From NCBI RefSeq assembly GCF_001613545.1, contig NZ_BDCO01000002.1, forward strand, positions 3,348,001 to 3,412,000: a DNA stretch of 64,000 nucleotides, in the 5' to 3' direction. How positions within the stretch are numbered: position 1 is the stretch's first letter; each line of letters starts with the position of its first letter. Source of the stretch: Terrimicrobium sacchariphilum (GTDB taxonomy: Bacteria; Verrucomicrobiota; Verrucomicrobiia; Chthoniobacterales; Terrimicrobiaceae). Below are positions 1-64,000 of the stretch, one piece after another. Under the pieces are notes generated by a model, which saw only the letters and a list, made by a program, of their open reading frames with translations, made no database searches and was not told the DNA's origin. Both the position numbers and the translations under genes were made by a program.

Positions 1-2600
<2,600 letters not shown>

Positions 2601-2724
2601 TTTAATTTCTGGAAATCCTTCTAATTAAGCAATGCAACCACCGTACTGGTAGATAACCAGGCGGCGATTGCGCAGACTCAGCATTTATTATGTTGAAGTT
2701 GCATTTATTTGCCCTGTATGCGGA

Positions 2725-2735
2725 TGTCAAAGAGC
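2725..2735 (-). promoter_or_regulatory. boxA-like antitermination site in the 16S-23S spacer
   Basis: On the minus strand the spacer between tRNA-Ile and 23S reads GCTCTTTGACA. This is close to the rRNA boxA consensus TGCTCTTTAACA, which is bound by NusB/S10 for rRNA antitermination. Position before 23S matches other bacterial rrn operons. Confidence 0.6.
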
Positions 2736-2826
2736 TTGTCGAGGGACTGGCCCTCAACGGCTTTGTCAGCCTGTTCGGTCTGAACGGCGACAAAATTCAA
2801 AACGCTTCGTTTATTATCAGCTGACA

Positions 2827-2903
2827 TGGTGGGCCTGATAGGACTCGAACCTATGACCCTGCGCTTATCAAGCGCATGCTCTAACCAACTGAGCTACAGG
2901 CCC
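2827..2903 (-). tRNA. tRNA-Ile (GAT)
   Basis: The cloverleaf reads from 2903 down. It has an acceptor GGGCCTG pairing with CAGGCCC, an anticodon loop TTGATAA (anticodon GAT), a T-arm GGTTCGAGTCC and an encoded CCA. It lies 14 nt downstream of tRNA-Ala in the rRNA spacer. Confidence 0.97.
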
Positions 2904-2917
2904 ATTTTTTCTTAAAC

Positions 2918-2993
2918 TGGTGGAGGCAAGGGGATTCGAACCCCTGACATCCAGCTTGCAAAGCTGGCGCTCTACCAACTGAGCTATGCCCCC
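2918..2993 (-). tRNA. tRNA-Ala (TGC)
   Basis: The acceptor GGGGGCA pairs with TGCCTCC and includes the G3:U70 wobble that is the alanine identity element. The anticodon loop is TTTGCAA (TGC) and CCA is encoded. It is the first tRNA after 16S, so the spacer order is Ala-Ile, the reverse of the common Ile-Ala order. Confidence 0.97.
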
Positions 2994-3226
2994 GGGAAAG
3001 CTTTATGCCTTGCCGCGGAGCGAGCGCTTTACGGCCGCAAGCTTCCAGGGCTAGTGCCAGGTGGTTTTATCTAACTTTTCAACAAATGCTGGATAGTGCG
3101 CTCTTCCAAAGTTTCGACCTGCAGAGCTTTCGGTCCGCAGGATTTGTCCCCTTTTAGTGCGATTCATACTGACATCGCGGGGTCAGACTCGCCATGTCCT
3201 GGCACGAGGCCAGGGGGTAGGCATTA

Positions 3227-4761
<1,535 letters not shown>

Positions 4762-4870
4762 AGTTTATCCCACTGCTAAGGTGGGAAAGTTCCGACATTC
4801 ATTACTCCGATCACCTGTGAGACAGGTAATCAGGAATGGGTCGTCAAATTAAAATTACAAAACTGACGAA

Positions 4871-4896
4871 AGAACGCACTATCCAACATCTGTTGA
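4871..4896 (-). other. 5' arm of 16S rRNA processing stalk
   Basis: The leader segment upstream of 16S is complementary to a segment just downstream of 16S at 3081-3106; both contain GCACTATCC on opposite sense with matching flanks. In the precursor the two arms would pair over about 26 bp and enclose 16S, as in the RNase III processing stem of other rRNA operons. Confidence 0.75.
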
Positions 4897-5040
4897 ATGT
4901 GTGTTTTGCTGATAAAAAACGTTCTGAATTTTGCCTTAAACCGGCAAACCAGAATCAGACTTTCAAATATCATCGCTCAGTGAACCTTCCGGCTCTGAGA
5001 CTTGTTTTTCCCTCTCAACCTTTTGTCGAGCGGGATTGTC

Positions 5041-5068
5041 AGAATATCTCTTCCGCGCTTTTGGTCAA
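5041..5068 (-). promoter_or_regulatory. Candidate rRNA operon promoter; region 4762-5434 is the rrn leader
   Basis: On the minus strand TTGACC (5068-5063), a 16-nt spacer and TATTCT (5046-5041) give a sigma70-like promoter about 280 nt upstream of 16S. The 673-base stretch 4762-5434 between 16S and the kinase gene holds this promoter, the AT-rich leader and the 5' processing arm. I see no convincing gene in it; its reading frames look like chance. Confidence 0.45.
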
Positions 5069-5434
5069 TGGCTTTTTGAATCTTTTTTGAGAAAAGCTGC
5101 AGAAAAGCCAAATTCCCACCCTTCCCCGAGGCTAGAACGCATAGGAAAACTGCTCATATACAGCACCTTCCGAAATCATCTCCGCCCGGCGAAAAAATCT
5201 GCTATTTCGCCTCCCCCGCCCCGGATTTTCCCGCCAAGTCCCCGTCCCGGCCCACAGATTCGCCATCGCGCTCCCTCAACTGCCACGCCAAAGGAACACT
5301 ACCGGGAACGCGCAGCCCCCGAGGTTGTTTCGCCGACACAACATGCTTCCGTGCCTGATTGGGCGTTAGCTCGTCGTGATCCACGCCTAGACGAACGGCC
5401 GTTACGCAGTCGCTGATGCCGGGGGAGCCAAGCC

Positions 5435-6799
5435 TCACGAGGCGGTCTCGGAAACGGCAGGTCGTGCGGGCATACCTGTCGCGCGAGATGCGGGCAGAGT
5501 GATGAAAAACGTTGCTCCCTGCCCGGGTCCTGCGGATTCCGCCCGGACCTGCCCGCCGTGCAGCTCGACGAGGTTGCGCACCACCGACAGCCCGATTCCC
5601 AAACCACCGAATCGACCGGCCCGCCCCTCCTCGCCCTGGCTGAAGGGTTTGAATATTGACTGCAACTCCTCGGGCTGCAAACCGATGCCGGTATCGGCAA
5701 CATGGAACTCCACCGCTCCCGAGCGCATGTGCGCGCCGATAACGATCCGACCGCCGTCTGGAGTGAACTTGATCGCGTTGGCAGCCAGGTTGGAAAGACA
5801 CTGCAGCAGCCGTTGGCGATCTGCATACACGGGAGGCAGGTGATCCTGAAGTTCCATCGCCAGGGAGAGACGTCGATCCTGCAGCGCGGCGCTCGCAGAC
5901 TCGAGCGCCTCGCGGACGGCATTGGCAGGCTCCACGTTCTCAGGCTCGAGCACCACCTTGCCGACGAGCAGCCGGGAGAGGTCGAGCATTTCGCCGATAA
6001 GGTGGAGTTGCTGCCGGACGTTTCGCTCGATGATGTCGAGCCCCTTCCAGGCCTCGTCGATTTGATTGCGTTCGCAATAGGTGCGCACGAGAGGGATCCA
6101 GCCGAGCACCGGCATCAGGGGATTGCGCAGCTCATGCGAGGCAAGGGCAAAAAACTGATCCTTCGCGCGGGACTCTTCCTCCAGCCTTCGCTCGCGCTCC
6201 AGCAGACTCGTCATCTCCTCATGATGCCGGGCCTCCCGGTGCCTCCGTCCGGCGATTTCCACCGCGACAATCTCAAACAGGTCGGCATACATGCGCAGCT
6301 TCTCAGAGCCTACCGGGGAGACCTGGCGGACGACCTGCCACAGTTCGAGGAATGGCAGCCCCAGGTCGCGGGCAAAGCGGTCTGTCGAGACTGGTTCGGG
6401 AAAATCCGTGAAAATCCAACCGGCCAGCAGGCAGCCCCGAAACCCATCTCCGCCAGAAACCGGAATCGCCGCGAAGCTCAGAATCCCGACAGTCGCAAAG
6501 TGCGTCGCCTCATCACGAAGGCATCTCGCCACGGCAGACCGGGCAGAGTCCCTGAGACAGCCTCCCTCACTCCATGCGCCGAAGCGGACAAGCACCTCGC
6601 CCAAGGGATTCCCGACCCAGGGCGGGGATAGGGGCTCGCCCAAGTCATCACACAGCACGAGGGTCAGTCCGGTTGCCGCCGCAAAACGCTGCAATACGGG
6701 CTCCCACTCAGCCACCCCGATGAGCGGCTGCACGCGATCGGCCAAGGGGAGATCAGTTTCTCTCCCCGAAGATGCCGATTCCGCGGACGCCGTGCTCAT
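5435..6799 (-). CDS. PocR-domain sensor histidine kinase
   Basis: 454 aa, no transmembrane segment, so a cytoplasmic sensor. Residues about 25-185 look like a PocR-type ligand-binding domain (GLTLVLCDDLGEPL start, conserved Cys residues). A short coiled coil (185-212) leads to HisKA with phospho-acceptor His222 in ASHELRNPL. The ATPase domain follows, with N-box Asn341, DTGIG (369-373) and GGLGIGL (398-404). No receiver or output domain is attached and no response regulator lies nearby. The start codon overlaps the stop of the upstream KaiC-like gene as ATGA, so the two are translationally coupled. The ligand is unknown; PocR domains in other proteins sense small organic molecules. Confidence 0.9.
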   Translation of the reverse strand: MSTASAESASSGRETDLPLADRVQPLIGVAEWEPVLQRFAAATGLTLVLCDDLGEPLSPPWVGNPLGEVLVRFGAWSEGGCLRDSARSAVARCLRDEATHFATVGILSFAAIPVSGGDGFRGCLLAGWIFTDFPEPVSTDRFARDLGLPFLELWQVVRQVSPVGSEKLRMYADLFEIVAVEIAGRRHREARHHEEMTSLLERERRLEEESRAKDQFFALASHELRNPLMPVLGWIPLVRTYCERNQIDEAWKGLDIIERNVRQQLHLIGEMLDLSRLLVGKVVLEPENVEPANAVREALESASAALQDRRLSLAMELQDHLPPVYADRQRLLQCLSNLAANAIKFTPDGGRIVIGAHMRSGAVEFHVADTGIGLQPEELQSIFKPFSQGEEGRAGRFGGLGIGLSVVRNLVELHGGQVRAESAGPGQGATFFITLPASRATGMPARPAVSETAS

Positions 6800-8451
6800 T
6801 TCCTTCCCTTTGGAATGCGGCTGGAGGTTTTCCTGCGGAGATTGGCAGGCTCCTTGCCCGCCGGCCCGTCGGCCAGGGCGGTATCCTCTCCCGCTTGCCT
6901 GCCCACAGACTCCAGCGAGGCGCCCGCTCCGTTCATCAGGTGATCGTCGATGACCGGGCTGTGCCGCGCCGGAGAGCGCGCCAGGATGCCATAGTAGGCC
7001 GAGAAGGGAAGCTGCGGGACATTCTCCCCGTCCTCGGACATGGCGGGCTCCAGCTCCACCCCTCTTTTTGTGATCCGAAACTCTCGCGTGATCCGCGAGG
7101 GCGCGCTTCCCCTCGCCTTGGGAACGGTGATGGCCCTCCGCAGCCGGTTGGAAAATTCCACGTAATTCAGGAGGATGATGTTGTCCACGATCGTGGAAAC
7201 CTTGATCTCTTCCGAGATCTGGGAGACGCCCAGCAGTTCGGGGCTCTCGTAGTTCATAAAGACCGTCAGCAGCCGGTCCTTGAAAAACGTGGTGAGCGCG
7301 TAGATGAAATCATGAAACTCCCGCTTCCGGTCCTCCGCCATGACGTAGGCGGAAAGGGAATCGATCAGGACGCGCTGGACCTTGTGCTCCTCGACCAGGC
7401 GGGCGATGCGATCAAAATGCACATCCAGCTCCAGCTCCTGGGGAGACTCGTAGCAGATATGGACCTTCCCCTCCTTCACATAACGATGCATGGGAATCCC
7501 CAGGCCGCGCGCGTTGCGGAGGATCTGGTTGGGATGTTCGTCGAGCGTGACCAGCAGGCCCGGCTTTCCCTGCCGGACGCCCTCTGCCAGAAACTGCAAA
7601 CCCATCACCGTCTTCCCCGTGCCAGACACTCCCACCGTCAGGGTGGTGGAACCATCCAGTACGCCGTTTCCGACGAGTCCGTCGAGTTCCGCCGTACCGA
7701 TGGAAGACCGGGTCGTCGACGTGGGCTGCTCGGTGACGCAGCGCGCCCGGCTCTGCGCTCGCTGATACACCCGCACGCCCTCGCCGCTCTCGATGCGCAG
7801 CGTATGGCGGCCCGGCACAAAGTCCTGGCCCCGGGACTTGGAAATCGTAATCGACCGTGCGCGATTTCGCCCGTTGAAGTCATTCCTCAGCGTCAGCACC
7901 GTGTCGCAGACAAACTGCTCGTGGGCCAGCTCACCGCCCCGCGCGCCCTCATTTTCAGGCGTCTCCCGGGTCAGCATGGCGGTCACATCCTCGCGCTGGA
8001 GCGTCTCCACCAGCAAATGCAGCGAATCACGAAACGGCCGCCCGTTGAATTGCTCGCCGAAGAGCCGGAGCGGAGAAAGCCCGTCGAGCAGCAGGCGGCG
8101 GGCTTTCATCTTGCGCACCTGCTGGATGAGCAGCCCGTCGTGCGCGTGCAGCTCCTGCAGGAGCACCAGCGGCGAGGTGTAGATGATTCGCAGCTTCCCC
8201 GTCTCCTCGAGCCGCCCGAGCTCCCAGCCAAACGCCTTCGCATCCCGCATCAGCTTCTGCGGCGACATCTCAAAGGTCACCACCAGCCCCGGCTCGTTCT
8301 GCTCCACGACACCGCGATAGATAAACTCGAGGCCGAGGGTTGTCTTGCCCACTCCCGCCGCACCCTCCAGGAGCAGAATGTTCCCCCGCTTCACGCCCCC
8401 AAAAAGAATTTCATCCAAGCCGCGGATGCCAATAGGGACAAGGTCGCTCAT
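6796..8451 (-). CDS. KaiC-like tandem RecA ATPase
   Basis: 551 aa from the ATG at 8451; a TTG 42 nt upstream is possible, but the family pattern VPIGIRGLDEILFGG starts right after this ATG. Two RecA/KaiC domains follow one another. The first has Walker A GAAGVGKTT (30-38) and Walker B RLLLDGLS; the second has Walker A GVSGTGKT (274-281) and Walker B RVLIDSLS. The KaiC-type carboxylates are present (TFEMSP and TLDEHP). No KaiA or KaiB is nearby. Such proteins commonly pair with histidine kinases as signal-processing ATPases, and here the kinase gene overlaps by 4 bases. The target process is unknown. The gene is divergent from the ECF sigma gene at 8597, with 145 bp between. Confidence 0.9.
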   Translation of the reverse strand: MSDLVPIGIRGLDEILFGGVKRGNILLLEGAAGVGKTTLGLEFIYRGVVEQNEPGLVVTFEMSPQKLMRDAKAFGWELGRLEETGKLRIIYTSPLVLLQELHAHDGLLIQQVRKMKARRLLLDGLSPLRLFGEQFNGRPFRDSLHLLVETLQREDVTAMLTRETPENEGARGGELAHEQFVCDTVLTLRNDFNGRNRARSITISKSRGQDFVPGRHTLRIESGEGVRVYQRAQSRARCVTEQPTSTTRSSIGTAELDGLVGNGVLDGSTTLTVGVSGTGKTVMGLQFLAEGVRQGKPGLLVTLDEHPNQILRNARGLGIPMHRYVKEGKVHICYESPQELELDVHFDRIARLVEEHKVQRVLIDSLSAYVMAEDRKREFHDFIYALTTFFKDRLLTVFMNYESPELLGVSQISEEIKVSTIVDNIILLNYVEFSNRLRRAITVPKARGSAPSRITREFRITKRGVELEPAMSEDGENVPQLPFSAYYGILARSPARHSPVIDDHLMNGAGASLESVGRQAGEDTALADGPAGKEPANLRRKTSSRIPKGRK

Positions 8452-8596
8452 ATAAAACGGAAGCCAGTCAAAGCGTGCCAATGGATAGATCAAGATAAAA
8501 GACGCCCGGGTTCCCTATGGATTTTTCGTAAAAAATCACCCGCCGAAATCTCTCCCCCCGCCCCACGAAATCTGCTCCACTCCTTTCCCACAGCCC

Positions 8597-9091
8597 ATGG
8601 ACGCGCGGGAATTTGAGCAGATCGTCGATGCCTTTTATCGGGATCTCTACCGTTTCGCCCTCAGCCTCACGCGCAATCCCGACGACGCCAGCGACCTCAC
8701 GCAGCAGACCTTTGCCACCTTTGCGCAAAAGCAGGACGACCTGCGCGACCGTGCCCGGTGCAAGAGCTGGCTCTTCACCACGCTGTACCGCGACTTTCTC
8801 CGGCAGGGCGCGCGCTTGCAAAAGATCGTCGCCATGGAACCCGAGACGCTGGAAATCCACGCCCCGCCCGTCGCCGCCACCGGGTCCGCCTCCGCCGAGC
8901 ATCGCGAGATCCTCGACATCCTCCTCGGGCTGGAGGAACCCCACCGCGCCGTGCTCTCGCTCTTTTACCTGGAGGACTACTCCTACAAGGACATCGCCGC
9001 CATCCTCGACATCCCGCTCGGCACCGTGATGTCCCGCATCGCCCGGGCCAAGGAAGCCCTGCGCGCCGCCATGAAATCCTCCGCCGGGTGA
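8597..9091 (+). CDS. ECF-type RNA polymerase sigma factor of the bufferin locus
   Basis: 164 aa. Region 2 spans about 5-75 (FYRDLYRFALSLTRNPDDASDLTQQTF). Region 4 spans about 105-155 (ILLGLEEPHRAVLSLFYLEDYSYKDIAAIL) with the helix-turn-helix IPLGTVMSRIARAKEALR. It is followed 58 bp later by a membrane anti-sigma gene, then doxX, the bufferin precursor, MNIO and DUF2063 genes. Known bufferin operons in other bacteria are controlled by an ECF sigma factor responding to metal stress. The same role is inferred here and supported by three matching candidate promoters within the locus. I see no copy of that promoter in front of this gene. Confidence 0.92.
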   Translation: MDAREFEQIVDAFYRDLYRFALSLTRNPDDASDLTQQTFATFAQKQDDLRDRARCKSWLFTTLYRDFLRQGARLQKIVAMEPETLEIHAPPVAATGSASAEHREILDILLGLEEPHRAVLSLFYLEDYSYKDIAAILDIPLGTVMSRIARAKEALRAAMKSSAG

Positions 9092-9100
9092 AAAAATCCG

Positions 9101-9126
9101 GGAATATTTTCCACCACCCGCCGCTC
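9101..9126 (+). promoter_or_regulatory. Candidate ECF promoter upstream of anti-sigma gene
   Basis: GGAATA (9101-9106), 16 nt, GCTC (9123-9126). The same two boxes with the same spacing occur before doxX and before the bufferin gene. The -35 resembles known ECF GGAAY elements. The predicted transcript start near 9133 leaves a leader of about 17 nt before the ATG at 9150. Confidence 0.55.
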
Positions 9127-9149
9127 TTAATATAGAAAACCTCACACCA

Positions 9150-9911
9150 ATGGATCGCGAACAGGCCAAGACCATCCTCAGCGCATGGAGACCCGGAGTC
9201 GATGACCCCGCGGGTCACGCTGCTCTGGAGGAGGCGCTTGCCCTCATGGAACGCGATCCCGAGCTGGCCGAGTGGTTCGCCGCGCAGCAGGAGGAGGACG
9301 ATGCCATCCGCGCCGGGCTCCGCTCCATCGAGCCGCCGCCGGGCCTGCGCGACGCCATCCTCGCCCAGGCGAAGACCATCGACTTTCCCGCCGAGCGCCC
9401 CTCCGCCCCCTCGGTTCTCGCCCGCTGGGCGGCCATCGCCGCCTGCGCCGTGCTCGCCGGGCTGGCCGGGCTGGCCGTCTATGTGAGCCAGCTCCCGCAG
9501 CAGATCGACTCGCGCTATCTCGCGGCGGAGCTGCCCCGGTTGGATAAAAAGCACGCCCATTCCTTTGAGTCACCCACCGGCGATCTCGAGGCCATTCGCT
9601 CCTGGCTCGCCGCGCACGGCGGGCCGTCGGATTTCCAGATTCCCCCCGGCCTTGCCAATCGCGGCGCCATCGGCTGCGAAGTTGCCTCCGTGGAGGGCGC
9701 AAAGGTTTCCATCCTCTGCTTCCCCATCGCAGGAGGCGAACCCGTCCACCTCTACATCGTGGCGAGGAACCGTCTCACCACCCCGCCGCCCGAGGGCGCG
9801 CCCGTCATCGCCACCCGCGACTCCGCCGTGCTCGCGAGCTGGAGCGCGGGCGATCTCAGCTACTTCCTCTCCGGGCGGGATTCCGCCGCAGAGCTTCAGC
9901 GCTTTCTGTAG
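9150..9911 (+). CDS. Membrane anti-sigma factor
   Basis: 253 aa. The N-terminal cytoplasmic part (1-84) is helical and acidic, with the AALEEALALMERDPELAEWF pattern of anti-sigma domains but no His-Cys-Cys zinc site. One transmembrane helix covers about 90-112. The C-terminal 140 aa would be periplasmic and contain two Cys (in IGCEV and ILCFP) that could sense metal or redox state; this sensing is inference. It lies directly after the sigma gene and before doxX, the expected place for its partner anti-sigma. Sequence family not recognised beyond this architecture. Confidence 0.82.
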   Translation: MDREQAKTILSAWRPGVDDPAGHAALEEALALMERDPELAEWFAAQQEEDDAIRAGLRSIEPPPGLRDAILAQAKTIDFPAERPSAPSVLARWAAIAACAVLAGLAGLAVYVSQLPQQIDSRYLAAELPRLDKKHAHSFESPTGDLEAIRSWLAAHGGPSDFQIPPGLANRGAIGCEVASVEGAKVSILCFPIAGGEPVHLYIVARNRLTTPPPEGAPVIATRDSAVLASWSAGDLSYFLSGRDSAAELQRFL

Positions 9912-9949
9912 CCCCGCGTCTTTTTCCGCCGTGTGCGGAATTTCCGGGG

Positions 9950-9975
9950 AATAAACCGCCGCCCCCCGCGCTCTC
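9950..9975 (+). promoter_or_regulatory. Candidate ECF promoter upstream of doxX
   Basis: GGAATA (9950-9955), 16 nt, GCTC (9972-9975). The predicted start point, 6-8 nt beyond the GCTC box, falls at or next to the doxX ATG (9982), so the mRNA may be leaderless. No Shine-Dalgarno precedes that ATG, which agrees. Confidence 0.55.
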
Positions 9976-9981
9976 ACGGGT

Positions 9982-10461
9982 ATGCACCCATTGAGCGCAT
10001 TCCTACGCACCTATTACCGATACGAAACCCTCCCCGGCCTCCTCCAGGACGCCTTGCTCCTCGCCATCCGGCTCACGTGGGGGCTGCAATTTGTCCAGAC
10101 CGGCTGGGGCAAATGGCACAGCCTGCCCAAGGTCACCGCATTCTTTGCGGAATTGGGAATACCCCTTCCCGCACTGAACGCCCACGTCGTCGCCACCACG
10201 GAACTCGTCGGCGGCCTGCTCCTCGCCCTCGGCCTCCTCTCCCGCCTCGGCGCGGCCCCGCTCATCTTTGCCATGATCGTCGCCTACGCCACCAGCGAAC
10301 AGGAGGCCATCGGCCAGCTCATGCACGGCAACCCCGACCCGTTCTTCGCCGCCGCGCCCTTCCTTTTCCTCCTCGCCTCGCTCGTCGTCCTCGTCTTCGG
10401 CCCCGGGCCGTACTCGGTCGATTTCGCCCTGAAAAAGAAATTCGAAAAAAGCGCGGAATAA
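9982..10461 (+). CDS. DoxX-family membrane protein (BufD-type)
   Basis: 159 aa with four predicted transmembrane helices (about 22-42, 65-90, 90-110, 122-143). It has the DoxX pattern LLLAIRLTWGLQFVQTGWGKW followed by TTELVGGLLLALGLLSR. DoxX-like proteins are regular members of bufferin operons, where they are thought to work in redox or metal handling at the membrane; the biochemical role is not settled. It sits between the anti-sigma gene and the Cys-rich peptide gene on the same strand. Confidence 0.9.
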   Translation: MHPLSAFLRTYYRYETLPGLLQDALLLAIRLTWGLQFVQTGWGKWHSLPKVTAFFAELGIPLPALNAHVVATTELVGGLLLALGLLSRLGAAPLIFAMIVAYATSEQEAIGQLMHGNPDPFFAAAPFLFLLASLVVLVFGPGPYSVDFALKKKFEKSAE

Positions 10462-10480
10462 ATCTCCCGCCCCGCTGCTC
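10455..10480 (+). promoter_or_regulatory. Candidate ECF promoter upstream of bufferin gene
   Basis: GGAATA (10455-10460), 16 nt, GCTC (10477-10480), overlapping the end of doxX. It predicts a leader of about 57 nt for the peptide mRNA. This is the third copy of the motif in 1.4 kb. Confidence 0.55.
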
Positions 10481-10543
10481 CCATCTTCCGAACCGCCGCA
10501 CCAGCGGCAAAACAAAACCACAACACAGAAAGCAAACCTCACG

Positions 10544-10801
10544 ATGAAAACGACCCACACCCTCGCCGCCGCCGCCCTCGCTGGACTGCTCACCGGCACC
10601 ACCGTCTCCTACGCCGCCAGCACTGGCTCCACCGGCGCAGGAGTCAAGATCAGCACCCTCGCCGACAAGGGCACCCACTCCTGCAAGGGACAGAATGCCT
10701 GCAAGGGCCAGGGCGGATGCAAAGGCAGCGACAATGGCTGCAAGGGGCAAAACTCCTGCAAGGGCAAAGGCGGCTGCGCCACCGACGGCTCGAAGCACTA
10801 A
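10544..10801 (+). CDS. bufA: Bufferin-like Cys-rich RiPP precursor
   Basis: 85 aa. A Sec-type signal peptide covers about 1-24 (MKTTHTLAAA..., cleavage after VSYA). The mature part holds six Cys at 47, 53, 59, 66, 72 and 78, arranged as two copies of CKGQN-x-CKG-x-GGC. CKGxNxCKGxG is the signature of bufferin-type precursors, in which an MNIO enzyme converts Cys side chains to thiooxazole-type heterocycles; the modified peptides bind copper. MNIO and DUF2063 genes follow on the same strand, so modification here is a strong inference. Mature form and metal are not shown by sequence. Confidence 0.88.
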   Translation: MKTTHTLAAAALAGLLTGTTVSYAASTGSTGAGVKISTLADKGTHSCKGQNACKGQGGCKGSDNGCKGQNSCKGKGGCATDGSKH

Positions 10802-11192
10802 GCATCCTCACCAATCAAACCGCCGCATCCTTGCAAGCGCCGGGTGTCAGCCCAGACGGAGCGCAGGCAGCAGCACCGCCGGCCGCCTCCCGACGCTGCA
10901 AGGATGCCGCTGGCGAGGAAATTGAAAATCCGAGCTCCACTCGAAATCCAGCGGGTCATTAGCGCCCGCCGGGCTACCGCCAGGGCAGCGCACCCAAACC
11001 TCCGCGACGACCGCCGCCACACCCGCCGACGCCAATGACCGGCTGGAGATCGAGCCAAAAACCAGTCAATACACCCGCCCACCGCACCGCGAATTAGAGC
11101 GCACGCCTCCCGGCGCACCGCCGCCCATCACCACGCCGGCCCGTCGCACCCGCAGCGAAATTCTTCTTCCAACCCCAACCCGCACACATCCC
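10802..11192 (+). other. Gene-free 391-base gap with inverted repeat between peptide and MNIO genes
   Basis: No gene is supported here. An inverted repeat GCATCCTTGCA (10825-10835) / TGCAAGGATGC (10897-10907), with further imperfect pairing outside, directly follows the precursor stop. It could be a processing or partial-termination structure giving more peptide than enzyme mRNA. The rest is C-rich, with no ECF promoter copy and no start signal that I can see. Confidence 0.5.
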
Positions 11193-12053
11193 ATGCCCGC
11201 CAACACATTCAACGGCTTCACCCAATACGGCATCGGCCTCGGCCTGCGCGTGCCGCACTACCAGCACATCCTGGAGAAAAAACCCACCTGCGACTGGTTT
11301 GAGATCATCTCGGAGAATTTCATGGTCGACGCCGGCCGCCCGCTCCACGTCCTCGACCAGATCCTCGAGCAATACCGCGTCGTCCAGCACGGCGTCGCCC
11401 TCTACTTCGGCTCCGCCGACCCGCTGAACCGCGACCACCTGCGCAAGCTGAAGCGCCTCGTCCGCCGCACCGGCACCCCCTGGCTCTCCGACCACCTCTG
11501 CTGGGGCAGCGTCGACGGCCGCTACACCCACGACCTCCTCCCCATGCCCTACACCTTTGAGGCCGCCCGCATCACCGCCCGCAAGATCCGCGAGGCCCGC
11601 GACTACCTCGAGGTCCCCATCTGCGTGGAAAATGTCAGCAGCTACGCCGAGTACCACGTCTCCGAGATGACCGAGTGGGAATTCCTCACCGAGGTCGTCG
11701 AGCTCGCCGACTGCGGCATCCTCCTCGACGTAAACAACATCTACGTCTCCTCGCAAAACCATGGCTTCAACCCCATGGAGTACGTGAATTTCCTCCCCGC
11801 CCACCGCGTCGGCCAGATCCACATCGCGGGCCATTCGCGATTCGAGCGCTACATCCTCGACACCCACGACCACCCCGTCCTCGACCCCGTCTGGCGTCTC
11901 TACGACCGCGCCATCCAGCGCTCCGGCCACACCGCCACCCTCCTCGAATGGGACGACCGCATCCCCGCCTTTGACGAAGTCCACGCCGAAGCCCTCAAAG
12001 CCCGCCGCTACCTCGACACCAAACTCCCCGCCCCGGAAAAAGCCGCCGCCTGA
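11193..12053 (+). CDS. bufB: MNIO-family (DUF692) bufferin-modifying iron oxygenase
   Basis: 286 aa, normal for DUF692. It is a TIM-barrel multinuclear non-heme iron enzyme. Family motifs are all present: GIGLGLR near the N-terminus, HGVALYFG, SDHLCWG, VENVSSY, ILLDVNNIYVSSQNHG, IHIAGH, DTHDHPV and LLEWDD. The His/Asp/Glu/Asn residues in these motifs bind the irons. MNIOs act with a partner on Cys of secreted precursors; the expected reaction is oxidative Cys heterocyclisation of the peptide encoded at 10544-10801. The enzyme has no signal peptide, so it acts in the cytoplasm before export. Confidence 0.95.
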   Translation: MPANTFNGFTQYGIGLGLRVPHYQHILEKKPTCDWFEIISENFMVDAGRPLHVLDQILEQYRVVQHGVALYFGSADPLNRDHLRKLKRLVRRTGTPWLSDHLCWGSVDGRYTHDLLPMPYTFEAARITARKIREARDYLEVPICVENVSSYAEYHVSEMTEWEFLTEVVELADCGILLDVNNIYVSSQNHGFNPMEYVNFLPAHRVGQIHIAGHSRFERYILDTHDHPVLDPVWRLYDRAIQRSGHTATLLEWDDRIPAFDEVHAEALKARRYLDTKLPAPEKAAA

Positions 12054-12422
12054 GAGCCTGTCTGAAAAAGGACGATAGGCGGACGGCAAGGCGCGGCAAC
12101 AAAGCATATCCGCTGCGATACGTGCAGGGGTCGGAACGCGAGGAATCAGCCAATACTCCACCACCCATCACCCGAAAACCGCCAGCTGCCGCCACGCAAA
12201 AACCTCAGAGCATCCGCTGAAAACCACCCCGCATCGGAATCCAAGCCGCCCCGCCTTCCTCGCACGACAAACCAACGAAAGCAAGCACACCCCTGCCGCT
12301 CACACCGCCGACACACCACAGCCACACATCGAGCCATCAAAATGAAAACGAGCGAGCATCCCGCCCCAAAGCCCACCCGGCGAAAAACTTCCGACTTCCG
12401 CAATCCCACTTCCGACTTCGCC
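12054..12422 (+). other. Gene-free spacer between MNIO and DUF2063 genes
   Basis: About 370 bases without a supported gene. In typical loci these two genes abut or overlap, so the gap is unusual. It contains GGAATC at 12142 with similar following sequence to the ECF sites but no GCTC box at the right distance. An in-frame ATG at 12342 could extend the next gene by 27 codons of low-complexity sequence. Confidence 0.5.
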
Positions 12423-13340
12423 ATGCCTCTGAAAACTCCCCTGGCCTCCCTCCAGCGCGAGGTCGCCCGAATCATCATGTCCCCGCTGACGAAGGCCGAC
12501 CGCATGCGCACCCGCCAGCCAGGGGGAGCCAATACCGCCGCGCTCGTCGAGGATTTCATCAAGCCCAACGACCGACTCACCTCCTTCGAACGCCTCGAAA
12601 TCTACAACCGCCAATACTGGTTCCGCCTCCTCGACTGCCTCTATGAGGACTACCCCGGCCTCTGCGCCCTCCTCGGCCAGCCCCGCTTTCACCGGCTCCT
12701 CATCGCCTACCTCACAAGATACCCCTCCGCCTCGCCCGACCTGCGCCACCTCGGCCAGCGCCTCCCCGCCTTCATTGCCGAATCCCCCGCCCACACCGCG
12801 CCGTACCAGGCCGTCGCGCTCGACATGGCCCGGCTGGAGCACGCCCAGTCCCATGCCTTCGACGCCGCCGAGCGCCGCCCCATCACCACCCGCCAGCTCG
12901 CCGCCGCCACACCCGAGACGCTCCGCCTCGACCTCCAGCCCCACGCCACGCTGCTCGCGCTCCGTTACCCCGTCGACGAGATCGTCATCCGCCTCATGCG
13001 CGACCACCTCCGCGCCGACACCAGCGCCGCCCAGGCGGATCACAGCGAACAGCCGCCGCGCAAATACCACCCCGCCATGGCCCACCGCGTCCGCCCCGAG
13101 TCCGTTCACCTCCTCGTCTACCGCGCCGACCACAGCGTCTATTTCAAGCGTCTCAGCGCCAGTCAATACACCATCGTCAGCGCATTAGCCGCAGGCCGCA
13201 CCCTCGCCGAATCCGTCGCTCCGCCATACAAGAGAACAGACGAGTCCTCCACGACCGATTCGACCGAAGACCTTCGCTCCCTTTTTTCGCTCTGTGCCGC
13301 TCTACGGCTGTTATGCCCATCCCGTTCCCCAAGCCGATGA
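12423..13340 (+). CDS. bufC: DUF2063 putative MNIO partner (BufC), C-terminus aberrant
   Basis: 305 aa from the ATG at 12423 (MPLKTPLASLQREV, the usual family start). The N-terminal DUF2063 domain covers about 1-95 (ERLEIYNRQYWFRLLDCLYEDYPGLCALLG). A second domain of the kind that recognises RiPP precursors follows to about 265. BufC supports BufB in precursor binding. The last family-like segment is LAAGRTLAESV. After that the expected C-terminal helices are replaced by about 38 residues (YKRTDESSTTDSTEDLRSL...) of atypical composition ending in PSRSPSR. This suggests that foreign or repeat DNA replaced the end of the gene; function may be reduced. Confidence 0.85.
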   Translation: MPLKTPLASLQREVARIIMSPLTKADRMRTRQPGGANTAALVEDFIKPNDRLTSFERLEIYNRQYWFRLLDCLYEDYPGLCALLGQPRFHRLLIAYLTRYPSASPDLRHLGQRLPAFIAESPAHTAPYQAVALDMARLEHAQSHAFDAAERRPITTRQLAAATPETLRLDLQPHATLLALRYPVDEIVIRLMRDHLRADTSAAQADHSEQPPRKYHPAMAHRVRPESVHLLVYRADHSVYFKRLSASQYTIVSALAAGRTLAESVAPPYKRTDESSTTDSTEDLRSLFSLCAALRLLCPSRSPSR

Positions 13341-13431
13341 AATCTCCATGCCGCTGGCCCCGAGCACTTCGTGCAGGCATCTCACGCAACCGAAATCGCG
13401 GTGAAAATCCAGGATTCCTCGGAAAGCTCGC

Positions 13432-14304
13432 TTAACGCGCGCTCACGATCACCGTGGCAGTCTGGCCGGCGACCAGACGGGTGGGGCCGCCCGGTGCGTC
13501 GTCGATGGAAACGCGCACTGGCACGCGTTGTGGGAGTCTTACCCAGCTAAAGGTTGGATTCACATTGGCCAGCAGTCGACTGGAGTCCGCGCGGTCGCGA
13601 TCCTCGATCCCAGCAGCGATGCCCGCCACATGCCCTACAATGCGACTTCCCGCGCCCATGAGCCTCACCGTGACGCGGTCGCCCAACCGAATGCGCGGGA
13701 GCTTCGTCTCCTCAAAGTATCCGGCAACGTAGTAGGAATCCTCATCAACAATGGCCATGACGGGCTGCCCGGAGGTGACGTAATTTCCCTCGCGCAGCGA
13801 AAAGTTTGTCACATAACCATTCACCGGAGAGCGCACCTCGGAACGCTCAAGATTGAGCCGTGCCACGTCGCGATCCGCCTCGGCCCGGCGCACGACCGCC
13901 TCGCATCGGGTGACGGCGGTAGTGAGTTGATCGAGCTGCTGGTGGGAGACCCAGCGGCCCTCCATGGGGCGATTGCGGGCGAGCTCCCGCTGAGCGAGAA
14001 TGAGCGCGGAAGTCGCGTCGGCCAGTGCGGCTTCGCTCTGCCGCAGGGCGAGGAGAAACCGCGCCGGGTCGACACGGAAAAGCATGTCGCCTTTTTTCAC
14101 CGATTGGTTGTCTTGCACGAGCACACCGGAGACCGGCCCCGAGACATCCGGGGCAAGCCGAACGATGTCCGCACACACCCGGCCATCGCGCGTCCATGGG
14201 GCGTTCATGTAGTAATCCCAGAGAAACAGGGCAGCCACGGTGATCGCAGCGATGGCAACAGCCAGGGCTGCTACGCGCCGGGAAAGAAGTGAGGTGATTT
14301 TCAT
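13432..14304 (-). CDS. HlyD-family efflux adaptor (AaeA-like)
   Basis: 290 aa periplasmic membrane fusion protein. One N-terminal membrane anchor (about 12-32) is followed by the beta-barrel/lipoyl half DGRVCADIVRLAPDVSGPVSGVLV, a short helical hairpin (about 85-150), the second lipoyl half SEVRSPVNGYVTNFSLREGNYV and a beta domain with DEDSYYVAGYFEETKLPRIRLGD. The sequence and gene set match AaeA/EmrA-type adaptors working with FUSC-family pumps for aromatic acids or drugs. The start overlaps the DUF1656 stop (ATGA), making it the last gene of a MarR-FUSC-DUF1656-HlyD operon. Confidence 0.93.
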   Translation of the reverse strand: MKITSLLSRRVAALAVAIAAITVAALFLWDYYMNAPWTRDGRVCADIVRLAPDVSGPVSGVLVQDNQSVKKGDMLFRVDPARFLLALRQSEAALADATSALILAQRELARNRPMEGRWVSHQQLDQLTTAVTRCEAVVRRAEADRDVARLNLERSEVRSPVNGYVTNFSLREGNYVTSGQPVMAIVDEDSYYVAGYFEETKLPRIRLGDRVTVRLMGAGSRIVGHVAGIAAGIEDRDRADSSRLLANVNPTFSWVRLPQRVPVRVSIDDAPGGPTRLVAGQTATVIVSAR

Positions 14305-14510
14305 GGATTCAGAAATGTGGTCGCCCGCACGAGAGCCGCGAAAAGCACGACAAACATCGCGATTTCATAAACCGGCTGCCCGCACATCCGGCGCCCCAGC
14401 GGCCAGCGCGCCAGCAGGCGGGACAACCCCGCCTTGATGACGTAGGCCAGGATTCCCAGCACAATAGGCGTCGGGATGAAGATGCCAAAAAGATCAATCT
14501 CGGCCGTCAT
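14301..14510 (-). CDS. DUF1656 small membrane protein (AaeX-like)
   Basis: 69 aa with two transmembrane helices; it starts MTAEIDLFGIFIPTPIVLGI, the family pattern. It sits between the FUSC pump and HlyD adaptor genes and overlaps both by 4 bases, as aaeX does in enteric bacteria. An upstream extension has no family support. Role in the pump is unknown. Confidence 0.9.
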   Translation of the reverse strand: MTAEIDLFGIFIPTPIVLGILAYVIKAGLSRLLARWPLGRRMCGQPVYEIAMFVVLFAALVRATTFLNP

Positions 14511-16567
14511 GCCCCCGCCTCCGCAGTAGATAGTAATACCGGCGCCGGTGCGTACGGAAACAGGCATCGCCTCAGCCCCGTCAGAGCGAGCAACAAACGA
14601 CCAAAGGCCGGCTGCGTCGTCTGGCGGTCATTCACCACACGCATTGCCTCATCCACCCGGGCCAGCAGCGAGGCTCCGGGACGCACCGCCGCATCACGCA
14701 GCCGGGCGCGAAAATGGTACTCCAGCTCCTCCAAAAGCCGTTGCGTCTCCGGTAGGGAATCCCGCTGTAACCGCTGGATATCCGCGATGTTCAATCCCGT
14801 GCGCACATCGGCAAGCACGTCGGCACCTGCCATTCGCGAGGTCGCAGGCAGGGCCAGCAAACGGGGAGCCAGATGCCCGAGGTGATCCACCATCCGCCGT
14901 GCCAGGGCATGAGCGCGCCAGGATTCCCCGGTGCTAGCGAGTCCCGCGAGGTCCGACCAGAGCGTCCTGAGCAGCCGGCGCGCCCCGTCCTCTGCATCGG
15001 CGGAGCGAAACAGCCGCAGAATGACGATGGCGATCGCGCTGCCTGCGAGTGCGGCCATCACACCATTGGCAAACAGGGCCATGTCCATGGCAAAGGAGGA
15101 CTCCAGCGCGAGAAACAGCGTGGTGTTTGCACAGATCGCAAAGGCAGAGAACCCCCACCGGGGCGTGGCCATGAAAGCGCCACAGAGAAACAGGAATGGA
15201 GCCAGCACCACCATCAGCGCGGCAAAGCCGTCCACCCACGGAAGGATGCCGAAGAGATAGACCGCAGCGATCACCGCCGCAGCCGCCACACAGCCCGTGT
15301 GCAGCCGGAGCAAAGGCAGCGGATTGTCAAACGCCGCGAAGATGCAGCAGAAAATCGCGGTGAGCTGCGCGCCGGTGTTTCCATCCTTCCAGCCCGTCCC
15401 GAGCCAGATGGCCGAGGCGAGCAGTATGCCCACGAAGGCAGCAAAGCCGGATGTCCAGGCCAGACCGGCATCGAGACGAGGCAGAGGCCAGCCCCTCGAC
15501 CCATTCGCCAGCCGGAGCCGACGGGGCACGTCTTCCCGCCCGAAGGCAATGGCGTCGCGCAGGATCAGGCAATCCTCCCAGACCTTGACCACCTCCGCGA
15601 GGCGCAGGCAGAGATTGCGCACGAGCAGATCATCCCAGGCGCCGCGACCGTGAAACTCCACCGCGAGGTGACGCAGTTCCCTGCGCAGACTCATCCCGGT
15701 CCGGAGCGTCCCCATCCTCCCCTCACGCATCCACTCCGCCACCCGACCAAGCAGGGAGGGCAATGCCGCAGGCACGCCTCCGGGCAGACCTCGCAGGGCG
15801 GAGAGTCGATCCGCCACCCCAAGCAACAGAGGAATCAACGCCGTCATGCGCAACTCCAGCAAGCTGAGCTGCTCACGAGCGTGCCGCAACGCCGAGGTAT
15901 CGTAAGGCAGCGTGGAAATCAGCCCGGTCATTCCCGCCATGTCACCGGCGAGCCGCTTCGCGCCGCTGCGAATCGCCCGGTCATCCGCCGCCGTCGCGAG
16001 CGTGTCTCCCGCCCACTCCGCCGCATCGCCCAGCCAGCCCTCCATACGCGCCGCCAGAGTCGGCCCCGCGTGACGCGGCAAGACCACCCGGCTCACCACA
16101 GTCGCGCTAACAATGCCCAGCGCGATCTCCGTCGCACGGGATGAGGCAATATCAAAAAGCGCGGCAGGGTCCGCGAGGTTGGTGAACCCGATGATCGCCG
16201 CGGTATATCCCGCCAGCATGAAGAAATAGGACCGGGGCGAGCGATCGAGCAGGCTGATGGCCAGACACCCGCCAACCCAGGCAGCCACGCCCAAGGCGAG
16301 GAGTTCTGGAGAATTCACCAGCGCCGGTACGATGAGCAGTGTCGCGGCTGCCCCGGTCAGCGTGCCCAGCAGGCGATACAGCGCCTTGGAGGTGACCGCT
16401 CCAGCGAGCGGCTGGGCTACGACATAAACTGTAACCACGGACCAATAAGGCCGGGACAACCCAAGCCGAAAAGCGATCCACAGCGCCAGCCCCGCTGCCA
16501 GCAGGGTCTTTAGCGAAAAGAGGATTTCGTTCCAGCCAAGAGGAGGAATGCCGCGCCGCTCATTCAT
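14507..16567 (-). CDS. FUSC-family inner-membrane efflux protein (AaeB-like)
   Basis: 686 aa. It has two sets of about five to six transmembrane helices (about 15-165 and 365-520), each followed by a soluble helical domain, the layout of FUSC/AaeB aromatic-acid exporters. The N-terminal pattern LKTLLAAGLALWIAFRLGLSRPYWSVVTVYVV is typical. The chosen ATG (16567) overlaps the MarR stop; a GTG 12 nt upstream is less likely. It is encoded with DUF1656 and HlyD partners, so it forms a two- or three-part pump. The substrate is not known; aromatic carboxylates are the family precedent. Confidence 0.93.
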   Translation of the reverse strand: MNERRGIPPLGWNEILFSLKTLLAAGLALWIAFRLGLSRPYWSVVTVYVVAQPLAGAVTSKALYRLLGTLTGAAATLLIVPALVNSPELLALGVAAWVGGCLAISLLDRSPRSYFFMLAGYTAAIIGFTNLADPAALFDIASSRATEIALGIVSATVVSRVVLPRHAGPTLAARMEGWLGDAAEWAGDTLATAADDRAIRSGAKRLAGDMAGMTGLISTLPYDTSALRHAREQLSLLELRMTALIPLLLGVADRLSALRGLPGGVPAALPSLLGRVAEWMREGRMGTLRTGMSLRRELRHLAVEFHGRGAWDDLLVRNLCLRLAEVVKVWEDCLILRDAIAFGREDVPRRLRLANGSRGWPLPRLDAGLAWTSGFAAFVGILLASAIWLGTGWKDGNTGAQLTAIFCCIFAAFDNPLPLLRLHTGCVAAAAVIAAVYLFGILPWVDGFAALMVVLAPFLFLCGAFMATPRWGFSAFAICANTTLFLALESSFAMDMALFANGVMAALAGSAIAIVILRLFRSADAEDGARRLLRTLWSDLAGLASTGESWRAHALARRMVDHLGHLAPRLLALPATSRMAGADVLADVRTGLNIADIQRLQRDSLPETQRLLEELEYHFRARLRDAAVRPGASLLARVDEAMRVVNDRQTTQPAFGRLLLALTGLRRCLFPYAPAPVLLSTAEAGA

Positions 16568-17021
16568 CGCGCCCGCCACCCGGCGTTTCCTTCAGGAGGT
16601 TGTGATCCACGCACTCCAGCACGCGAATCGTCTCCCCCAGGCTCGCCTCGTCGATTCCCTCCAGAAAATGCCTGCGTAGCCGGTCCACCTCGCGCTCGAT
16701 GATCCGCGCACGATTGCGCCCGGCCTCGGTGAGCGAGAGCAGCTTGGCCCGGCGGTCCGTGGGATCTTCCTCGCGACGGAGCAGTCCGTCCGCCTCGAGC
16801 ATATCGATCACCCGCACCAGCGATGGACCCTCCAGACCCAGTTCCTCGACCAGCGCACCCTGCCGGATTTGCCCCTCCCGGGCGAGAATCAGAAGCGGCA
16901 GGCCAGTCGCCTGGGTGAACCCCTGGTTCGCCAGCGCCTGATCGACGCGACGACGCCACCGCCGGGAAATCTGGATCACCAGCTTCGCAAAATGCGCCCG
17001 TTGGTTCGTCTGTTCTCGCAT
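16560..17021 (-). CDS. MarR-family transcriptional regulator
   Basis: 153 aa from the ATG at 17021 (a second ATG at 17039 would overlap the putative operator). The winged helix-turn-helix spans about 45-110 (IRQGALVEELGLEGPSLVRVIDMLEADGLL, then wing DPTDRRAKLLSLTEAG). It is the first gene of the efflux operon and overlaps the pump gene. As in other MarR-pump operons, it probably represses its own operon until a phenolic or similar ligand binds. Confidence 0.92.
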   Translation of the reverse strand: MREQTNQRAHFAKLVIQISRRWRRRVDQALANQGFTQATGLPLLILAREGQIRQGALVEELGLEGPSLVRVIDMLEADGLLRREEDPTDRRAKLLSLTEAGRNRARIIEREVDRLRRHFLEGIDEASLGETIRVLECVDHNLLKETPGGGRDE

Positions 17022-17026
17022 GGTGA

Positions 17027-17056
17027 TTTTAGTTAACATGCTATCTATTCACATGC
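17027..17056 (-). promoter_or_regulatory. Tandem 15-bp repeat, candidate MarR operator
   Basis: On the minus strand GCATGTGAATAGATA (17056-17042) is followed directly by GCATGTTAACTAAAA (17041-17027), with 10 of 15 bases shared. They lie just upstream of the marR ATG in the 100-bp divergent region shared with the HerA-like gene. The position suits autoregulation; binding is inferred. Confidence 0.4.
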
Positions 17057-17120
17057 AAACTGATTATTTTACCGCGACATTCCACTGGCAGGCGGTGCGG
17101 GTTTGCGGGATGATCGCAGC

Positions 17121-19430
17121 ATGTCCCCTGCTGAGTTTGAAAAACTCGGGATGCTCTACCTCGGGCGTCCGGTCGATGGTCCCACCGATGCTCCGTTGCT
17201 CTACGATTCCCGCGACCTCGTGACCCATGCGGTCTGTGTCGGCATGACTGGCAGCGGCAAGACCGGGCTCTGCCTCGCCCTGCTGGAGGAGGCCGCCATC
17301 GACGGCGTGCCCGCCATCATCATCGATCCCAAGGGCGATCTCGGCAACCTGCTCCTGACTTTTCCCGACCTGCGCCCGGAGGACTTCCGCCCCTGGATCG
17401 TGGAGGACGACGCCCGGCGCAAAGGCATGGAACCGGACGCCTGGGCCGCAAAACAGGCGCAGACGTGGAAGGAAGGCCTTGCCGCGTGGGGACAGGATGG
17501 CGAGCGCATTCGCACGCTGAAGGAAAAGGCTGACTTCGCCATCTACACCCCGGGCAGCACCGCAGGCATCCCGGTAAATCTCGTCAACGCCTTCCGCGCC
17601 CCGGATGACATCGCCGACGAGGAGGCTCTCGCCGAGCGGGTGCTCACCGCCGTGGCCAGCCTGCTCGGCCTGCTGGGTTCCAATGCAGATCCGTCAAAGA
17701 GCCGCGAAGGCGCGTTCCTCGGAGCGATTCTTTCCCACGCGTGGAAAGCGGGCGAAGACCTCGACCTCGCAGCGCTCATCGGGCGCATCCAGCGGCCGCC
17801 CTTCCAAAAGATCGGCGTGCTCGACCTGGAAAGCTTCTACCCGGAGAAGGAACGCTACCAGATGGTCGTCGCGCTCAACACCCTGCTGGCGTCGCCCGGC
17901 TTCGCCGCGTGGAATGCCGGGGAGCCGATCGACATCGCACGCTACCTCCGCGACGACACGGGCCGTCCGCGCCACGCCATCTTTTCCATCGCGCATCTCG
18001 ACGACGCGCAGCGGATGTTTTTCGTCTCGCTCCTGCTCAATGAAATCGTCTCCTGGATGCGGCGGCAGAGCGGCACGACGAGCCTGCGCGCTCTCGTCTA
18101 CATGGACGAGATTTTCGGCTACCTCCCGCCTGTGGCGAATCCCCCTTCGAAGCTTCCGATGCTCACCCTGCTCAAGCAGGCGCGCGCCTTTGGTGTCGGC
18201 GTCGTGCTCGCCACGCAAAACCCCGTCGATCTTGATTACAAGGCGCTCTCCAATACCGGCACATGGTTCATTGGCCGTCTCCAGACCGAGCGTGACAAGG
18301 CCCGCGTCATCGAGGGTCTGCTCAGCTCCTCGTCGCAGCTCGACAAGAGCCAGCTCGAGGCGCTCCTCTCCAGCCTCGGCAGCCGGAAGTTCCTCCTCAA
18401 CAATGTCCATGACGACGCGCCGGTCGTCTTTGAATCGCGCTGGGTCATGAGCTACCTGCGCGGCCCGCTGACCCGCGACCAGATCCGCACCCTCATGGCC
18501 GGCCGCACGGCGACAAAACCCACGCCTTCCGTCACCACTCCCCCGCCGCTCCCGCAGACAAATGCGCCAAGCGTTCCGCCCGGGATTCGTCAATTCTATC
18601 TCCCCTCCGATGGCACGCTGCGTCCGCGTCTCGTCGGCTCGGCCCGCGTGCGTTTTTCCGATACGAAGTCCGGCGCGGAGGAAACCCGCGACCTCCTGCT
18701 CGCGTCCGCCATTCCCGATGGCCTCGACACCGCCGCGTGGACCGAGGCCGTCGATGCGGAGCCCAAGGACTTTACCACTACGCCGCCCGCCGAAGCCCTC
18801 TTTGCCGAGCTTCCCGCCGCCGCTACGACTCCAAAGAGCTACGCGCAGTGGGAAAAAGACTTCACCCGCTGGATCGCCGACAACGAACGCTGCCGCCTGC
18901 TCAGCGCCGCCGCGCTCAAGCTCACGGCCAAGCCCGGCGAGAGCGAAGCCGACTTCCGCGCCCGCGCCTCCCTCGCCCAGCGCGAACTCCGCGATGAAAA
19001 GGTCGACGCCCTGCGCAAGAAATTCGCTCCGAAACAAGCCGCCCTCGCCACCCGCCTTGCGCGAGCCGAAGCCGCCGTGGAAAAGCAAAAGGAGCAGGCC
19101 CGCAACGCCACCTTCTCCAGCGCCATCTCGATCGGATCGACGCTTCTCGGTGCCTTCCTCGGACGAAAGACCATCAGCGCCTCAACCATCAACCGCGCCG
19201 GAACCGCCGCCCGCGGTGTGGGCCGCGCCATGCGCGAAGGAGCCGACGTCGACGCAGCAAAGGAGTCTGTGGAAACCGTCCTCGCCGAAAAAGCGCAGTT
19301 CGAGACTGATTGCGCCGCCGAGCTGGCCGCCCTCAGCGCCAGCCTCTCCGAACCCGAGATCACCGCCCTCGACCTCAAGCCCGCCCGCTGCGGTATCACC
19401 GTGAACTTCTTCGGCCTCGGCTGGATCTAG
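17121..19430 (+). CDS. HerA/DUF853-like P-loop ATPase
   Basis: 769 aa from the ATG at 17121. Walker A GMTGSGKTG (41-49), the IIIDPKGDLGNLLL strand and Walker B LRALVYMDEIFGYLPP mark a HerA/FtsK-superfamily motor of the DUF853/DUF87 type. The ATPase covers about 1-470. It is followed by a Pro/Thr linker, a mixed domain, a charged coiled coil (about 600-675) and a Gly/Ala segment LLGAFLGRKTISASTINRAG. Such proteins are ring-forming translocases, but the substrate of this subfamily is unproven. No NurA-like nuclease partner is adjacent. It is divergent from marR and overlaps the next gene by 4 bases tail to tail. Confidence 0.88.
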   Translation: MSPAEFEKLGMLYLGRPVDGPTDAPLLYDSRDLVTHAVCVGMTGSGKTGLCLALLEEAAIDGVPAIIIDPKGDLGNLLLTFPDLRPEDFRPWIVEDDARRKGMEPDAWAAKQAQTWKEGLAAWGQDGERIRTLKEKADFAIYTPGSTAGIPVNLVNAFRAPDDIADEEALAERVLTAVASLLGLLGSNADPSKSREGAFLGAILSHAWKAGEDLDLAALIGRIQRPPFQKIGVLDLESFYPEKERYQMVVALNTLLASPGFAAWNAGEPIDIARYLRDDTGRPRHAIFSIAHLDDAQRMFFVSLLLNEIVSWMRRQSGTTSLRALVYMDEIFGYLPPVANPPSKLPMLTLLKQARAFGVGVVLATQNPVDLDYKALSNTGTWFIGRLQTERDKARVIEGLLSSSSQLDKSQLEALLSSLGSRKFLLNNVHDDAPVVFESRWVMSYLRGPLTRDQIRTLMAGRTATKPTPSVTTPPPLPQTNAPSVPPGIRQFYLPSDGTLRPRLVGSARVRFSDTKSGAEETRDLLLASAIPDGLDTAAWTEAVDAEPKDFTTTPPAEALFAELPAAATTPKSYAQWEKDFTRWIADNERCRLLSAAALKLTAKPGESEADFRARASLAQRELRDEKVDALRKKFAPKQAALATRLARAEAAVEKQKEQARNATFSSAISIGSTLLGAFLGRKTISASTINRAGTAARGVGRAMREGADVDAAKESVETVLAEKAQFETDCAAELAALSASLSEPEITALDLKPARCGITVNFFGLGWI

Positions 19431-20956
19431 GGCATCGCCGCCGCATCCGGCAGACGGCCTTTCCAAACCCAGTCGAGCTTCTTCTGCGGGCTCCGCTCGT
19501 TCGGCGAGCTCACGCCGCCATCGTCCTTTTCATTCCACCCAACTGACCAGAGCACGTATTCCTTCCCGTCACTGCGATAGTGCATCGGCCCGCCATTGAT
19601 GACATCGCGGGGTATCTCATCGAGATACTTCGGTACCAGCTGATCCAGCGAAGAAGGAAGCGCCTTCTCGGAAAGCGCATATTCCTGAATAGCACAGGCA
19701 ATACGCGCCTGACGCAATCCCGCCTCGATGCTGGCAGCTCTTGCAAACATTTCCTTAACAGCCGGAATCGCCAGGTACGTCACCAAACGCCTGTATCGAT
19801 TAACTCCACGAAGAGACTCATCGATATTCGCATTGAGCGCCTCCAGCATCGCAGGAGTAACCTGACCAGGTTCGCTGCTCAAATAATCGAGCCACTTTTG
19901 ATAGGTCTGATTCAGAAACGCCCGGTCTCCATCAAAAAAAGCGAACTGATAGGCGCCCAGAAGCAGCTCCTGCGGGAAAGACCACTGTTCTCCAGATTCC
20001 GAAACACCGCCCGCAGTTTGCAGCGTCTTCGTGAATTCACCCAGAGGCGCTTTTTTGAGCTGATCCATGACCTGATTTCCAAAAGCCCGCTCACCGCGCA
20101 GGATTCCGACCACCTGCCACAGGATGTCAGCGTTTACCAGTGCGTGCTGCACTTGTCCCGCCTGGTTGGCATTCCAGTCCGAGACCGAGGTCTCGATCAC
20201 TGAAATAGCGATGCTATACAGAGAGAGTTTCACGAGATACGAGATCAGCGTGACATCGTCGTCGACGGTTTGAGGCAACCGCAGGATCAGGAGCATCTCA
20301 TCCGCTCCGCTATTTTCCTGCTTCAGGACAGCTTTTGCCCGAGCCATCATGGCGAGGATTTGCCCCGATTTCATCAAGGCATTCAAATGCGGAAGCAGCA
20401 TCGCGGTTCCCTTTTCATAGTTAATCGGGAACCTTGCCGCCGAGCGCAGCGCTAATCTGTGCAGAGTGGCAAAATCACTCTTCATTGGTTCATACGTCGC
20501 CAGAACAAGCGCAGCCTCCTCGGGAGTATAACTCCGGTTCAACGCACGCCGGTTTATCACACGACCAACATCAGCGCATTTTCCTTCTTTGATCGATTCT
20601 GCCAGGGACGGAAATTGCTTCTGAAGCGCAGCCGCTTCCTTCGCGCTTATTTGCATGTCAAAAAGCTCAATTTTTCCTTCAGCATTCGGCTCCCAGATCG
20701 GATCGGCGAAGAAATTCTGCTCCGGAGGCAAGGGTGGAAAGACGATATCCGAGAGACTCAGCACTTCCCCGCGCCTCTGCAATTCCGCCTTCGTCTCCGC
20801 CCATTCGCGCCGGCCCTGATAGGAAAACCATGTGCCCGCCAGAACGATCAGGGTGACCAGAAGCAAGAGGAGGAAGCCAATGCATGATAAAATTTTCCGC
20901 CAGGGAATTCTTTTCATCATCGAGAGCGGATTCACGTCACGAAACGGCGCAGTCAT
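19427..20956 (-). CDS. Unknown membrane-anchored protein, tandem paralogue 3
   Basis: 509 aa from MTAPFRDVNPLSMMKRIPW. The N-terminal 21 residues are basic; one transmembrane helix covers about 24-43; the rest (about 465 aa) should be extracytoplasmic and mostly helical. Shared landmarks are PPEQNFFADPIWEP, RGERAFGNQ and, at the C-terminus, LPSSLDQLVPKYLDEIPRDV followed by PMHYRSDGKEYVLWSVGWNEKDDGG. That last pattern resembles the folded head of pseudopilin-like proteins. I do not recognise the family or function. It is the last of three paralogues separated by 10 bp each, downstream of an ECF sigma/anti-sigma pair. Its reading frame continues open upstream of the true start only because it crosses the neighbour's 3' end. 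Confidence 0.85.
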   Translation of the reverse strand: MTAPFRDVNPLSMMKRIPWRKILSCIGFLLLLLVTLIVLAGTWFSYQGRREWAETKAELQRRGEVLSLSDIVFPPLPPEQNFFADPIWEPNAEGKIELFDMQISAKEAAALQKQFPSLAESIKEGKCADVGRVINRRALNRSYTPEEAALVLATYEPMKSDFATLHRLALRSAARFPINYEKGTAMLLPHLNALMKSGQILAMMARAKAVLKQENSGADEMLLILRLPQTVDDDVTLISYLVKLSLYSIAISVIETSVSDWNANQAGQVQHALVNADILWQVVGILRGERAFGNQVMDQLKKAPLGEFTKTLQTAGGVSESGEQWSFPQELLLGAYQFAFFDGDRAFLNQTYQKWLDYLSSEPGQVTPAMLEALNANIDESLRGVNRYRRLVTYLAIPAVKEMFARAASIEAGLRQARIACAIQEYALSEKALPSSLDQLVPKYLDEIPRDVINGGPMHYRSDGKEYVLWSVGWNEKDDGGVSSPNERSPQKKLDWVWKGRLPDAAAMP

Positions 20957-20966
20957 TACAATAAGC

Positions 20967-22496
20967 CTAAAGCGCCCTCCACACCTCCGGCAGGCGGCCC
21001 TTCCAAACCCAGTCGAGCTTCTTTTCCGGCCTCCGCTCACTCGGCGAACCCTCGCCCCTATCGTCCTTTTCATTCCACCCGACCGACCAGAGCACGTATT
21101 CCTTCCCGTCACTGCGATAGTGCATCGGCCTGCCGCTGATGACGTCGGTCGGAATTCCTTCGAGATACCGCGGCACGAGTTGATCCAAGGCGGACGGAAG
21201 CGCCCTTTCGGAAAGGGCGTATCTTTGAATGGCGCAGGCAATACGCGCCTGTCGCACTCTCGTCTCCACGCTGGCAGCTCGGGAAAAGGCGCTGGTCAAA
21301 GCCGGCATCATCACCAACGTCAAAACGTGACGGTACCGATTCATCTCCTGCTTTTCCCTTTCCAACTCGGTGCCGATATTCTCAAAGTCGTGCGGATGCA
21401 CCCTGCCAGGTTCCTTCTCCAGGCTATCCAGCCATCGCTGATGCGTCTTGTTAAAATAAGCCCGGTCGCCGTCGAGAAACGCAAAGCGATATACGTCAAC
21501 AAATATCAGGGCAAGTCCAGTCGGACGATTTTCGACATCAGAAACGCCGACCATCATCTGCAGGGTTTTTCCCACCTCTCCATGTGAAGCCTGTTTCAAC
21601 TGGTCAACAAGTTGATTTCCAAAAGCGCGTTCTCCGCGAAAGGCTCTTGCCGCTTGCTTCAAGATATCGCTTTGCCCGAGGGCCCGCCCGACTCTTTGCG
21701 CCTGTTCGGCATTCCAACTCGGCACCTGCTTTTCGATAACGTCCAGGGCAAGCGAGTCGAGTGAAAGCGCCACGAGAAAAGAAATAAGCACCGGTTCATC
21801 ATCGACCGTACGCGCGAGACGTAGGATCAGCAGAATATCGTCCACGCTCTGCTCGGTCCGCCCTACCGCCGCCTCTGCCTGGGCGCGCCTCAGGAGCACC
21901 TGGCCCAGCTTGAGCAACGCCGTAACATGATGCAGGGGCATGGCCAAACCTTTGGAGTAGTCCACTGGAAACCGCGCCTCCGGGCGCTTCGCCAGCCGCT
22001 CCAGAGTATCAAGGTCTCCCTGCACAGGCTCCAACACAGCGAGCACGAAAGCCGCCTCCTCGGGCGTCATGGTCCGATCCTTCGCTCGCCGTCCGACTGC
22101 TTGCACAACCTTGACCCGGTCTCCTTCCTTCACCAAATCGGCCACACTGGGAAAGCCCGCTTTGAGGTGTGCTGCCTCTGCCGGACCGATTTGCAATGCA
22201 AGCAGGTCGACCCTACCGTTCGCATCCGGCTCCCAGATCGGGTCGGCGAAAAAGTTCTGCTCCGGCGGCACAGGCGCAGGAACCAATCCTTCATAGCTCA
22301 GCACTTCCCCGCGCCTCTGCAATTCCGCCTTCGTCTCCGCCCACTCGCGCCGCCCCTGAAAGGAAAACCATGTGCCCGCCAGGACGATCAGGGTGACCAA
22401 GAGCAAGAGGAGGAAGCCGATGCTGGATAAAATTTTCCGCCAGGGAATTCTTTTCATCATCGAGAGCGGGTTCATGTCACGAAACGGATTTGTCAT
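20967..22496 (-). CDS. Unknown membrane-anchored protein, tandem paralogue 2
   Basis: 509 aa, same layout as its two neighbours: short basic N-terminus, one membrane helix (about 24-43), long helical extracytoplasmic part, conserved tail (LPSALDQLVPRYLEGIPTDV ... WSVGWNEKDDRG). The first 60 codons and the last 80 are nearly identical at DNA level to paralogue 3, while the middle shares only roughly 40% of residues by eye. This points to duplication with later gene conversion at the ends or selection in the middle. Function unknown; probably under the sigma factor at 24365-24862. Confidence 0.85.
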   Translation of the reverse strand: MTNPFRDMNPLSMMKRIPWRKILSSIGFLLLLLVTLIVLAGTWFSFQGRREWAETKAELQRRGEVLSYEGLVPAPVPPEQNFFADPIWEPDANGRVDLLALQIGPAEAAHLKAGFPSVADLVKEGDRVKVVQAVGRRAKDRTMTPEEAAFVLAVLEPVQGDLDTLERLAKRPEARFPVDYSKGLAMPLHHVTALLKLGQVLLRRAQAEAAVGRTEQSVDDILLILRLARTVDDEPVLISFLVALSLDSLALDVIEKQVPSWNAEQAQRVGRALGQSDILKQAARAFRGERAFGNQLVDQLKQASHGEVGKTLQMMVGVSDVENRPTGLALIFVDVYRFAFLDGDRAYFNKTHQRWLDSLEKEPGRVHPHDFENIGTELEREKQEMNRYRHVLTLVMMPALTSAFSRAASVETRVRQARIACAIQRYALSERALPSALDQLVPRYLEGIPTDVISGRPMHYRSDGKEYVLWSVGWNEKDDRGEGSPSERRPEKKLDWVWKGRLPEVWRAL

Positions 22497-22506
22497 TACA
22501 AGAAAT

Positions 22507-24012
22507 CTAGAGCTCTTTCCAAACCGCCGGCAGGCGTCCCTTCCAAACCCAGTCGAGTTTCTTCCAGCGAATTTTCTCCTGGGGTGAGGCTTCGCCGCCA
22601 TCATCCTGGTCGTTCCAGCCGACTGACCAAAGGACGTATTCCTTTCCGTCGCTACGATAGTGCATTGGTCCGCCGCTGATGACATCCCCGGGTACATGCT
22701 CCAGATACTTTGGAACGAGCTGATCCAATGAGGAGGGAAGCGCCTTCTCGGCGAGCGCATACCGTTGGATGGCACAGGCGATTCGCGCCTGTCGCACCTT
22801 TGTTTCCTCGTCGGCGGCCATGGAGAGGAAAGTTTTGAGCTTAGGCGAGATCAAGGAAGTCAAGGCATGCCGATAGCGATCTGCTCCTTGGATTTCCTGC
22901 TCAAGATCGGTTTCCAGCCTCTCGACCTCACTCGGCTGCAACATATCCGGCTTCTCTCCCAGGCGATCCAGCAAGCGTTGATATGTCTTGTTGAAGAATG
23001 CCTGATCCTCGTCGAGGAACATAAACCGATAGACGCCGACCAAATCCCATGCAACTCCGGGCAGCTTCTCTCCCCAGACATCGGCGGTTATGCTTTTCGC
23101 ATTTTTGGCCATCTCCGCCGCCGAGATCTGTCTCGATTGGTCGAAGAATTGATTCCCAATCGCTCGCTCACCTCGGAGCACTTTAGTCAGCTTCTTCAGG
23201 ACATTAATCTGCCCAAGAGCCAGTTCGATATCTTGTGTCTGCCGATCACTGAAGGTGGGTAGCTGCCTTTCAATGAGACTGAGGGCCAGTACATCAATGG
23301 ACGTCGCCACGAAAAAAGACATCATGATCGGTTCGTCATCGACCGCGCGAGACAAACGCAGCATCAGAAGAATCTCATCCAGGCTCTGTTCAGTCTGGCC
23401 TAAGGCATCGTGAGCCTGAGCGCTGCGCCAAAGCATCAGTCCCGCCTCGAATAATGCCCAGTCGTGCGGCATCGGCATGAAAACACCCCGAGAATAGTCA
23501 ACAGGAAACCGTGCCTCGGAGCGCCTCCCCAACCTGCGAATGGTGTCGAAGGTCGACTGAACCGGCTCAAGCAGAGCGAGCACGAAGACAGCCTCCTCCT
23601 GCGTCATGCTTCGATCATTTGCCCGCTTGCCTACAGCTTGCACGAGTTGCCGGCGATTTCCCTCTTTCACCAGATCGGCGAGGCCTGGGAACTGCGCTTT
23701 CAGGCGTGCCGCCTCCCCCGGGCTGATCTGCGGATCAAAGAGACTTATCTGGCCCTCCGCATTCGGCTCCCAGATTGGGTCGGCGAAAAAGTTCTTCTCG
23801 GGCGGCACAGGTGCAGGAGCCAATCCCTCAAAACTGAGCAGCTCTCCGCGCTTGAGCAATTCCACCTTGGTTTGTGCCCACTCGCGTCGGCCCTGATAGG
23901 AGAACCATGTGCCCGCAAACACGAGCAGGGTAACGAGAAGCACGATCAGAAAGACCAGGCCGATGGCGATTTTTCGCCACCGAGCCTTCTTGATGAATTG
24001 CAGGGGGTTCAT
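22507..24012 (-). CDS. Unknown membrane-anchored protein, tandem paralogue 1
   Basis: 501 aa from MNPLQFIKKARWRKIAIG. It is the most divergent of the three copies but keeps the membrane helix, the PPEKNFFADPIWEP landmark, RGERAIGNQFFDQ and the C-terminal LPSSLDQLVPKYLEHVPGDV ... SVGWNDQDDGG block. It starts 2 bp after the anti-sigma stop, so it belongs to the sigma operon. Family and function not recognised; the extracytoplasmic part should face the periplasm. Confidence 0.85.
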   Translation of the reverse strand: MNPLQFIKKARWRKIAIGLVFLIVLLVTLLVFAGTWFSYQGRREWAQTKVELLKRGELLSFEGLAPAPVPPEKNFFADPIWEPNAEGQISLFDPQISPGEAARLKAQFPGLADLVKEGNRRQLVQAVGKRANDRSMTQEEAVFVLALLEPVQSTFDTIRRLGRRSEARFPVDYSRGVFMPMPHDWALFEAGLMLWRSAQAHDALGQTEQSLDEILLMLRLSRAVDDEPIMMSFFVATSIDVLALSLIERQLPTFSDRQTQDIELALGQINVLKKLTKVLRGERAIGNQFFDQSRQISAAEMAKNAKSITADVWGEKLPGVAWDLVGVYRFMFLDEDQAFFNKTYQRLLDRLGEKPDMLQPSEVERLETDLEQEIQGADRYRHALTSLISPKLKTFLSMAADEETKVRQARIACAIQRYALAEKALPSSLDQLVPKYLEHVPGDVISGGPMHYRSDGKEYVLWSVGWNDQDDGGEASPQEKIRWKKLDWVWKGRLPAVWKEL

Positions 24013-24014
24013 GG

Positions 24015-24368
24015 CTAAAGCCGGGAGCGGTCGAGGTTGAAATATTCCTGCTGCCATCGCGCGAGCAGGACGCGGCGCTCGCGAAAGCGATTGGCTGATT
24101 GAGCCAGTTCCTCCGCCGTCGGCGGCTTCACCGGATGGTTCGAGGCGAGGAGAGCGTCGCCACGGGGGCCGGAGAAATTCAGCGCGGCGATCACGATCCA
24201 CAGCGCGGCCACGGCTGCCCACGCCACGGGATGAGGCCAGAGCCACGCGAGGAAACCACGCCGGGCCTTGCGCGACTGCTCCGCAGCGTGGGCGAGTATG
24301 CGGGTACGCAGGGCCTCGGGCGGCTTGGCCAACGGCAGCGCGGCGAGTTGATTTTCCAGGTCGCTCAT
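24015..24368 (-). CDS. Small membrane protein, probable anti-sigma factor
   Basis: 117 aa from the ATG at 24368, which overlaps the sigma gene stop as ATGA. The N-terminal 50 aa are cytoplasmic (MSDLENQLAALPLAKPPEALRTRIL); one transmembrane helix covers about 58-76 (VAWAAVAALWIVIAALNF); a basic 40-residue periplasmic tail follows. Size, topology and coupling to the sigma gene fit an anti-sigma factor, but no named domain is visible. The three paralogues follow immediately. Confidence 0.72.
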   Translation of the reverse strand: MSDLENQLAALPLAKPPEALRTRILAHAAEQSRKARRGFLAWLWPHPVAWAAVAALWIVIAALNFSGPRGDALLASNHPVKPPTAEELAQSANRFRERRVLLARWQQEYFNLDRSRL

Positions 24369-24862
24369 TTCCATTCCTCCAAAGTGGGACGCAGCAGGTC
24401 GCGGATTTTGTCTATTCCGTAGCGATAGCGGCTCGCGGCGGTGTTGGCTGGAATGCCGAGCACCTCGGCACATTCGGCGAAGGTGAGGTTTTCCCAGAGT
24501 TTCAGGTGCACCACGCTACGCTGCTCCGTCGGCAGGGCGGCCAGGGCGTGTGAAGCCGCCTCGCGAAAGGCGACCGCATCCGGGTCCTCCGCCGGGGCAA
24601 AGATTTCCGGCGGCTCGGCCTCGAGCGGCTCCAGTCGGCGATTGCGCCGCCACAGGTCGATCAGCCGCCGATGGGCCATGCGTAGCAAAAACGACCGGAC
24701 GTTTTTCACCCCAGCCAGAGTCTTCGGCTTCGACGCCAGCGCACAAAAGACGCCCTGCAGCACATCCTGCGCGTCATGTTCACTCTGCGCGAGATGAAGC
24801 AGGAACGCATACAGCGCGCGGGCATGCTCGTCATACAGCGCGGCCAGCCAATCGTCGGACAT
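24365..24862 (-). CDS. ECF-type RNA polymerase sigma factor
   Basis: 165 aa from the ATG at 24862 (a GTG just before it is possible). Region 2 (about 5-75) has YDEHARALYAFLLHLAQSEHDAQDVLQGVF; region 4 (about 108-158) has LPTEQRSVVHLKLWENLTFAECAEVLGIP and the recognition helix ANTAASRYRYGIDKIR. It heads a five-gene operon: sigma, anti-sigma, three paralogues. The stimulus is unknown. The candidate ECF motif of the bufferin locus is not found in front of this gene. Confidence 0.93.
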   Translation of the reverse strand: MSDDWLAALYDEHARALYAFLLHLAQSEHDAQDVLQGVFCALASKPKTLAGVKNVRSFLLRMAHRRLIDLWRRNRRLEPLEAEPPEIFAPAEDPDAVAFREAASHALAALPTEQRSVVHLKLWENLTFAECAEVLGIPANTAASRYRYGIDKIRDLLRPTLEEWK

Positions 24863-24977
24863 CACGGTAATGACGCCGGAACAGGCCCTTTTTGTCTATC
24901 CCGGTTGCAGAAAATGCTACCTCCTCCACAAAAACCGCACCTTCCGCGGGCCTAGTGGGTTCAACCGCTCTGAAGAG

Positions 24978-25538
24978 ATGAGCAAATTTCGCAGGTTCGT
25001 GACATCGGGCGTCGGCCTCACCTTTCTCGTGGTGGGTGCGACCGGCGTGTTATTCCAGTTTTTCTTCAAGACTCGCCCCCTCGTGCAAATCCATGCATGG
25101 CTGGGCGTGGCGATGGTGGCCGTCGCGCTGATCCATATCCTGCAAAACTGGCGTTCCATGCTCAGCCATCTCCGCGACTGGCGCGTCTACTCGCTCCTCA
25201 TCCCCGCCGGGCTGGCCATCTGGTATGTCAGCCAGCACTCTCACCGGGAGCGCCATCGGGAATCCACCGGACGCGGTCCTCGGAGCGAGGAAAGGACCGA
25301 GGGCGACAGGAGAAATGCGTCGATGGAGTTCCGCAGAGGCAGCCAGGGGATTTTGACCAAGCTCGCGGACGCCCATGCCGCCCCTCTGGCAAGCGCATTC
25401 GAGAAAGACTTCTCGACCATCACCGCCACCATGAAGAGCGCAGGCCTCCGGATCGGCAGCGATCAGGAGACCATCTCAGAGATTGCCAGGCAGAACCACA
25501 AATCCCCGGAGGAAATTCTCGCGTATTTCGTTCAATAG
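24978..25538 (+). CDS. DUF4405-type membrane protein
   Basis: 186 aa from the ATG at 24978 (purine-rich GAAGAG just before it). Three membrane helices are likely (about 8-30, 38-57, 70-86). The segment VQIHAWLGVAMVAVALIHILQNW carries the two His pattern of DUF4405, a cytochrome b561-like fold that may hold heme. The C-terminal 100 aa are soluble, basic then helical, ending ISEIARQNHKSPEEILAYFV. It is divergent from the sigma operon with no clear partner. Redox function is inferred only from the family. Confidence 0.78.
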   Translation: MSKFRRFVTSGVGLTFLVVGATGVLFQFFFKTRPLVQIHAWLGVAMVAVALIHILQNWRSMLSHLRDWRVYSLLIPAGLAIWYVSQHSHRERHRESTGRGPRSEERTEGDRRNASMEFRRGSQGILTKLADAHAAPLASAFEKDFSTITATMKSAGLRIGSDQETISEIARQNHKSPEEILAYFVQ

Positions 25539-25634
25539 CCTGCGACGCCGGAGAACACTCCCCATCATTTATAGCGATATATTATTGACAATATCTCCTT
25601 CTTTAATTCCCTAGACGGGAATCACCCATCTCTT

Positions 25635-26243
25635 ATGAAAGTTTTCCCCACCCTTCTCGTGGCTCTCGCCTGCCTCAGCTCCGCTTGGAGCGATTCCGGC
25701 GGCATCGTCATCATCAGCCCCGGAGATGCCGAAGGTTCCGGAGTAATGAATAATGGTGGCTTTGAAGACGAGTCGTCTACCCCCTGGAAAAGCGTGGGCA
25801 AAAACACCAATCTGGCCATTACCGCCGATAAGGAGAATGCCTATCAGGGCGAAAAGTACGCGAAGGTTCAAAAACTGTTTGTCCCTCCCTACTGGACGAA
25901 TGTCGCCCAACCGACGGAGCATGTCATTCAAGCCAACGACATTTACGAGATCAGCTTTTACGCCAAGGCCCTTCGCGACAACTCCAATAATGACAAGGTC
26001 TCCTGGAATATCTTCTACACAGAAGACGACAAATTGAATGGAAAGCCAACGCTCATTGCCTCTGGCGATTCGACTCCGTTGACTGATGCCTACGAGCTCA
26101 ATTCCTTTAAAATGAACTCGCCCGTGCCCGAGGAGGCCGTGGGTAAGATCCTCTTCATCAGCATCATCTCGGATCACATGCGGGACCATGGCTCCGCTGC
26201 CGTGGATAACGTGTCTCTCACGGCAGGCAAATCGACGCCGTAA
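25635..26243 (+). CDS. Secreted CBM4/9-like protein
   Basis: 202 aa. A signal peptide covers 1-19 (cleavage near AWS). The mature part starts with a beta-rich domain whose NGGFEDESSTPW ... YQGEKYAKV pattern is typical of galactose-binding-like carbohydrate modules (CBM4/9). No catalytic domain is attached. Such small secreted proteins may bind sugars or bind structural partners. A hairpin terminator follows. Upstream at 25573-25591 there is an AT-rich stretch containing CGATATATTATTGACA, which may hold its promoter. Confidence 0.7.
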   Translation: MKVFPTLLVALACLSSAWSDSGGIVIISPGDAEGSGVMNNGGFEDESSTPWKSVGKNTNLAITADKENAYQGEKYAKVQKLFVPPYWTNVAQPTEHVIQANDIYEISFYAKALRDNSNNDKVSWNIFYTEDDKLNGKPTLIASGDSTPLTDAYELNSFKMNSPVPEEAVGKILFISIISDHMRDHGSAAVDNVSLTAGKSTP

Positions 26244-26272
26244 CATCCGTCATTTCATAAGTCAAAGGCGGC

Positions 26273-26306
26273 GCTCACCTTCCACCGGAGGTGAGCCTCT
26301 TTGTTT
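26273..26306 (+). terminator. Rho-independent terminator
   Basis: Perfect 8-bp stem GCTCACCT/AGGTGAGC with an 8-nt loop, followed by CTCTTTGTTT. It lies 30 bp after the stop of the CBM-like gene and 12 bp before the end of the convergent GH78 gene. Confidence 0.7.
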
Positions 26307-26317
26307 GGAAGCATACC

Positions 26318-28738
26318 TCACTCCAAGGTGGCGTGGAAATCCCAGGTTCCCTCCGGGACCTGAAAGCGCAGGCGACCGTCGACCACCCCGTCGCATGTTA
26401 CACCCTTTTCGCCAGCCACTGAAGCTTTGCCATCCCAGGCCACACGCCCATTGATCTCCACCTTGCGGGTCTTGCCTGGATCACCGGGCAGGCCGACCGA
26501 CGCCCGGGTGGCCGCTGGCACCACGAGATTGAGCGAGAAGGTCCTGGCGTCGCGCCGCATGGAGGCGATGATTTTACCCGACACGGTATCCACCGCAGCC
26601 TCGATCTCGCTCAGAGGCCCCATCTGCGGCTGCACGCGAAAGCTTTTCCATGCAGCCGAGGTCGGAGCCAGACCGGCGTAATACTGCGATAAAAGCGTCA
26701 GCGGACCGCCAGACCACGCATGGTTGACCGTGCTCTTCAGCCCGGAATCGAAGGCCCACAGCTCGGGCAGGGTCGTCAGATGATTCTCTACCAGGGGAGC
26801 ATACCGCTTCTTCATGCGCGCCATCGCTGCATCGGGATCATCCATCAGCAGGAGCGACTCGAGCACATACTTCTCCATGTACGGGCTCGCGTGGAATTTC
26901 TCTGCCAGCACCTTCTTTATTGCGGGAAACCTTTCCGGCCCGGCAATGCCCGCCACAACGCACAAGGCATTGGCCCGGTCATCCGTATCGTACCCGTAGC
27001 CGGGACCGCGGTAGGCGTCTCCCGTCCAGCAAATGCGATTCGTGGCATCGACCAGGGCCGCCCGGCGCTTCTCAAAGTCCTCGGCTTCATCATCCTGTCC
27101 CGCAAGCCGGGCAAGGCTCGCCGCCGCCTGGAGAGCAAGGCAATACCACGCCTGGTCCAGCACTCTCATGTCGACGTTATCTCCCCAGTCACCCCAGTCC
27201 CAGTCGCCCCCGCGATGAACCACCAGCCCATCCTGATCGAGCTTCCATAGAGCAAGGTAGTCTTTCACCCTGGGGTAGGCTCCCACGACGGTCTCCCGGT
27301 CACCGGTGTAAAGATAGTAGGTCCACAGCCCATAGTGCCCGACGCTGGCGAGTCCCTGCTGCGGCAGTTCCCTGGTCCAGGTCCCTGGGATGGGCGAGTA
27401 CAGCACCTTGTCAGGCCGCTGCCAGGCCATAAGCTGGAGGATCGCTTTGCGCGTAAGGCGATCCGCTGTGGGTGACAGGGCATAAAAGGTCTCCCCGATG
27501 TCGATTACGACGTCTCCCCACCATTGTGCCCGCTCGCGATCAGGGCAATCCATGTAGGTATCCCGCATATTGACATACAATGTACGCCGCGCCTTTTCCC
27601 AAAGCGTGTTGGCAAAAGCATCGTCCGAGCGAAAGGCTCCGGTGAACTCCGTGTCATACCCGGTCTCCCGATACTTGAGCCCGACGATCTCGACGCCTGC
27701 CGGGATGTCGTAGATCACCTCATGCCCATTCATCCAGCCAAGGGATTCGTAACTCTGCTTTCCTTCACCGGTTACGTACTCCGCGCGCACGCAAGGTTCT
27801 CCACCGACCCGTACGTTATCCGTACGCATCGAGATGCGATTGCCTTGGGGAGCGACAATCTCAAGATACGGGGTAACCTGGGCGTTATAGGGAAGCTTCG
27901 CGACGATTGGTTTGCCTTCAGATACCTTTGGCAGGTCGGAGGCATTGACGTAATCCTTCAAGCCGGAATCCTTCCAAAACGGGATCGGGCGGGGATGCAG
28001 ATCATTCCACGGTGCGCTGCCAGGAGCACCCATCACGGTCACAAACGGCCATCCCGCATCGTCATAGCCCGGAGCCGTCCAGCCCGGCATATCGTTCCGC
28101 CGATCAAAGCCGACATTACTTTCCGAAAGGCGGTAATTTGGCTTATCACCCCCCACCTCGCAATACCCCGGATGCAGTACCCCCTTCCATCCCCCTCCCG
28201 AGACCACATCCATGCCATCTGCCTTCATGGAAAAAAGCAGCCCGGGCTGACCGCTCACCTTGTGGCTGAAGCCATTTCTGGTCCAGTACCACGTCAGCAC
28301 GGCAATCGTGTTTTCTCCCTGCCGCAACCAGGGAGCAAGATCGATCTCGTCATAGTAACCACCCGTGGGAGTCGGTCCCCGCTTGAGTCCTCCCTCGAAC
28401 ACGACAAGCTCACCATTCACCCAAAGCCAGTATTTGGAATCCACCGCTATACGGGCCAGCGCATGGGAGGGCTGGGCCGGAAGGTCAAACTCCGTCCGAT
28501 AGGCATCCCATCTCGAAACCTTTCTCTCGGGTTCCTCCGCGCCCTGGATCGTGATCCATCTGGCTGCGCCAAAGATGCTGTCCTCTGCCTTCACTCCGAT
28601 CGCACCACCTCCGGACGCAAACAAGAGAACCAGAAGAAGCAGCAACGGTTGTCTGCATGGACTCCAGTCAAAGCGGCTGACACTCAGGGAAAAAGACACG
28701 GAGCGGGTTATGGACATTGCGATCAGATATTCCGACAC
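26318..28738 (-). CDS. Secreted GH78-type alpha-L-rhamnosidase
   Basis: 806 aa (an ATG at residue 8 is an alternative start). A signal peptide or anchor lies at about 30-51 (PLLLLLVLLFASGGGAIG). N-terminal beta domains with the WLWVNGE pattern precede the (alpha/alpha)6 barrel. The GH78 signature DCPDRERAQWWGD (397-409) contains the general-acid Glu region; NHAWSG near residue 665 contains the His of the C-terminal part of the active site. A C-terminal beta domain follows. It should remove terminal rhamnose from pectin-type or other rhamnosylated glycans in the periplasm or outside. It is divergent from the PEP-CTERM/GH29/GH2 cluster, sharing a 113-bp regulatory region. Confidence 0.88.
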   Translation of the reverse strand: MSEYLIAMSITRSVSFSLSVSRFDWSPCRQPLLLLLVLLFASGGGAIGVKAEDSIFGAARWITIQGAEEPERKVSRWDAYRTEFDLPAQPSHALARIAVDSKYWLWVNGELVVFEGGLKRGPTPTGGYYDEIDLAPWLRQGENTIAVLTWYWTRNGFSHKVSGQPGLLFSMKADGMDVVSGGGWKGVLHPGYCEVGGDKPNYRLSESNVGFDRRNDMPGWTAPGYDDAGWPFVTVMGAPGSAPWNDLHPRPIPFWKDSGLKDYVNASDLPKVSEGKPIVAKLPYNAQVTPYLEIVAPQGNRISMRTDNVRVGGEPCVRAEYVTGEGKQSYESLGWMNGHEVIYDIPAGVEIVGLKYRETGYDTEFTGAFRSDDAFANTLWEKARRTLYVNMRDTYMDCPDRERAQWWGDVVIDIGETFYALSPTADRLTRKAILQLMAWQRPDKVLYSPIPGTWTRELPQQGLASVGHYGLWTYYLYTGDRETVVGAYPRVKDYLALWKLDQDGLVVHRGGDWDWGDWGDNVDMRVLDQAWYCLALQAAASLARLAGQDDEAEDFEKRRAALVDATNRICWTGDAYRGPGYGYDTDDRANALCVVAGIAGPERFPAIKKVLAEKFHASPYMEKYVLESLLLMDDPDAAMARMKKRYAPLVENHLTTLPELWAFDSGLKSTVNHAWSGGPLTLLSQYYAGLAPTSAAWKSFRVQPQMGPLSEIEAAVDTVSGKIIASMRRDARTFSLNLVVPAATRASVGLPGDPGKTRKVEINGRVAWDGKASVAGEKGVTCDGVVDGRLRFQVPEGTWDFHATLE

Positions 28739-28768
28739 GAAGGCAATTATTTATACCGATACAAAACG

Positions 28769-28805
28769 CAGTTGCATTGAATTTATTTTCAATGCAACTG
28801 TTACA
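28769..28805. promoter_or_regulatory. 32-bp perfect inverted repeat plus overlapping TGCAACTGTTACA site
   Basis: Arms CAGTTGCATTGAA (28769-28781) and TTCAATGCAACTG (28788-28800) flank TTTATT. The right arm runs into TGCAACTGTTACA (28793-28805), one base off the palindrome found at 31209 and 61338. It lies between divergent GH78 and PEP-CTERM genes, so it is probably an operator region for one or both. Confidence 0.6.
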
Positions 28806-28851
28806 TTTAAAAACCCTTGAGAACTCCGCGTAAGAAAAGCTAATCGCGAAT

Positions 28852-29535
28852 ATGCACAAGCGCTCCCTCACCTGTCTCGCCTTGGTCGGCCTTGCTTTTA
28901 TATCGATACATTCAACAGCAAAAGCTGCTGTAATATTTAGCACTTACAACAACAACGACTCCGGCACTGCCTCGCCCATCCACAACACCTCGGGTAAGGG
29001 TCTGGCCTTCAACATGCCATCGCCCCTCCAGCCCGGCGACACGACTTCCTACACCCTCGATAGCATAAGCCTGCGTCTCTCGGGTTCGATTCTGAGTTCG
29101 CAGATTGTCCTGTCGCTTTACACAAACGACGGATCCAACACTCCCGGAACGTTAATCTCCTCGTTCACTCCCACTTCCGCGTTCACTCTCACCAGCACGG
29201 CGGCGAGCTATACCTTTACCACCTCCAGCGCCGTGACGCTCACAGCGGGCACGACCTACTGGGTGACCATGTACTCAACAAGCAGCAATACCTCCGGACT
29301 CTCATGGAAGACCTCCAGCCCTCAGCCGTCTCTGTATAGCACCGTGGGGGTTTCGCTCTTCGGCACAATCTTCGGAACCACCACGAACCCGGCAAATTGG
29401 ACGAATACCAGCAGCACTGTTTACAACAGTCTCACCGTCAATGCCACGGCCGTCCCGGAACCCGGCATCGCAGCCCTGTCGATGCTCGGAATACTTGGTC
29501 TCGTCGGCCTGCGGCGCCTCCGTTCACGAGCCTAG
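28852..29535 (+). CDS. PEP-CTERM secreted protein
   Basis: 227 aa. A signal peptide covers 1-24 (TAKAA). The beta-rich body contains a choice-of-anchor-like pattern (LDSISLRLSG, LYTNDGSNTPGTLIS, GTTYWVTMYS). The C-terminal sorting signal is VPEPG followed by a hydrophobic helix and RRLRSRA. PEP-CTERM proteins are cleaved and exported by an exosortase, which is not in this window. Extracellular placement next to fucosidase and galactosidase genes suggests a cell-surface or matrix role in sugar capture; that is inference. Confidence 0.88.
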   Translation: MHKRSLTCLALVGLAFISIHSTAKAAVIFSTYNNNDSGTASPIHNTSGKGLAFNMPSPLQPGDTTSYTLDSISLRLSGSILSSQIVLSLYTNDGSNTPGTLISSFTPTSAFTLTSTAASYTFTTSSAVTLTAGTTYWVTMYSTSSNTSGLSWKTSSPQPSLYSTVGVSLFGTIFGTTTNPANWTNTSSTVYNSLTVNATAVPEPGIAALSMLGILGLVGLRRLRSRA

Positions 29536-29557
29536 GACGCCCGCAGCGTTGCCCCCC

Positions 29558-31213
29558 ATGACTTTCCAGCCCACCCACGGCCTCATCCTGGCCTGCCTCC
29601 TCGGCGTGGCATCCCGAGGAGGAGCCACTTCCCCCATTCCTTCGGACCTCACTCCCGCCATCATTGTGGACACGAGCAAGGAACGCGTGGCCGAGGGAAA
29701 ATTCCAGCCCTCCTGGGAGTCCCTGCACCAGTACGAGATACCCGGATGGTTTCGCGATGCGAAGTTTGGGATCTGGGCACACTGGGGACCGCAATGTCAG
29801 CCCGAGGCAGGAGACTGGTACGGTCGCAACATGTACATGGAGGGAAATGGCCAGTACTCCTCGCATCTCAATCTCTACGGACATCCGTCAAAGTCCGGCT
29901 TCAAGGATGTCATCCACGAATGGAAGGCCGAGCATTGGAATCCCTCCGACCTGGTAGCCCGGTTTCAGCGCGCCGGAGCTCAGTACGTCATGACCATGGC
30001 CAATCATCATGACAACCTCGACCTTTGGGATAGCCAATACCAGCCATGGAACTCGGTGAAAGTCGGGCCGCGCCAGGACATCATTGCCGGCTGGGCCGCC
30101 GCAGCGCGCAAAGCCGGGATCCCCTTCGGAGTGAGCGTGCATGCCGCCCATGCCTGGACCTGGTACGAATCCGCCCAAGGAGCTGATACGAAGGGACCTC
30201 TGGCAGGCATCCCCTACGATGGCAACCTCACCAAGGACGATGGAAAGGGCCTTTGGTGGGACGGCCTCGACCCGCAGGATCTGTACGCACAAAATCATCC
30301 CCCCAGCACCTCCTCCGGCTACAAAGAGGGGCAGTGGGACTGGGGCGGAGGGGTCACGCCGCCCGACCAGGCATATTGTGATAAGTTCTACAACCGCACC
30401 ATGGACCTCATCAACCGGGTCCAGCCTGACCTGATCTACTTTGATGACACCGCACTGCCGCTCTGGCCCGTAAGCGACGCCGGACTCAAGATCGCCGCAC
30501 ATTATTACAACCAGAACATGAAGGCCCACAATGGGCGACTGACGGCGGTCATGTTTGGGAAAGTACTTACTGAAGACCAAAAGGGCGCCATGGTCCTGGA
30601 CATCGAGCGCGGCGCGGCAAGGGACATCCAGCCACTCGCCTGGCAGTCGGATACCTGCCTGGGTGACTGGCACTACAACCGCAGCTACTTCAACGGCGGC
30701 ATGTATCGCTCTGCCACGAACGTCATCCGGATGCTCGTCGACATCGTCAGCAAAAACGGCAACCTCCTCCTCAGCGTGCCCGTACGGGGTGATGGCACCA
30801 TCGACGAAAAGGAACAGGCGATCCTGGACAAAGTCGGCCAGTGGATGGATGTGAACAAGGAAAGCATCATCGGGACTCGCCCCTGGTCAGTCTTTGCAGA
30901 GGAAATCGTGTCAGACTCTCCGGATGAAAAGGCAAAATCGGATGGCAATCTCACCGGCTATCGATTCGCCACCAAGGGAAACACTCTTTATGTCACCGTA
31001 TTCGGCGCGACTGAATCCATCATGAAGATCAGCGCCCTCGGTTCACAGTCTTCCCATCTCGATCAGGCGATCACAGCAGTGGAGCAACTGGGCCACGGTC
31101 CGGTACGCTGGCAACAGACCTCCGCTCACCTCGAGATCACCCCTTCGCTGCCGGTCGCAAGCGATGCTGCCACCGTTTTTAAAGTGACGCTTAGGTCCGC
31201 CGTTTCATTGTAA
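29558..31213 (+). CDS. Secreted GH29-type alpha-L-fucosidase
   Basis: 551 aa from the ATG at 29558, 22 bp after the PEP-CTERM gene. A signal peptide covers 1-24 (ILACLLGVASRGGATS). GH29 marks are WFRDAKFGIWAHWGPQ (64-79), the AQYVMTMANHHDNLDLWDS substrate-binding segment (141-159) and the nucleophile region DLIYFDD with Asp296. A C-terminal beta domain follows from about 440. YFDD instead of the usual WFDG, and the long insertion after residue 200, place it away from the best-known members, so exact substrate is uncertain. The stop codon lies inside a 17-bp palindrome that precedes the first GH2 gene. Confidence 0.88.
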   Translation: MTFQPTHGLILACLLGVASRGGATSPIPSDLTPAIIVDTSKERVAEGKFQPSWESLHQYEIPGWFRDAKFGIWAHWGPQCQPEAGDWYGRNMYMEGNGQYSSHLNLYGHPSKSGFKDVIHEWKAEHWNPSDLVARFQRAGAQYVMTMANHHDNLDLWDSQYQPWNSVKVGPRQDIIAGWAAAARKAGIPFGVSVHAAHAWTWYESAQGADTKGPLAGIPYDGNLTKDDGKGLWWDGLDPQDLYAQNHPPSTSSGYKEGQWDWGGGVTPPDQAYCDKFYNRTMDLINRVQPDLIYFDDTALPLWPVSDAGLKIAAHYYNQNMKAHNGRLTAVMFGKVLTEDQKGAMVLDIERGAARDIQPLAWQSDTCLGDWHYNRSYFNGGMYRSATNVIRMLVDIVSKNGNLLLSVPVRGDGTIDEKEQAILDKVGQWMDVNKESIIGTRPWSVFAEEIVSDSPDEKAKSDGNLTGYRFATKGNTLYVTVFGATESIMKISALGSQSSHLDQAITAVEQLGHGPVRWQQTSAHLEITPSLPVASDAATVFKVTLRSAVSL

Positions 31214-31223
31214 CTGTTACAAT
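31207..31223. promoter_or_regulatory. 17-bp palindrome ATTGTAACTGTTACAAT, candidate operator
   Basis: Perfect two-fold symmetry around 31215. It overlaps the GH29 stop codon and lies 158 bp before the GH2 start. TTGTAA at 31209, 17 nt, TATTGA could be a promoter whose -35 lies within the site, so a bound repressor would block it. Confidence 0.6.
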
Positions 31224-31380
31224 TTATCTCTATTGAGAGCACCCCGTCGAACTGATACCCGCATGATCACAGGTGTCATCCTGCCACCACGACATGCCGG
31301 GGCTACCGAAAGGGCCGCTCTGCTTTGCCGGACGTGAAAATGCCCGACTCCCCAGACAACCCATTTGTTCCGATACGATC

Positions 31381-33351
31381 ATGACACCCGTACGATTCGC
31401 CTCCCTCCTGCTTTCCTCACTCCTCTTCTGCACCCCCCTTCCCGCGAAGGAGCGGAAGGGAGAACAAGTCGAGTCTCTGAACGGAAAATGGGATTTCACC
31501 ACGGACAGCCAGGTAGCCACGAGCGCCTCTGGCACGTGGGACAAAATGGAGGTGCCAGGGAACTGGGATACCACCCCGCAGTACTCCACCTATCGCGGCA
31601 CCGCCTGGTACCGGCGGGAGTTCACCGTCCCAGCCGAATGGAAGGGCAAACGCGTGCGACTGAAATTTGACTCCGTCTACCACATCGCCGAGGTCACCCT
31701 GAACGGCCAGGTGCTGGGCAAGCACGTCGGCGGGTATACGCCGTTCGCCTTTGACGTGACCGACACGGTCCGCTACGGCGGGTCAAATACCCTGCTCGTC
31801 AGCGCCGACAACTCCTACAAACGCGGAGCCTGGTGGGCCTGGGGCGGCATCAGCCGTGCTGTGTCGCTCATCGCCAACAACGATGCCCGTATCGTCTGGC
31901 AACATATCACAGCCGATCCCAATCTCGCCACGGGCGCAGCCCCGATCGTAATCCAGTACAAGGTCGCAAACTCGAGCGACAAACCACTCGCCGTCGAGTT
32001 GGTCTCCCAGATCACCGGCGTATCCATCGCTCCACTCTCCGTCAAAGGCATCGTCCCGGCCAAGGGCGAGACCATCCTCGAAGCACGCGCCGTATTGCCA
32101 AAGAAGGACGTGCGGCTCTGGCACTTTGACCATCCCAACCTCTACGCCTGCGAGACGACATTGAGCACCGGGACGACCGTGTTGAATTCCGCCTCGGATC
32201 GCTTCGGCATTCGCAAGGTCGAGGTGACCAAGGACGGACTCTTTCTGAACGGCGAGCAGATCCGCGCCGGCGGCTACAATCGCGTCAGCGACAGCAACAA
32301 GACCGGAAGCACGGAGCCGGATTCCCTGGTCAAGGGCGACGTCGATTTGATGAAAAAATCAGGAGCCGTGATAGCCCGACTGATGCACGTACCCCTCGCG
32401 CCCAACCTGCTCGATTACCTGGATGAAAAGGGCATGTTGATCTTTGGCGAGATCCCGGTGTGGGGAGACAACGATCCCCAAAAGGTCAAAGACAACCCTC
32501 GCACCAGGCAGTGGCTGAAGGAAATGATCGAGCGCGATTACAATCACCCATGTATCATCGGATGGAGTCCCGGCAACGAGCTCACCTGGCATATGGACTA
32601 CATCGCCTCGATGAAGGACTACATCCTTAAGGAACTCGATCCCCACCGTCTCGTCTCCTATGCCAGCTTCACTGCTTCTCGCAAGGAGTACAATCCCACG
32701 AATGATCCCGTCTCCGTGGTGGACCTGGCCATGCTGAATACCTATAGCGGCAACCCGGCAAGCTTCGCCGGCGCCGCCGCGGCACTGCGCTCGAAATGGC
32801 CCGACAAAGCGCTTTTTTTCTCCGAGTACGGCGACGGCCAGATCGGAGGAGGCTTGGATGCCCGGATCAAGAACATCGATGGCATCTGGGCGGCCATCGC
32901 CAAAAACCCGTGGGTCATCGGGGGCGCTCTCTGGACCTTCAACGACTACCGCAGTGACTATAAAGGCACGCCCGCCTCAGGCAACCGGGAGTGGGGCGTC
33001 GTGACTGTGGACCGCGAACTCAAGGCCGCCTACTGGCAGATGCGCAGGCTCTACAGCCCGGTTCATTCCATCCGCGCAGACAATGGAGTCCTCACCATCG
33101 TTCCCCGGAAACGCTCCGAAATACCCAGCTACACTCTGCGCGGCTATACGGTGCAATGGAAACTGTTGGATGCGGCAGGACAGACGGCCTCACAGGGTTC
33201 CCTCCCCGTGCCCGATCTCGCTCCCGACACCCCAGCCTGGACCACTCCGATCCCCGGCGCAAAAAACGCTGCATCCCTCTCAGTCACCCTGGTCACGCCG
33301 ACCGGATACGACGTCGCAGACTGGAACAGCGCCGAAACCAAACAACCCTAG
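31381..33351 (+). CDS. Secreted GH2 glycosidase (beta-galactosidase-like), copy 1
   Basis: 656 aa from the ATG at 31381 (signal peptide 1-22). The N-terminal GH2 sugar-binding domain spans about 28-175 (SLNGKWDFTTD, WYRREFTVP, GGYTPFAFDVTD, WWAWGGISR). An immunoglobulin-like domain follows (175-275), then the TIM barrel. Catalytic acid/base Glu400 lies in GWSPGNE and nucleophile Glu482 in FFSEYGDGQIGG. A C-terminal beta domain ends the protein. GH2 retains anomeric configuration; beta-galactosidase is likely, but glucuronidase or mannosidase activity cannot be excluded. It is cotranscribed with an alignable second copy 15 bp downstream. Confidence 0.9.
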   Translation: MTPVRFASLLLSSLLFCTPLPAKERKGEQVESLNGKWDFTTDSQVATSASGTWDKMEVPGNWDTTPQYSTYRGTAWYRREFTVPAEWKGKRVRLKFDSVYHIAEVTLNGQVLGKHVGGYTPFAFDVTDTVRYGGSNTLLVSADNSYKRGAWWAWGGISRAVSLIANNDARIVWQHITADPNLATGAAPIVIQYKVANSSDKPLAVELVSQITGVSIAPLSVKGIVPAKGETILEARAVLPKKDVRLWHFDHPNLYACETTLSTGTTVLNSASDRFGIRKVEVTKDGLFLNGEQIRAGGYNRVSDSNKTGSTEPDSLVKGDVDLMKKSGAVIARLMHVPLAPNLLDYLDEKGMLIFGEIPVWGDNDPQKVKDNPRTRQWLKEMIERDYNHPCIIGWSPGNELTWHMDYIASMKDYILKELDPHRLVSYASFTASRKEYNPTNDPVSVVDLAMLNTYSGNPASFAGAAAALRSKWPDKALFFSEYGDGQIGGGLDARIKNIDGIWAAIAKNPWVIGGALWTFNDYRSDYKGTPASGNREWGVVTVDRELKAAYWQMRRLYSPVHSIRADNGVLTIVPRKRSEIPSYTLRGYTVQWKLLDAAGQTASQGSLPVPDLAPDTPAWTTPIPGAKNAASLSVTLVTPTGYDVADWNSAETKQP

Positions 33352-33366
33352 ATTCCAAAAAACGGA

Positions 33367-35340
33367 ATGAAGTCATCCCTCCTGCCAAGTCTCCTTCTTT
33401 CGTCGCTCCTCCTGGCGGGCACCGTATTTGCCACAGACAGCGCGGGAGAAAACACCCAGTCCCTCGATGGAAAATGGGACTTCACCACTGATCCGGCCGT
33501 CGCGGAAAAGAACACCGGCTCATGGGATACTCTCGAGGTACCAGGGAACTGGGATACACAGCCCGCCTATGCCACTCACAAGGGGAAAGGCTGGTATCAG
33601 CGCGAATTCACCGTACCGGCCGATTGGAAAGGCCGTCCGGTGCGCCTTGTCTTCGACGCGGTCTATCATAAGGCCACGGTCACCCTGAACGGACAATCCC
33701 TGGGCAGCCACACAGGCGGGTATACTCCCTTTGAATTCGATGTCTCTGACACACTCCACTACGGAGCCGCCAATACACTCCAGGTTTGTGCCGACAACAC
33801 CTACGCCCGCGGAGCCTGGTGGCCGTGGGGCGGCATCAGCCGGAGCGTTCATCTGGTGGCAGACTCCGATGCCCGCATCGTCTGGCAGCATATCGACGCG
33901 GTGCCGGATCTGGTCACGGGATCAGCTTTGCTTTCCATCCGGTACAAGCTTGCCAATACCAGCGATAGTCCGCTCTCCGTAAGCCTCTCCTCGACCGTCG
34001 CCGGGACCTCGATCCCGCCGCTGACAGCTTCAGCGACCATCCCGCCCAAGAGTGAAACCATCGTCGAGGCAAGCACAACCCTGCCCAGGGCGGACGTGCG
34101 GCTCTGGCACTTCGATCATCCCAACCTCTACACCTTGGGATCCACGCTGCAGGTCGACGACCGCATCCTCCACTCTCTCCGCGCCCGTTTTGGCATCCGC
34201 AAAGTCGAAGTCACCAGCGATAGTCTCCTTCTGAATGGGGAAAAAGTCCGGCTCACAGGATTTAACCGCGTCAGCGACAGCAACACGACCGGCAACACCG
34301 AGCCGGATGCCCTCGTGAAAAAGGATGTCGACCTGATGAAGCGCGCGGGCGCGACGATGACTCGCATCATGCACTCTCCGCAGGCTCCCAACCTCCTCGA
34401 TTACCTGGATGAGAAAGGCATGCTGATCATCGCCGAGATCCCGGTGTGGGGGTGGGATGATCCCCAGGTCGTCAAAGACAACCCGCTCACCCGTCAATGG
34501 CTCAAGGAAATGATCGAGAGGGACTACAACCACCCTTGCATCATCGGCTGGAGTCCCGGCAACGAAATCAACAATCACTTCAACTACGTGGCCTCCATGA
34601 GCGACTATACCCGCCAAAACCTCGACCCTCATCGGCTCTTTGGCTACGTCAGCAACACGGCAAACCGCTCGGGATATACCCCGCAAAATGACCCGGTGAC
34701 AGTCAGCGACATCGCCTGCATCAATATTTACAGCCGCGCCGGGAAGGATTTTGCAGCGGCAGCGGAATCCGTTCGCGGCAAATGGCCGGATAAACCGGTC
34801 TTTTTCACGGAGTACGGCGCGGACCAGATCGGAGGCAAGCTGAGTTCAAAGATTCCCAACCTCGCCGATATCTGGAAAGGCATCGAAAAAAATCCCTACG
34901 TCATTGGCGCCTCGCTCTGGACGTTCAACGACTATCGCAGCGGGTACAAAGGCACCCCGGCTTCCGGAAACCGCGAATGGGGCGTCGTCACAGTCGACCG
35001 GGAGATCAAGGATGCCTACTGGCAGATCCGCAAGACCTACAGCCCCGTCCGCTCCCTCGAGGTCACCGGCAACACCCTTACCGTCACCCCGCGCTCCAGC
35101 GCCGATATCCCCAGCTACACTCTGCGAGGTTACACCATCAAGTGGTCACTCTCGGATCACGCCGGAAAGGTCACCGCGGAAGGCACACTGGACCTGCCCG
35201 ACCTCGCTCCCGACTCCGCGGCATGGACTGCTCCTCTCCCCGGCGCGGGGGCGGCTGCAAAGGTCACCATCACCTTGATCAGCCCGACCGGCTACGATGT
35301 CGATGACTGGACATCGCCCGTCCCTCCCGCCCAGAACTAA
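33367..35340 (+). CDS. Secreted GH2 glycosidase (beta-galactosidase-like), copy 2
   Basis: 657 aa. It aligns to copy 1 without gaps through the first 500 residues, including Glu400 (GWSPGNE) and Glu482 (FFTEYGADQIGG). It has its own signal peptide (1-22, TVFATDS). Differences cluster in loops of the sugar-binding and barrel domains (for example LTWHMDY versus INNHFNY after the acid/base), so the copies may differ in substrate. It is a tandem duplication kept intact, with the MFS transporter gene following. Confidence 0.9.
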   Translation: MKSSLLPSLLLSSLLLAGTVFATDSAGENTQSLDGKWDFTTDPAVAEKNTGSWDTLEVPGNWDTQPAYATHKGKGWYQREFTVPADWKGRPVRLVFDAVYHKATVTLNGQSLGSHTGGYTPFEFDVSDTLHYGAANTLQVCADNTYARGAWWPWGGISRSVHLVADSDARIVWQHIDAVPDLVTGSALLSIRYKLANTSDSPLSVSLSSTVAGTSIPPLTASATIPPKSETIVEASTTLPRADVRLWHFDHPNLYTLGSTLQVDDRILHSLRARFGIRKVEVTSDSLLLNGEKVRLTGFNRVSDSNTTGNTEPDALVKKDVDLMKRAGATMTRIMHSPQAPNLLDYLDEKGMLIIAEIPVWGWDDPQVVKDNPLTRQWLKEMIERDYNHPCIIGWSPGNEINNHFNYVASMSDYTRQNLDPHRLFGYVSNTANRSGYTPQNDPVTVSDIACINIYSRAGKDFAAAAESVRGKWPDKPVFFTEYGADQIGGKLSSKIPNLADIWKGIEKNPYVIGASLWTFNDYRSGYKGTPASGNREWGVVTVDREIKDAYWQIRKTYSPVRSLEVTGNTLTVTPRSSADIPSYTLRGYTIKWSLSDHAGKVTAEGTLDLPDLAPDSAAWTAPLPGAGAAAKVTITLISPTGYDVDDWTSPVPPAQN

Positions 35341-35353
35341 CTCCCATCGTACC

Positions 35354-36607
35354 GTGAAAAAAATCCCATACCTGAGATGGTGGATCGCCGTGGCGCTGTT
35401 CCTGGCCGCGGTGTTGAATTACATCGACCGCAGCGTGCTCGGGATGCTCGCGCCGACGATTCAGAAAGATCTCGATATCTCGGACCAGGGCTATGCCACG
35501 GTGGTGAACTGGTTTCTCGTCGCGTACACCTTTGCCTACCTTTTCTCGGGGCGGCTGGTCGACAAACTTGGTGAGCGGGTCAGCCTCGCACTCTTCGTCG
35601 GCTGGTGGTCGATCTCCAATGCCCTCACCGGTTTCGCCCAATCCGTCACCTCGCTATCCATCTTTCGCTGCATGCTCGGGCTTGGTGAAGCCGGCGGCTT
35701 CACCGCCTCACCCAAGGCTGTCTCGGAGTGGTTCCCTCCTGCAGAACGCGGCATGGCCATCGGACTTTACAGCCTGGGTGGCGCGGCGGGCGCGACCATC
35801 GCGCCAATCCTCGTGGCCGTCGTGGCCACACACTTCGGGTGGCGCTGGGTGTTTGCCGTCACACCTCTCCTGGCTTTGCCCTGGATCGTGCTCTGGCTGT
35901 GGCTCTACCGGCGCCCAGCGGAACACCCCCGCATCACGGAGGAGGAGAAGGCGCTCATTACCTCGACGATATCTCCCGATCCCAAGCCAGCGGCGAATGC
36001 GCCCAAGTCCTCCATCTGGGGCGAGGTCCTGCGCGAGCCTTTCGTCTGGCGCCTCATGCTTGCCCGCATGCTTACAGACCCGGTCTGGTACTTCATCCAG
36101 TTCTGGTTTGCCAAGTATCTCCATGACGTGCGCGGCCTTGACCAGAAAGGCGTCGCCATTCTCTGGGTGGTCTTCCTTGCGGCCGACGCCGGGTTCCTCC
36201 TGGGCGGTTTTTTCTCCGGCCGGCTCATTCGCCGCAATGTCGCAGCTCCCGCCTCCCGAGTGTGGCTCATGCTGGTGAGCGCCTGTCTGATGCCGCTGAT
36301 TTTTCTGATCCCGCAGGTATCCTCGCTCGGCCTGGTGCTGACCATCGCCGCGGTCGCGGCCTATGCTCACACCTCCTGGCTGAGCAATCTCACCTCCCTG
36401 GCGGTCGACATTTCGTCCAAGCGCTTCCTCGCCACGGCCTTTGGCGTCATCGCCTGCGGCAGCACGCTGGGCGGTATCATGATGAACCAGGTCGTCGCAT
36501 GGCTGGTCGGGCATCGTTCCTACAACGACTGCTTTTACATCATGGCTTTCCTACATCCGCTGGCCTTCCTCCTCGTCTTCCAACTACGCAAGCGTCTCCC
36601 GGCCTGA
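35354..36607 (+). CDS. MFS sugar-acid/sugar transporter
   Basis: 417 aa from the GTG at 35354 (MKKIPYLRWWIAVALF); an ATG at 35297 would overlap the GH2 gene and add a non-membrane tail. Twelve transmembrane helices are expected. The loop-2 motif RLVDKLGER and the helix-4 pattern FRCMLGLGEAGGFTASPKAVSEWF match the anion:cation symporter (hexuronate/galactonate, ExuT/DgoT-like) branch of the MFS. Placed among GH2 and GH97 genes, it probably imports a released monosaccharide or sugar acid with protons. Confidence 0.9.
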   Translation: MKKIPYLRWWIAVALFLAAVLNYIDRSVLGMLAPTIQKDLDISDQGYATVVNWFLVAYTFAYLFSGRLVDKLGERVSLALFVGWWSISNALTGFAQSVTSLSIFRCMLGLGEAGGFTASPKAVSEWFPPAERGMAIGLYSLGGAAGATIAPILVAVVATHFGWRWVFAVTPLLALPWIVLWLWLYRRPAEHPRITEEEKALITSTISPDPKPAANAPKSSIWGEVLREPFVWRLMLARMLTDPVWYFIQFWFAKYLHDVRGLDQKGVAILWVVFLAADAGFLLGGFFSGRLIRRNVAAPASRVWLMLVSACLMPLIFLIPQVSSLGLVLTIAAVAAYAHTSWLSNLTSLAVDISSKRFLATAFGVIACGSTLGGIMMNQVVAWLVGHRSYNDCFYIMAFLHPLAFLLVFQLRKRLPA

Positions 36608-36611
36608 TTTT

Positions 36612-38486
36612 GTGAATCGCCTCTTCCTCCCGATACTCCTGGTCCCCGGCCTGCTTTCCCTGGCACCCGCCGTGGAACTCAAGAGTCCGGACGGGCATCT
36701 CGTGGCGACCATCGAGACCGACTCCGCCCAAGACCTCGTCTACACAATCAGCCGGGACGGCAAAGTCCTGCTCGCGCCGTCTCGCATCGGCGTCACTATA
36801 GAAGGCGTCGACTTGGGAAAGGACGCCACCCTCGGCCAGGAAAAACGCGCCAGCATTGACGATCAATACCCAGTATTTGGCCCCAAGAGCATAGCTCGCA
36901 ATCGGGCGAATACTCTCGCTCTCAGCATCCGTCACGACGCCAGCGGCCAGAGTTGCACGCTGGAGGCCCGGGCTTTTGATGATGGTTTTGCGTGGAGGAT
37001 TATCTCCCCAGGCTCGGGCAGCCGCACGGTCCTGGGTGAGGCTTCCTCCTGGGTGCTGCCGGAAAAGAGCATCATCTGGTTCGGAGAACGCAACTCCCCA
37101 TGGAAGCTGCGCACCTACGCAGGTGAGTTTGTTTCTGCGCCCCTCTCGAAGCTCCCAACAGTCTCTTCACAGGGTCCGGTGCAATGCCCTCCCCTCCTGG
37201 CAGAGCTTCCAGACGGTCTCGGCTATATCCTGGTCACCGAGGCTGCCCTTGAGAACTACAGCGGCCTGCGGCTGCGAGCCATCGGTGAATCCACCTTGCA
37301 GGCGGACCTGGCCGATGGCCTCAAGGGCTTCCCGATCACGGGAGATCTCGTCACCCCATGGCGGGTGACGATTCTCGCCCGGGATCTCGATGGCCTTGTC
37401 AATACGGACATCATTTCCGCCCTGAATCCCCCGCCGGATGCCAGGCTCTTCCGCGACCTCAGCTACATCAAACCGGGCCGGAGCGTCTGGCGATGGTGGA
37501 GCAAGGGAACCGGCTCGCCCGATGAGGAACGTGCCATGATCGATGATGCCGCCGCCTTGGGCTTTGAGTATTCCCTCGTCGATGATGGCTGGGCCAAATG
37601 GCCGGATGCCTGGAAAAGGATCCGCGAGCTTGCCACCCATGGGAGCAGCCGCAAGGTCGGCCTGTTGATCTGGAAGGACAGCAACGAGATCAGCAATCCC
37701 GCCGGTGATTATGCGGCCATGAGGTCATTTCTCGATTCCGCTAAATCCGCCGGGGTGGCGGGAGTGAAGGTCGATTTCTTCAACTCCGAATCCCAGGCGA
37801 GCATCGCCTTCCAGCGCCGCCTCCTGGTTCTAGCTGCAGAGCGCAAACTGCTTGTGATCCTTCATGGCATCCAGAAACCCACGGGCGAGTCCCGCACTTT
37901 CCCCAATGAAATCACACGGGAAGGCGTGCGTGGCCTCGAGTTGAATCACATGACGGAAGGAATGATCCCGGCGAGCCACAATGCGGCGCTGCCTTTCATC
38001 CGTTATGTCGTCGGTCCCGGCGACTACACGCCGCTCGGCTACAGCACGCCTGGCGACACCACGTGGGCGCATCAGTTGACCACCGTCATCACCACCGGCT
38101 CGCCGCTCATGGTCATCGCGGAAAATCCCGCCATGCTTTTGCGCGATCCCGCGGTGAGACCAGCCCTCGATGTGCTCAAGGCCATTCCCACCACCTGGGA
38201 TGAGACGCGAGTCCTGCCACAGAGCCGCATCGGCGAACTCGCCATCCTCGCCCGACGCAAGGGCAGCGACTGGTTCCTCGCCATCCTGGCCGGAGACAGA
38301 CCCGCCTCTCTCGCCAACCTCGATCTTTCGTTCCTCGGCCATTCCTCCTATCAGGCGGTGATGATCACCAGCCCTTCACAAAAGGCTCTGGAGCGCAAGG
38401 AGTGGCAGACCGGCGCGGACACTTCTCCCCTGCCCGCACAACTCGCCTCCAATGACGGACTGGTAATCTGGTTTCGGAAACTCTGA
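36612..38486 (+). CDS. GH97 alpha-glycosidase, retaining type
   Basis: 624 aa starting at a GTG 4 bp after the MFS stop. A signal peptide covers 1-20. The N-terminal beta-supersandwich (about 21-270) starts VELKSPDGHLVATIETD, typical of GH97. The barrel contains SLVDDGWAKWP (321-331) and GVKVDFFNSESQ with Asp388, the nucleophile position of retaining GH97 alpha-galactosidases; inverting alpha-glucosidases lack it. The following ELNHMTEGMIPASHNAALPF is conserved too. A C-terminal beta domain ends the protein. It probably acts on alpha-galactosides or a similar alpha-linkage. It is the last gene of the plus-strand cluster. Confidence 0.9.
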   Translation: MNRLFLPILLVPGLLSLAPAVELKSPDGHLVATIETDSAQDLVYTISRDGKVLLAPSRIGVTIEGVDLGKDATLGQEKRASIDDQYPVFGPKSIARNRANTLALSIRHDASGQSCTLEARAFDDGFAWRIISPGSGSRTVLGEASSWVLPEKSIIWFGERNSPWKLRTYAGEFVSAPLSKLPTVSSQGPVQCPPLLAELPDGLGYILVTEAALENYSGLRLRAIGESTLQADLADGLKGFPITGDLVTPWRVTILARDLDGLVNTDIISALNPPPDARLFRDLSYIKPGRSVWRWWSKGTGSPDEERAMIDDAAALGFEYSLVDDGWAKWPDAWKRIRELATHGSSRKVGLLIWKDSNEISNPAGDYAAMRSFLDSAKSAGVAGVKVDFFNSESQASIAFQRRLLVLAAERKLLVILHGIQKPTGESRTFPNEITREGVRGLELNHMTEGMIPASHNAALPFIRYVVGPGDYTPLGYSTPGDTTWAHQLTTVITTGSPLMVIAENPAMLLRDPAVRPALDVLKAIPTTWDETRVLPQSRIGELAILARRKGSDWFLAILAGDRPASLANLDLSFLGHSSYQAVMITSPSQKALERKEWQTGADTSPLPAQLASNDGLVIWFRKL

Positions 38487-38522
38487 AGCAATTGATCTGA
38501 TACTCGGCACCGGAAAGCTCCT

Positions 38523-38558
38523 CACCTTGGGTGCCAGCGAACAGGCACGCCCAGGGTG
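38523..38558 (+). terminator. Hairpin downstream of GH97 gene
   Basis: CACCTTGGGTGCC (38523-38535) pairs with GGCACGCCCAGGGTG (38544-38558), with a 2-nt bulge. There is no T-run, so it may be a weak or two-way terminator between convergent genes. Confidence 0.4.
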
Positions 38559-38598
38559 CCACCATCGCGACCCAACCGGACCGTGCATTTACCAGTTC

Positions 38599-39258
38599 CT
38601 ATTTATCCGACGTGTCCACGATCTGGATCGCTGCAAGCGGCGAACGAAAATCCCCACTTTTGTCGCCATTCCAGCCATGATTCACAGTCGTCAGATCAAT
38701 GTCCCCCGCGAGACCATTGATGATGAGATAGGTGCCGCTGGCTTCTTCCGAAGGCTTCTCGCCATCCAGTTCCGTAGCCTGCTTCAGCCCGGTTTCTGAC
38801 GGAGCCACGCAGATCGTGTGATTGATGTCATTCACCTTGTAGGTAGAGCGCGAGGGAACCTTCGGCTTTCCGGAAAAGTAAATATATAGATCGAAGGATT
38901 TGTACGGGATCCCCTTGAGCTTCACCGTGGCAGGTTTGCCTCCGGAACCGCCATCCAGATAGGTTTTGAGCAGGCGCTCGTCGACAGATTCATCACCGAT
39001 GAACTTGCCCCAGGTATTGCCCGACGACCATTCCAGCGTCACCGGGATTTTCTTTCCCGCCGAGTCAGTCAGCTCAGTCACGCTGCCGGTAGGATTGGAG
39101 AGCGAGTTCCAGCGAATCTGCGGCACCGCACCCGCCGTCTCCTCGGGATAAAGTTCGCCGCGTTCCGAGCCAAACTTCAGACCGACTGAGTCGCCAGCCT
39201 GCAGAATTCCGGAAAATGCCACGATGGCGGCCAGGGGAAGAACATGCCGGATGCGCAT
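38599..39258 (-). CDS. Secreted beta-rich protein, paralogue of 58492-59160
   Basis: 219 aa. A signal peptide covers 1-21 (LQAGDS). The mature part begins SVGLKFGSERGELYPEETAG and contains YLDGGSGGKPATVKLKGIPY, YIYFSGK and the ending SGDFRSPLAAIQIVD. These landmarks recur in the same order in the protein at 58492-59160. The fold looks like a galactose-binding or malectin-like sandwich; no enzyme motif is seen. Both copies sit beside glycoside hydrolases and have an AT-rich upstream stretch containing ATCGAT. Probably a carbohydrate- or surface-binding protein. Confidence 0.75.
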   Translation of the reverse strand: MRIRHVLPLAAIVAFSGILQAGDSVGLKFGSERGELYPEETAGAVPQIRWNSLSNPTGSVTELTDSAGKKIPVTLEWSSGNTWGKFIGDESVDERLLKTYLDGGSGGKPATVKLKGIPYKSFDLYIYFSGKPKVPSRSTYKVNDINHTICVAPSETGLKQATELDGEKPSEEASGTYLIINGLAGDIDLTTVNHGWNGDKSGDFRSPLAAIQIVDTSDK

Positions 39259-39275
39259 AAACTACCCCTATACAC

Positions 39276-39289
39276 ATCGATATATAATT
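39276..39289 (-). promoter_or_regulatory. AT-rich ATCGAT element upstream of secreted-protein gene
   Basis: Minus-strand AATTATATATCGAT lies 18 bp upstream of the start at 39258. A similar AATTTAAATCGAT lies upstream of the paralogous gene at 59160. This may be a promoter, operator or both. Confidence 0.35.
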
Positions 39290-39392
39290 CAAGTATTTTA
39301 AGATCATCCGAAAATTTCCCAAGCCAGATATGACAGTGGTAATCCCGGGCAACCTTGCGACCACCGGCTCGCGTCACTTGCGAGCCATATGC

Positions 39393-40253
39393 TCACTCGC
39401 ACAAGGCGATCGACTCGCCGCCTCGGATCGCGACGAGCTGGCCATCGACCTTCAGCCAGACTGTAAGGGCGCTCGGGTTGCTGGCGACCTTGCGATTTGC
39501 CGAGATGATGATGCGGCGACGAGCCTCCTCATAATCGAACAACTCGATATTCGTGCAGTACCACACGTCGGCGTGACCGGAGAGCGGCTTGAAGATTCGC
39601 TCCAGCCCCGCCCAGTCGTCCCGGTCATGAAACTCAAAGCCGTGCCCCCAGATGTAAAACACACCCGACCACCAAGGGTTGCCCAGCACGGCGGCGAAGC
39701 GGTCCGGCACCGAGGGATTCTCGGCGTACTGGTGCGCCGTGGTCGCCCAATCGAGAGGATCGGCGGGAGGGAAGCAGTTGGCATCGTTGCGACAGGTGCG
39801 CGAGTAAACAATACCCAGCCCGCGCAGCACCGCGATAACCCGATCATCATAGGTGCCAAAGGGATAAGCCATGCCGCGCACCGGATAGCCGACCAGGTCC
39901 TCCAGAGCGATCCGGTCATCCAGCACCTCCCGTGCGATTTGTGAAGCCTCGAGGCGCTCGAGCCAGGGATGAGTCACCGTATGAATCGCCACCTCGTGAC
40001 CTTGAAACAGCTCGCGGATCTCCGACGCATCGAGATACACCCGTTCGCCCCGGCCTAGTGGCCCCTCCACCGCGGGCTTCCCCGTGCGCTGGAGTTTTCC
40101 GGAGTTGATATTGAAAGTCGCCTTCAACCCCCATTCATTGAACGCAGCGACTATCCGGCGATCAAAAGTCTGGCCATCATCAAAACTCGTCGTGAGGGCA
40201 ATGCGCTTGCCCTCAGGAAATCTGGTTATCTCGACCCGTGCAGGAGGATTCAT
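39393..40253 (-). CDS. Polysaccharide deacetylase-family protein
   Basis: 286 aa from the ATG at 40253 after AGGAGG-like GAATCCTCC in the complementary sense. NodB-fold (CE4) motifs are present: metal/catalytic TTSFDDGQTF (Asp25, Asp26), HTVTHPWL with two His, and YPFGTYDD. There is no signal peptide, so it is cytoplasmic or exported another way. CE4 enzymes remove N- or O-acetyl groups from sugars. The later motifs (WGHGFEFHD) are also conserved. Next to the carbohydrate cluster, deacetylation of an imported or cell-wall glycan is plausible. Confidence 0.87.
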   Translation of the reverse strand: MNPPARVEITRFPEGKRIALTTSFDDGQTFDRRIVAAFNEWGLKATFNINSGKLQRTGKPAVEGPLGRGERVYLDASEIRELFQGHEVAIHTVTHPWLERLEASQIAREVLDDRIALEDLVGYPVRGMAYPFGTYDDRVIAVLRGLGIVYSRTCRNDANCFPPADPLDWATTAHQYAENPSVPDRFAAVLGNPWWSGVFYIWGHGFEFHDRDDWAGLERIFKPLSGHADVWYCTNIELFDYEEARRRIIISANRKVASNPSALTVWLKVDGQLVAIRGGESIALCE

Positions 40254-40401
40254 GGTAAGCGGCGATTCTCCAGCAAGCGCCCCTCGGGTCAACGGAATTC
40301 ACCACCCGTTCAATAATGAAGATCCTCGCATCTCATGCATTGAGGCTTCCTGGAGAAGCATTGTCCATCCTGCCGCTTGTCTGCTAAGGGTTCGCTCGAT
40401 C

Positions 40402-40946
40402 ATGCAGCCCAGCACCTTGCCGATTCCGGAGGGTCTCGACATCATCCAGACTCCCCAGTCCGCCATCATTCGCCGCCCCTGGTTCTCCCACGTAGTGTGA
40501 ATTCTCATCCCGTTCTGCATCTTCTGGAACGGCCTTCTGATTTTCATGTACTCGAGCATGTTGAAGCATGGGAGCGGCGCGTCCCTGCTGCCCATGCTCC
40601 TTTTTCGCTCTTTCATGTAGCGATAGGAGTGGGCCTCATGTACCTCGTGATCTGCACGTTCGTTAACAAGACCGACATCGTCCTCGAGTCCTCGTCTCTC
40701 ACGGTGAAAACCCACCCGCTCCCGTGGCTGGGCAACAAATCTCTGCCAGCTTCCGCCATGACCCGCTTCCTCGTCCGCGAGCGTTTCACTCAGTCGGAGA
40801 ATTCCACCCGCGTGTCCTACAGCATCTATTATGTCGACCAGACGAATCGCGAGCGGCGTCTTCTCACCGGACTGAAAACCCGCGAGCAGGCCGACTACAT
40901 CGCCACATCGCTCACACGCTACTACCTGCCCGCGCAGGCAGCCTGA
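40402..40946 (+). pseudogene. Disrupted membrane-protein gene (stop plus frameshift)
   Basis: Two frames must be joined to read the protein. Frame 1 from 40402 gives MQPSTLPIPEG ... IIRRPWFSHVV, then TGA at 40498-40500, then ILIPFCIFWNGLLIFMYSSM and LLPMLLF. The frame is lost at the five-T run 40601-40605; one more T would continue it as SLFHVAIGVGLMYLVICTF. The last frame then runs to the TGA at 40944-40946. The restored product (about 180 aa, two membrane helices, a C-terminal PH-like beta domain) resembles a common small bacterial membrane protein. TGG to TGA would explain the stop. Either decay or sequencing error. Confidence 0.75.
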
Positions 40947-40957
40947 GTGAGAGTCCC

Positions 40958-42565
40958 TCAATCCGGCTCGCGTCCGGCGTAGCGCGACACCACCGCCAGC
41001 AACTCGGGCGGATCGACCGGCTTGGAAAGGAACATGTCAAAACCCGCCAGCATCGCCTTGCGCCGGTCCTCGGACCGGCTGAAAGCAGTCAGCGCGATGG
41101 CAGGAATGCGTTCAGCCACACGGTTGCCCGACTCCCGGATGGTCCGCACAAACTCGTAACCATCCATCTCCGGCATCGCGATATCGCTGATGAGCACGTG
41201 ATACTTTGCCGAACCGAGCAGCGAAAGTGCCGTCGGCCCCGAATGCACCGCCGTCACCTCCGCTCCATACTGCGAGAGGATGCGGCTGACGACCTCGGCG
41301 GCATCGGGGTCGTCGTCCACGATCAGCACGTTTTTGCCCTTCAGGCTCGGGCCGTCCCAGGTCGTTCCATCCGGGAAGAAATCAGGAGCATGGCGCTCGT
41401 TGCGGGCGGAGCGCAGCTTCGTCATCACCGGAGGCAGGGGCAGCAGGACGCGGAACGTCGCGCCAAGACCCTCGCCCTCGCTTTCCGCGACGACGGAACC
41501 ACCATGCAGCTCGACGAGGTTTTTCACGATGGCCAGACCGAGTCCCAATCCACCGTACCGCCGCGTGGTCGAGCTATCCTCCTGAGTGAATCTTTCAAAG
41601 ACGCGGGGCAGGAACTCCGGCTTGATCCCCATGCCGGTATCCCGCACGGAAATCCGCGCATGATCCTGAAGGCAGTCGAGCATGACGTCGACACTTCCCT
41701 CCTTGGGGGTGAATTTGATGGCGTTCGTCAGCAGGTTCCAGATCACCTGCTGGAGCCGCGTCGGGTCCCCACGGATTTCCGGCACGTCGGGATCGATGGC
41801 CGTGGTGATGGTGATCTGCTTGAGATCGGCGGAAGGCGACACGGACTCGACCGCTGCTGAAATAACCTTCGCCAGATCGAGAATTTGCAGATCGAGCTTA
41901 ACCCGCCCCATGAGGATGCGGTTCATGTCGAGCATGTCCTCGACCAGTTGGGTCAACGTGCGGGAATTGCGATAAATCACGTCCACGGCGCGCTCGATCG
42001 ATTGGGCATCGTTCAAGCTGCCGCGCAGGATCTGCGACCAGCCGAGGATGGCGGTCAGCGGCGTGCGGAGTTCATGCGAGAGCGTGGTGAGGAAGTCGTT
42101 CTTGATCTGGTTGGCGCGTTCGGCCTCGGAGCGCAGGTGCTTCTCCCGCTCGAGCTGCTCCTCGCGCTCGCGCTCGTGCTGTTTGCGCTCCGAGATATTG
42201 CGCAGGATCGTCGAGGCTCCCGCGATACGCCCCGATCCATCGCGAATCGGAGAAATGGTCACCGAGACTTCAAGTAGCTCGCCTTCCTTGGTTCTCCGAA
42301 TCGTCTCAAAATGGCTGACCTGCTCGCCCTGGCAGATCTTTGCTATGATCTCCTCCTCCTCGCCAATGCGATCCTCCGGGATAATCTTCTTGATCGTATC
42401 TCCCACCATCTCCCCCGCAGTGAAGCCCAGGATGCGTTCCGCCGCCGGGTTCCAGCTCGTCACGATGCTTTGCAGATTCTTTCCAATGATCGCGTCATCA
42501 GAGGAATTGACGATTGCGGCCAGATAAGCCGCCTGAATTTGCTGATCGCCGTAGTCGGGAATCAT
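40958..42565 (-). CDS. Hybrid histidine kinase (PAS-HisKA-HATPase-receiver)
   Basis: 535 aa, soluble. A PAS domain spans about 8-125 ([19 protein letters not shown]). A coiled coil (125-155) leads to HisKA with His164 in [10 protein letters not shown]. The ATPase domain has Asn281, DTGMG and [10 protein letters not shown]. The C-terminal receiver domain has the acidic pair in LIVDDDP and phospho-acceptor Asp461 in [12 protein letters not shown]. It has no output domain or adjacent regulator, so signal passes to an unlinked partner or the receiver regulates the kinase itself. It resembles the kinase at 5435 in its core but differs in its sensor. Confidence 0.93.
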
Positions 42566-42690
42566 TATTCTCCTTGATATCTATGGCGCTTAACGGGCGG
42601 AATACAAGCCTGCGGCAGCCTCCTGGCGTCCTTCCAGCCATGAGCTCCCGGCGGCAATACCGGAGCCGTGCGCCATGAATTCCCTCTCCC

Positions 42691-43425
42691 TCAAGCGGAG
42701 CGCTCTCCGTCACCGTCGCTTTCCATCATGTCCTTGAACACCGCCAGATCGCGGGATAGCTGGCTTTCCGGCGACTCTCCGAGGATACCTGCGACCGTCG
42801 CACCTGCTCGCCCCGCGGGCGGGTGATACTGGAGCGTGACACGCAAGTGCGTGGATGCACCACCGTTGCGGGATTCAAAACGCACGGTCCCTGCGCTCTC
42901 CACCTCCGCCCCCGGCAGCGAACGCCATGCGATCATTTCGCCGGGATGTTCATTGATGATCTCGGCATCCCACTCGACCTTCGTGCCGCCCGGTCCCTCG
43001 ACCACCCAGTGCGAGCCTTTCTCGCTCGTCTTCTCGACCGAGACGACATGGGGCATGAACTTCGGGAGATTCGAGAGCTTCTTCCAGAAATAGAACAGCT
43101 CGCCCGGCGGACGATTCACCTCGATCTCGCGCGTGACCTTGATCCCCTTGTTGCCCGGCACACCGTAGTCATTCATCCAACGGGTATCGACTCCCAACGC
43201 GTCATAAAGGTGACAATGCCCCGACGTACCGCGGTAAATCAGCAACCCGCCCACAAGGGCAAGCAGCGCACCCGGAAGCGAGCGTCGCCCGACACCGGCC
43301 ACGACCAGCGCCGCTCCGCCTGCGATGGAGGCGAGACGTTCCGGCTTCCCGACATTGGCCGGGCATCTCTCGGGTTTGTGAAAAAGTTCCGTGAGTTGCG
43401 AGGAGAGACGGGAGAGCGCAGTCAT
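42691..43425 (-). CDS. DUF2892-SRPBCC membrane protein
   Basis: 244 aa from the ATG at 43425; an ATG at 43461 is possible. The N-terminal DUF2892-like part (about 15-80) has two membrane helices (NVGKPERLASIAGGAALVVAG and LPGALLALVGGLLIYRGT). The C-terminal SRPBCC/polyketide-cyclase-like domain (about 95-230) has the IEVNRPPGELFYFWKKLSNLPKFMPHV pattern and binds an unknown hydrophobic ligand. This fusion is common in soil bacteria, often in stress-related loci. A structured element of about 89 bases lies 87 bp upstream. Confidence 0.85.
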   Translation of the reverse strand: MTALSRLSSQLTELFHKPERCPANVGKPERLASIAGGAALVVAGVGRRSLPGALLALVGGLLIYRGTSGHCHLYDALGVDTRWMNDYGVPGNKGIKVTREIEVNRPPGELFYFWKKLSNLPKFMPHVVSVEKTSEKGSHWVVEGPGGTKVEWDAEIINEHPGEMIAWRSLPGAEVESAGTVRFESRNGGASTHLRVTLQYHPPAGRAGATVAGILGESPESQLSRDLAVFKDMMESDGDGERSA

Positions 43426-43752
43426 TTCGGCAGGTATTCCGACGGGAATCGCACCTCGCATGGCGCGCGGGTGTGAGAAAAACGGAAATCTCCCGCGGAG
43501 GAGAAAAAGGAGGCGCACCGTCGTGTCCGCCCCCCCGGACTTTCACCGGCGGGGCTATCATCCCGTGGCTAATGTGCCGGAGCGGAAACGACGGTGCACC
43601 TCGTACAAAAAGGAGTGCCTTGCAGCAAGGCAGGCGGGCCGCTCGACCCGGGAAGGCTGGCAACCTATCACATGGCCCCGCCCATGGCAAGCGGCTTGTG
43701 AATTTCCCACTGCCCTGCGCTCCGCTCGATGGACTCTCCCGCTTCGAAATAT
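43426..43752 (-). other. Gene-free spacer with structured element 43512-43600
   Basis: 19-base arms at 43512-43530 and 43582-43600 match with two mismatches (GCACCGTCGT against ACGACGGTGC at the core). They enclose a smaller hairpin and, on the minus strand, the segment GCCGGTGAAAGTCCGG. Farther up, TGCCTT-GCTGC-AAGGCA then CTCCTTTTT (minus strand, 43634-43608) could end the upstream gene's transcript. The large element could be a leader RNA of the SRPBCC gene. No gene is supported here. Confidence 0.5.
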
Positions 43753-44235
43753 CTAGAGATAGCCAAGCTCTTTCAGGGCGGCGGCCAGTCGCGTCAGCCG
43801 CTCACCGATCCGCTCGCCTTCCCTGGCGAGACAGTCGCGGAAGAGGGCTATGTCTTCATCAAGTTCTGGATTCTCGGTATCGACGGCGATCTCCATTTTT
43901 TCGCCCTGGAGGTCGATGCTTCCCACAGCGGGCGCTGCGGGATCGTAGAGTTTTTCAAACCGGTAGGCCTCGTTCATGTATTTCTGCGTTTTGCAGATGA
44001 GCAGGGTCAGATCGAGCACCCGATGGAGGGGCAGCTCCTCGGATTGACGGGACCATTTCTCACCTGTGTGCCTCCAGACCTTGGCGGAAATGTCGACTTT
44101 CCCCTTTTCATTCCACTGCGCGAGACCAAGCGAAAGACCCTGAGCATCAGTGTCTTTTGCGTACTGTCCGTCCAGGCGATCATAATCCTCCGCTACGAAT
44201 ACGGCTTTGTGCTTCAGGTGCGTCGGAATTTTCAT
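43753..44235 (-). CDS. Conserved hypothetical protein
   Basis: 160 aa, soluble, no signal peptide. It opens MKIPTHLKHKAVFVAEDYD and has GLSLGLAQWNEKGKVDISAKVWRH and SRQSEELPLHRVLDLTLLIC, followed by a helical, acidic C-terminal half. Similar proteins occur as uncharacterised DUF families in many phyla; I cannot name the function. It stands alone on the minus strand, with a perfect 17-bp palindrome 18 bp upstream of its start, so it may be regulated by a dimeric repressor. Confidence 0.75.
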   Translation of the reverse strand: MKIPTHLKHKAVFVAEDYDRLDGQYAKDTDAQGLSLGLAQWNEKGKVDISAKVWRHTGEKWSRQSEELPLHRVLDLTLLICKTQKYMNEAYRFEKLYDPAAPAVGSIDLQGEKMEIAVDTENPELDEDIALFRDCLAREGERIGERLTRLAAALKELGYL

Positions 44236-44253
44236 GCCTTCAGTATTCAGTAA

Positions 44254-44270
44254 TTTACTAATTTAGTAAA
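44254..44270. promoter_or_regulatory. 17-bp palindrome TTTACTAATTTAGTAAA
   Basis: Perfect 8-bp arms around one central base, followed by a related CTACTAATTA. It is just upstream of the conserved hypothetical gene, in an AT-rich patch unlike the surroundings. Probable operator or promoter overlap. Confidence 0.45.
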
Positions 44271-44443
44271 CTACTAATTATTATCTCAGCCCCAAGGTTC
44301 CTTTTTCTGAGCTGGTCCAGCACCAGGTCCAGAGGCGACCCTTGGCCGCTTCGAGTCGCCTGACTCTGCTCTCAGGATGAGAGAAGGCCCAGCCAGACGT
44401 TTCCGCATTGCGGCGGTCCTCCCCCGTTTGCTACACCCTGCGG

Positions 44444-45424
44444 ATGCGTCTCCTGATTACCGGCGGCTGCGGCTTTATCGGCAGCAACTTCGTTCGCTTC
44501 GTGCTGGATCATTACCAGCCCGAGTTTGTCACCAATGTGGACGCACTCACCTACGCGGGTAACCCGGACAATCTCGCCGGGGTCGCCGAGCAGTATAGCG
44601 ACCGCTACGAGTTTCACCGCGCCGACATCGCCGACCGCGAGGCCGTGGAGGAGATCATGGCCCGGCACAAGTACTTCGCCGTCATCAACTTCGCTGCCGA
44701 GACGCACGTCGACCGCAGCATCTCGTCGCCCGGCAATTTCATTCACACCAACGTCGTCGGCACCGAGGTGCTCCTCGAAAGCGCCCGTCGCAATGGGGTG
44801 AAGCGCTTCGTCCAGATCTCGACCGACGAGGTCTACGGTTCGCTCGGCCCCGAGGGAGCCTTCACGGAACAGTCGCCCATCGACCCAAGCTCGCCCTACT
44901 CCGCCAGCAAGGCCGGGGCCGACCTGCTCGCCCTCGCAGCCTACAAGACCTTTGGCCAGGAGGTGGTCGTCACCCGCTGCTCGAATAACTACGGCCCCTA
45001 CCAGTTCCCGGAGAAACTCATCCCGCTGATGATCACCAACGCCCTCGCGGACAAGAAGTTGCCCGTCTACGGCGATGGCCTGAACGTACGGGACTGGATC
45101 CACGTCGAGGACCATTGCCGCGCCGTCATGGCCGTGCTGCTCGATGGCACGCCGGGCGAGGTTTACAACGTCGGAGCCAGCGCCGAGATGCAGAACATTC
45201 AGGTCGTCGAGCTCATCCTCGAGGCCCTCGGCAAGCCCCACGAGCTCATCACTTACGTCGCCGACCGTCTCGGCCACGATCGCCGCTACGCCATCGACTC
45301 GTCGAAAATCCAGACCCAGCTCGGGTGGAAGCCCATTCACGCCCCCGAGGCCGGCCTGCGCGAGACCATCCAGTGGTACCTCGACAACCGCCCGTGGTGG
45401 GAAAAGCTCCTCGGCCACGCATGA
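44444..45424 (+). CDS. rfbB: dTDP-glucose 4,6-dehydratase
   Basis: 326 aa from the ATG at 44444. An extended short-chain dehydrogenase: NAD-binding GGCGFIGSNF near the N-terminus, STDEVYG with the catalytic acid pair, and the YSASKAGADLL Tyr/Lys site. It makes dTDP-4-keto-6-deoxyglucose, the second step of dTDP-L-rhamnose synthesis. The stop overlaps the rfbD start (ATGA). rfbA and rfbC are not adjacent, so they must lie elsewhere. Confidence 0.96.
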   Translation: MRLLITGGCGFIGSNFVRFVLDHYQPEFVTNVDALTYAGNPDNLAGVAEQYSDRYEFHRADIADREAVEEIMARHKYFAVINFAAETHVDRSISSPGNFIHTNVVGTEVLLESARRNGVKRFVQISTDEVYGSLGPEGAFTEQSPIDPSSPYSASKAGADLLALAAYKTFGQEVVVTRCSNNYGPYQFPEKLIPLMITNALADKKLPVYGDGLNVRDWIHVEDHCRAVMAVLLDGTPGEVYNVGASAEMQNIQVVELILEALGKPHELITYVADRLGHDRRYAIDSSKIQTQLGWKPIHAPEAGLRETIQWYLDNRPWWEKLLGHA

Positions 45425-46290
45425 GCCGCATCGCGATCCTCGGCGCCCGGGGTCGCATGGGCGCAGCCTTCGCCCGCCAGTGGGCGCAGCAGCATGACGT
45501 CACCGCCCTCGCCCGGCCCGAGCTCGACCTGAGCGATCTGGCCGCGCTGGAGCGGCTGGTGAAATCGCTGGACTACGACATCCTCGTCAACGCCGCCGCC
45601 TCGACCAATGTCGACCGCTGCGAGACCGAGCGCGACGAAGCGACCACGGTGAACGCCACCGCCGTCGGCCTCCTCGCCCGCCTCGCCGCCGAGCGGGACG
45701 CCCGCCTTATCCACATCAGCACCGATTACGTTTTTGACGGGGAAAAGGACACGCCCTACGTCGAGAGCGACGAGGCGCGGCCCCTCGGCCACTACGGCCA
45801 GACGAAGCTCGATGGCGAGCGCCTCGCCCTCGCCGCCTCGCCCCGCCATGTCGTCGCCCGCGTTTCCTGGGTCTTCGGGCCGGATAAGCCCAGTTTCGTC
45901 GACATGATCGTCGACCGGGCGCTGAAAAATCCCCGCGTCGAGGCCATCGCCGACAAGATTTCCAGCCCCACCTCCGCCGAGGACAGCGCGGAGTGGCTCG
46001 CAGCCTTCTTTGACCCCGCCACCCCCGGCGGGCTGTACCACGCCTGCAACTCCGGCCCCTGCACCTGGCAGGAGTACGGCCAGCATGCCCTTGATTGCGC
46101 CCTCCAGACCGGTGCGCCGATTCAGGCTCGCACCGTGGAACCCATTCCCCTAGCCTCCATGTCGGCATTCGTGGCTCCGCGGCCGCGGCAGACGGCCCTG
46201 CATACCGGCAAACTCACGTCGGTATTGGGTCGCCCGCCTCGTTCGTGGCAGGATGCGGTTGCCGATTTCATTCAACGAAAATTCCGCTAA
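45421..46290 (+). CDS. rfbD: dTDP-4-dehydrorhamnose reductase
   Basis: 289 aa. NAD(P)-binding ILGARGRMGAAFA, the VNAAASTNVDRCE segment, STDYVFDGEKDTPYVESD and catalytic YGQTKLDGE match RfbD/RmlD, the last step to dTDP-L-rhamnose. Rhamnose is for surface polysaccharide. It is translationally coupled to rfbB upstream and overlaps rsmE downstream (TAATG), giving a three-gene operon. Confidence 0.95.
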   Translation: MSRIAILGARGRMGAAFARQWAQQHDVTALARPELDLSDLAALERLVKSLDYDILVNAAASTNVDRCETERDEATTVNATAVGLLARLAAERDARLIHISTDYVFDGEKDTPYVESDEARPLGHYGQTKLDGERLALAASPRHVVARVSWVFGPDKPSFVDMIVDRALKNPRVEAIADKISSPTSAEDSAEWLAAFFDPATPGGLYHACNSGPCTWQEYGQHALDCALQTGAPIQARTVEPIPLASMSAFVAPRPRQTALHTGKLTSVLGRPPRSWQDAVADFIQRKFR

Positions 46291-47018
46291 TGCACCGATT
46301 TTACCTTACACCGGATCAATGGAACGCCCCTGCGCCGCAGCTCGACCAGGGCGAATCTCACCACGCCGTCGACGTGCTGCGCCTCGGTGCGGGAGATCGC
46401 GTCGTCGTATTTGACGGCCTCGGCTCCGAAGCCACCGCGCAGATCGTCGCCCCCGAGGGCAAGACCATCAAGCTGCGCCTCCTGGCCAAGGCCAAGACCC
46501 AGCCGCTGCCCTGCGCCATCACGCTCGGCCAGGCCGTGCCCAAGGGCAAAAACATGGACTTCATCATCCAGAAGGCCGTGGAGCTCGGCGCCGCCCGCAT
46601 CGCCCCGCTCTTCTCCGATCGCACGGTCGTGCAGCTCGACGCCGCCGACGCGGAAAAGAAGCGCACCAAGTGGCACGAGACCGCCATCGAGGCCTGCAAG
46701 CAGTGCGGCCAGAACCGCATCCCCGAGGTGCTCACCCCGCGCACGCCCAAGGCCTTCTTCGAATCCGGCGACAAGTACGACCTCATGCTCATCGCCTCGC
46801 TCCAGCCGGACGCGCGGCGAATCAAGGAAGTGCTCGCCGAGGTCAACAAGCCCGCCAACGTGCTCGTGCTCGTCGGCCCGGAGGGAGACTTCACCCCGGC
46901 GGAGATTTCCCTGGCCAAGAGCTTCGGCTGCCAGCCTATCACCCTCGGCCCCATCATCCTCCGCACCGAGACCGCCGCGCTCTACTGCCTGAGCGTCCTC
47001 GCGCACGAGTTGTTCTAA
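46290..47018 (+). CDS. rsmE: 16S rRNA (uracil-1498-N3) methyltransferase
   Basis: 242 aa. An N-terminal PUA-like domain (about 1-70, MHRFYLTPDQW, SHHAVDVLRLGAGD) is followed by the SPOUT methyltransferase knot with GQAVPKGKNMDFIIQKAVELG and, at the SAM site, VGPEGDFTPAEI ... LGPIILRTETAALY. It methylates U1498 in the 16S decoding region. It shares its first base with the rfbD stop codon, and a strong terminator follows. Confidence 0.96.
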   Translation: MHRFYLTPDQWNAPAPQLDQGESHHAVDVLRLGAGDRVVVFDGLGSEATAQIVAPEGKTIKLRLLAKAKTQPLPCAITLGQAVPKGKNMDFIIQKAVELGAARIAPLFSDRTVVQLDAADAEKKRTKWHETAIEACKQCGQNRIPEVLTPRTPKAFFESGDKYDLMLIASLQPDARRIKEVLAEVNKPANVLVLVGPEGDFTPAEISLAKSFGCQPITLGPIILRTETAALYCLSVLAHELF

Positions 47019-47031
47019 GGTTCTCAGAACC

Positions 47032-47067
47032 AAAGGGGGGGAGTGCTCCGGCGCTTCCCCCTTTTTT
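47032..47067 (+). terminator. Rho-independent terminator of rfbB-rfbD-rsmE
   Basis: AAAGGGGG (47032-47039) pairs with CCCCCTTT across a GC-rich loop containing GTGCTCCGGCGC, and TTTTTT follows. It overlaps the stop codon of the convergent GH74-like gene. Confidence 0.85.
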
Positions 47068-49264
47068 ATTTCCCAGCCGGTCGCGGCTCGCCATAGGCAA
47101 ACCCGGCCCCGGAGAAGGCAATATACACTTTGCCAAAGACATCCTTGTCGCCGTCCATCGCGTCGATCCAGTCAAAGATGCCCAATGGGTATTGGCCGAT
47201 CCGGTCCCAGGTTTTCCCGCCATCCGTCGAGCGGTAAATCCCCGTCGCTCCCGCCGCCACGCCCGTCACATAGATCGTGGGATACCCGCCCTCGCTCTCC
47301 GGTTTCCCGAGGCCGACATTGAAGGCTTGCTCAATCCCCGGCAGCATCGCCCAGCTTTCCCCGCCATCCTCCGAGCGCCAGAGTCCGCCCACCGGCGGAT
47401 TTCCCTGGCTGCCCTCGGCAAAGAGCAGATGCTCGGCGTGACCCGGTACGGATTTCAGGATGGAATTCACCCGCCCCATCGGCGGCGATTGCGCGGTCTT
47501 TGTGAACGTCGCGCCGCCATCCTCCGAGCGAAAGAACCCCTCGCGCGTGTGGTAGTAGTAAAAGCGATCCGCCGTCACGCGATCCGCGCAGAGCGGCTTC
47601 TGCGGGCCGAAGTACCCGCCCGTGCCGGACTCCTTTAGTCCGTCGCCGAGCCGCGCCTGCTGCCACGTCGCGCCGCGATCCTTCGTGAAATACGGCAGCA
47701 CCTTTTGCACCGGAGCCCAGACCATGCGATCAGGACTCGTGGCGGAAATCGCAAGCGTCCCGTACTCCAGCCCGCTTGGTATCGCCTTTTCCTTCACCGC
47801 CGGGAAGAGCGTCCACGTGACGCCGCCATCGGTCGAGAATCCCGCCTCGTTCACATGAGGCTCGAAGCCGAGGTGATTGCGAAACACCGCCGCGATGAAC
47901 TGCGGATCAGCCGGGCACCAGTCCAGCGACCACGCGCTCATGAAGTACGGCACTGCTCTCTTCGCCGTATACGCATCGGGTTCGTCGAAGCGAAACACGC
48001 CCACGTCCCACATCGCGCCGAGCGGCTTACCTCCGGGTGGGGCGATCACGTCATTGCCGCAGGTTTCCTCGATGCCCTCGCTAGCCGCCTGCCAGGCGAT
48101 ATTCGGCGTCGTGAGATCCCGCGCGTGCCACACGCCAAAGCCCTCCGCCAGCCACAGGTCGCCCGTCCCGTCAAAGGCGATCTCGCCCACGCTCAGCCAG
48201 TAATTCTCCTGCTTCCCGAGCCATTGGATCGTGGGGCTCTGGTATTGAAATCCATGCGCCGACCACGTCGCGCCCTGGTCCGTCGACGCAAAGAACTGGC
48301 CGCCGCTCACGATGAGCGCCAGCCGCTGCGCGTCCCTCGGATCGACCGCGATGCCGTAATACGCCTTGCTCCCGCCTTCCTTCGCCGTCGGAGTGATATC
48401 CGACCACGCGCCATCCGGCGACCGCTTCCACACCGCGCCCGCGCGACCGTCGGCATTGTCGTACACGACATAATACGCCCCATCCGGCCCGATCGACGCG
48501 TCGCGCACGTTGCCCGTCCCGGCTTGTTCCGCGCTCGCGACATTGGTCCACGTCGCCCCGCCATCCTCACTGCGGAAGACGCCCGCGCGGTTCGACGTGA
48601 CATAAATCACCCGAGTCCGCTCCGCGCCATCATCCGTCTTCACCGTGCCGCCGGAGGGATCAAAGACGACGGTATTGACTCCATGCGGCTCCGTTCCTTT
48701 CGGAATCGCCTCGACCCGCTGCCACGTCGCCCCGGCATCGCTCGTGCGCCAGAGTCCGTCCGAGATCGAGCCAAAGAAAACCACCCGGCTGTCGCGCGGA
48801 TCGACCGCCAACCGCTCGCCATCGAGCCGTCCCTCGCCATTCGGCTCCATGCCCGCGTGCTGGCTGGCAAAGTTCGTCGCAGCCCAGGTATCGCCGCGAT
48901 TCGCGCTGCGATAAATCTGCCCGCGAAACGCCATGTACGCCACATCCGGCTCGCCCGGAGCTGCCACCAGGCTGTCCACCCCGCCGTGACATCCATAAGC
49001 CACCGCCTCCGCCGGCATGCTGGCATCGGTCACGATTTGCTTCCACGATGAACTCGTGGGTTCCCACCGGTAAGCTCCTGAAACATCCGTGCGCGCAAAC
49101 ACCGGCCCCGCCCCATCCGCCCGCACCTCGATCCCCGTCACCCACCCGCCGCCGCCGATTTTCAGCGGTTTCCAGTCGTACTTGAGATCATCTGCGCCAA
49201 GTCGGCCGGACAAAAAGACAAGGAGAAGGAGGACCTTTGCGAAGGAGGAAAAGAGGCGATTCAT
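47066..49264 (-). CDS. Secreted GH74-like xyloglucanase/BNR-repeat glycosidase
   Basis: 732 aa from the ATG at 49264. A signal peptide covers 1-24. The rest is two seven-bladed propellers marked by at least five Asp-box repeats (SEDGGATW, STDQGATW, SEDGGESW, STDGGKTW). The N-terminal pattern YDWKPLKIGGGGWVTGIEVRADGAGPVFARTDVSGAYRW is characteristic of GH74. GH74 enzymes cut the glucan backbone of xyloglucan or release oligosaccharides from its reducing end with inversion. It closes the LacI-headed operon, so the target is probably xyloglucan or a similar beta-glucan. Confidence 0.88.
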   Translation of the reverse strand: MNRLFSSFAKVLLLLVFLSGRLGADDLKYDWKPLKIGGGGWVTGIEVRADGAGPVFARTDVSGAYRWEPTSSSWKQIVTDASMPAEAVAYGCHGGVDSLVAAPGEPDVAYMAFRGQIYRSANRGDTWAATNFASQHAGMEPNGEGRLDGERLAVDPRDSRVVFFGSISDGLWRTSDAGATWQRVEAIPKGTEPHGVNTVVFDPSGGTVKTDDGAERTRVIYVTSNRAGVFRSEDGGATWTNVASAEQAGTGNVRDASIGPDGAYYVVYDNADGRAGAVWKRSPDGAWSDITPTAKEGGSKAYYGIAVDPRDAQRLALIVSGGQFFASTDQGATWSAHGFQYQSPTIQWLGKQENYWLSVGEIAFDGTGDLWLAEGFGVWHARDLTTPNIAWQAASEGIEETCGNDVIAPPGGKPLGAMWDVGVFRFDEPDAYTAKRAVPYFMSAWSLDWCPADPQFIAAVFRNHLGFEPHVNEAGFSTDGGVTWTLFPAVKEKAIPSGLEYGTLAISATSPDRMVWAPVQKVLPYFTKDRGATWQQARLGDGLKESGTGGYFGPQKPLCADRVTADRFYYYHTREGFFRSEDGGATFTKTAQSPPMGRVNSILKSVPGHAEHLLFAEGSQGNPPVGGLWRSEDGGESWAMLPGIEQAFNVGLGKPESEGGYPTIYVTGVAAGATGIYRSTDGGKTWDRIGQYPLGIFDWIDAMDGDKDVFGKVYIAFSGAGFAYGEPRPAGK

Positions 49265-49348
49265 GGAGAGAGGACAGCGAACCCTGCTGCACCTCCACGG
49301 CACCAAACCACGCCGCCCGAGGCAAGAGGATTCCCCCCGGCGAGGGTT

Positions 49349-50236
49349 TCACGAGGACAGGCCGAGGTATCTCCGAAGAAACGCCAGCACCTCCGGCCGC
49401 AGGTCGCGCTGCTTTGGCTGAAGGTCGAAGGAATGCGGCGCATCGGGCACCTCGATATACTCGCACACAATCCCCTTCTCCTGGACGAGGCGGTAAAGAT
49501 CCCGCGAAATGCCGATGGGAATCGTCCCATCCGCCGTGCCGTGGACAATGAGGATCGGCGGGGTGTGCTCCGAGAGGTGCGTCTTCGGCGAGGCGAGATC
49601 GAGATTGCGTGCGGTCTCCTCCGGCGTACCGCCGCGAAAGTGTTCGTGGCCAAACTGTCGCAGATCATGCGTACCGTAAAAGTCGACGATGCAGGCGATG
49701 GCATTGTCCTGGTCCCGGTAAAGTCCCGAGCCGTTGAGTTCGGCGACATCCGCCGTCGTGCCGAGCAGCAGCGCCAGATGACCACCCGCCGAGCCACCCA
49801 TCACCCCGATACGGCGGGGATCGATCCGCCACTCGGCGGCGTGGGCCTTGAGATAGCGGAGGGCCGACTTGCAATCCTCCACGTTCTGCGGCCAGCCGAG
49901 CGCCACGGTGCGGGCCTTGCCGTCGGGAAGCTTCTCCACGCGATCGAGAAGGTAGTTGATCGAGAAGGCAGCGATGCCATTCTCCGCCAGGGTCCGGCAA
50001 AAGTTCTTTTCACGCGCATCGGCCTTGTCCCCGACCGCCCAGCCTCCGCCGTGAATCACCAGCACGGCCGGGCTATTCGCTGCCTCCCCCGCCGGGAGCC
50101 AGGCGTCCATTTTTTCCGCGCGATCCGGCCCCAGGTACGAAATATCGCGCTCGATGCGCACTTCAGAGCTTTGCAAGGAACTGCATGCGGCCCATATGGC
50201 GAATGGAGCCCAAGCCAGGAAAGGGAAACGGTTCAT
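49349..50236 (-). CDS. Secreted alpha/beta-hydrolase esterase
   Basis: 295 aa. The signal peptide covers about 1-23 and contains WAAC, a marginal lipobox at Cys18. The oxyanion motif is HGGGW (62-66). The nucleophile Ser149 lies in GGSAGGH. The acid is in HGTADGTIPI and the His in APHSFD. It is like BD-FAE-type or acetyl-xylan esterases, which remove acetyl or feruloyl groups from plant polysaccharide, consistent with its GH74-like neighbour. It starts 3 bp after the pseudopilin stop in the same operon. Confidence 0.88.
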   Translation of the reverse strand: MNRFPFLAWAPFAIWAACSSLQSSEVRIERDISYLGPDRAEKMDAWLPAGEAANSPAVLVIHGGGWAVGDKADAREKNFCRTLAENGIAAFSINYLLDRVEKLPDGKARTVALGWPQNVEDCKSALRYLKAHAAEWRIDPRRIGVMGGSAGGHLALLLGTTADVAELNGSGLYRDQDNAIACIVDFYGTHDLRQFGHEHFRGGTPEETARNLDLASPKTHLSEHTPPILIVHGTADGTIPIGISRDLYRLVQEKGIVCEYIEVPDAPHSFDLQPKQRDLRPEVLAFLRRYLGLSS

Positions 50237-50239
50237 CGG

Positions 50240-50866
50240 CTAGCGACCAAAGTTCGTGACATACTCGGTAAGCATGGGATCAGTAGGTGACAAGAGCTGC
50301 ACATGCCCGTCGAGGAAGAGCCCGTTGAACTTCCCGTCATGCCGCGCGTCCACCCAGTCAGTGATGCGAGGCCAGGAGGTCGCCCGGAAATAGGCAACCG
50401 TATCGCTGGCATCGTCCTGGTTGCTTTTGCCATCAATGAGCAGCAGCGTCGTCGCGGGGCGGCTGTTCCTCACCAACGGCACGGCGTCGGTCATGGAGAA
50501 ACCTTCGGTATTTATCGCGTAGGTCCGCATCGGCTTGTGGCCGGGGAATGTCTTCACCGCCGCAGGACAGATGAAAAGTTTGTTCTTGCTGGCATTGCGG
50601 GCTTCATACGTCGGGTTTTCCATCAACCCCAGTCGGGTCCACCAGGAGGACGCTCCAGTCGGAGCAGGCAACACACCATTATTCTCCAGCGCATACCGCT
50701 GCAGGAGCTGAAAGAGATACTTCTGGTTGGCCACGCACCGGGTGACGTCTGCCTGGCCAAAGATACGAGGAGCGGCGGAAAGGATGACCGTCGCCAGGAT
50801 CGCGACGATCGCGATGCTTCCGAGCAGCTCCAGCAAGGTGAATCCCGACTGCGATCCGCGTTTCAT
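50240..50866 (-). CDS. H-X9-DG pseudopilin (type II secretion/prepilin type)
   Basis: 208 aa from the ATG at 50866, overlapping the beta-helix stop. Prepilin signal KRGSQSGFTLLELLGSIAIVAIL shows cleavage before Phe9 with Glu at +5. The head domain carries CPAAVKTFPG and RHDGKFNGLFLDGHV, the H-X9-DG motif of Planctomycetes/Verrucomicrobia pseudopilins. It is unusual in that it lies inside a carbohydrate operon rather than a secretion cluster. It may take part in export or surface display of the neighbouring enzymes. Confidence 0.9.
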   Translation of the reverse strand: MKRGSQSGFTLLELLGSIAIVAILATVILSAAPRIFGQADVTRCVANQKYLFQLLQRYALENNGVLPAPTGASSWWTRLGLMENPTYEARNASKNKLFICPAAVKTFPGHKPMRTYAINTEGFSMTDAVPLVRNSRPATTLLLIDGKSNQDDASDTVAYFRATSWPRITDWVDARHDGKFNGLFLDGHVQLLSPTDPMLTEYVTNFGR

Positions 50867-52734
50867 CGTCCGGCCTCCGTGATCACGATGCCCGCAACCG
50901 GGAGGTCCGCCTGCCCCGGCGAGGCTGCCAGCGTCCGGAGATGAGAGCCGGGCTGCTCGATGACATTTCCCTCCAGCGTCACTCCGGCGGGCGACTGCAG
51001 CCAGATGAGGGCCGAGGGATCGACCCCCTTGTCTTTCCCAAAATCGCTCGGGCGCGACATCGGGCGTACGAACCGGTTGTCCTTGATCAGGACACCCGAG
51101 GCTGCCGCCACGAGAATGTTGGGACCTGAGTTGTCCTCGAAGAGATTGTCCTCGACCACGATGTCGCGATGCCCGCCGGGCGCAGGCGTGTAGCCGTTCT
51201 CGCGATAGGCAAAGATCGTCAACGCACCAGGATGGCGTAGAGGCCCCGTCTTGCGGTTGGGCGATACGTCGCGAATCGTATTGCCGCGGATCACGACATT
51301 GCGGCAATAGTCCGACTCGCTCCACCACGTCATCTCCGGTAGCAACTCAATGGCCGCCCGCGCGGTACGCTCGATGAGATTCCCCTCGATCGTGCCATCG
51401 ATTGACTTGGGCAGGATGCCTCGGGCGAAACAGTCGCGGATCGTGTTGCCACGGACGACAAAGCCCTTGCCGAGGGTATCCTGGTTCGAGGCGAGCCAGC
51501 CCTCCCCCGCAGCCACGGGCCGATCGAGCGTGTACTCGACAAAGAGGTTCTTCTCCATCTTCTGAAAGATCCGGTACATCGCATCGGGCCGGGTCGCAGG
51601 GACGAAGCCCGGCACAGGCCGCGCCTGCACCACCCGGGCCTCGCCGACGAACGCGCCCTGCCTGTCGTAAAAGCGATGCAGGTCGCCGGGATTGGCCCCG
51701 AGCGGATTGCTCGCCTCGGAGAACCTGCACACCACCATCCGCGTCCCATCGGCCTCGAGGACCAGCGAGTAGTTGCCATGGATCGCAATGGCGTCGTCAT
51801 CCACTCCCTCAAACAAGCACCCCTCGATCACCGGGCCCTGCCGTACATCGCTACTGTGCAGGCCATCGGCATTGGTCGCGATCAGCGGAGCATCCATGGC
51901 TCCAGAAGGTTTCAGGCAATACGTCACCTTGCAATCGCGGTAGACATTCCCACCGTCGCCGCCCATCTCGTGCAGGGCCATTCCCGCCCCTCCCTGGATG
52001 GTCACGCCGAGGATCTTCATGCCCGCACAGCGGGAGAGGCGGATGTCGTCGAGCACCGCCCCTCGCCAGGCAAGCCGGTCTCCCGGCTGAATGCGCGGCA
52101 CGGTCGTCGCGATCTCGCGGGTGTCGATCCGCACGAGGTCCGGCTCGATGTGCTTCATCACATAGGGCGTGGGAGCGCGAAGCTGCGTCTTCCACCGCCC
52201 CGTGTCCTTTTCAAACACATTGCTCCAGAAATGGGGGAAAAAGCGCACGTCGTCGATGTCGAGCGGATACCCCGCATCGATCCGCACATCGACATAGCCG
52301 CCCGCCGGGTCGATGGCCTCGATGCGCCCCTGGGAAAAACCCGGCGTCTCCCGGCGCAACGTCGCTCCGCGCAAGGTCACGTTGCGGCAGTTCCGGAAAA
52401 TAATGGCGTGCTGCCCGCGCTCCGCGAAGATCAGCACCGCTCCGGTCGCGTCGATCTCGAGGTCCTTCAACCCGATCAACTCCCAATGGCAACCCTCCTT
52501 CCCCTCCGCTACAGGACCACCCGGGATGCGGTAAACGCCTGGCGGGATCACATACCTCGCCTGCCCCTCACCCGCCGCCTTGACGATCTCGCCCAGGATC
52601 GCAGACCCATCGCGTGTCACCATCTCCGACTGGCTCGGCGATGGTTCCCTTGCGCTCAGGAGCAAGCGTGGAACGGAGAACCCGGCCACCACCAAAAGGC
52701 CGAGAAGGAACAACCAGCCAACAATGCGTTTCAT
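50863..52734 (-). CDS. Secreted right-handed beta-helix protein
   Basis: 623 aa. An N-terminal signal or anchor helix covers about 4-27. From about residue 60 on, repeated strands with Asn ladders appear (RNCRNVTLRGATLR, VVRGNTIRDCFARGI, VIRGNTIRDVSPN, VVEDNLFEDNSG, LIKDNRFVRP, TLEGNVIEQPG), typical of pectate-lyase/polygalacturonase-like parallel beta-helices. No specific catalytic set is recognised, so the activity (lyase, hydrolase, epimerase or binding) is open. It overlaps the pseudopilin gene by 4 bases within the LacI operon. Confidence 0.85.
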   Translation of the reverse strand: MKRIVGWLFLLGLLVVAGFSVPRLLLSAREPSPSQSEMVTRDGSAILGEIVKAAGEGQARYVIPPGVYRIPGGPVAEGKEGCHWELIGLKDLEIDATGAVLIFAERGQHAIIFRNCRNVTLRGATLRRETPGFSQGRIEAIDPAGGYVDVRIDAGYPLDIDDVRFFPHFWSNVFEKDTGRWKTQLRAPTPYVMKHIEPDLVRIDTREIATTVPRIQPGDRLAWRGAVLDDIRLSRCAGMKILGVTIQGGAGMALHEMGGDGGNVYRDCKVTYCLKPSGAMDAPLIATNADGLHSSDVRQGPVIEGCLFEGVDDDAIAIHGNYSLVLEADGTRMVVCRFSEASNPLGANPGDLHRFYDRQGAFVGEARVVQARPVPGFVPATRPDAMYRIFQKMEKNLFVEYTLDRPVAAGEGWLASNQDTLGKGFVVRGNTIRDCFARGILPKSIDGTIEGNLIERTARAAIELLPEMTWWSESDYCRNVVIRGNTIRDVSPNRKTGPLRHPGALTIFAYRENGYTPAPGGHRDIVVEDNLFEDNSGPNILVAAASGVLIKDNRFVRPMSRPSDFGKDKGVDPSALIWLQSPAGVTLEGNVIEQPGSHLRTLAASPGQADLPVAGIVITEAGR

Positions 52735-52759
52735 GACAGAGAGGAAGGATAAGCTTATA

Positions 52760-53515
52760 CTAATGAGCCGACCCCGTATCCTCCGCAGGCTTCATGGTAA
52801 TCGTCCCCAGCGTGAAACCAAACTGCGAGGGCGTCGCAGGTTTGTTATCCGAAAAGCCATAGTGAAGGTATCCGCCCAGCGTCTCCGCCCGGGAGCGGAA
52901 ATTCAGATTCCGCAGCACCGCCGTGCGCAATCCGTCGGTCAGTTCCACCTCCCACTTGCGCTGCCCGGGAAATGCCGTCACCCGGACTGTATAAACAATT
53001 CCCTCGCGCACCGGGATTCCCAGAGGCATCTCGCCAGCCTCCCGGTCATCGCCCTGGCCGTCAAAGGCCGTCCAGAAACCGCCGATTGCCGAGATCAGCC
53101 ACGTAACGTTGGCACCCGTCCCGACCTGTGCCGCGCTGGCATCAAAGATCGCGTACCGCAGATCCGGTGAAAACCTGTCGAGGCGGACGGCGAAGCTGTA
53201 TTGCACCGGCCCCTCCAGGGCGAGTTCGTCGCCGCCGTATTGACGGGACAGCGAGGCGTTGCATGCCTGAGCGCTTTCACTTTCTCCTTCCACCCGAAGA
53301 CTCCCGCTGCCCGAGGGTTCCAGAGGCCCGGGCACGGCCGACACCGAGGTAAAGCGGCACGCCAGGGTCTTCTCCGTCCAGGGTCCCTCCCATCCCCCAC
53401 CGGCCTTGCCGGGAAAGCCATTGGAGAAATCCTCACGGATCTCACCCATGGCGGAGTGAACCAGCATCAGACAGGCGACGCCGAGCCATCCTGCAAAAAC
53501 AGTGCGGACTTTCAT
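52760..53515 (-). CDS. Secreted protein, unanchored paralogue of the PEP-CTERM neighbour
   Basis: 251 aa. A signal peptide covers 1-24. The body aligns with the protein at 53537-54361: DFSNGFPGKAGGGWEGPW versus DFTDGNTTSAVDGYAGKAGGGWTGAW, ASLSRQYGG versus ASVNRQYSS, RYAIFDASAAQVGTGANVTW versus RYTIFDAPTSQPATGANMTW, and TLGGYLHYG versus SLGGYLTFS. The C-terminal PEP anchor is absent. The beta-sandwich fold suggests glycan binding. Gene duplication has given one surface-anchored and one free form. Confidence 0.8.
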   Translation of the reverse strand: MKVRTVFAGWLGVACLMLVHSAMGEIREDFSNGFPGKAGGGWEGPWTEKTLACRFTSVSAVPGPLEPSGSGSLRVEGESESAQACNASLSRQYGGDELALEGPVQYSFAVRLDRFSPDLRYAIFDASAAQVGTGANVTWLISAIGGFWTAFDGQGDDREAGEMPLGIPVREGIVYTVRVTAFPGQRKWEVELTDGLRTAVLRNLNFRSRAETLGGYLHYGFSDNKPATPSQFGFTLGTITMKPAEDTGSAH

Positions 53516-53536
53516 AGGGGGAGATCCGGGATGCGA

Positions 53537-54361
53537 TTATTTCCGACGGCGCATCAAAAGGATAGCCGCACCGCCGAGTCCCAGCAGCGTCACCATTCCC
53601 GGCTCCGGCACCTGCGTGATGGAGATGCCATCGATCGAGGAGGCGAGGCTTGTCGGAGAGGAGGGATCGCTATCCACCGTGCTGAACGTCAGGTAGCCCC
53701 CGAGTGAAGCAGCACTGGACCGGAAAGTCGTCGTGCTGCTCGTATAGAGCACCGTACCCGAGGTGTTAGCGATTGAAACGGTAAAGGTCTTGGCTGTCGG
53801 ATCGGCCAGGATGGAAAAGGCGTACGTCGTGCCCGCCGTCGCTGTCAGCCCGGTGCTGATTTCCGATCCTCCGCCAGCCCCGTTGCCACTGTAGAGATAC
53901 CAGGTCGATCCATTCAGCGCGACCTCCCACGTCATGTTGGCCCCGGTCGCGGGCTGGGAGGTCGGAGCGTCAAAGATCGTATAGCGCGTCTGGCTGGAGA
54001 TGACGTCGGCCCGGAAAAGAAACTCAAACTTCACCTGCTGCGTCAGGCTGATGCCCGAGGAATACTGGCGATTCACGGAGGCCTGCGAGTTGGAAACCGA
54101 CCCCGGCGACGAAGCCGTGATGGACAGGTAGTTGCCCGAGCCAGTCTTCAGCGGCGATGTGTTCGTGACGGTGGCCGCGTAGGTGATGTTGCTCGTCGGG
54201 TTGTTCCAGGCTCCCGTCCAGCCTCCACCTGCCTTACCCGCGTAACCGTCGACAGCCGACGTCGTATTTCCGTCAGTAAAGTCTGCAATGACCGCAGCCG
54301 ATCCGGTGCCGAGAGACCCGGCCCAGACTACTGCCGCAAGAAGAGGGAGGAATATTTTCAT
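53537..54361 (-). CDS. PEP-CTERM secreted protein
   Basis: 274 aa from the ATG at 54361. A signal peptide covers 1-23 (GTGSAAV). A beta-rich body of Ser/Thr-rich strands ends in VPEPGMVTLLGLGGAAILLMRRRK, a complete PEP-CTERM sorting signal. It is the first structural gene after the lacI-type gene, and its upstream region carries an AACATGAAA motif found also before lacI. The unanchored paralogue follows 21 bp downstream. Confidence 0.88.
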   Translation of the reverse strand: MKIFLPLLAAVVWAGSLGTGSAAVIADFTDGNTTSAVDGYAGKAGGGWTGAWNNPTSNITYAATVTNTSPLKTGSGNYLSITASSPGSVSNSQASVNRQYSSGISLTQQVKFEFLFRADVISSQTRYTIFDAPTSQPATGANMTWEVALNGSTWYLYSGNGAGGGSEISTGLTATAGTTYAFSILADPTAKTFTVSIANTSGTVLYTSSTTTFRSSAASLGGYLTFSTVDSDPSSPTSLASSIDGISITQVPEPGMVTLLGLGGAAILLMRRRK

Positions 54362-54429
54362 GGTAAGCGTGGAATTGAACGAGGCCATCCTCATCCGCGC
54401 CCATGAAATTATCAACAATAAAATGAAAG

Positions 54430-54438
54430 AACATGAAA
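54430..54438 (-). promoter_or_regulatory. Candidate LacI operator half-site upstream of PEP-CTERM gene
   Basis: AACATGAAA here and at 55510-55518 (50 bp before the lacI-type start) sits in wider 17-bp matches agreeing at about 13 positions. Both are in the promoter regions of genes likely controlled by the LacI-type protein, including its own. Confidence 0.35.
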
Positions 54439-54441
54439 TAA

Positions 54442-55461
54442 CTACACGGATGCCACCGTATCCCCATGCCGGATACGGCCCTCGCGGCTTTGAATGATGC
54501 GGGCACTGGAAGGCTCCGCAATCCGCTGGAGGCATACCCGCAGCGCCGCCCTGCCCAGCTCGATCGAGCAGGGATCGTAGCTGGTGAGGATTTTGCCATC
54601 CGGCAGCGTCATGACCGAGGCATCGTACCCCGTAATGCTGAAATCCTCGGGCACCCGAAACCCGTACCCGGCACAAAACAGCGCCACCTCCCTGGCGACA
54701 TTGTCCGTCGCGCAAAGAAGCGCGGTGACCCCGTCCTTCTTCAACTGATTGGCCGTGGTGAGGAAGGCATCCTCCGAGGCCAGCAGCTGGTTGTAGGTCA
54801 ATACAGGCTGCTCTGCCGGGGAAATGCCCGCATCGATGCAGCCCTGGAGGAATCCGGAAAATCGATCCCGGAAAAACGAGGCCGGATAATGCTCCTCGAC
54901 CCATGCCATTTTCCGATGCCCGCGAGCCGCCAGAGTGGCCACCAGATCACTGATGCCACGCGCATTAAAGGACTCCGCCAGGTCGACCCTCGTGCCAGGG
55001 TATTCCCACTGAAGGCTCACGACGGGCAGGTGAGCCGCCAGCGCAGCGATGTCCAAGGGCGCATGCCGCCCCTGGCTGATGATGATGTCGATCTCCCCGT
55101 CTCGCACCGCCTGCGGGAGATTCATCGGGTCGGAGAGCTTGCCCGCCCGCTTGTCCGTGATCTGCTCCACCGTGAGCTGGCAGCCGGTATTGTCCACCTC
55201 CGCCGTGATGCCCTGCAGGTGCGAAAGCAACACCTCATTCGGAGGATAAGGCGTCAGGCTGGCGACGAGCAAGAGGATGCGCACCTGCTCGGTCTGGTTG
55301 CGCCCCCGTCGCGAACGCCCCTGGTACCCCAGCCGAGCGGCCACCGCTGCGATGCGAGCCCTGGTCTGTGGATGAACCAGACGATCATTCTTCAAGGCTC
55401 GGGAGACCGTAGGCGCTGACACACCTGCCTCCCTGGCGATCATTTCGACAGTGACTTTCAT
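54442..55461 (-). CDS. LacI-family transcriptional regulator
   Basis: 339 aa. The N-terminal helix-turn-helix and hinge are MKVTVEMIAREAGVSAPTVSRALKNDRLVHPQTRARIAAVAARLGY (1-46). A sugar-binding periplasmic-protein-like domain follows (about 63-339; SLTPYPPNEVLLSHLQGI, GHRKMAWVEEHYPASFF, DFSITGYDASVMTLPDGKILTSYD). It heads the operon encoding PEP-CTERM, beta-helix, pseudopilin, esterase and GH74-like proteins, so it is probably their regulator. Ligand unknown. Confidence 0.93.
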   Translation of the reverse strand: MKVTVEMIAREAGVSAPTVSRALKNDRLVHPQTRARIAAVAARLGYQGRSRRGRNQTEQVRILLLVASLTPYPPNEVLLSHLQGITAEVDNTGCQLTVEQITDKRAGKLSDPMNLPQAVRDGEIDIIISQGRHAPLDIAALAAHLPVVSLQWEYPGTRVDLAESFNARGISDLVATLAARGHRKMAWVEEHYPASFFRDRFSGFLQGCIDAGISPAEQPVLTYNQLLASEDAFLTTANQLKKDGVTALLCATDNVAREVALFCAGYGFRVPEDFSITGYDASVMTLPDGKILTSYDPCSIELGRAALRVCLQRIAEPSSARIIQSREGRIRHGDTVASV

Positions 55462-55633
55462 GGTTGGAAAATAGGGACACGCGCCTTATGCGCGCAAATC
55501 CCCTCCAATAACATGAAAAAACCTGAAAGCAATGAAGGCCTACCCGAAACGCCAGCTCCGCACCCCGCGCTTCCGGATCATCCGAACTCTGGAAGCGAGG
55601 ACGCTTTCCTCTCCGAGATCGTCCTACCGCAGG

Positions 55634-55714
55634 ATGAAACTCCTTCAAAGACGAGCCTGCGGCTTCAAAAACCTCCCCAACTACCGCTTACGCGTCATCG
55701 CCCAATGCGACTAA
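55634..55714 (+). pseudogene. 3' remnant of an ISL3-family transposase
   Basis: The reading MKLLQRRACGFKNLPNYRLRVIAQCD then TAA matches the conserved C-terminus of ISL3/IS204-type transposases (KLLKRRAYGFRNFENYRLRVL). Upstream sequence does not continue the family, so only about 26 codons remain. The 385-base stretch 55462-55846 otherwise holds the lacI promoter region and the first tRNA-tailed repeat; no intact gene. Confidence 0.6.
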
Positions 55715-55760
55715 CAAAACCTCAACAAATGACCTCATCCCCATTTTTTGGCGGAGAGCC

Positions 55761-55870
55761 CATTTCCCAAGATTAAAAAAATCGGGGCGACTGGATTCGA
55801 ATCCCCGCCCGCATCGCTACGCGAAGCGTTGCGGGCGGGTGCGACCTCACGCAAGGCGTCGCTTCAGGTA
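55761..55870 (-). repeat. tRNA-tailed direct repeat, copy 1
   Basis: 110-bp unit matching 56081-56189 at nearly every base. On the minus strand it contains the end of the GIY-YIG gene, GAGGTCGCA, a hairpin built on ACGCTTCGCGTAGCG, and TTCGAATCCAGTCGCCCCGA. That last part is the T-arm and acceptor of a tRNA, one base off the tRNA-Pro 3' end. A TTTTT run and CTTGGGAAATG follow, the start context of a further lost copy. Confidence 0.85.
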
Positions 55871-56083
55871 CGCGCGGCCAAACCCGGTTTTCAACTGCCT
55901 TTCCCTTTGCGCAGCTCCTGATTCACTGAGGCAGGCTTCGTAGTAAACCAGTTCAACCGGAAGGCGACTGGACGTTGTCCTGACCTGCCCTCCTTCATGC
56001 TCTTTCAGGCGTCTTCTTAAATCGGACGTCGAACCCACGTACAAATCTCCATCCGAACAACGCAGCACGTAGGTAAAATACAT
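55847..56083 (-). CDS. Small GIY-YIG endonuclease-like protein
   Basis: 78 aa. It has the single GIY-YIG domain: MYFTYVLRCSDGDLYVGSTSDLRRRLKEH (YVL and YVG replace GIY and YIG; Arg in DLRRR), then the family pattern PVELVYYEACLSESGAAQRERQLKTGFGRAYLKRRLA with a conserved Glu. It is the UvrC N-terminal-like class of stand-alone nucleases, whose cellular role is unproven. The gene is flanked by two direct repeats that each end in a tRNA 3' end, and lies next to tRNA-Pro. It looks like a mobile or recombining unit. Confidence 0.88.
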   Translation of the reverse strand: MYFTYVLRCSDGDLYVGSTSDLRRRLKEHEGGQVRTTSSRLPVELVYYEACLSESGAAQRERQLKTGFGRAYLKRRLA

Positions 56084-56189
56084 TTCCCAAGATTGAAAAA
56101 TCGGGGCGACTGGATTCGAACCCCTGCCCGCATCGCTACGCGAAGCGTTGCAGGCGGGTGCGACCTCACGCAGGGCGTCGCTTCAGGTA
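56081..56189 (-). repeat. tRNA-tailed direct repeat, copy 2
   Basis: 109-bp second copy of 55761-55870, carrying TTCGAACCCCTGC in place of TTCGAATCCCCGC (plus strand) and a few other changes. It directly abuts the start codon of the GIY-YIG gene on one side and a deleted GIY-YIG gene on the other. Confidence 0.85.
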
Positions 56190-56198
56190 AAAATACAT
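56166..56198 (-). pseudogene. Internally deleted GIY-YIG gene
   Basis: Eleven codons reading MYFYLKRRPA then TGA: the first residues of the GIY-YIG protein joined to its last residues. In the full gene TACCT occurs both near the 5' end (ATTTTACCTACG) and near the 3' end (GCGTACCTGAAG). A deletion between these short repeats explains the structure, with one extra T. Confidence 0.7.
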
Positions 56199-56215
56199 TT
56201 CTGAAAGTTAAAAAA

Positions 56216-56289
56216 TCGGGGCGACAGGATTCGAACCTGCGACCTCGTGGTCCCAAACCACGCGCTCTACCAAGCTAAGCTACGCCCCG
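56216..56289 (-). tRNA. tRNA-Pro (TGG)
   Basis: The acceptor CGGGGCG pairs with CGCCCCG; the anticodon stem CGTGG/CCACG encloses TTTGGGA (anticodon TGG); the T-arm is CAGGTTCGAATCCTG. Discriminator A, no encoded CCA. It is followed on its own strand by a T-run and the repeats derived from a tRNA 3' end. Confidence 0.95.
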
Positions 56290-56416
56290 TAACTGCTGAA
56301 CCGCCCATACTGTGCATCCCCTCCCCCTCCCCGCAAGCAGATAAACCAGCCGTTTTTCCCCCGCCCCGGCGGGAAATCCCGTTGCCGAAAGGCGGTTCCC
56401 CGGCGAAATTCCCGCC

Positions 56417-57184
56417 ATGCTCGCGCTCCTGCTCGTCGCCGCCTCGCTGCTTCCGCTTCCCTCCGGGCTTATCGACAAGGCCTTCCATGGCCGCTCGGGG
56501 GCCTACGTGCAGATCGACGTGCAAACCGGGGCGCGGTACGAATCCGACGCGAGGGCCAGCGCGGTCAAGGTCGCCCCGTGCTCGACCTTCAAGATCTGGA
56601 ACTCCGCCATCGGCCTCCAGCTCGGCCTGGTCGCCAGCCCCGATGCGCCCTTTTGGAAATGGGACGGCGTGAAGCGCGATGTCGCGCCGGGCTGGAACCA
56701 GGACCAGACGCTGCGCTCGGCCTTTGCCGTCTCCTGCGTGCCCGCCTACCAGGCCCTCGCCCGCCAGATCGGCAAGGTCCGCATGCAGGAGTGGCTCGAC
56801 CGCCTCGGCTACGGCGACCGCGACATTTCCTCAGGCGTCGACGTCTTCTGGCTCCCCGCCCCGAATCGCAAGACCATCCTCCTCTCTGCCGTTGAGCAGG
56901 CCGAACTCACCGCCCGCCTTGCCAGGGGCGACGTGCCCTTTTCCACCCGCACCCAGGCCGAGCTGAAGGAGGTCATGAAAGTCCAGTCCACCGCCAAAGG
57001 CACGCTCTACGGCAAGACGGGCACCGGCACGGATCGCGGCACGCGCATCGGCTGGTTCGTCGGCTACGTGGTGAGCGGCGGAAAGACCAACGCCTTTGCC
57101 TGCCGCCTCGAGGGCGATGGTGTGATGGGCACTGATGCCCGCAAAGCCGTGGAGTCGATCCTCGCCGGGCAGGGTCTGCTGTAG
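56417..57184 (+). CDS. Class D (OXA-type) beta-lactamase-like protein
   Basis: 255 aa. A weak signal peptide covers about 1-16. The active-site Ser56 lies in STFK (56-59, Lys59 being the carboxylated lysine), preceded by Cys55. The second motif is Ser106-Cys-Val108, the third YGD (132-134) where YGN is usual, and the fourth is KTG (200-202) in YGKTGTG. Length is normal for class D enzymes. All catalytic elements are present, so penicillin hydrolysis is likely, though related transpeptidase-like sensors exist. It stands alone, with no mobile signature, and ends 31 bp from the convergent GH43 gene. Confidence 0.88.
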   Translation: MLALLLVAASLLPLPSGLIDKAFHGRSGAYVQIDVQTGARYESDARASAVKVAPCSTFKIWNSAIGLQLGLVASPDAPFWKWDGVKRDVAPGWNQDQTLRSAFAVSCVPAYQALARQIGKVRMQEWLDRLGYGDRDISSGVDVFWLPAPNRKTILLSAVEQAELTARLARGDVPFSTRTQAELKEVMKVQSTAKGTLYGKTGTGTDRGTRIGWFVGYVVSGGKTNAFACRLEGDGVMGTDARKAVESILAGQGLL

Positions 57185-57215
57185 CCGCGCAGACTCGGAT
57201 TGCGACAAGGAGCGC

Positions 57216-58424
57216 CTACGGTTTGCTCCGAGGAGCGTCGGCGGGTTTGAACGCCTCGCTCACGGACCAGGAATCTTTCCAGGAAATGGTGGGCTTGCCG
57301 TCCTGAAACTCCACGGGCAGCCAGATGTAGCGCCCGTCGATGGCGTTGCCGGGGTTCCAGCGGTCGGCCAGGAAGATCACGCCGCCATCCGTTCCCTGGA
57401 CGGGGAGGAGAAAGGTGCTCTGCGAGCGAAAGGTGGTTTTGTTTTCCTCCTCGGTTCCTCGGCAGGGATTTCCCAACTCCGTCCACGGCCCCATCATGCT
57501 GTCAGCCACCGCGGAGCGTGCCGCATTGGGGTCCCAGCCGCTGCAGCCGGAGCTGATGAGGTAATATTTGCCCTCATGCTTTACCACGGCGGGAGCTTCA
57601 TTGTACTTGTCCGGGAAAATCCGCACATACTCGCCAGCCGGGCGCAAATAGTCCTCGGTGAGCTTTGAGATGTGCAGCGTGCGGTTTTCCTCCGAGGAGA
57701 AGATGTGGTAGGCCGTCCCGTCCTCATCGACAAAGAGCGTCATATCGCGAGCCATCTGGCCTCCATCGAGATCCCGTTTCAGGATAAGCTCGGCGGGAAA
57801 CCATCCCTTCACCTTCCCCGCCAGCTTGTCGTTCTCCTCTGCGGTCAGTTCCCCGCGTTGGGAGACGCCGAAGTTTTGGGGCCATATGCCAGCATTGGGG
57901 CGAAAGCTTTCCACAAACTGATAGGGTCCCGTGACCTTGTCCGCCACGGCCACGCCGCTGCGGGCATCGGAGTACCCCTTGTCCTTGCGCTCGAGGTGGA
58001 ACCACATGACAAATTTGCCGGTCTTCGGGTTGTAGATCACCTTGGGGCGCTCGAGGATGCAGCCCCGGGCGATGTCGTTCGCAGGGTCGTTGGATACGGC
58101 AAGGGCGATTCCTTCATCCTTCCAGTTGTGGAGATCGGCGGAGGAGTAGCAATGCACGCCCACCTCGGCCACGTTCCCGCCTGGTCCTGCGATCTTGTGC
58201 TCGCCGAACCAATAGTAACGCCCATCGTGAAAAAGGATGCCACCGCCGTGTGCATTGATCGGCACCCCTCTGTCGTCCAGCCACACCGCTCCCGGACGGA
58301 TAGGCCGATCTTTCGTCTCAGGCGGCGCGGATTCCGCATGGAGCGTCAGCAGGGAAGCGGTGAGAGCGAGGCTGCCTAGGAGGGCGTGGCCGTGCCTGAG
58401 CAGTGTGCCAGAGGGATGATTCAT
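57216..58424 (-). CDS. Secreted GH43-like glycosidase
   Basis: 402 aa from the ATG at 58424. A signal peptide covers about 1-31. Five-bladed propeller repeats include GGGILFHDGRYYWFGEHK, RPKVIYNPKTGKFVMWFH, RDMTLFVDEDGTAYHIFSSEE and NEAPAVVKHEGKYYLISSGCSGW. These match GH43 subfamilies annotated as beta-galactosidase or arabinosidase-like, with acidic residues at strand starts. It is the last gene of the minus-strand cluster, below a secreted binding protein. Exact linkage specificity cannot be read from the sequence. Confidence 0.86.
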   Translation of the reverse strand: MNHPSGTLLRHGHALLGSLALTASLLTLHAESAPPETKDRPIRPGAVWLDDRGVPINAHGGGILFHDGRYYWFGEHKIAGPGGNVAEVGVHCYSSADLHNWKDEGIALAVSNDPANDIARGCILERPKVIYNPKTGKFVMWFHLERKDKGYSDARSGVAVADKVTGPYQFVESFRPNAGIWPQNFGVSQRGELTAEENDKLAGKVKGWFPAELILKRDLDGGQMARDMTLFVDEDGTAYHIFSSEENRTLHISKLTEDYLRPAGEYVRIFPDKYNEAPAVVKHEGKYYLISSGCSGWDPNAARSAVADSMMGPWTELGNPCRGTEEENKTTFRSQSTFLLPVQGTDGGVIFLADRWNPGNAIDGRYIWLPVEFQDGKPTISWKDSWSVSEAFKPADAPRSKP

Positions 58425-58491
58425 AATAGGTTTTTGGCGAAGAGAGCGGAAAGAGACCCGAGCGGCTTTCACGAGGAAGATCACAGGGGTG

Positions 58492-59160
58492 TTATTTGTC
58501 TGACTCGACGATTTGGATCGCACTGATGGGCGAGCGGAAATCCCCGCTGGAGTCGTATTGCCAACCCTTGTTGTCGGTGACGATCTCGAAGTTCCCGACC
58601 TGATCCTTGAGCTCCAGATACGTACCGCGCTTCTCCGCGTCGACCTCGCGATCGTACACAGGTTGAGCCTCAAGGAGTCCGTCCTTGGGCGAGCCGGGGA
58701 TGATCATGATCTCCACACCGTTCACCGTGTAGGTGGAAACTGTCCGGGCCTTGTCTCCCTCGGTAAAGTACACATAGGCCGTGTAGCGCTGATAGGGGAT
58801 GCCGCTGATGGTGACAGTGGCCGGATGACCACCCGACCCTCCATCGAGATACCCCTTCAGCAGACGCACGATGGCAGCCGCCTGGGGCGCGGGTTTGCCG
58901 ACCACCAGCGGGGAACTCCACTCCACCTTTGCCGTGGTTTTGTTGCCCTGGGCATCCGTCAGACCTTCCTGGCTGCCCGTCGCACCGGAAAGATTGCACC
59001 AGTTTTGCTGCGCCACCACGCCACAGGATTCGTCGGGCGAGAGCTGATTGACCTCACCTCCAAATTTCAGGCCGATCGAGGAACCAGCGAAGACAGCAAC
59101 TGGAGAAAACGACACCCATAGCGCCACGCCGATAAGGCCGGTGAGGTAAAAGGGGTTCAT
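58492..59160 (-). CDS. Secreted beta-rich protein, paralogue of 38599-39258
   Basis: 222 aa from the ATG at 59160. A signal peptide covers 1-25 (VAVFAGSS). SIGLKFGGEVNQLSPDESCG, GYLDGGSGGHPATVTISGIPY, AYVYFTEGD, STYTVNGVE and SGDFRSPISAIQIVESDK recur in the other copy in the same order. No enzyme motif; galactose-binding or malectin-like fold is likely. Like its paralogue it lies beside glycoside hydrolases and has an ATCGAT-containing AT-rich upstream element. The start is 68 bp before GH43. Confidence 0.75.
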   Translation of the reverse strand: MNPFYLTGLIGVALWVSFSPVAVFAGSSIGLKFGGEVNQLSPDESCGVVAQQNWCNLSGATGSQEGLTDAQGNKTTAKVEWSSPLVVGKPAPQAAAIVRLLKGYLDGGSGGHPATVTISGIPYQRYTAYVYFTEGDKARTVSTYTVNGVEIMIIPGSPKDGLLEAQPVYDREVDAEKRGTYLELKDQVGNFEIVTDNKGWQYDSSGDFRSPISAIQIVESDK

Positions 59161-59246
59161 GGGTTTGTGTGTCGCACGCGGCTTGTTGACGAAACCCGGG
59201 AAGGCTGCATTTCGCTTCCGAGGCTCCCTCTCCACCGAATGATTGA

Positions 59247-59268
59247 CGATATTATATCGATTTAAATT
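59247..59268 (-). promoter_or_regulatory. CGATATTATATCG palindrome and ATCGAT element; region 59161-59458
   Basis: Perfect 13-bp palindrome (59247-59259) adjoining AATTTAAATCGAT (minus strand), preceded by TTGACA at 59274-59269. It is about 90 bp before the start at 59160, so probably promoter and operator. The rest of the 298-bp gap shows no gene. Confidence 0.45.
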
Positions 59269-59458
59269 ATGTCAAATACGGAAAAACGCAGGCCAACAGA
59301 AAGGCGTGGACTGCGCTGAATTTCGCATTCACCAATCATTACGACGCATTCATGCCACGATCCCGGCGAGCGGGCGGACCGGTGAGGGAGCGCACACCGG
59401 AAATCCCGCCGGGTGATGGAGGGGAAGCCTGTATGCGCGCCTGCCTGGAGAGAAGCGT

Positions 59459-61291
59459 CTAGTACGCGCGGACCTCGAAGACCCGAGCCTCCGGCACGCC
59501 GTGTGTGGCGAGCACCTCTACGCGGAGGGTGGAGCCACGGCGCGGGGAGTCGAGACGATGCACTCGCTTGCGGAGGTAGTTTGCCTCCTCGCTGACGACG
59601 ACCTCGCCATCGAGATAAACGCGGTAGGCTTTCACCAGCTCGGGCTGCGCGCCGCGCAGGCTCTTGGCTGTGTGATGGTCACTGAGGGAGAGGATGAGCT
59701 CGCGCTGGAAACCGGAGTCAAACGTGATGTGAATCTCGCTGACCTCGACGGCCTCGGGAAAGGTGAGGTCGAGCGTAGCCGGCAGTGCGGCGGATTCCCA
59801 GCGGTGTGCCTTCCCGTCAGCCCAGGGGCCGAGGTGTTCCGGCAGCTCGCGGGTGATGCCGTCGAGGACGAGAGCTGCTTCGCAGCCCGGCTTCTCGGTC
59901 GAGGCCGAGACGGTCGCTCGCTTCGCGAGGTCCGCCGGATCGTTACCAGGGATCGAGGGCAGGTAGGCGTCATCCTTGATGAGTTGCTGCTGGAGCTTGC
60001 GTATGCCCTCGCCCTCGGTGAGTTGGTCGAGCGAGACGCCGTCGCGGAGGGCGAGGGCGGCGGCGGTGCCGATGGCCTGCCCCATCACGGCGCAGGTCGC
60101 CATCACGCGGGTGCTGGCAAAGGCCACATGGCTCGCGCTCATATTGCGCCCCGCGAAGAGGAGATTGCCGATATTGCGAGAGTAGAGCGAGCGCAATGGG
60201 ATGGTGTAGATGTGCTTGCCGTGGGTCGGAGTGAAGGGTGGCTCGTCCACGGCGTCGACGCCGGAGGGCGGATGCAGATCGATAGCCCAGCCGCCATAAG
60301 CCACGGCATCGGGAAAGATGCGGCCCGAGAGCACATCACCCTGCAGGAGCACGTGCCGGCCCAGAAGGCGACGGCTTTCGCGCTTGCCCGGGATCGCGCC
60401 GACCCAGTCGAGCGCCCAGTTGGCGGCCTCGGGATGATGTCCGGAGTTTTTCACGTAATCCCAGATGCCGAGCGCGATACGGAGCAGTTCGTGGCGGATG
60501 ACTTCGTTGTCCTTGATCGTGTCGAGCTGGCCGCCCCACTCGAACCACCAGTAGCCATACTCAAAACTGTGGATTGGGCGGTGATGGAGCTGATCCTTCG
60601 TGAACTTGCGCACCCAGTGGGGTGCGATAAAGGGTTGCGGCGTCGGATACTCGCGACCCGTAATGAGGATCGAGCTCCCGAGCGTCTGCTTGTCGGCCTC
60701 GACGGGAGCGAGGCTCTCGCCGTACTCGGCCTGGCTCTCGCGGCCCATGCGCAGATCGGCCCCAGCCTCAAAGCCCAGGCGGGAATCTCCCGAGCAGTCG
60801 GCAAAGTACCGGCCTGTGATCTCAAAGATCTCCTCAGTGGAATTGCGCAGCACGGTGACCGAGGCGATCCCGTCACCATCCGCCGTCATCTGGCAGCCGA
60901 TACAGTCTGAATCCAGCATGAGGGTGATCGCCTTTTCATCGACCACCTTTTCGTAAAGCAGCAGGTCCCACTGCGAGTAGCTGCGGTGGGGATTGCGGTA
61001 CGCGTCCTCAAGCTTCAGTTCCTCAATGAGTCCCGCCTCCCGTGCACCCGGGCGGCCACCGTGGCAATCCGCTCCCACGATGTGCATCCGGATCTCACTC
61101 GACGCATTGCCGCCAAGAACGGAGCGATCCTGCACGAGAATAACCGAGAGGCCGTTGCGAGCCGCCGCGAGTGCGGCGCATACGCCCGCCATGCCGCCAC
61201 CGACGACGACAAAATCGGCATCGAGCGACTTTTTGACAAACCGGGACGCGCTGGTCCACGCGTCCGCCTGATCGGAGGAAAGAGACATCAT
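59459..61291 (-). CDS. FAD-dependent oxidoreductase with discoidin-like C-terminus
   Basis: 610 aa from the ATG at 61291 (GTG at 61309 possible). A Rossmann FAD-binding motif DFVVVGGGMAGVCAALAAARNG lies near residues 26-48. The FAD_oxidored family pattern LGGNASSEIRMHIVGADCHGG follows, then RYFADCSGDSRLGFEAGA and NLLFAGRNMSASHVAFASTRVM at the cofactor end. From about 440 a beta-sandwich like F5/8-type modules (RATVSASTEKPGCEAALVLDG, LDLTFPEAVEVSEIHITFD) is fused. No signal peptide. Such enzymes occur in polysaccharide loci of Planctomycetes and Verrucomicrobia, but the substrate is unknown. Confidence 0.87.
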   Translation of the reverse strand: MMSLSSDQADAWTSASRFVKKSLDADFVVVGGGMAGVCAALAAARNGLSVILVQDRSVLGGNASSEIRMHIVGADCHGGRPGAREAGLIEELKLEDAYRNPHRSYSQWDLLLYEKVVDEKAITLMLDSDCIGCQMTADGDGIASVTVLRNSTEEIFEITGRYFADCSGDSRLGFEAGADLRMGRESQAEYGESLAPVEADKQTLGSSILITGREYPTPQPFIAPHWVRKFTKDQLHHRPIHSFEYGYWWFEWGGQLDTIKDNEVIRHELLRIALGIWDYVKNSGHHPEAANWALDWVGAIPGKRESRRLLGRHVLLQGDVLSGRIFPDAVAYGGWAIDLHPPSGVDAVDEPPFTPTHGKHIYTIPLRSLYSRNIGNLLFAGRNMSASHVAFASTRVMATCAVMGQAIGTAAALALRDGVSLDQLTEGEGIRKLQQQLIKDDAYLPSIPGNDPADLAKRATVSASTEKPGCEAALVLDGITRELPEHLGPWADGKAHRWESAALPATLDLTFPEAVEVSEIHITFDSGFQRELILSLSDHHTAKSLRGAQPELVKAYRVYLDGEVVVSEEANYLRKRVHRLDSPRRGSTLRVEVLATHGVPEARVFEVRAY

Positions 61292-61327
61292 GCGAGGATT
61301 TATGATCACCCTCTTCGACGACTCAAG

Positions 61328-61360
61328 GAGTGAGAAGTGTAACAGTTACAATTCTCACTC
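61328..61360. promoter_or_regulatory. 33-bp near-perfect palindrome with TGTAACAGTTACA core
   Basis: 16-base arms (61328-61343 and 61345-61360) differ at one position; the core TGTAACAGTTACA (61338-61350) matches the sites at 28793 and 31209. It lies between the GH36 stop and the FAD oxidoreductase start. It may be an operator for the latter or an RNA hairpin after GH36; no T-run is present. Confidence 0.6.
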
Positions 61361-61372
61361 GTCCTTTACGAT

Positions 61373-63577
61373 TCACACCCGCTTGAGGTGCCAGAGTATG
61401 CTGTCAAAGTCCTGCTTGAACGATACAGGCAACCCAAGCTCCATGAGGACATCGCCGGGCCATTCGCCCTCAGGTCCATGGACGACGCGATAACGCGCCG
61501 TCGGGTCGAGGCCGCGCAGCTTCAGCGGGAGGTGGAGGAAATTCGGCTCGAAAAAGGCCAGGGTGGCCGTCACCACTGCCTCACCGCGATCGGACGAGAC
61601 GAGTTCCCAGGCGGCGACATGACTCGTGAAAGGATCGCTTAGGCGATGAAAATCCGCCGTGCGCAGGAGGTGGCGAGTTTCTTTCACGAGCTGGACGAGT
61701 TCCGTCATTTCCGAGATTTCCGCCTCTGGCAGGGCGGTGAGGTCGAGCTCAAAGCCAAACTGCCCGGCGAGCGCGACATAGCCCCGCGTTCGCAGCGAGG
61801 TGGTGCGAAAGACCTGGTGATTCGGCACGGCGGAAACGTGCGCACCCATCGTGCAGGGTGGGTAGACGAGCGAGGTGCCGTACTGGATCTTCAAGCGCGA
61901 GATGGCGTCGGAGTTATCCGAGGTCCACGTCTGCGGCATGTAGTACAGGATACCGGGATCGAAGCGCCCGCCGCCACCCGAGCAGCTCTCGAAGAGGATC
62001 TCGGGGAACTCCGTGGTGAGGCGGTCCATGAGCTTGTAAACGCCAAGGATGTGTCGATGCGCCACCTCGCCCTGCTGCTCCGCCGGCCAGCCCGCAGAGC
62101 CCACTTCGGTAAGGTGGCGGTTCATGTCCCACTTGATATAGCGGATCGGGGCGCTGTGCAGGATCGTGGCCATCTGGTCGCCGATGGCCTGGACGACCTC
62201 GTCGCGGGAGAAATCGAGCACGAGCTGCTGGCGGCCCGGGGTGCGACTGCGGTCGGGCATGTGCAGGCACCAGTCGGGATGCGCGCGATAAAGTTCGCTC
62301 TCGGCCGAGATCATCTCCGGCTCGAACCACAGTCCGAAGGACAGCCCCTCGTCATTGATGCGCTTCACCAGCGGAGCGAGGCCGCCGGGGAGTTTCTTTT
62401 CATCAACGAACCAGTCGCCGAGTGAGGTGGTGTCGTCGTCGCGCTTGCCGAACCAGCCGTCATCGAGCACGAAGAGCTCGACCCCTGTGCGGGCCGCCAC
62501 GTGGGCGATGGCGACAAGCTTGTCGGCGGTGAAGTCAAAGTACGTGCCCTCCCAGTTGTTGACCAGCACGGGGCGCTCGCGATCGCGCCAAGCGCCGCGC
62601 GCCAGACGTTCCCTGTACAGGTGATGGTACTGGCGGGAAAGACCGCCCAATCCCTCGGCTGAGTAGGCCAGCACGACCTCGGGCGTCTGGAATTCCGCGT
62701 CCGGCGCGAGATGCCAGGAAAAGCCCTCCGGGTTGATGCCCGAGACGATGCGGGTGTTGAAGACCTGGTCCACCTCGGCCCCGCCGATATGGCTGCCGCT
62801 GTACACGAGACTCACGCCGCGCACCGCGCCCGTGGTTTCCGTGGTGGAGGGGTCCAGCAGGGCGAAGAAGGGATTGTACTGGTGGCTGCTCGCCCCGCGC
62901 CGGGAGCCGATGAGCTGCGCACCGGAGTGGAGCGGCTGGCGCTCGATCCAGCGTTCCCGTGCCCAGGCGCCGGGCAGGTGGAGCAGGTCAAAAGCCGATC
63001 CACGCAGGTCAGCCGCCATGCTGAGCGCGCGCAGAAGCGTCACCGGGGCCGAGCCGGTATTGCGGATGCGAGCCGACCGAGCCACGACATCGCGTCCCGC
63101 AAAAACGGTATACAGCAACGTCACCGCGATGCCCCCGAGTTCATCCCGCAGGTCGACCTCCAGCGTTTCCGCTTCCGAGGCATCCTCGACATACGTGGCC
63201 GGGAGCGACGGGAGGGCGGGCTTGCCCGCGGTGATGCGATGCCCCGCGTAAAACAGGCGCAGCCCCTGCGTGCCGTCCGCATGGCGCACATCCAGGGCGG
63301 GCAGGCGGAAGTCCCCGGTATTCGCCGTCGGGTACTCCAGTCTCAGCAGGTCGAGACCGATCAGGCCGCCGGAGACCTTGGGATGACCCGGGCTGAAGGC
63401 GATGTTGCCTCCATCCAGGAAAGCCGCCATCGCCGCACTCGGAGCTACCGGGCCACCCCAGTGCAGGTGACAGAGGAACCCCTCGTCACTGACGCCGAGG
63501 ACATACGAGGAGGACGGGCCGCCAAGGAAAAACAGTGGTTTGCCAGCGGGAGATTCGACCAAGGAAATGAGTTTCAT
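61373..63577 (-). CDS. GH36 alpha-galactosidase
   Basis: 734 aa from the ATG at 63577; no signal peptide, so cytoplasmic. An N-terminal beta-supersandwich (1-320) precedes the barrel. GH36 landmarks: FVLDDGWFGKRDDD (369-382), GLWFEPEMIS (415-424), nucleophile Asp484 in YIKWDMNRHL, ESCSGGGGRFDPG and the acid/base region SDNSDA (553-558), then QYGTSLVYPP and MGAHVSAVPNHQ. Length is normal for bacterial GH36 tetramers. It hydrolyses terminal alpha-galactose, probably from imported oligosaccharides. Confidence 0.95.
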   Translation of the reverse strand: MKLISLVESPAGKPLFFLGGPSSSYVLGVSDEGFLCHLHWGGPVAPSAAMAAFLDGGNIAFSPGHPKVSGGLIGLDLLRLEYPTANTGDFRLPALDVRHADGTQGLRLFYAGHRITAGKPALPSLPATYVEDASEAETLEVDLRDELGGIAVTLLYTVFAGRDVVARSARIRNTGSAPVTLLRALSMAADLRGSAFDLLHLPGAWARERWIERQPLHSGAQLIGSRRGASSHQYNPFFALLDPSTTETTGAVRGVSLVYSGSHIGGAEVDQVFNTRIVSGINPEGFSWHLAPDAEFQTPEVVLAYSAEGLGGLSRQYHHLYRERLARGAWRDRERPVLVNNWEGTYFDFTADKLVAIAHVAARTGVELFVLDDGWFGKRDDDTTSLGDWFVDEKKLPGGLAPLVKRINDEGLSFGLWFEPEMISAESELYRAHPDWCLHMPDRSRTPGRQQLVLDFSRDEVVQAIGDQMATILHSAPIRYIKWDMNRHLTEVGSAGWPAEQQGEVAHRHILGVYKLMDRLTTEFPEILFESCSGGGGRFDPGILYYMPQTWTSDNSDAISRLKIQYGTSLVYPPCTMGAHVSAVPNHQVFRTTSLRTRGYVALAGQFGFELDLTALPEAEISEMTELVQLVKETRHLLRTADFHRLSDPFTSHVAAWELVSSDRGEAVVTATLAFFEPNFLHLPLKLRGLDPTARYRVVHGPEGEWPGDVLMELGLPVSFKQDFDSILWHLKRV

Positions 63578-63678
63578 AGAAAATCGGAGTATCGGCGTAT
63601 CGGGAACGCGAGCCATCGACTATCACGAAAATCCCGAAGCCGTGTCGAAAAGAAACCGCTCCGCGACAGCGGCAATCT

Positions 63679-64000
63679 CTAGCGATTTCCCGCCATCCAG
63701 CGCGGAGGGACAAATATGGTCATCGGCACCGCCGGCTCCCCGGTTTCGTGCCTCTGAATCGTGCCGACCAGGTGATCCACCGACCAGCGACCCAGCAGAT
63801 CGTAGCGCAGGTCGACCCTGCCAAAGCTCGGCGTATCACCATCATCGTCGAGATAAACCATGTTCTCATGCGGGAACCAGTCGAAGAACCCTGGCGGCAG
63901 CCCGGATCTCGAGAGGACGATCAGCCCGGCAAATTTCCCGTCCTCGTAGGCTCGCCGGAGCTTCTTCACATCGAGGCCGGCCACGTCAAAAATGAGGCCC
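63679..64000 (-). CDS. Transcriptional regulator, LacI-type effector domain (partial)
   Basis: The gene runs off the window edge; the visible 107 codons end at 63679. FDVAGLDVKKLRRAYEDGKFAGLIVLSRSGLPPGFFDWFP and RYDLLGRWSVDHLVGTIQRHETGEPAVPMTIFVPPRW match the end of periplasmic-binding-protein-like regulators (LacI or GntR/LacI hybrids) common in Verrucomicrobiota. It lies about 100 bp upstream of GH36 on the same strand, a natural candidate to bind the TGYAACWGTTACA sites. DNA-binding domain not visible. Confidence 0.7.
   Translation of the reverse strand, partial: GLIFDVAGLDVKKLRRAYEDGKFAGLIVLSRSGLPPGFFDWFPHENMVYLDDDGDTPSFGRVDLRYDLLGRWSVDHLVGTIQRHETGEPAVPMTIFVPPRWMAGNR

Follow-up and report, generated by a model that had tools for sequence, protein, structure and literature searches.

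Does the ECF sigma factor encoded at the head of a bufferin-type locus of Terrimicrobium sacchariphilum serve that locus alone, and to what signal would it respond? The question arose in a window of 64,000 nucleotides, the whole stretch of DNA analysed here, in which genes for a sigma factor and its putative anti-sigma factor precede those for a small cysteine-containing secreted peptide and its likely maturation enzymes. We consider the locus to be a dedicated regulon, i.e., a Buf2-like metallophore for copper (or a soft metal) placed under its own ECF control, and assign this reading a probability of about 0.75.

Organization and Conservation of the Locus

Open reading frame lists and the sequence agree on a set of six genes at 8597–13340, all on the forward strand, and every gene that a sequence-only reading had claimed for the locus is present, with the same order and strand. 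Within the genus of the window the order is sigma factor, anti-sigma factor, doxX, bufA, MNIO and DUF2063. The sigma factor (8597–9091, 164 amino acids) contains the Sigma70_r2 and r4_2 domains, both above the Pfam cut-offs. According to domain searches, the upstream flank is a KaiC-like ATPase gene and the downstream flank consists of HlyD, DUF1656 and FUSC efflux genes; since both flanks are oppositely oriented, the six-gene set is self-contained. The genome has a size of 4.75 Mb in three contigs and contains a single occurrence of PF05114, and a PLSDB search for a plasmid origin returned no near match. The operon is preserved in two further genomes of the genus (L032 and L033), and its arrangement is therefore not due to chance.

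The MNIO gene is flanked by two unusually long non-coding gaps (10802–11192 and 12054–12341), which are much shorter in most relatives within the order, the first of them being kept in the genus. Genome repeats were ruled out as their source, as each gap is present in one copy in the genome.

The Precursor Peptide and the Enzymes Encoded Next to It

The bufA gene (10544–10801) encodes a precursor of 85 amino acids in which a signal-peptide-like N terminus, recognized by eye from charged first residues, a hydrophobic core and a cleavage site of the A type, is followed by six cysteines (CKGQNACKGQGGCKGSDNGCKGQNSCKGKGGC), in agreement with the six (or twelve) conserved cysteines of BufA2. When the precursor and the MNIO were compared with the bufferin families, as the sequence-only reading had proposed, the two gave different answers. 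The MNIO (11193–12053, 286 amino acids) scores 349 bits with PF05114 and, at 339.8 bits, exceeds the cut-off of 310 of the NCBIfam MNIO_BufB model (NF050167), whereas the precursor is a divergent match to NCBIfam BufA2 (NF050166) with 39.0 bits against a cut-off of 60, and for this reason we call it Buf2-like and not BufA2. The BufA2 cut-off is reached in none of the 388 genomes of the phylum.

The precursor has the symmetric arrangement of two times three cysteines, with spacings of 6, 6, 7, 6 and 6, that the earlier reading had singled out; the arrangement is real but not a peculiarity of the locus, because 42 of some 60 homologous precursors show the identical spacing, which is the norm for the clade. 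A peptide of the CKGxNxCKGxGGC type adjoins the MNIO gene nearly always, the latter being found in 41 of the 197 genomes of the order. Other forms of the precursor were also encountered. In genus g73 of family f17 (L281, L282 and L283) the bufA homologues are enlarged to runs of CKGKDG/CKGKES with about 8–11 cysteines at a period of 6, which exceeds the 6/12-cysteine pattern described for Buf2. In family f16 (L285, L288, L290 and L291) the precursors are short, with two CKGK units and mostly a C-terminal cysteine pair (CC or CWC), and the genomes are devoid of the sigma/anti-sigma pair. A cysteine-rich precursor-like protein with a twin-arginine-like start (SRRKFIG) adjoins a divergent MNIO (49% identity) in genome G462 (L295, 5182–5895 with the MNIO set to the forward strand), and searches of four loci of family f15 with MNIO-DUF2063 pairs (L286, L292, L293 and L294) found no recognizable Buf2-like precursor.

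Alignment of the MNIO to 3BWW shows that the histidine, aspartate and glutamate ligand motifs for metal are retained. The phenylalanine that stands beside the catalytic aspartate in FonB is reported to be replaced by aspartate in enzymes with Cys-Lys substrates (PMC12668002), a study that also gives a mass loss of 8 Da for a FonA peptide with two repeats; motif alignment reveals an aspartate pair, D254-D255, in the MNIO of the window, and DD is present in 60 of 68 relatives. The partner protein (12342–13340, 332 amino acids, start uncertain) matches the DUF2063 family PF09836 with 58 bits against a cut-off of 27.2, and the membrane protein encoded by doxX (9982–10461, 159 amino acids) matches PF07681 with 69.8 bits against 23.6. 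They are HvfC-like and HvfX-like, respectively, with scores under the narrower equivalog cut-offs. The bufferin-type identity proposed earlier for the locus is thus supported, as judged by homology, by the BufB-type MNIO with its aspartate pair, the DUF2063 and DoxX proteins and the six-cysteine precursor, with the restriction that the precursor is Buf2-like only.

As for the metal, the peptide may have been made for another soft metal (zinc, cadmium, gold or mercury) or may act as a sink for reactive oxygen. MerC-Buf fusions and gold-responsive GIG operons have been described (PMC12452194), and in Caulobacter both chromium and cadmium elicit a response of SigF (PMC3511200), but the characterized bufferins bind copper (PMC12452194), and we regard a function other than that of a copper metallophore as unlikely.

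A Putative Single-Pass Anti-Sigma Factor

The protein encoded directly after the sigma factor (9150–9911, 253 amino acids) has no match in Pfam, the NrsF domain included. Its match to the NCBIfam antisigma model has an E-value of 2e-8 but a score of only 34.5 bits against a cut-off of 100; the same model is matched by 26 of 36 relatives, and DUF3379 is matched weakly by 15 of 22. The family has one clear copy in the genome. The earlier description of a single-pass anti-sigma factor with two periplasmic cysteines, as opposed to one of the multi-pass type, holds: one membrane helix is predicted at residues 89–113, and C176 and C190 follow it. Both cysteines are invariant among 46 sequences, and H200 is conserved in 98% of them.

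An AlphaFold2 model built on 22 sequences (mean pLDDT 87) consists of four N-terminal helices, which form the cytoplasmic part, the membrane helix and a periplasmic alpha/beta domain. The six best structural matches of this last domain are all C-terminal domains of RseB/MucB (Z 7.4–8.6), the next, unrelated, match having a Z of 5.9, and the best alignment (Z 8.6) covers 89 residues with an rmsd of 2.9. The periplasmic domain may share the RseB/MucB C-terminal fold, and we grade the evidence as moderate because the Foldseek E-value is only 0.08, there being no Pfam match in support. From the strand boundaries of the model (175–181, 184–191 and 199–205), C176, C190 and H200 are predicted to be cross-strand neighbours, a proximity that comes from secondary-structure arithmetic and not from a measured distance. 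A fold search of the PDB listed no match for the N-terminal part, which excludes nothing, and the profile of the whole protein gave weak unrelated matches only when compared with PDB sequences.

Predicted Promoters and the Extent of the Proposed Regulon

The pattern GGAATA-N17-CTCYYA occurs on the forward strand without a mismatch before the anti-sigma, doxX and bufA genes. The first of the three ECF-type promoters (P1, 9101–9129, CTCTTA) has its -35 element 49 nt from the start of the anti-sigma gene, the second (P2, 9948–9976, CTCTCA) 34 nt from the start of doxX, and the third (P3, 10455–10483, CTCCCA), which overlaps the end of doxX, 89 nt from the start of bufA. GGAATA, the spacing and CTC are found at the same places, P1 among them, in L032 and L033. 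At up to one mismatch, the window contains five matches to the motif against 0.43 expected. No GGAATA site precedes the sigma gene of the window itself, and a search for housekeeping sigma-70 promoters found none. The SigF motif GTAACC-N16-CGAA has zero exact matches in the window; with one or two mismatches it is scattered across the window, and none of these matches lies upstream of the sigma, doxX or bufA genes. In all three members of the genus, 5–6 nt separate the ATG of doxX from the end of the -10 element before it (9948–9982), and the doxX message may therefore be leaderless.

Genome-wide, the regulon was sought by pattern match only. The looser pattern GGAATA-N16-18-CTCNNA gave 21 matches against nine for the reversed control; three of the 21 are at the locus, and nearly all of the remaining 18 lie within open reading frames. 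Beyond this genome, a survey of the sequence preceding bufA in 62 loci of the class ranks GGAATA first among all hexamers: 41 loci contain it, against 2.4 ± 1.5 when dinucleotides are shuffled, and in 32 loci it is accompanied by a downstream CT element (0.5 in shuffles). The same site often precedes sigma homologues encoded away from bufferin genes and is also found upstream of the sigma gene in several Planctomycete relatives, which indicates that the motif goes with this family of sigma factors. Two loci with linked but distant sigma factors (L059 and L280) have no such motif upstream of bufA.

The motif follows the presence of the anti-sigma family: it is found in 39 of 49 loci whose genome has this family, called at E up to 1e-10, and in two of 13 loci whose genome lacks it (Fisher p 4e-5, a count that ignores kinship). 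A kinship-aware test of the covariation of motif and sigma factor had two usable pairs only, both in the same direction. Among the ten cases in which the pair is present and the motif is not, two (L041 and L273) lie at contig ends with shortened upstream sequence. The three matched promoters, together with the recurrence of the arrangement elsewhere, strengthen the earlier proposal of an ECF system belonging to the locus itself, and P1–P3 are presumably contacted by the sigma factor encoded next to them.

Recurrent Linkage Across Genomes

Outside the genus the sigma homologues are 41–57% identical to the sigma factor of the window, a homologous anti-sigma gene is next to nearly all of them, and in essentially all loci examined it lies directly downstream of the sigma gene. 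The pair adjoins Buf2-like operons in seven families (f1, f6, f13, f15, f17, f18 and f19) and in one Limisphaerales genome, a MAG in which sites are present upstream of both sigma and bufA. The order of genes varies: it is sigma-anti-bufA-MNIO-DUF2063-doxX in G118 and bufA-MNIO-DUF2063-doxX-sigma-anti in G078 and several class-level genomes; the pair is divergent from the Buf2-like genes in G139 and G497, is also linked in G271, and stands beside MNIO-DUF2063-doxX in MAG BP5.bin34. A tree of 84 sigma proteins requires nine changes of the label "linked", at least five of them on well supported branches, meaning that linkage was gained or lost repeatedly.

Could the sigma/anti-sigma pair be a mere neighbour of the bufferin genes that does not control them? 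In many genomes the two are indeed unlinked, but one locus has three matched promoters, linkage recurs with the genes arranged differently, and copies of the pair and of the bufferin genes that lie apart share the motif, all of which makes this very improbable. At a few Buf2-like or MNIO loci (L065 and L289, also L060 and L287) a different ECF sigma factor is found, which in L065 and L289 is of the TIGR02943 type (167.5 and 161.9 bits, cut-off 162.2), suggesting that a second ECF family was recruited to the same genes.

The Cys-bearing anti-sigma factor also adjoins other genes and is thus not specific to bufferin. In four genomes (L125, L128, L147 and L148) a DsbD-family gene directly follows unlinked copies of the pair, which hints at a thiol-redox signal, and other pairs are next to genes of ZnuA/ABC-3 metal transport, DUF1223 and DUF1360. 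Together with the likeness of the periplasmic domain to RseB/MucB and with the Planctomycete relatives, which have the same promoter but lack the cysteines, these neighbourhoods fit a general regulator of envelope or thiol-redox stress of the RseA/RseB kind, for which bufferin would be one target among several and misfolding or oxidation the signal. This is a possibility to be taken seriously, though we hold it to be short of probable: before gene starts, the motif is essentially confined to this locus in the genome.

Proposed Mechanism

According to the reading we prefer, a dedicated regulon, the single-pass anti-sigma factor would keep the ECF sigma factor at the membrane in the resting state. 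A periplasmic signal, most likely an excess of copper or of another thiol-reactive metal, or else thiol oxidation, would act on the periplasmic domain that bears C176, C190 and H200, and the sigma factor would be freed. It would then read the three promoters, the one before the anti-sigma gene providing negative feedback and the other two serving doxX and bufA-MNIO-DUF2063. The MNIO-DUF2063 pair would modify the cysteines of the precursor, with thiooxazoles as the most likely product, the precursor would be exported by Sec, and the peptide would bind its metal in the periplasm.

A bolder version, in which the anti-sigma factor is an RseA-type anchor fused to a sensor of the RseB-C type, with C176, C190 and H200 as the binding site for the metal buffered by bufferin, would make the locus a closed metal-sensing loop, specific to Verrucomicrobiota, and an alternative to SigF/NrsF. 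We put it forward tentatively, as a doubtful extension.

Comparison with Known Systems

The captophorins (fontiphorin, oxazolin and gonophorin) resemble this system, by homology, in PME1-dependent MNIO chemistry and in a secreted peptide rich in Cys and Lys, but their repeats are EGKCG (Lys-Cys) whereas the peptide described here has CKG (Cys-Lys). The likeness to Buf2 (BufA2, formerly Buf_6/12Cys) extends over the signal-peptide-like N terminus, the six cysteines, the BufB-family MNIO, DUF2063 and DoxX. Two differences set the locus apart from Buf2: the precursor is under the NCBIfam cut-off, and an ECF sigma factor and an anti-sigma factor are linked to it, while a survey of 2025 reported genes for a sigma factor and NrsF for Buf1 clusters and not for Buf2 (PMC12452194).

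The Buf1 (DUF2282) system of Caulobacter with SigF/NrsF likewise combines an ECF sigma factor and an anti-sigma factor having two periplasmic cysteines with bufferin-type genes, DoxX included. Membership of the present locus in the SigF/NrsF system was nevertheless rejected given the lack of an NrsF match in Pfam and of SigF-type promoters in the locus: NrsF spans the membrane with six segments, and the promoters read by SigF are of the type GTAACC-N16-CGAA (PMC3511200), whereas here there are one membrane helix with an RseB-C-like domain and GGAATA-N17-CTCYYA, and the precursor is not of the DUF2282 type. Substitution of the two periplasmic cysteines of Caulobacter NrsF loosens the restraint of SigF (PMC3511200), which for the anti-sigma factor described here may serve as a functional analogy, the two anti-sigma factors being unrelated. 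With RseA-RseB and MucA-MucB the system shares a single-pass anti-sigma factor and, in the model, a periplasmic domain that matches the C-terminal domain of RseB/MucB, except that this domain is within the anti-sigma factor itself, carries conserved Cys and His residues, and comes without the large lipid-binding domain of RseB.

What is new is the control, i.e., ECF-linked Buf2-like clusters with an anti-sigma factor and a promoter unlike those of Buf1. Across Verrucomicrobiota, Buf2-like peptides are now seen to be linked recurrently to ECF genes and to have an ECF-type promoter motif in common, and this motif can be used to find bufferin regulons in uncultured genomes. The periplasmic domain of the anti-sigma factor is a testable candidate sensor. 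Next to the SigF/NrsF-controlled Buf1 genes of Caulobacter, the locus suggests that ECF systems were recruited independently to the same kind of metallophore.
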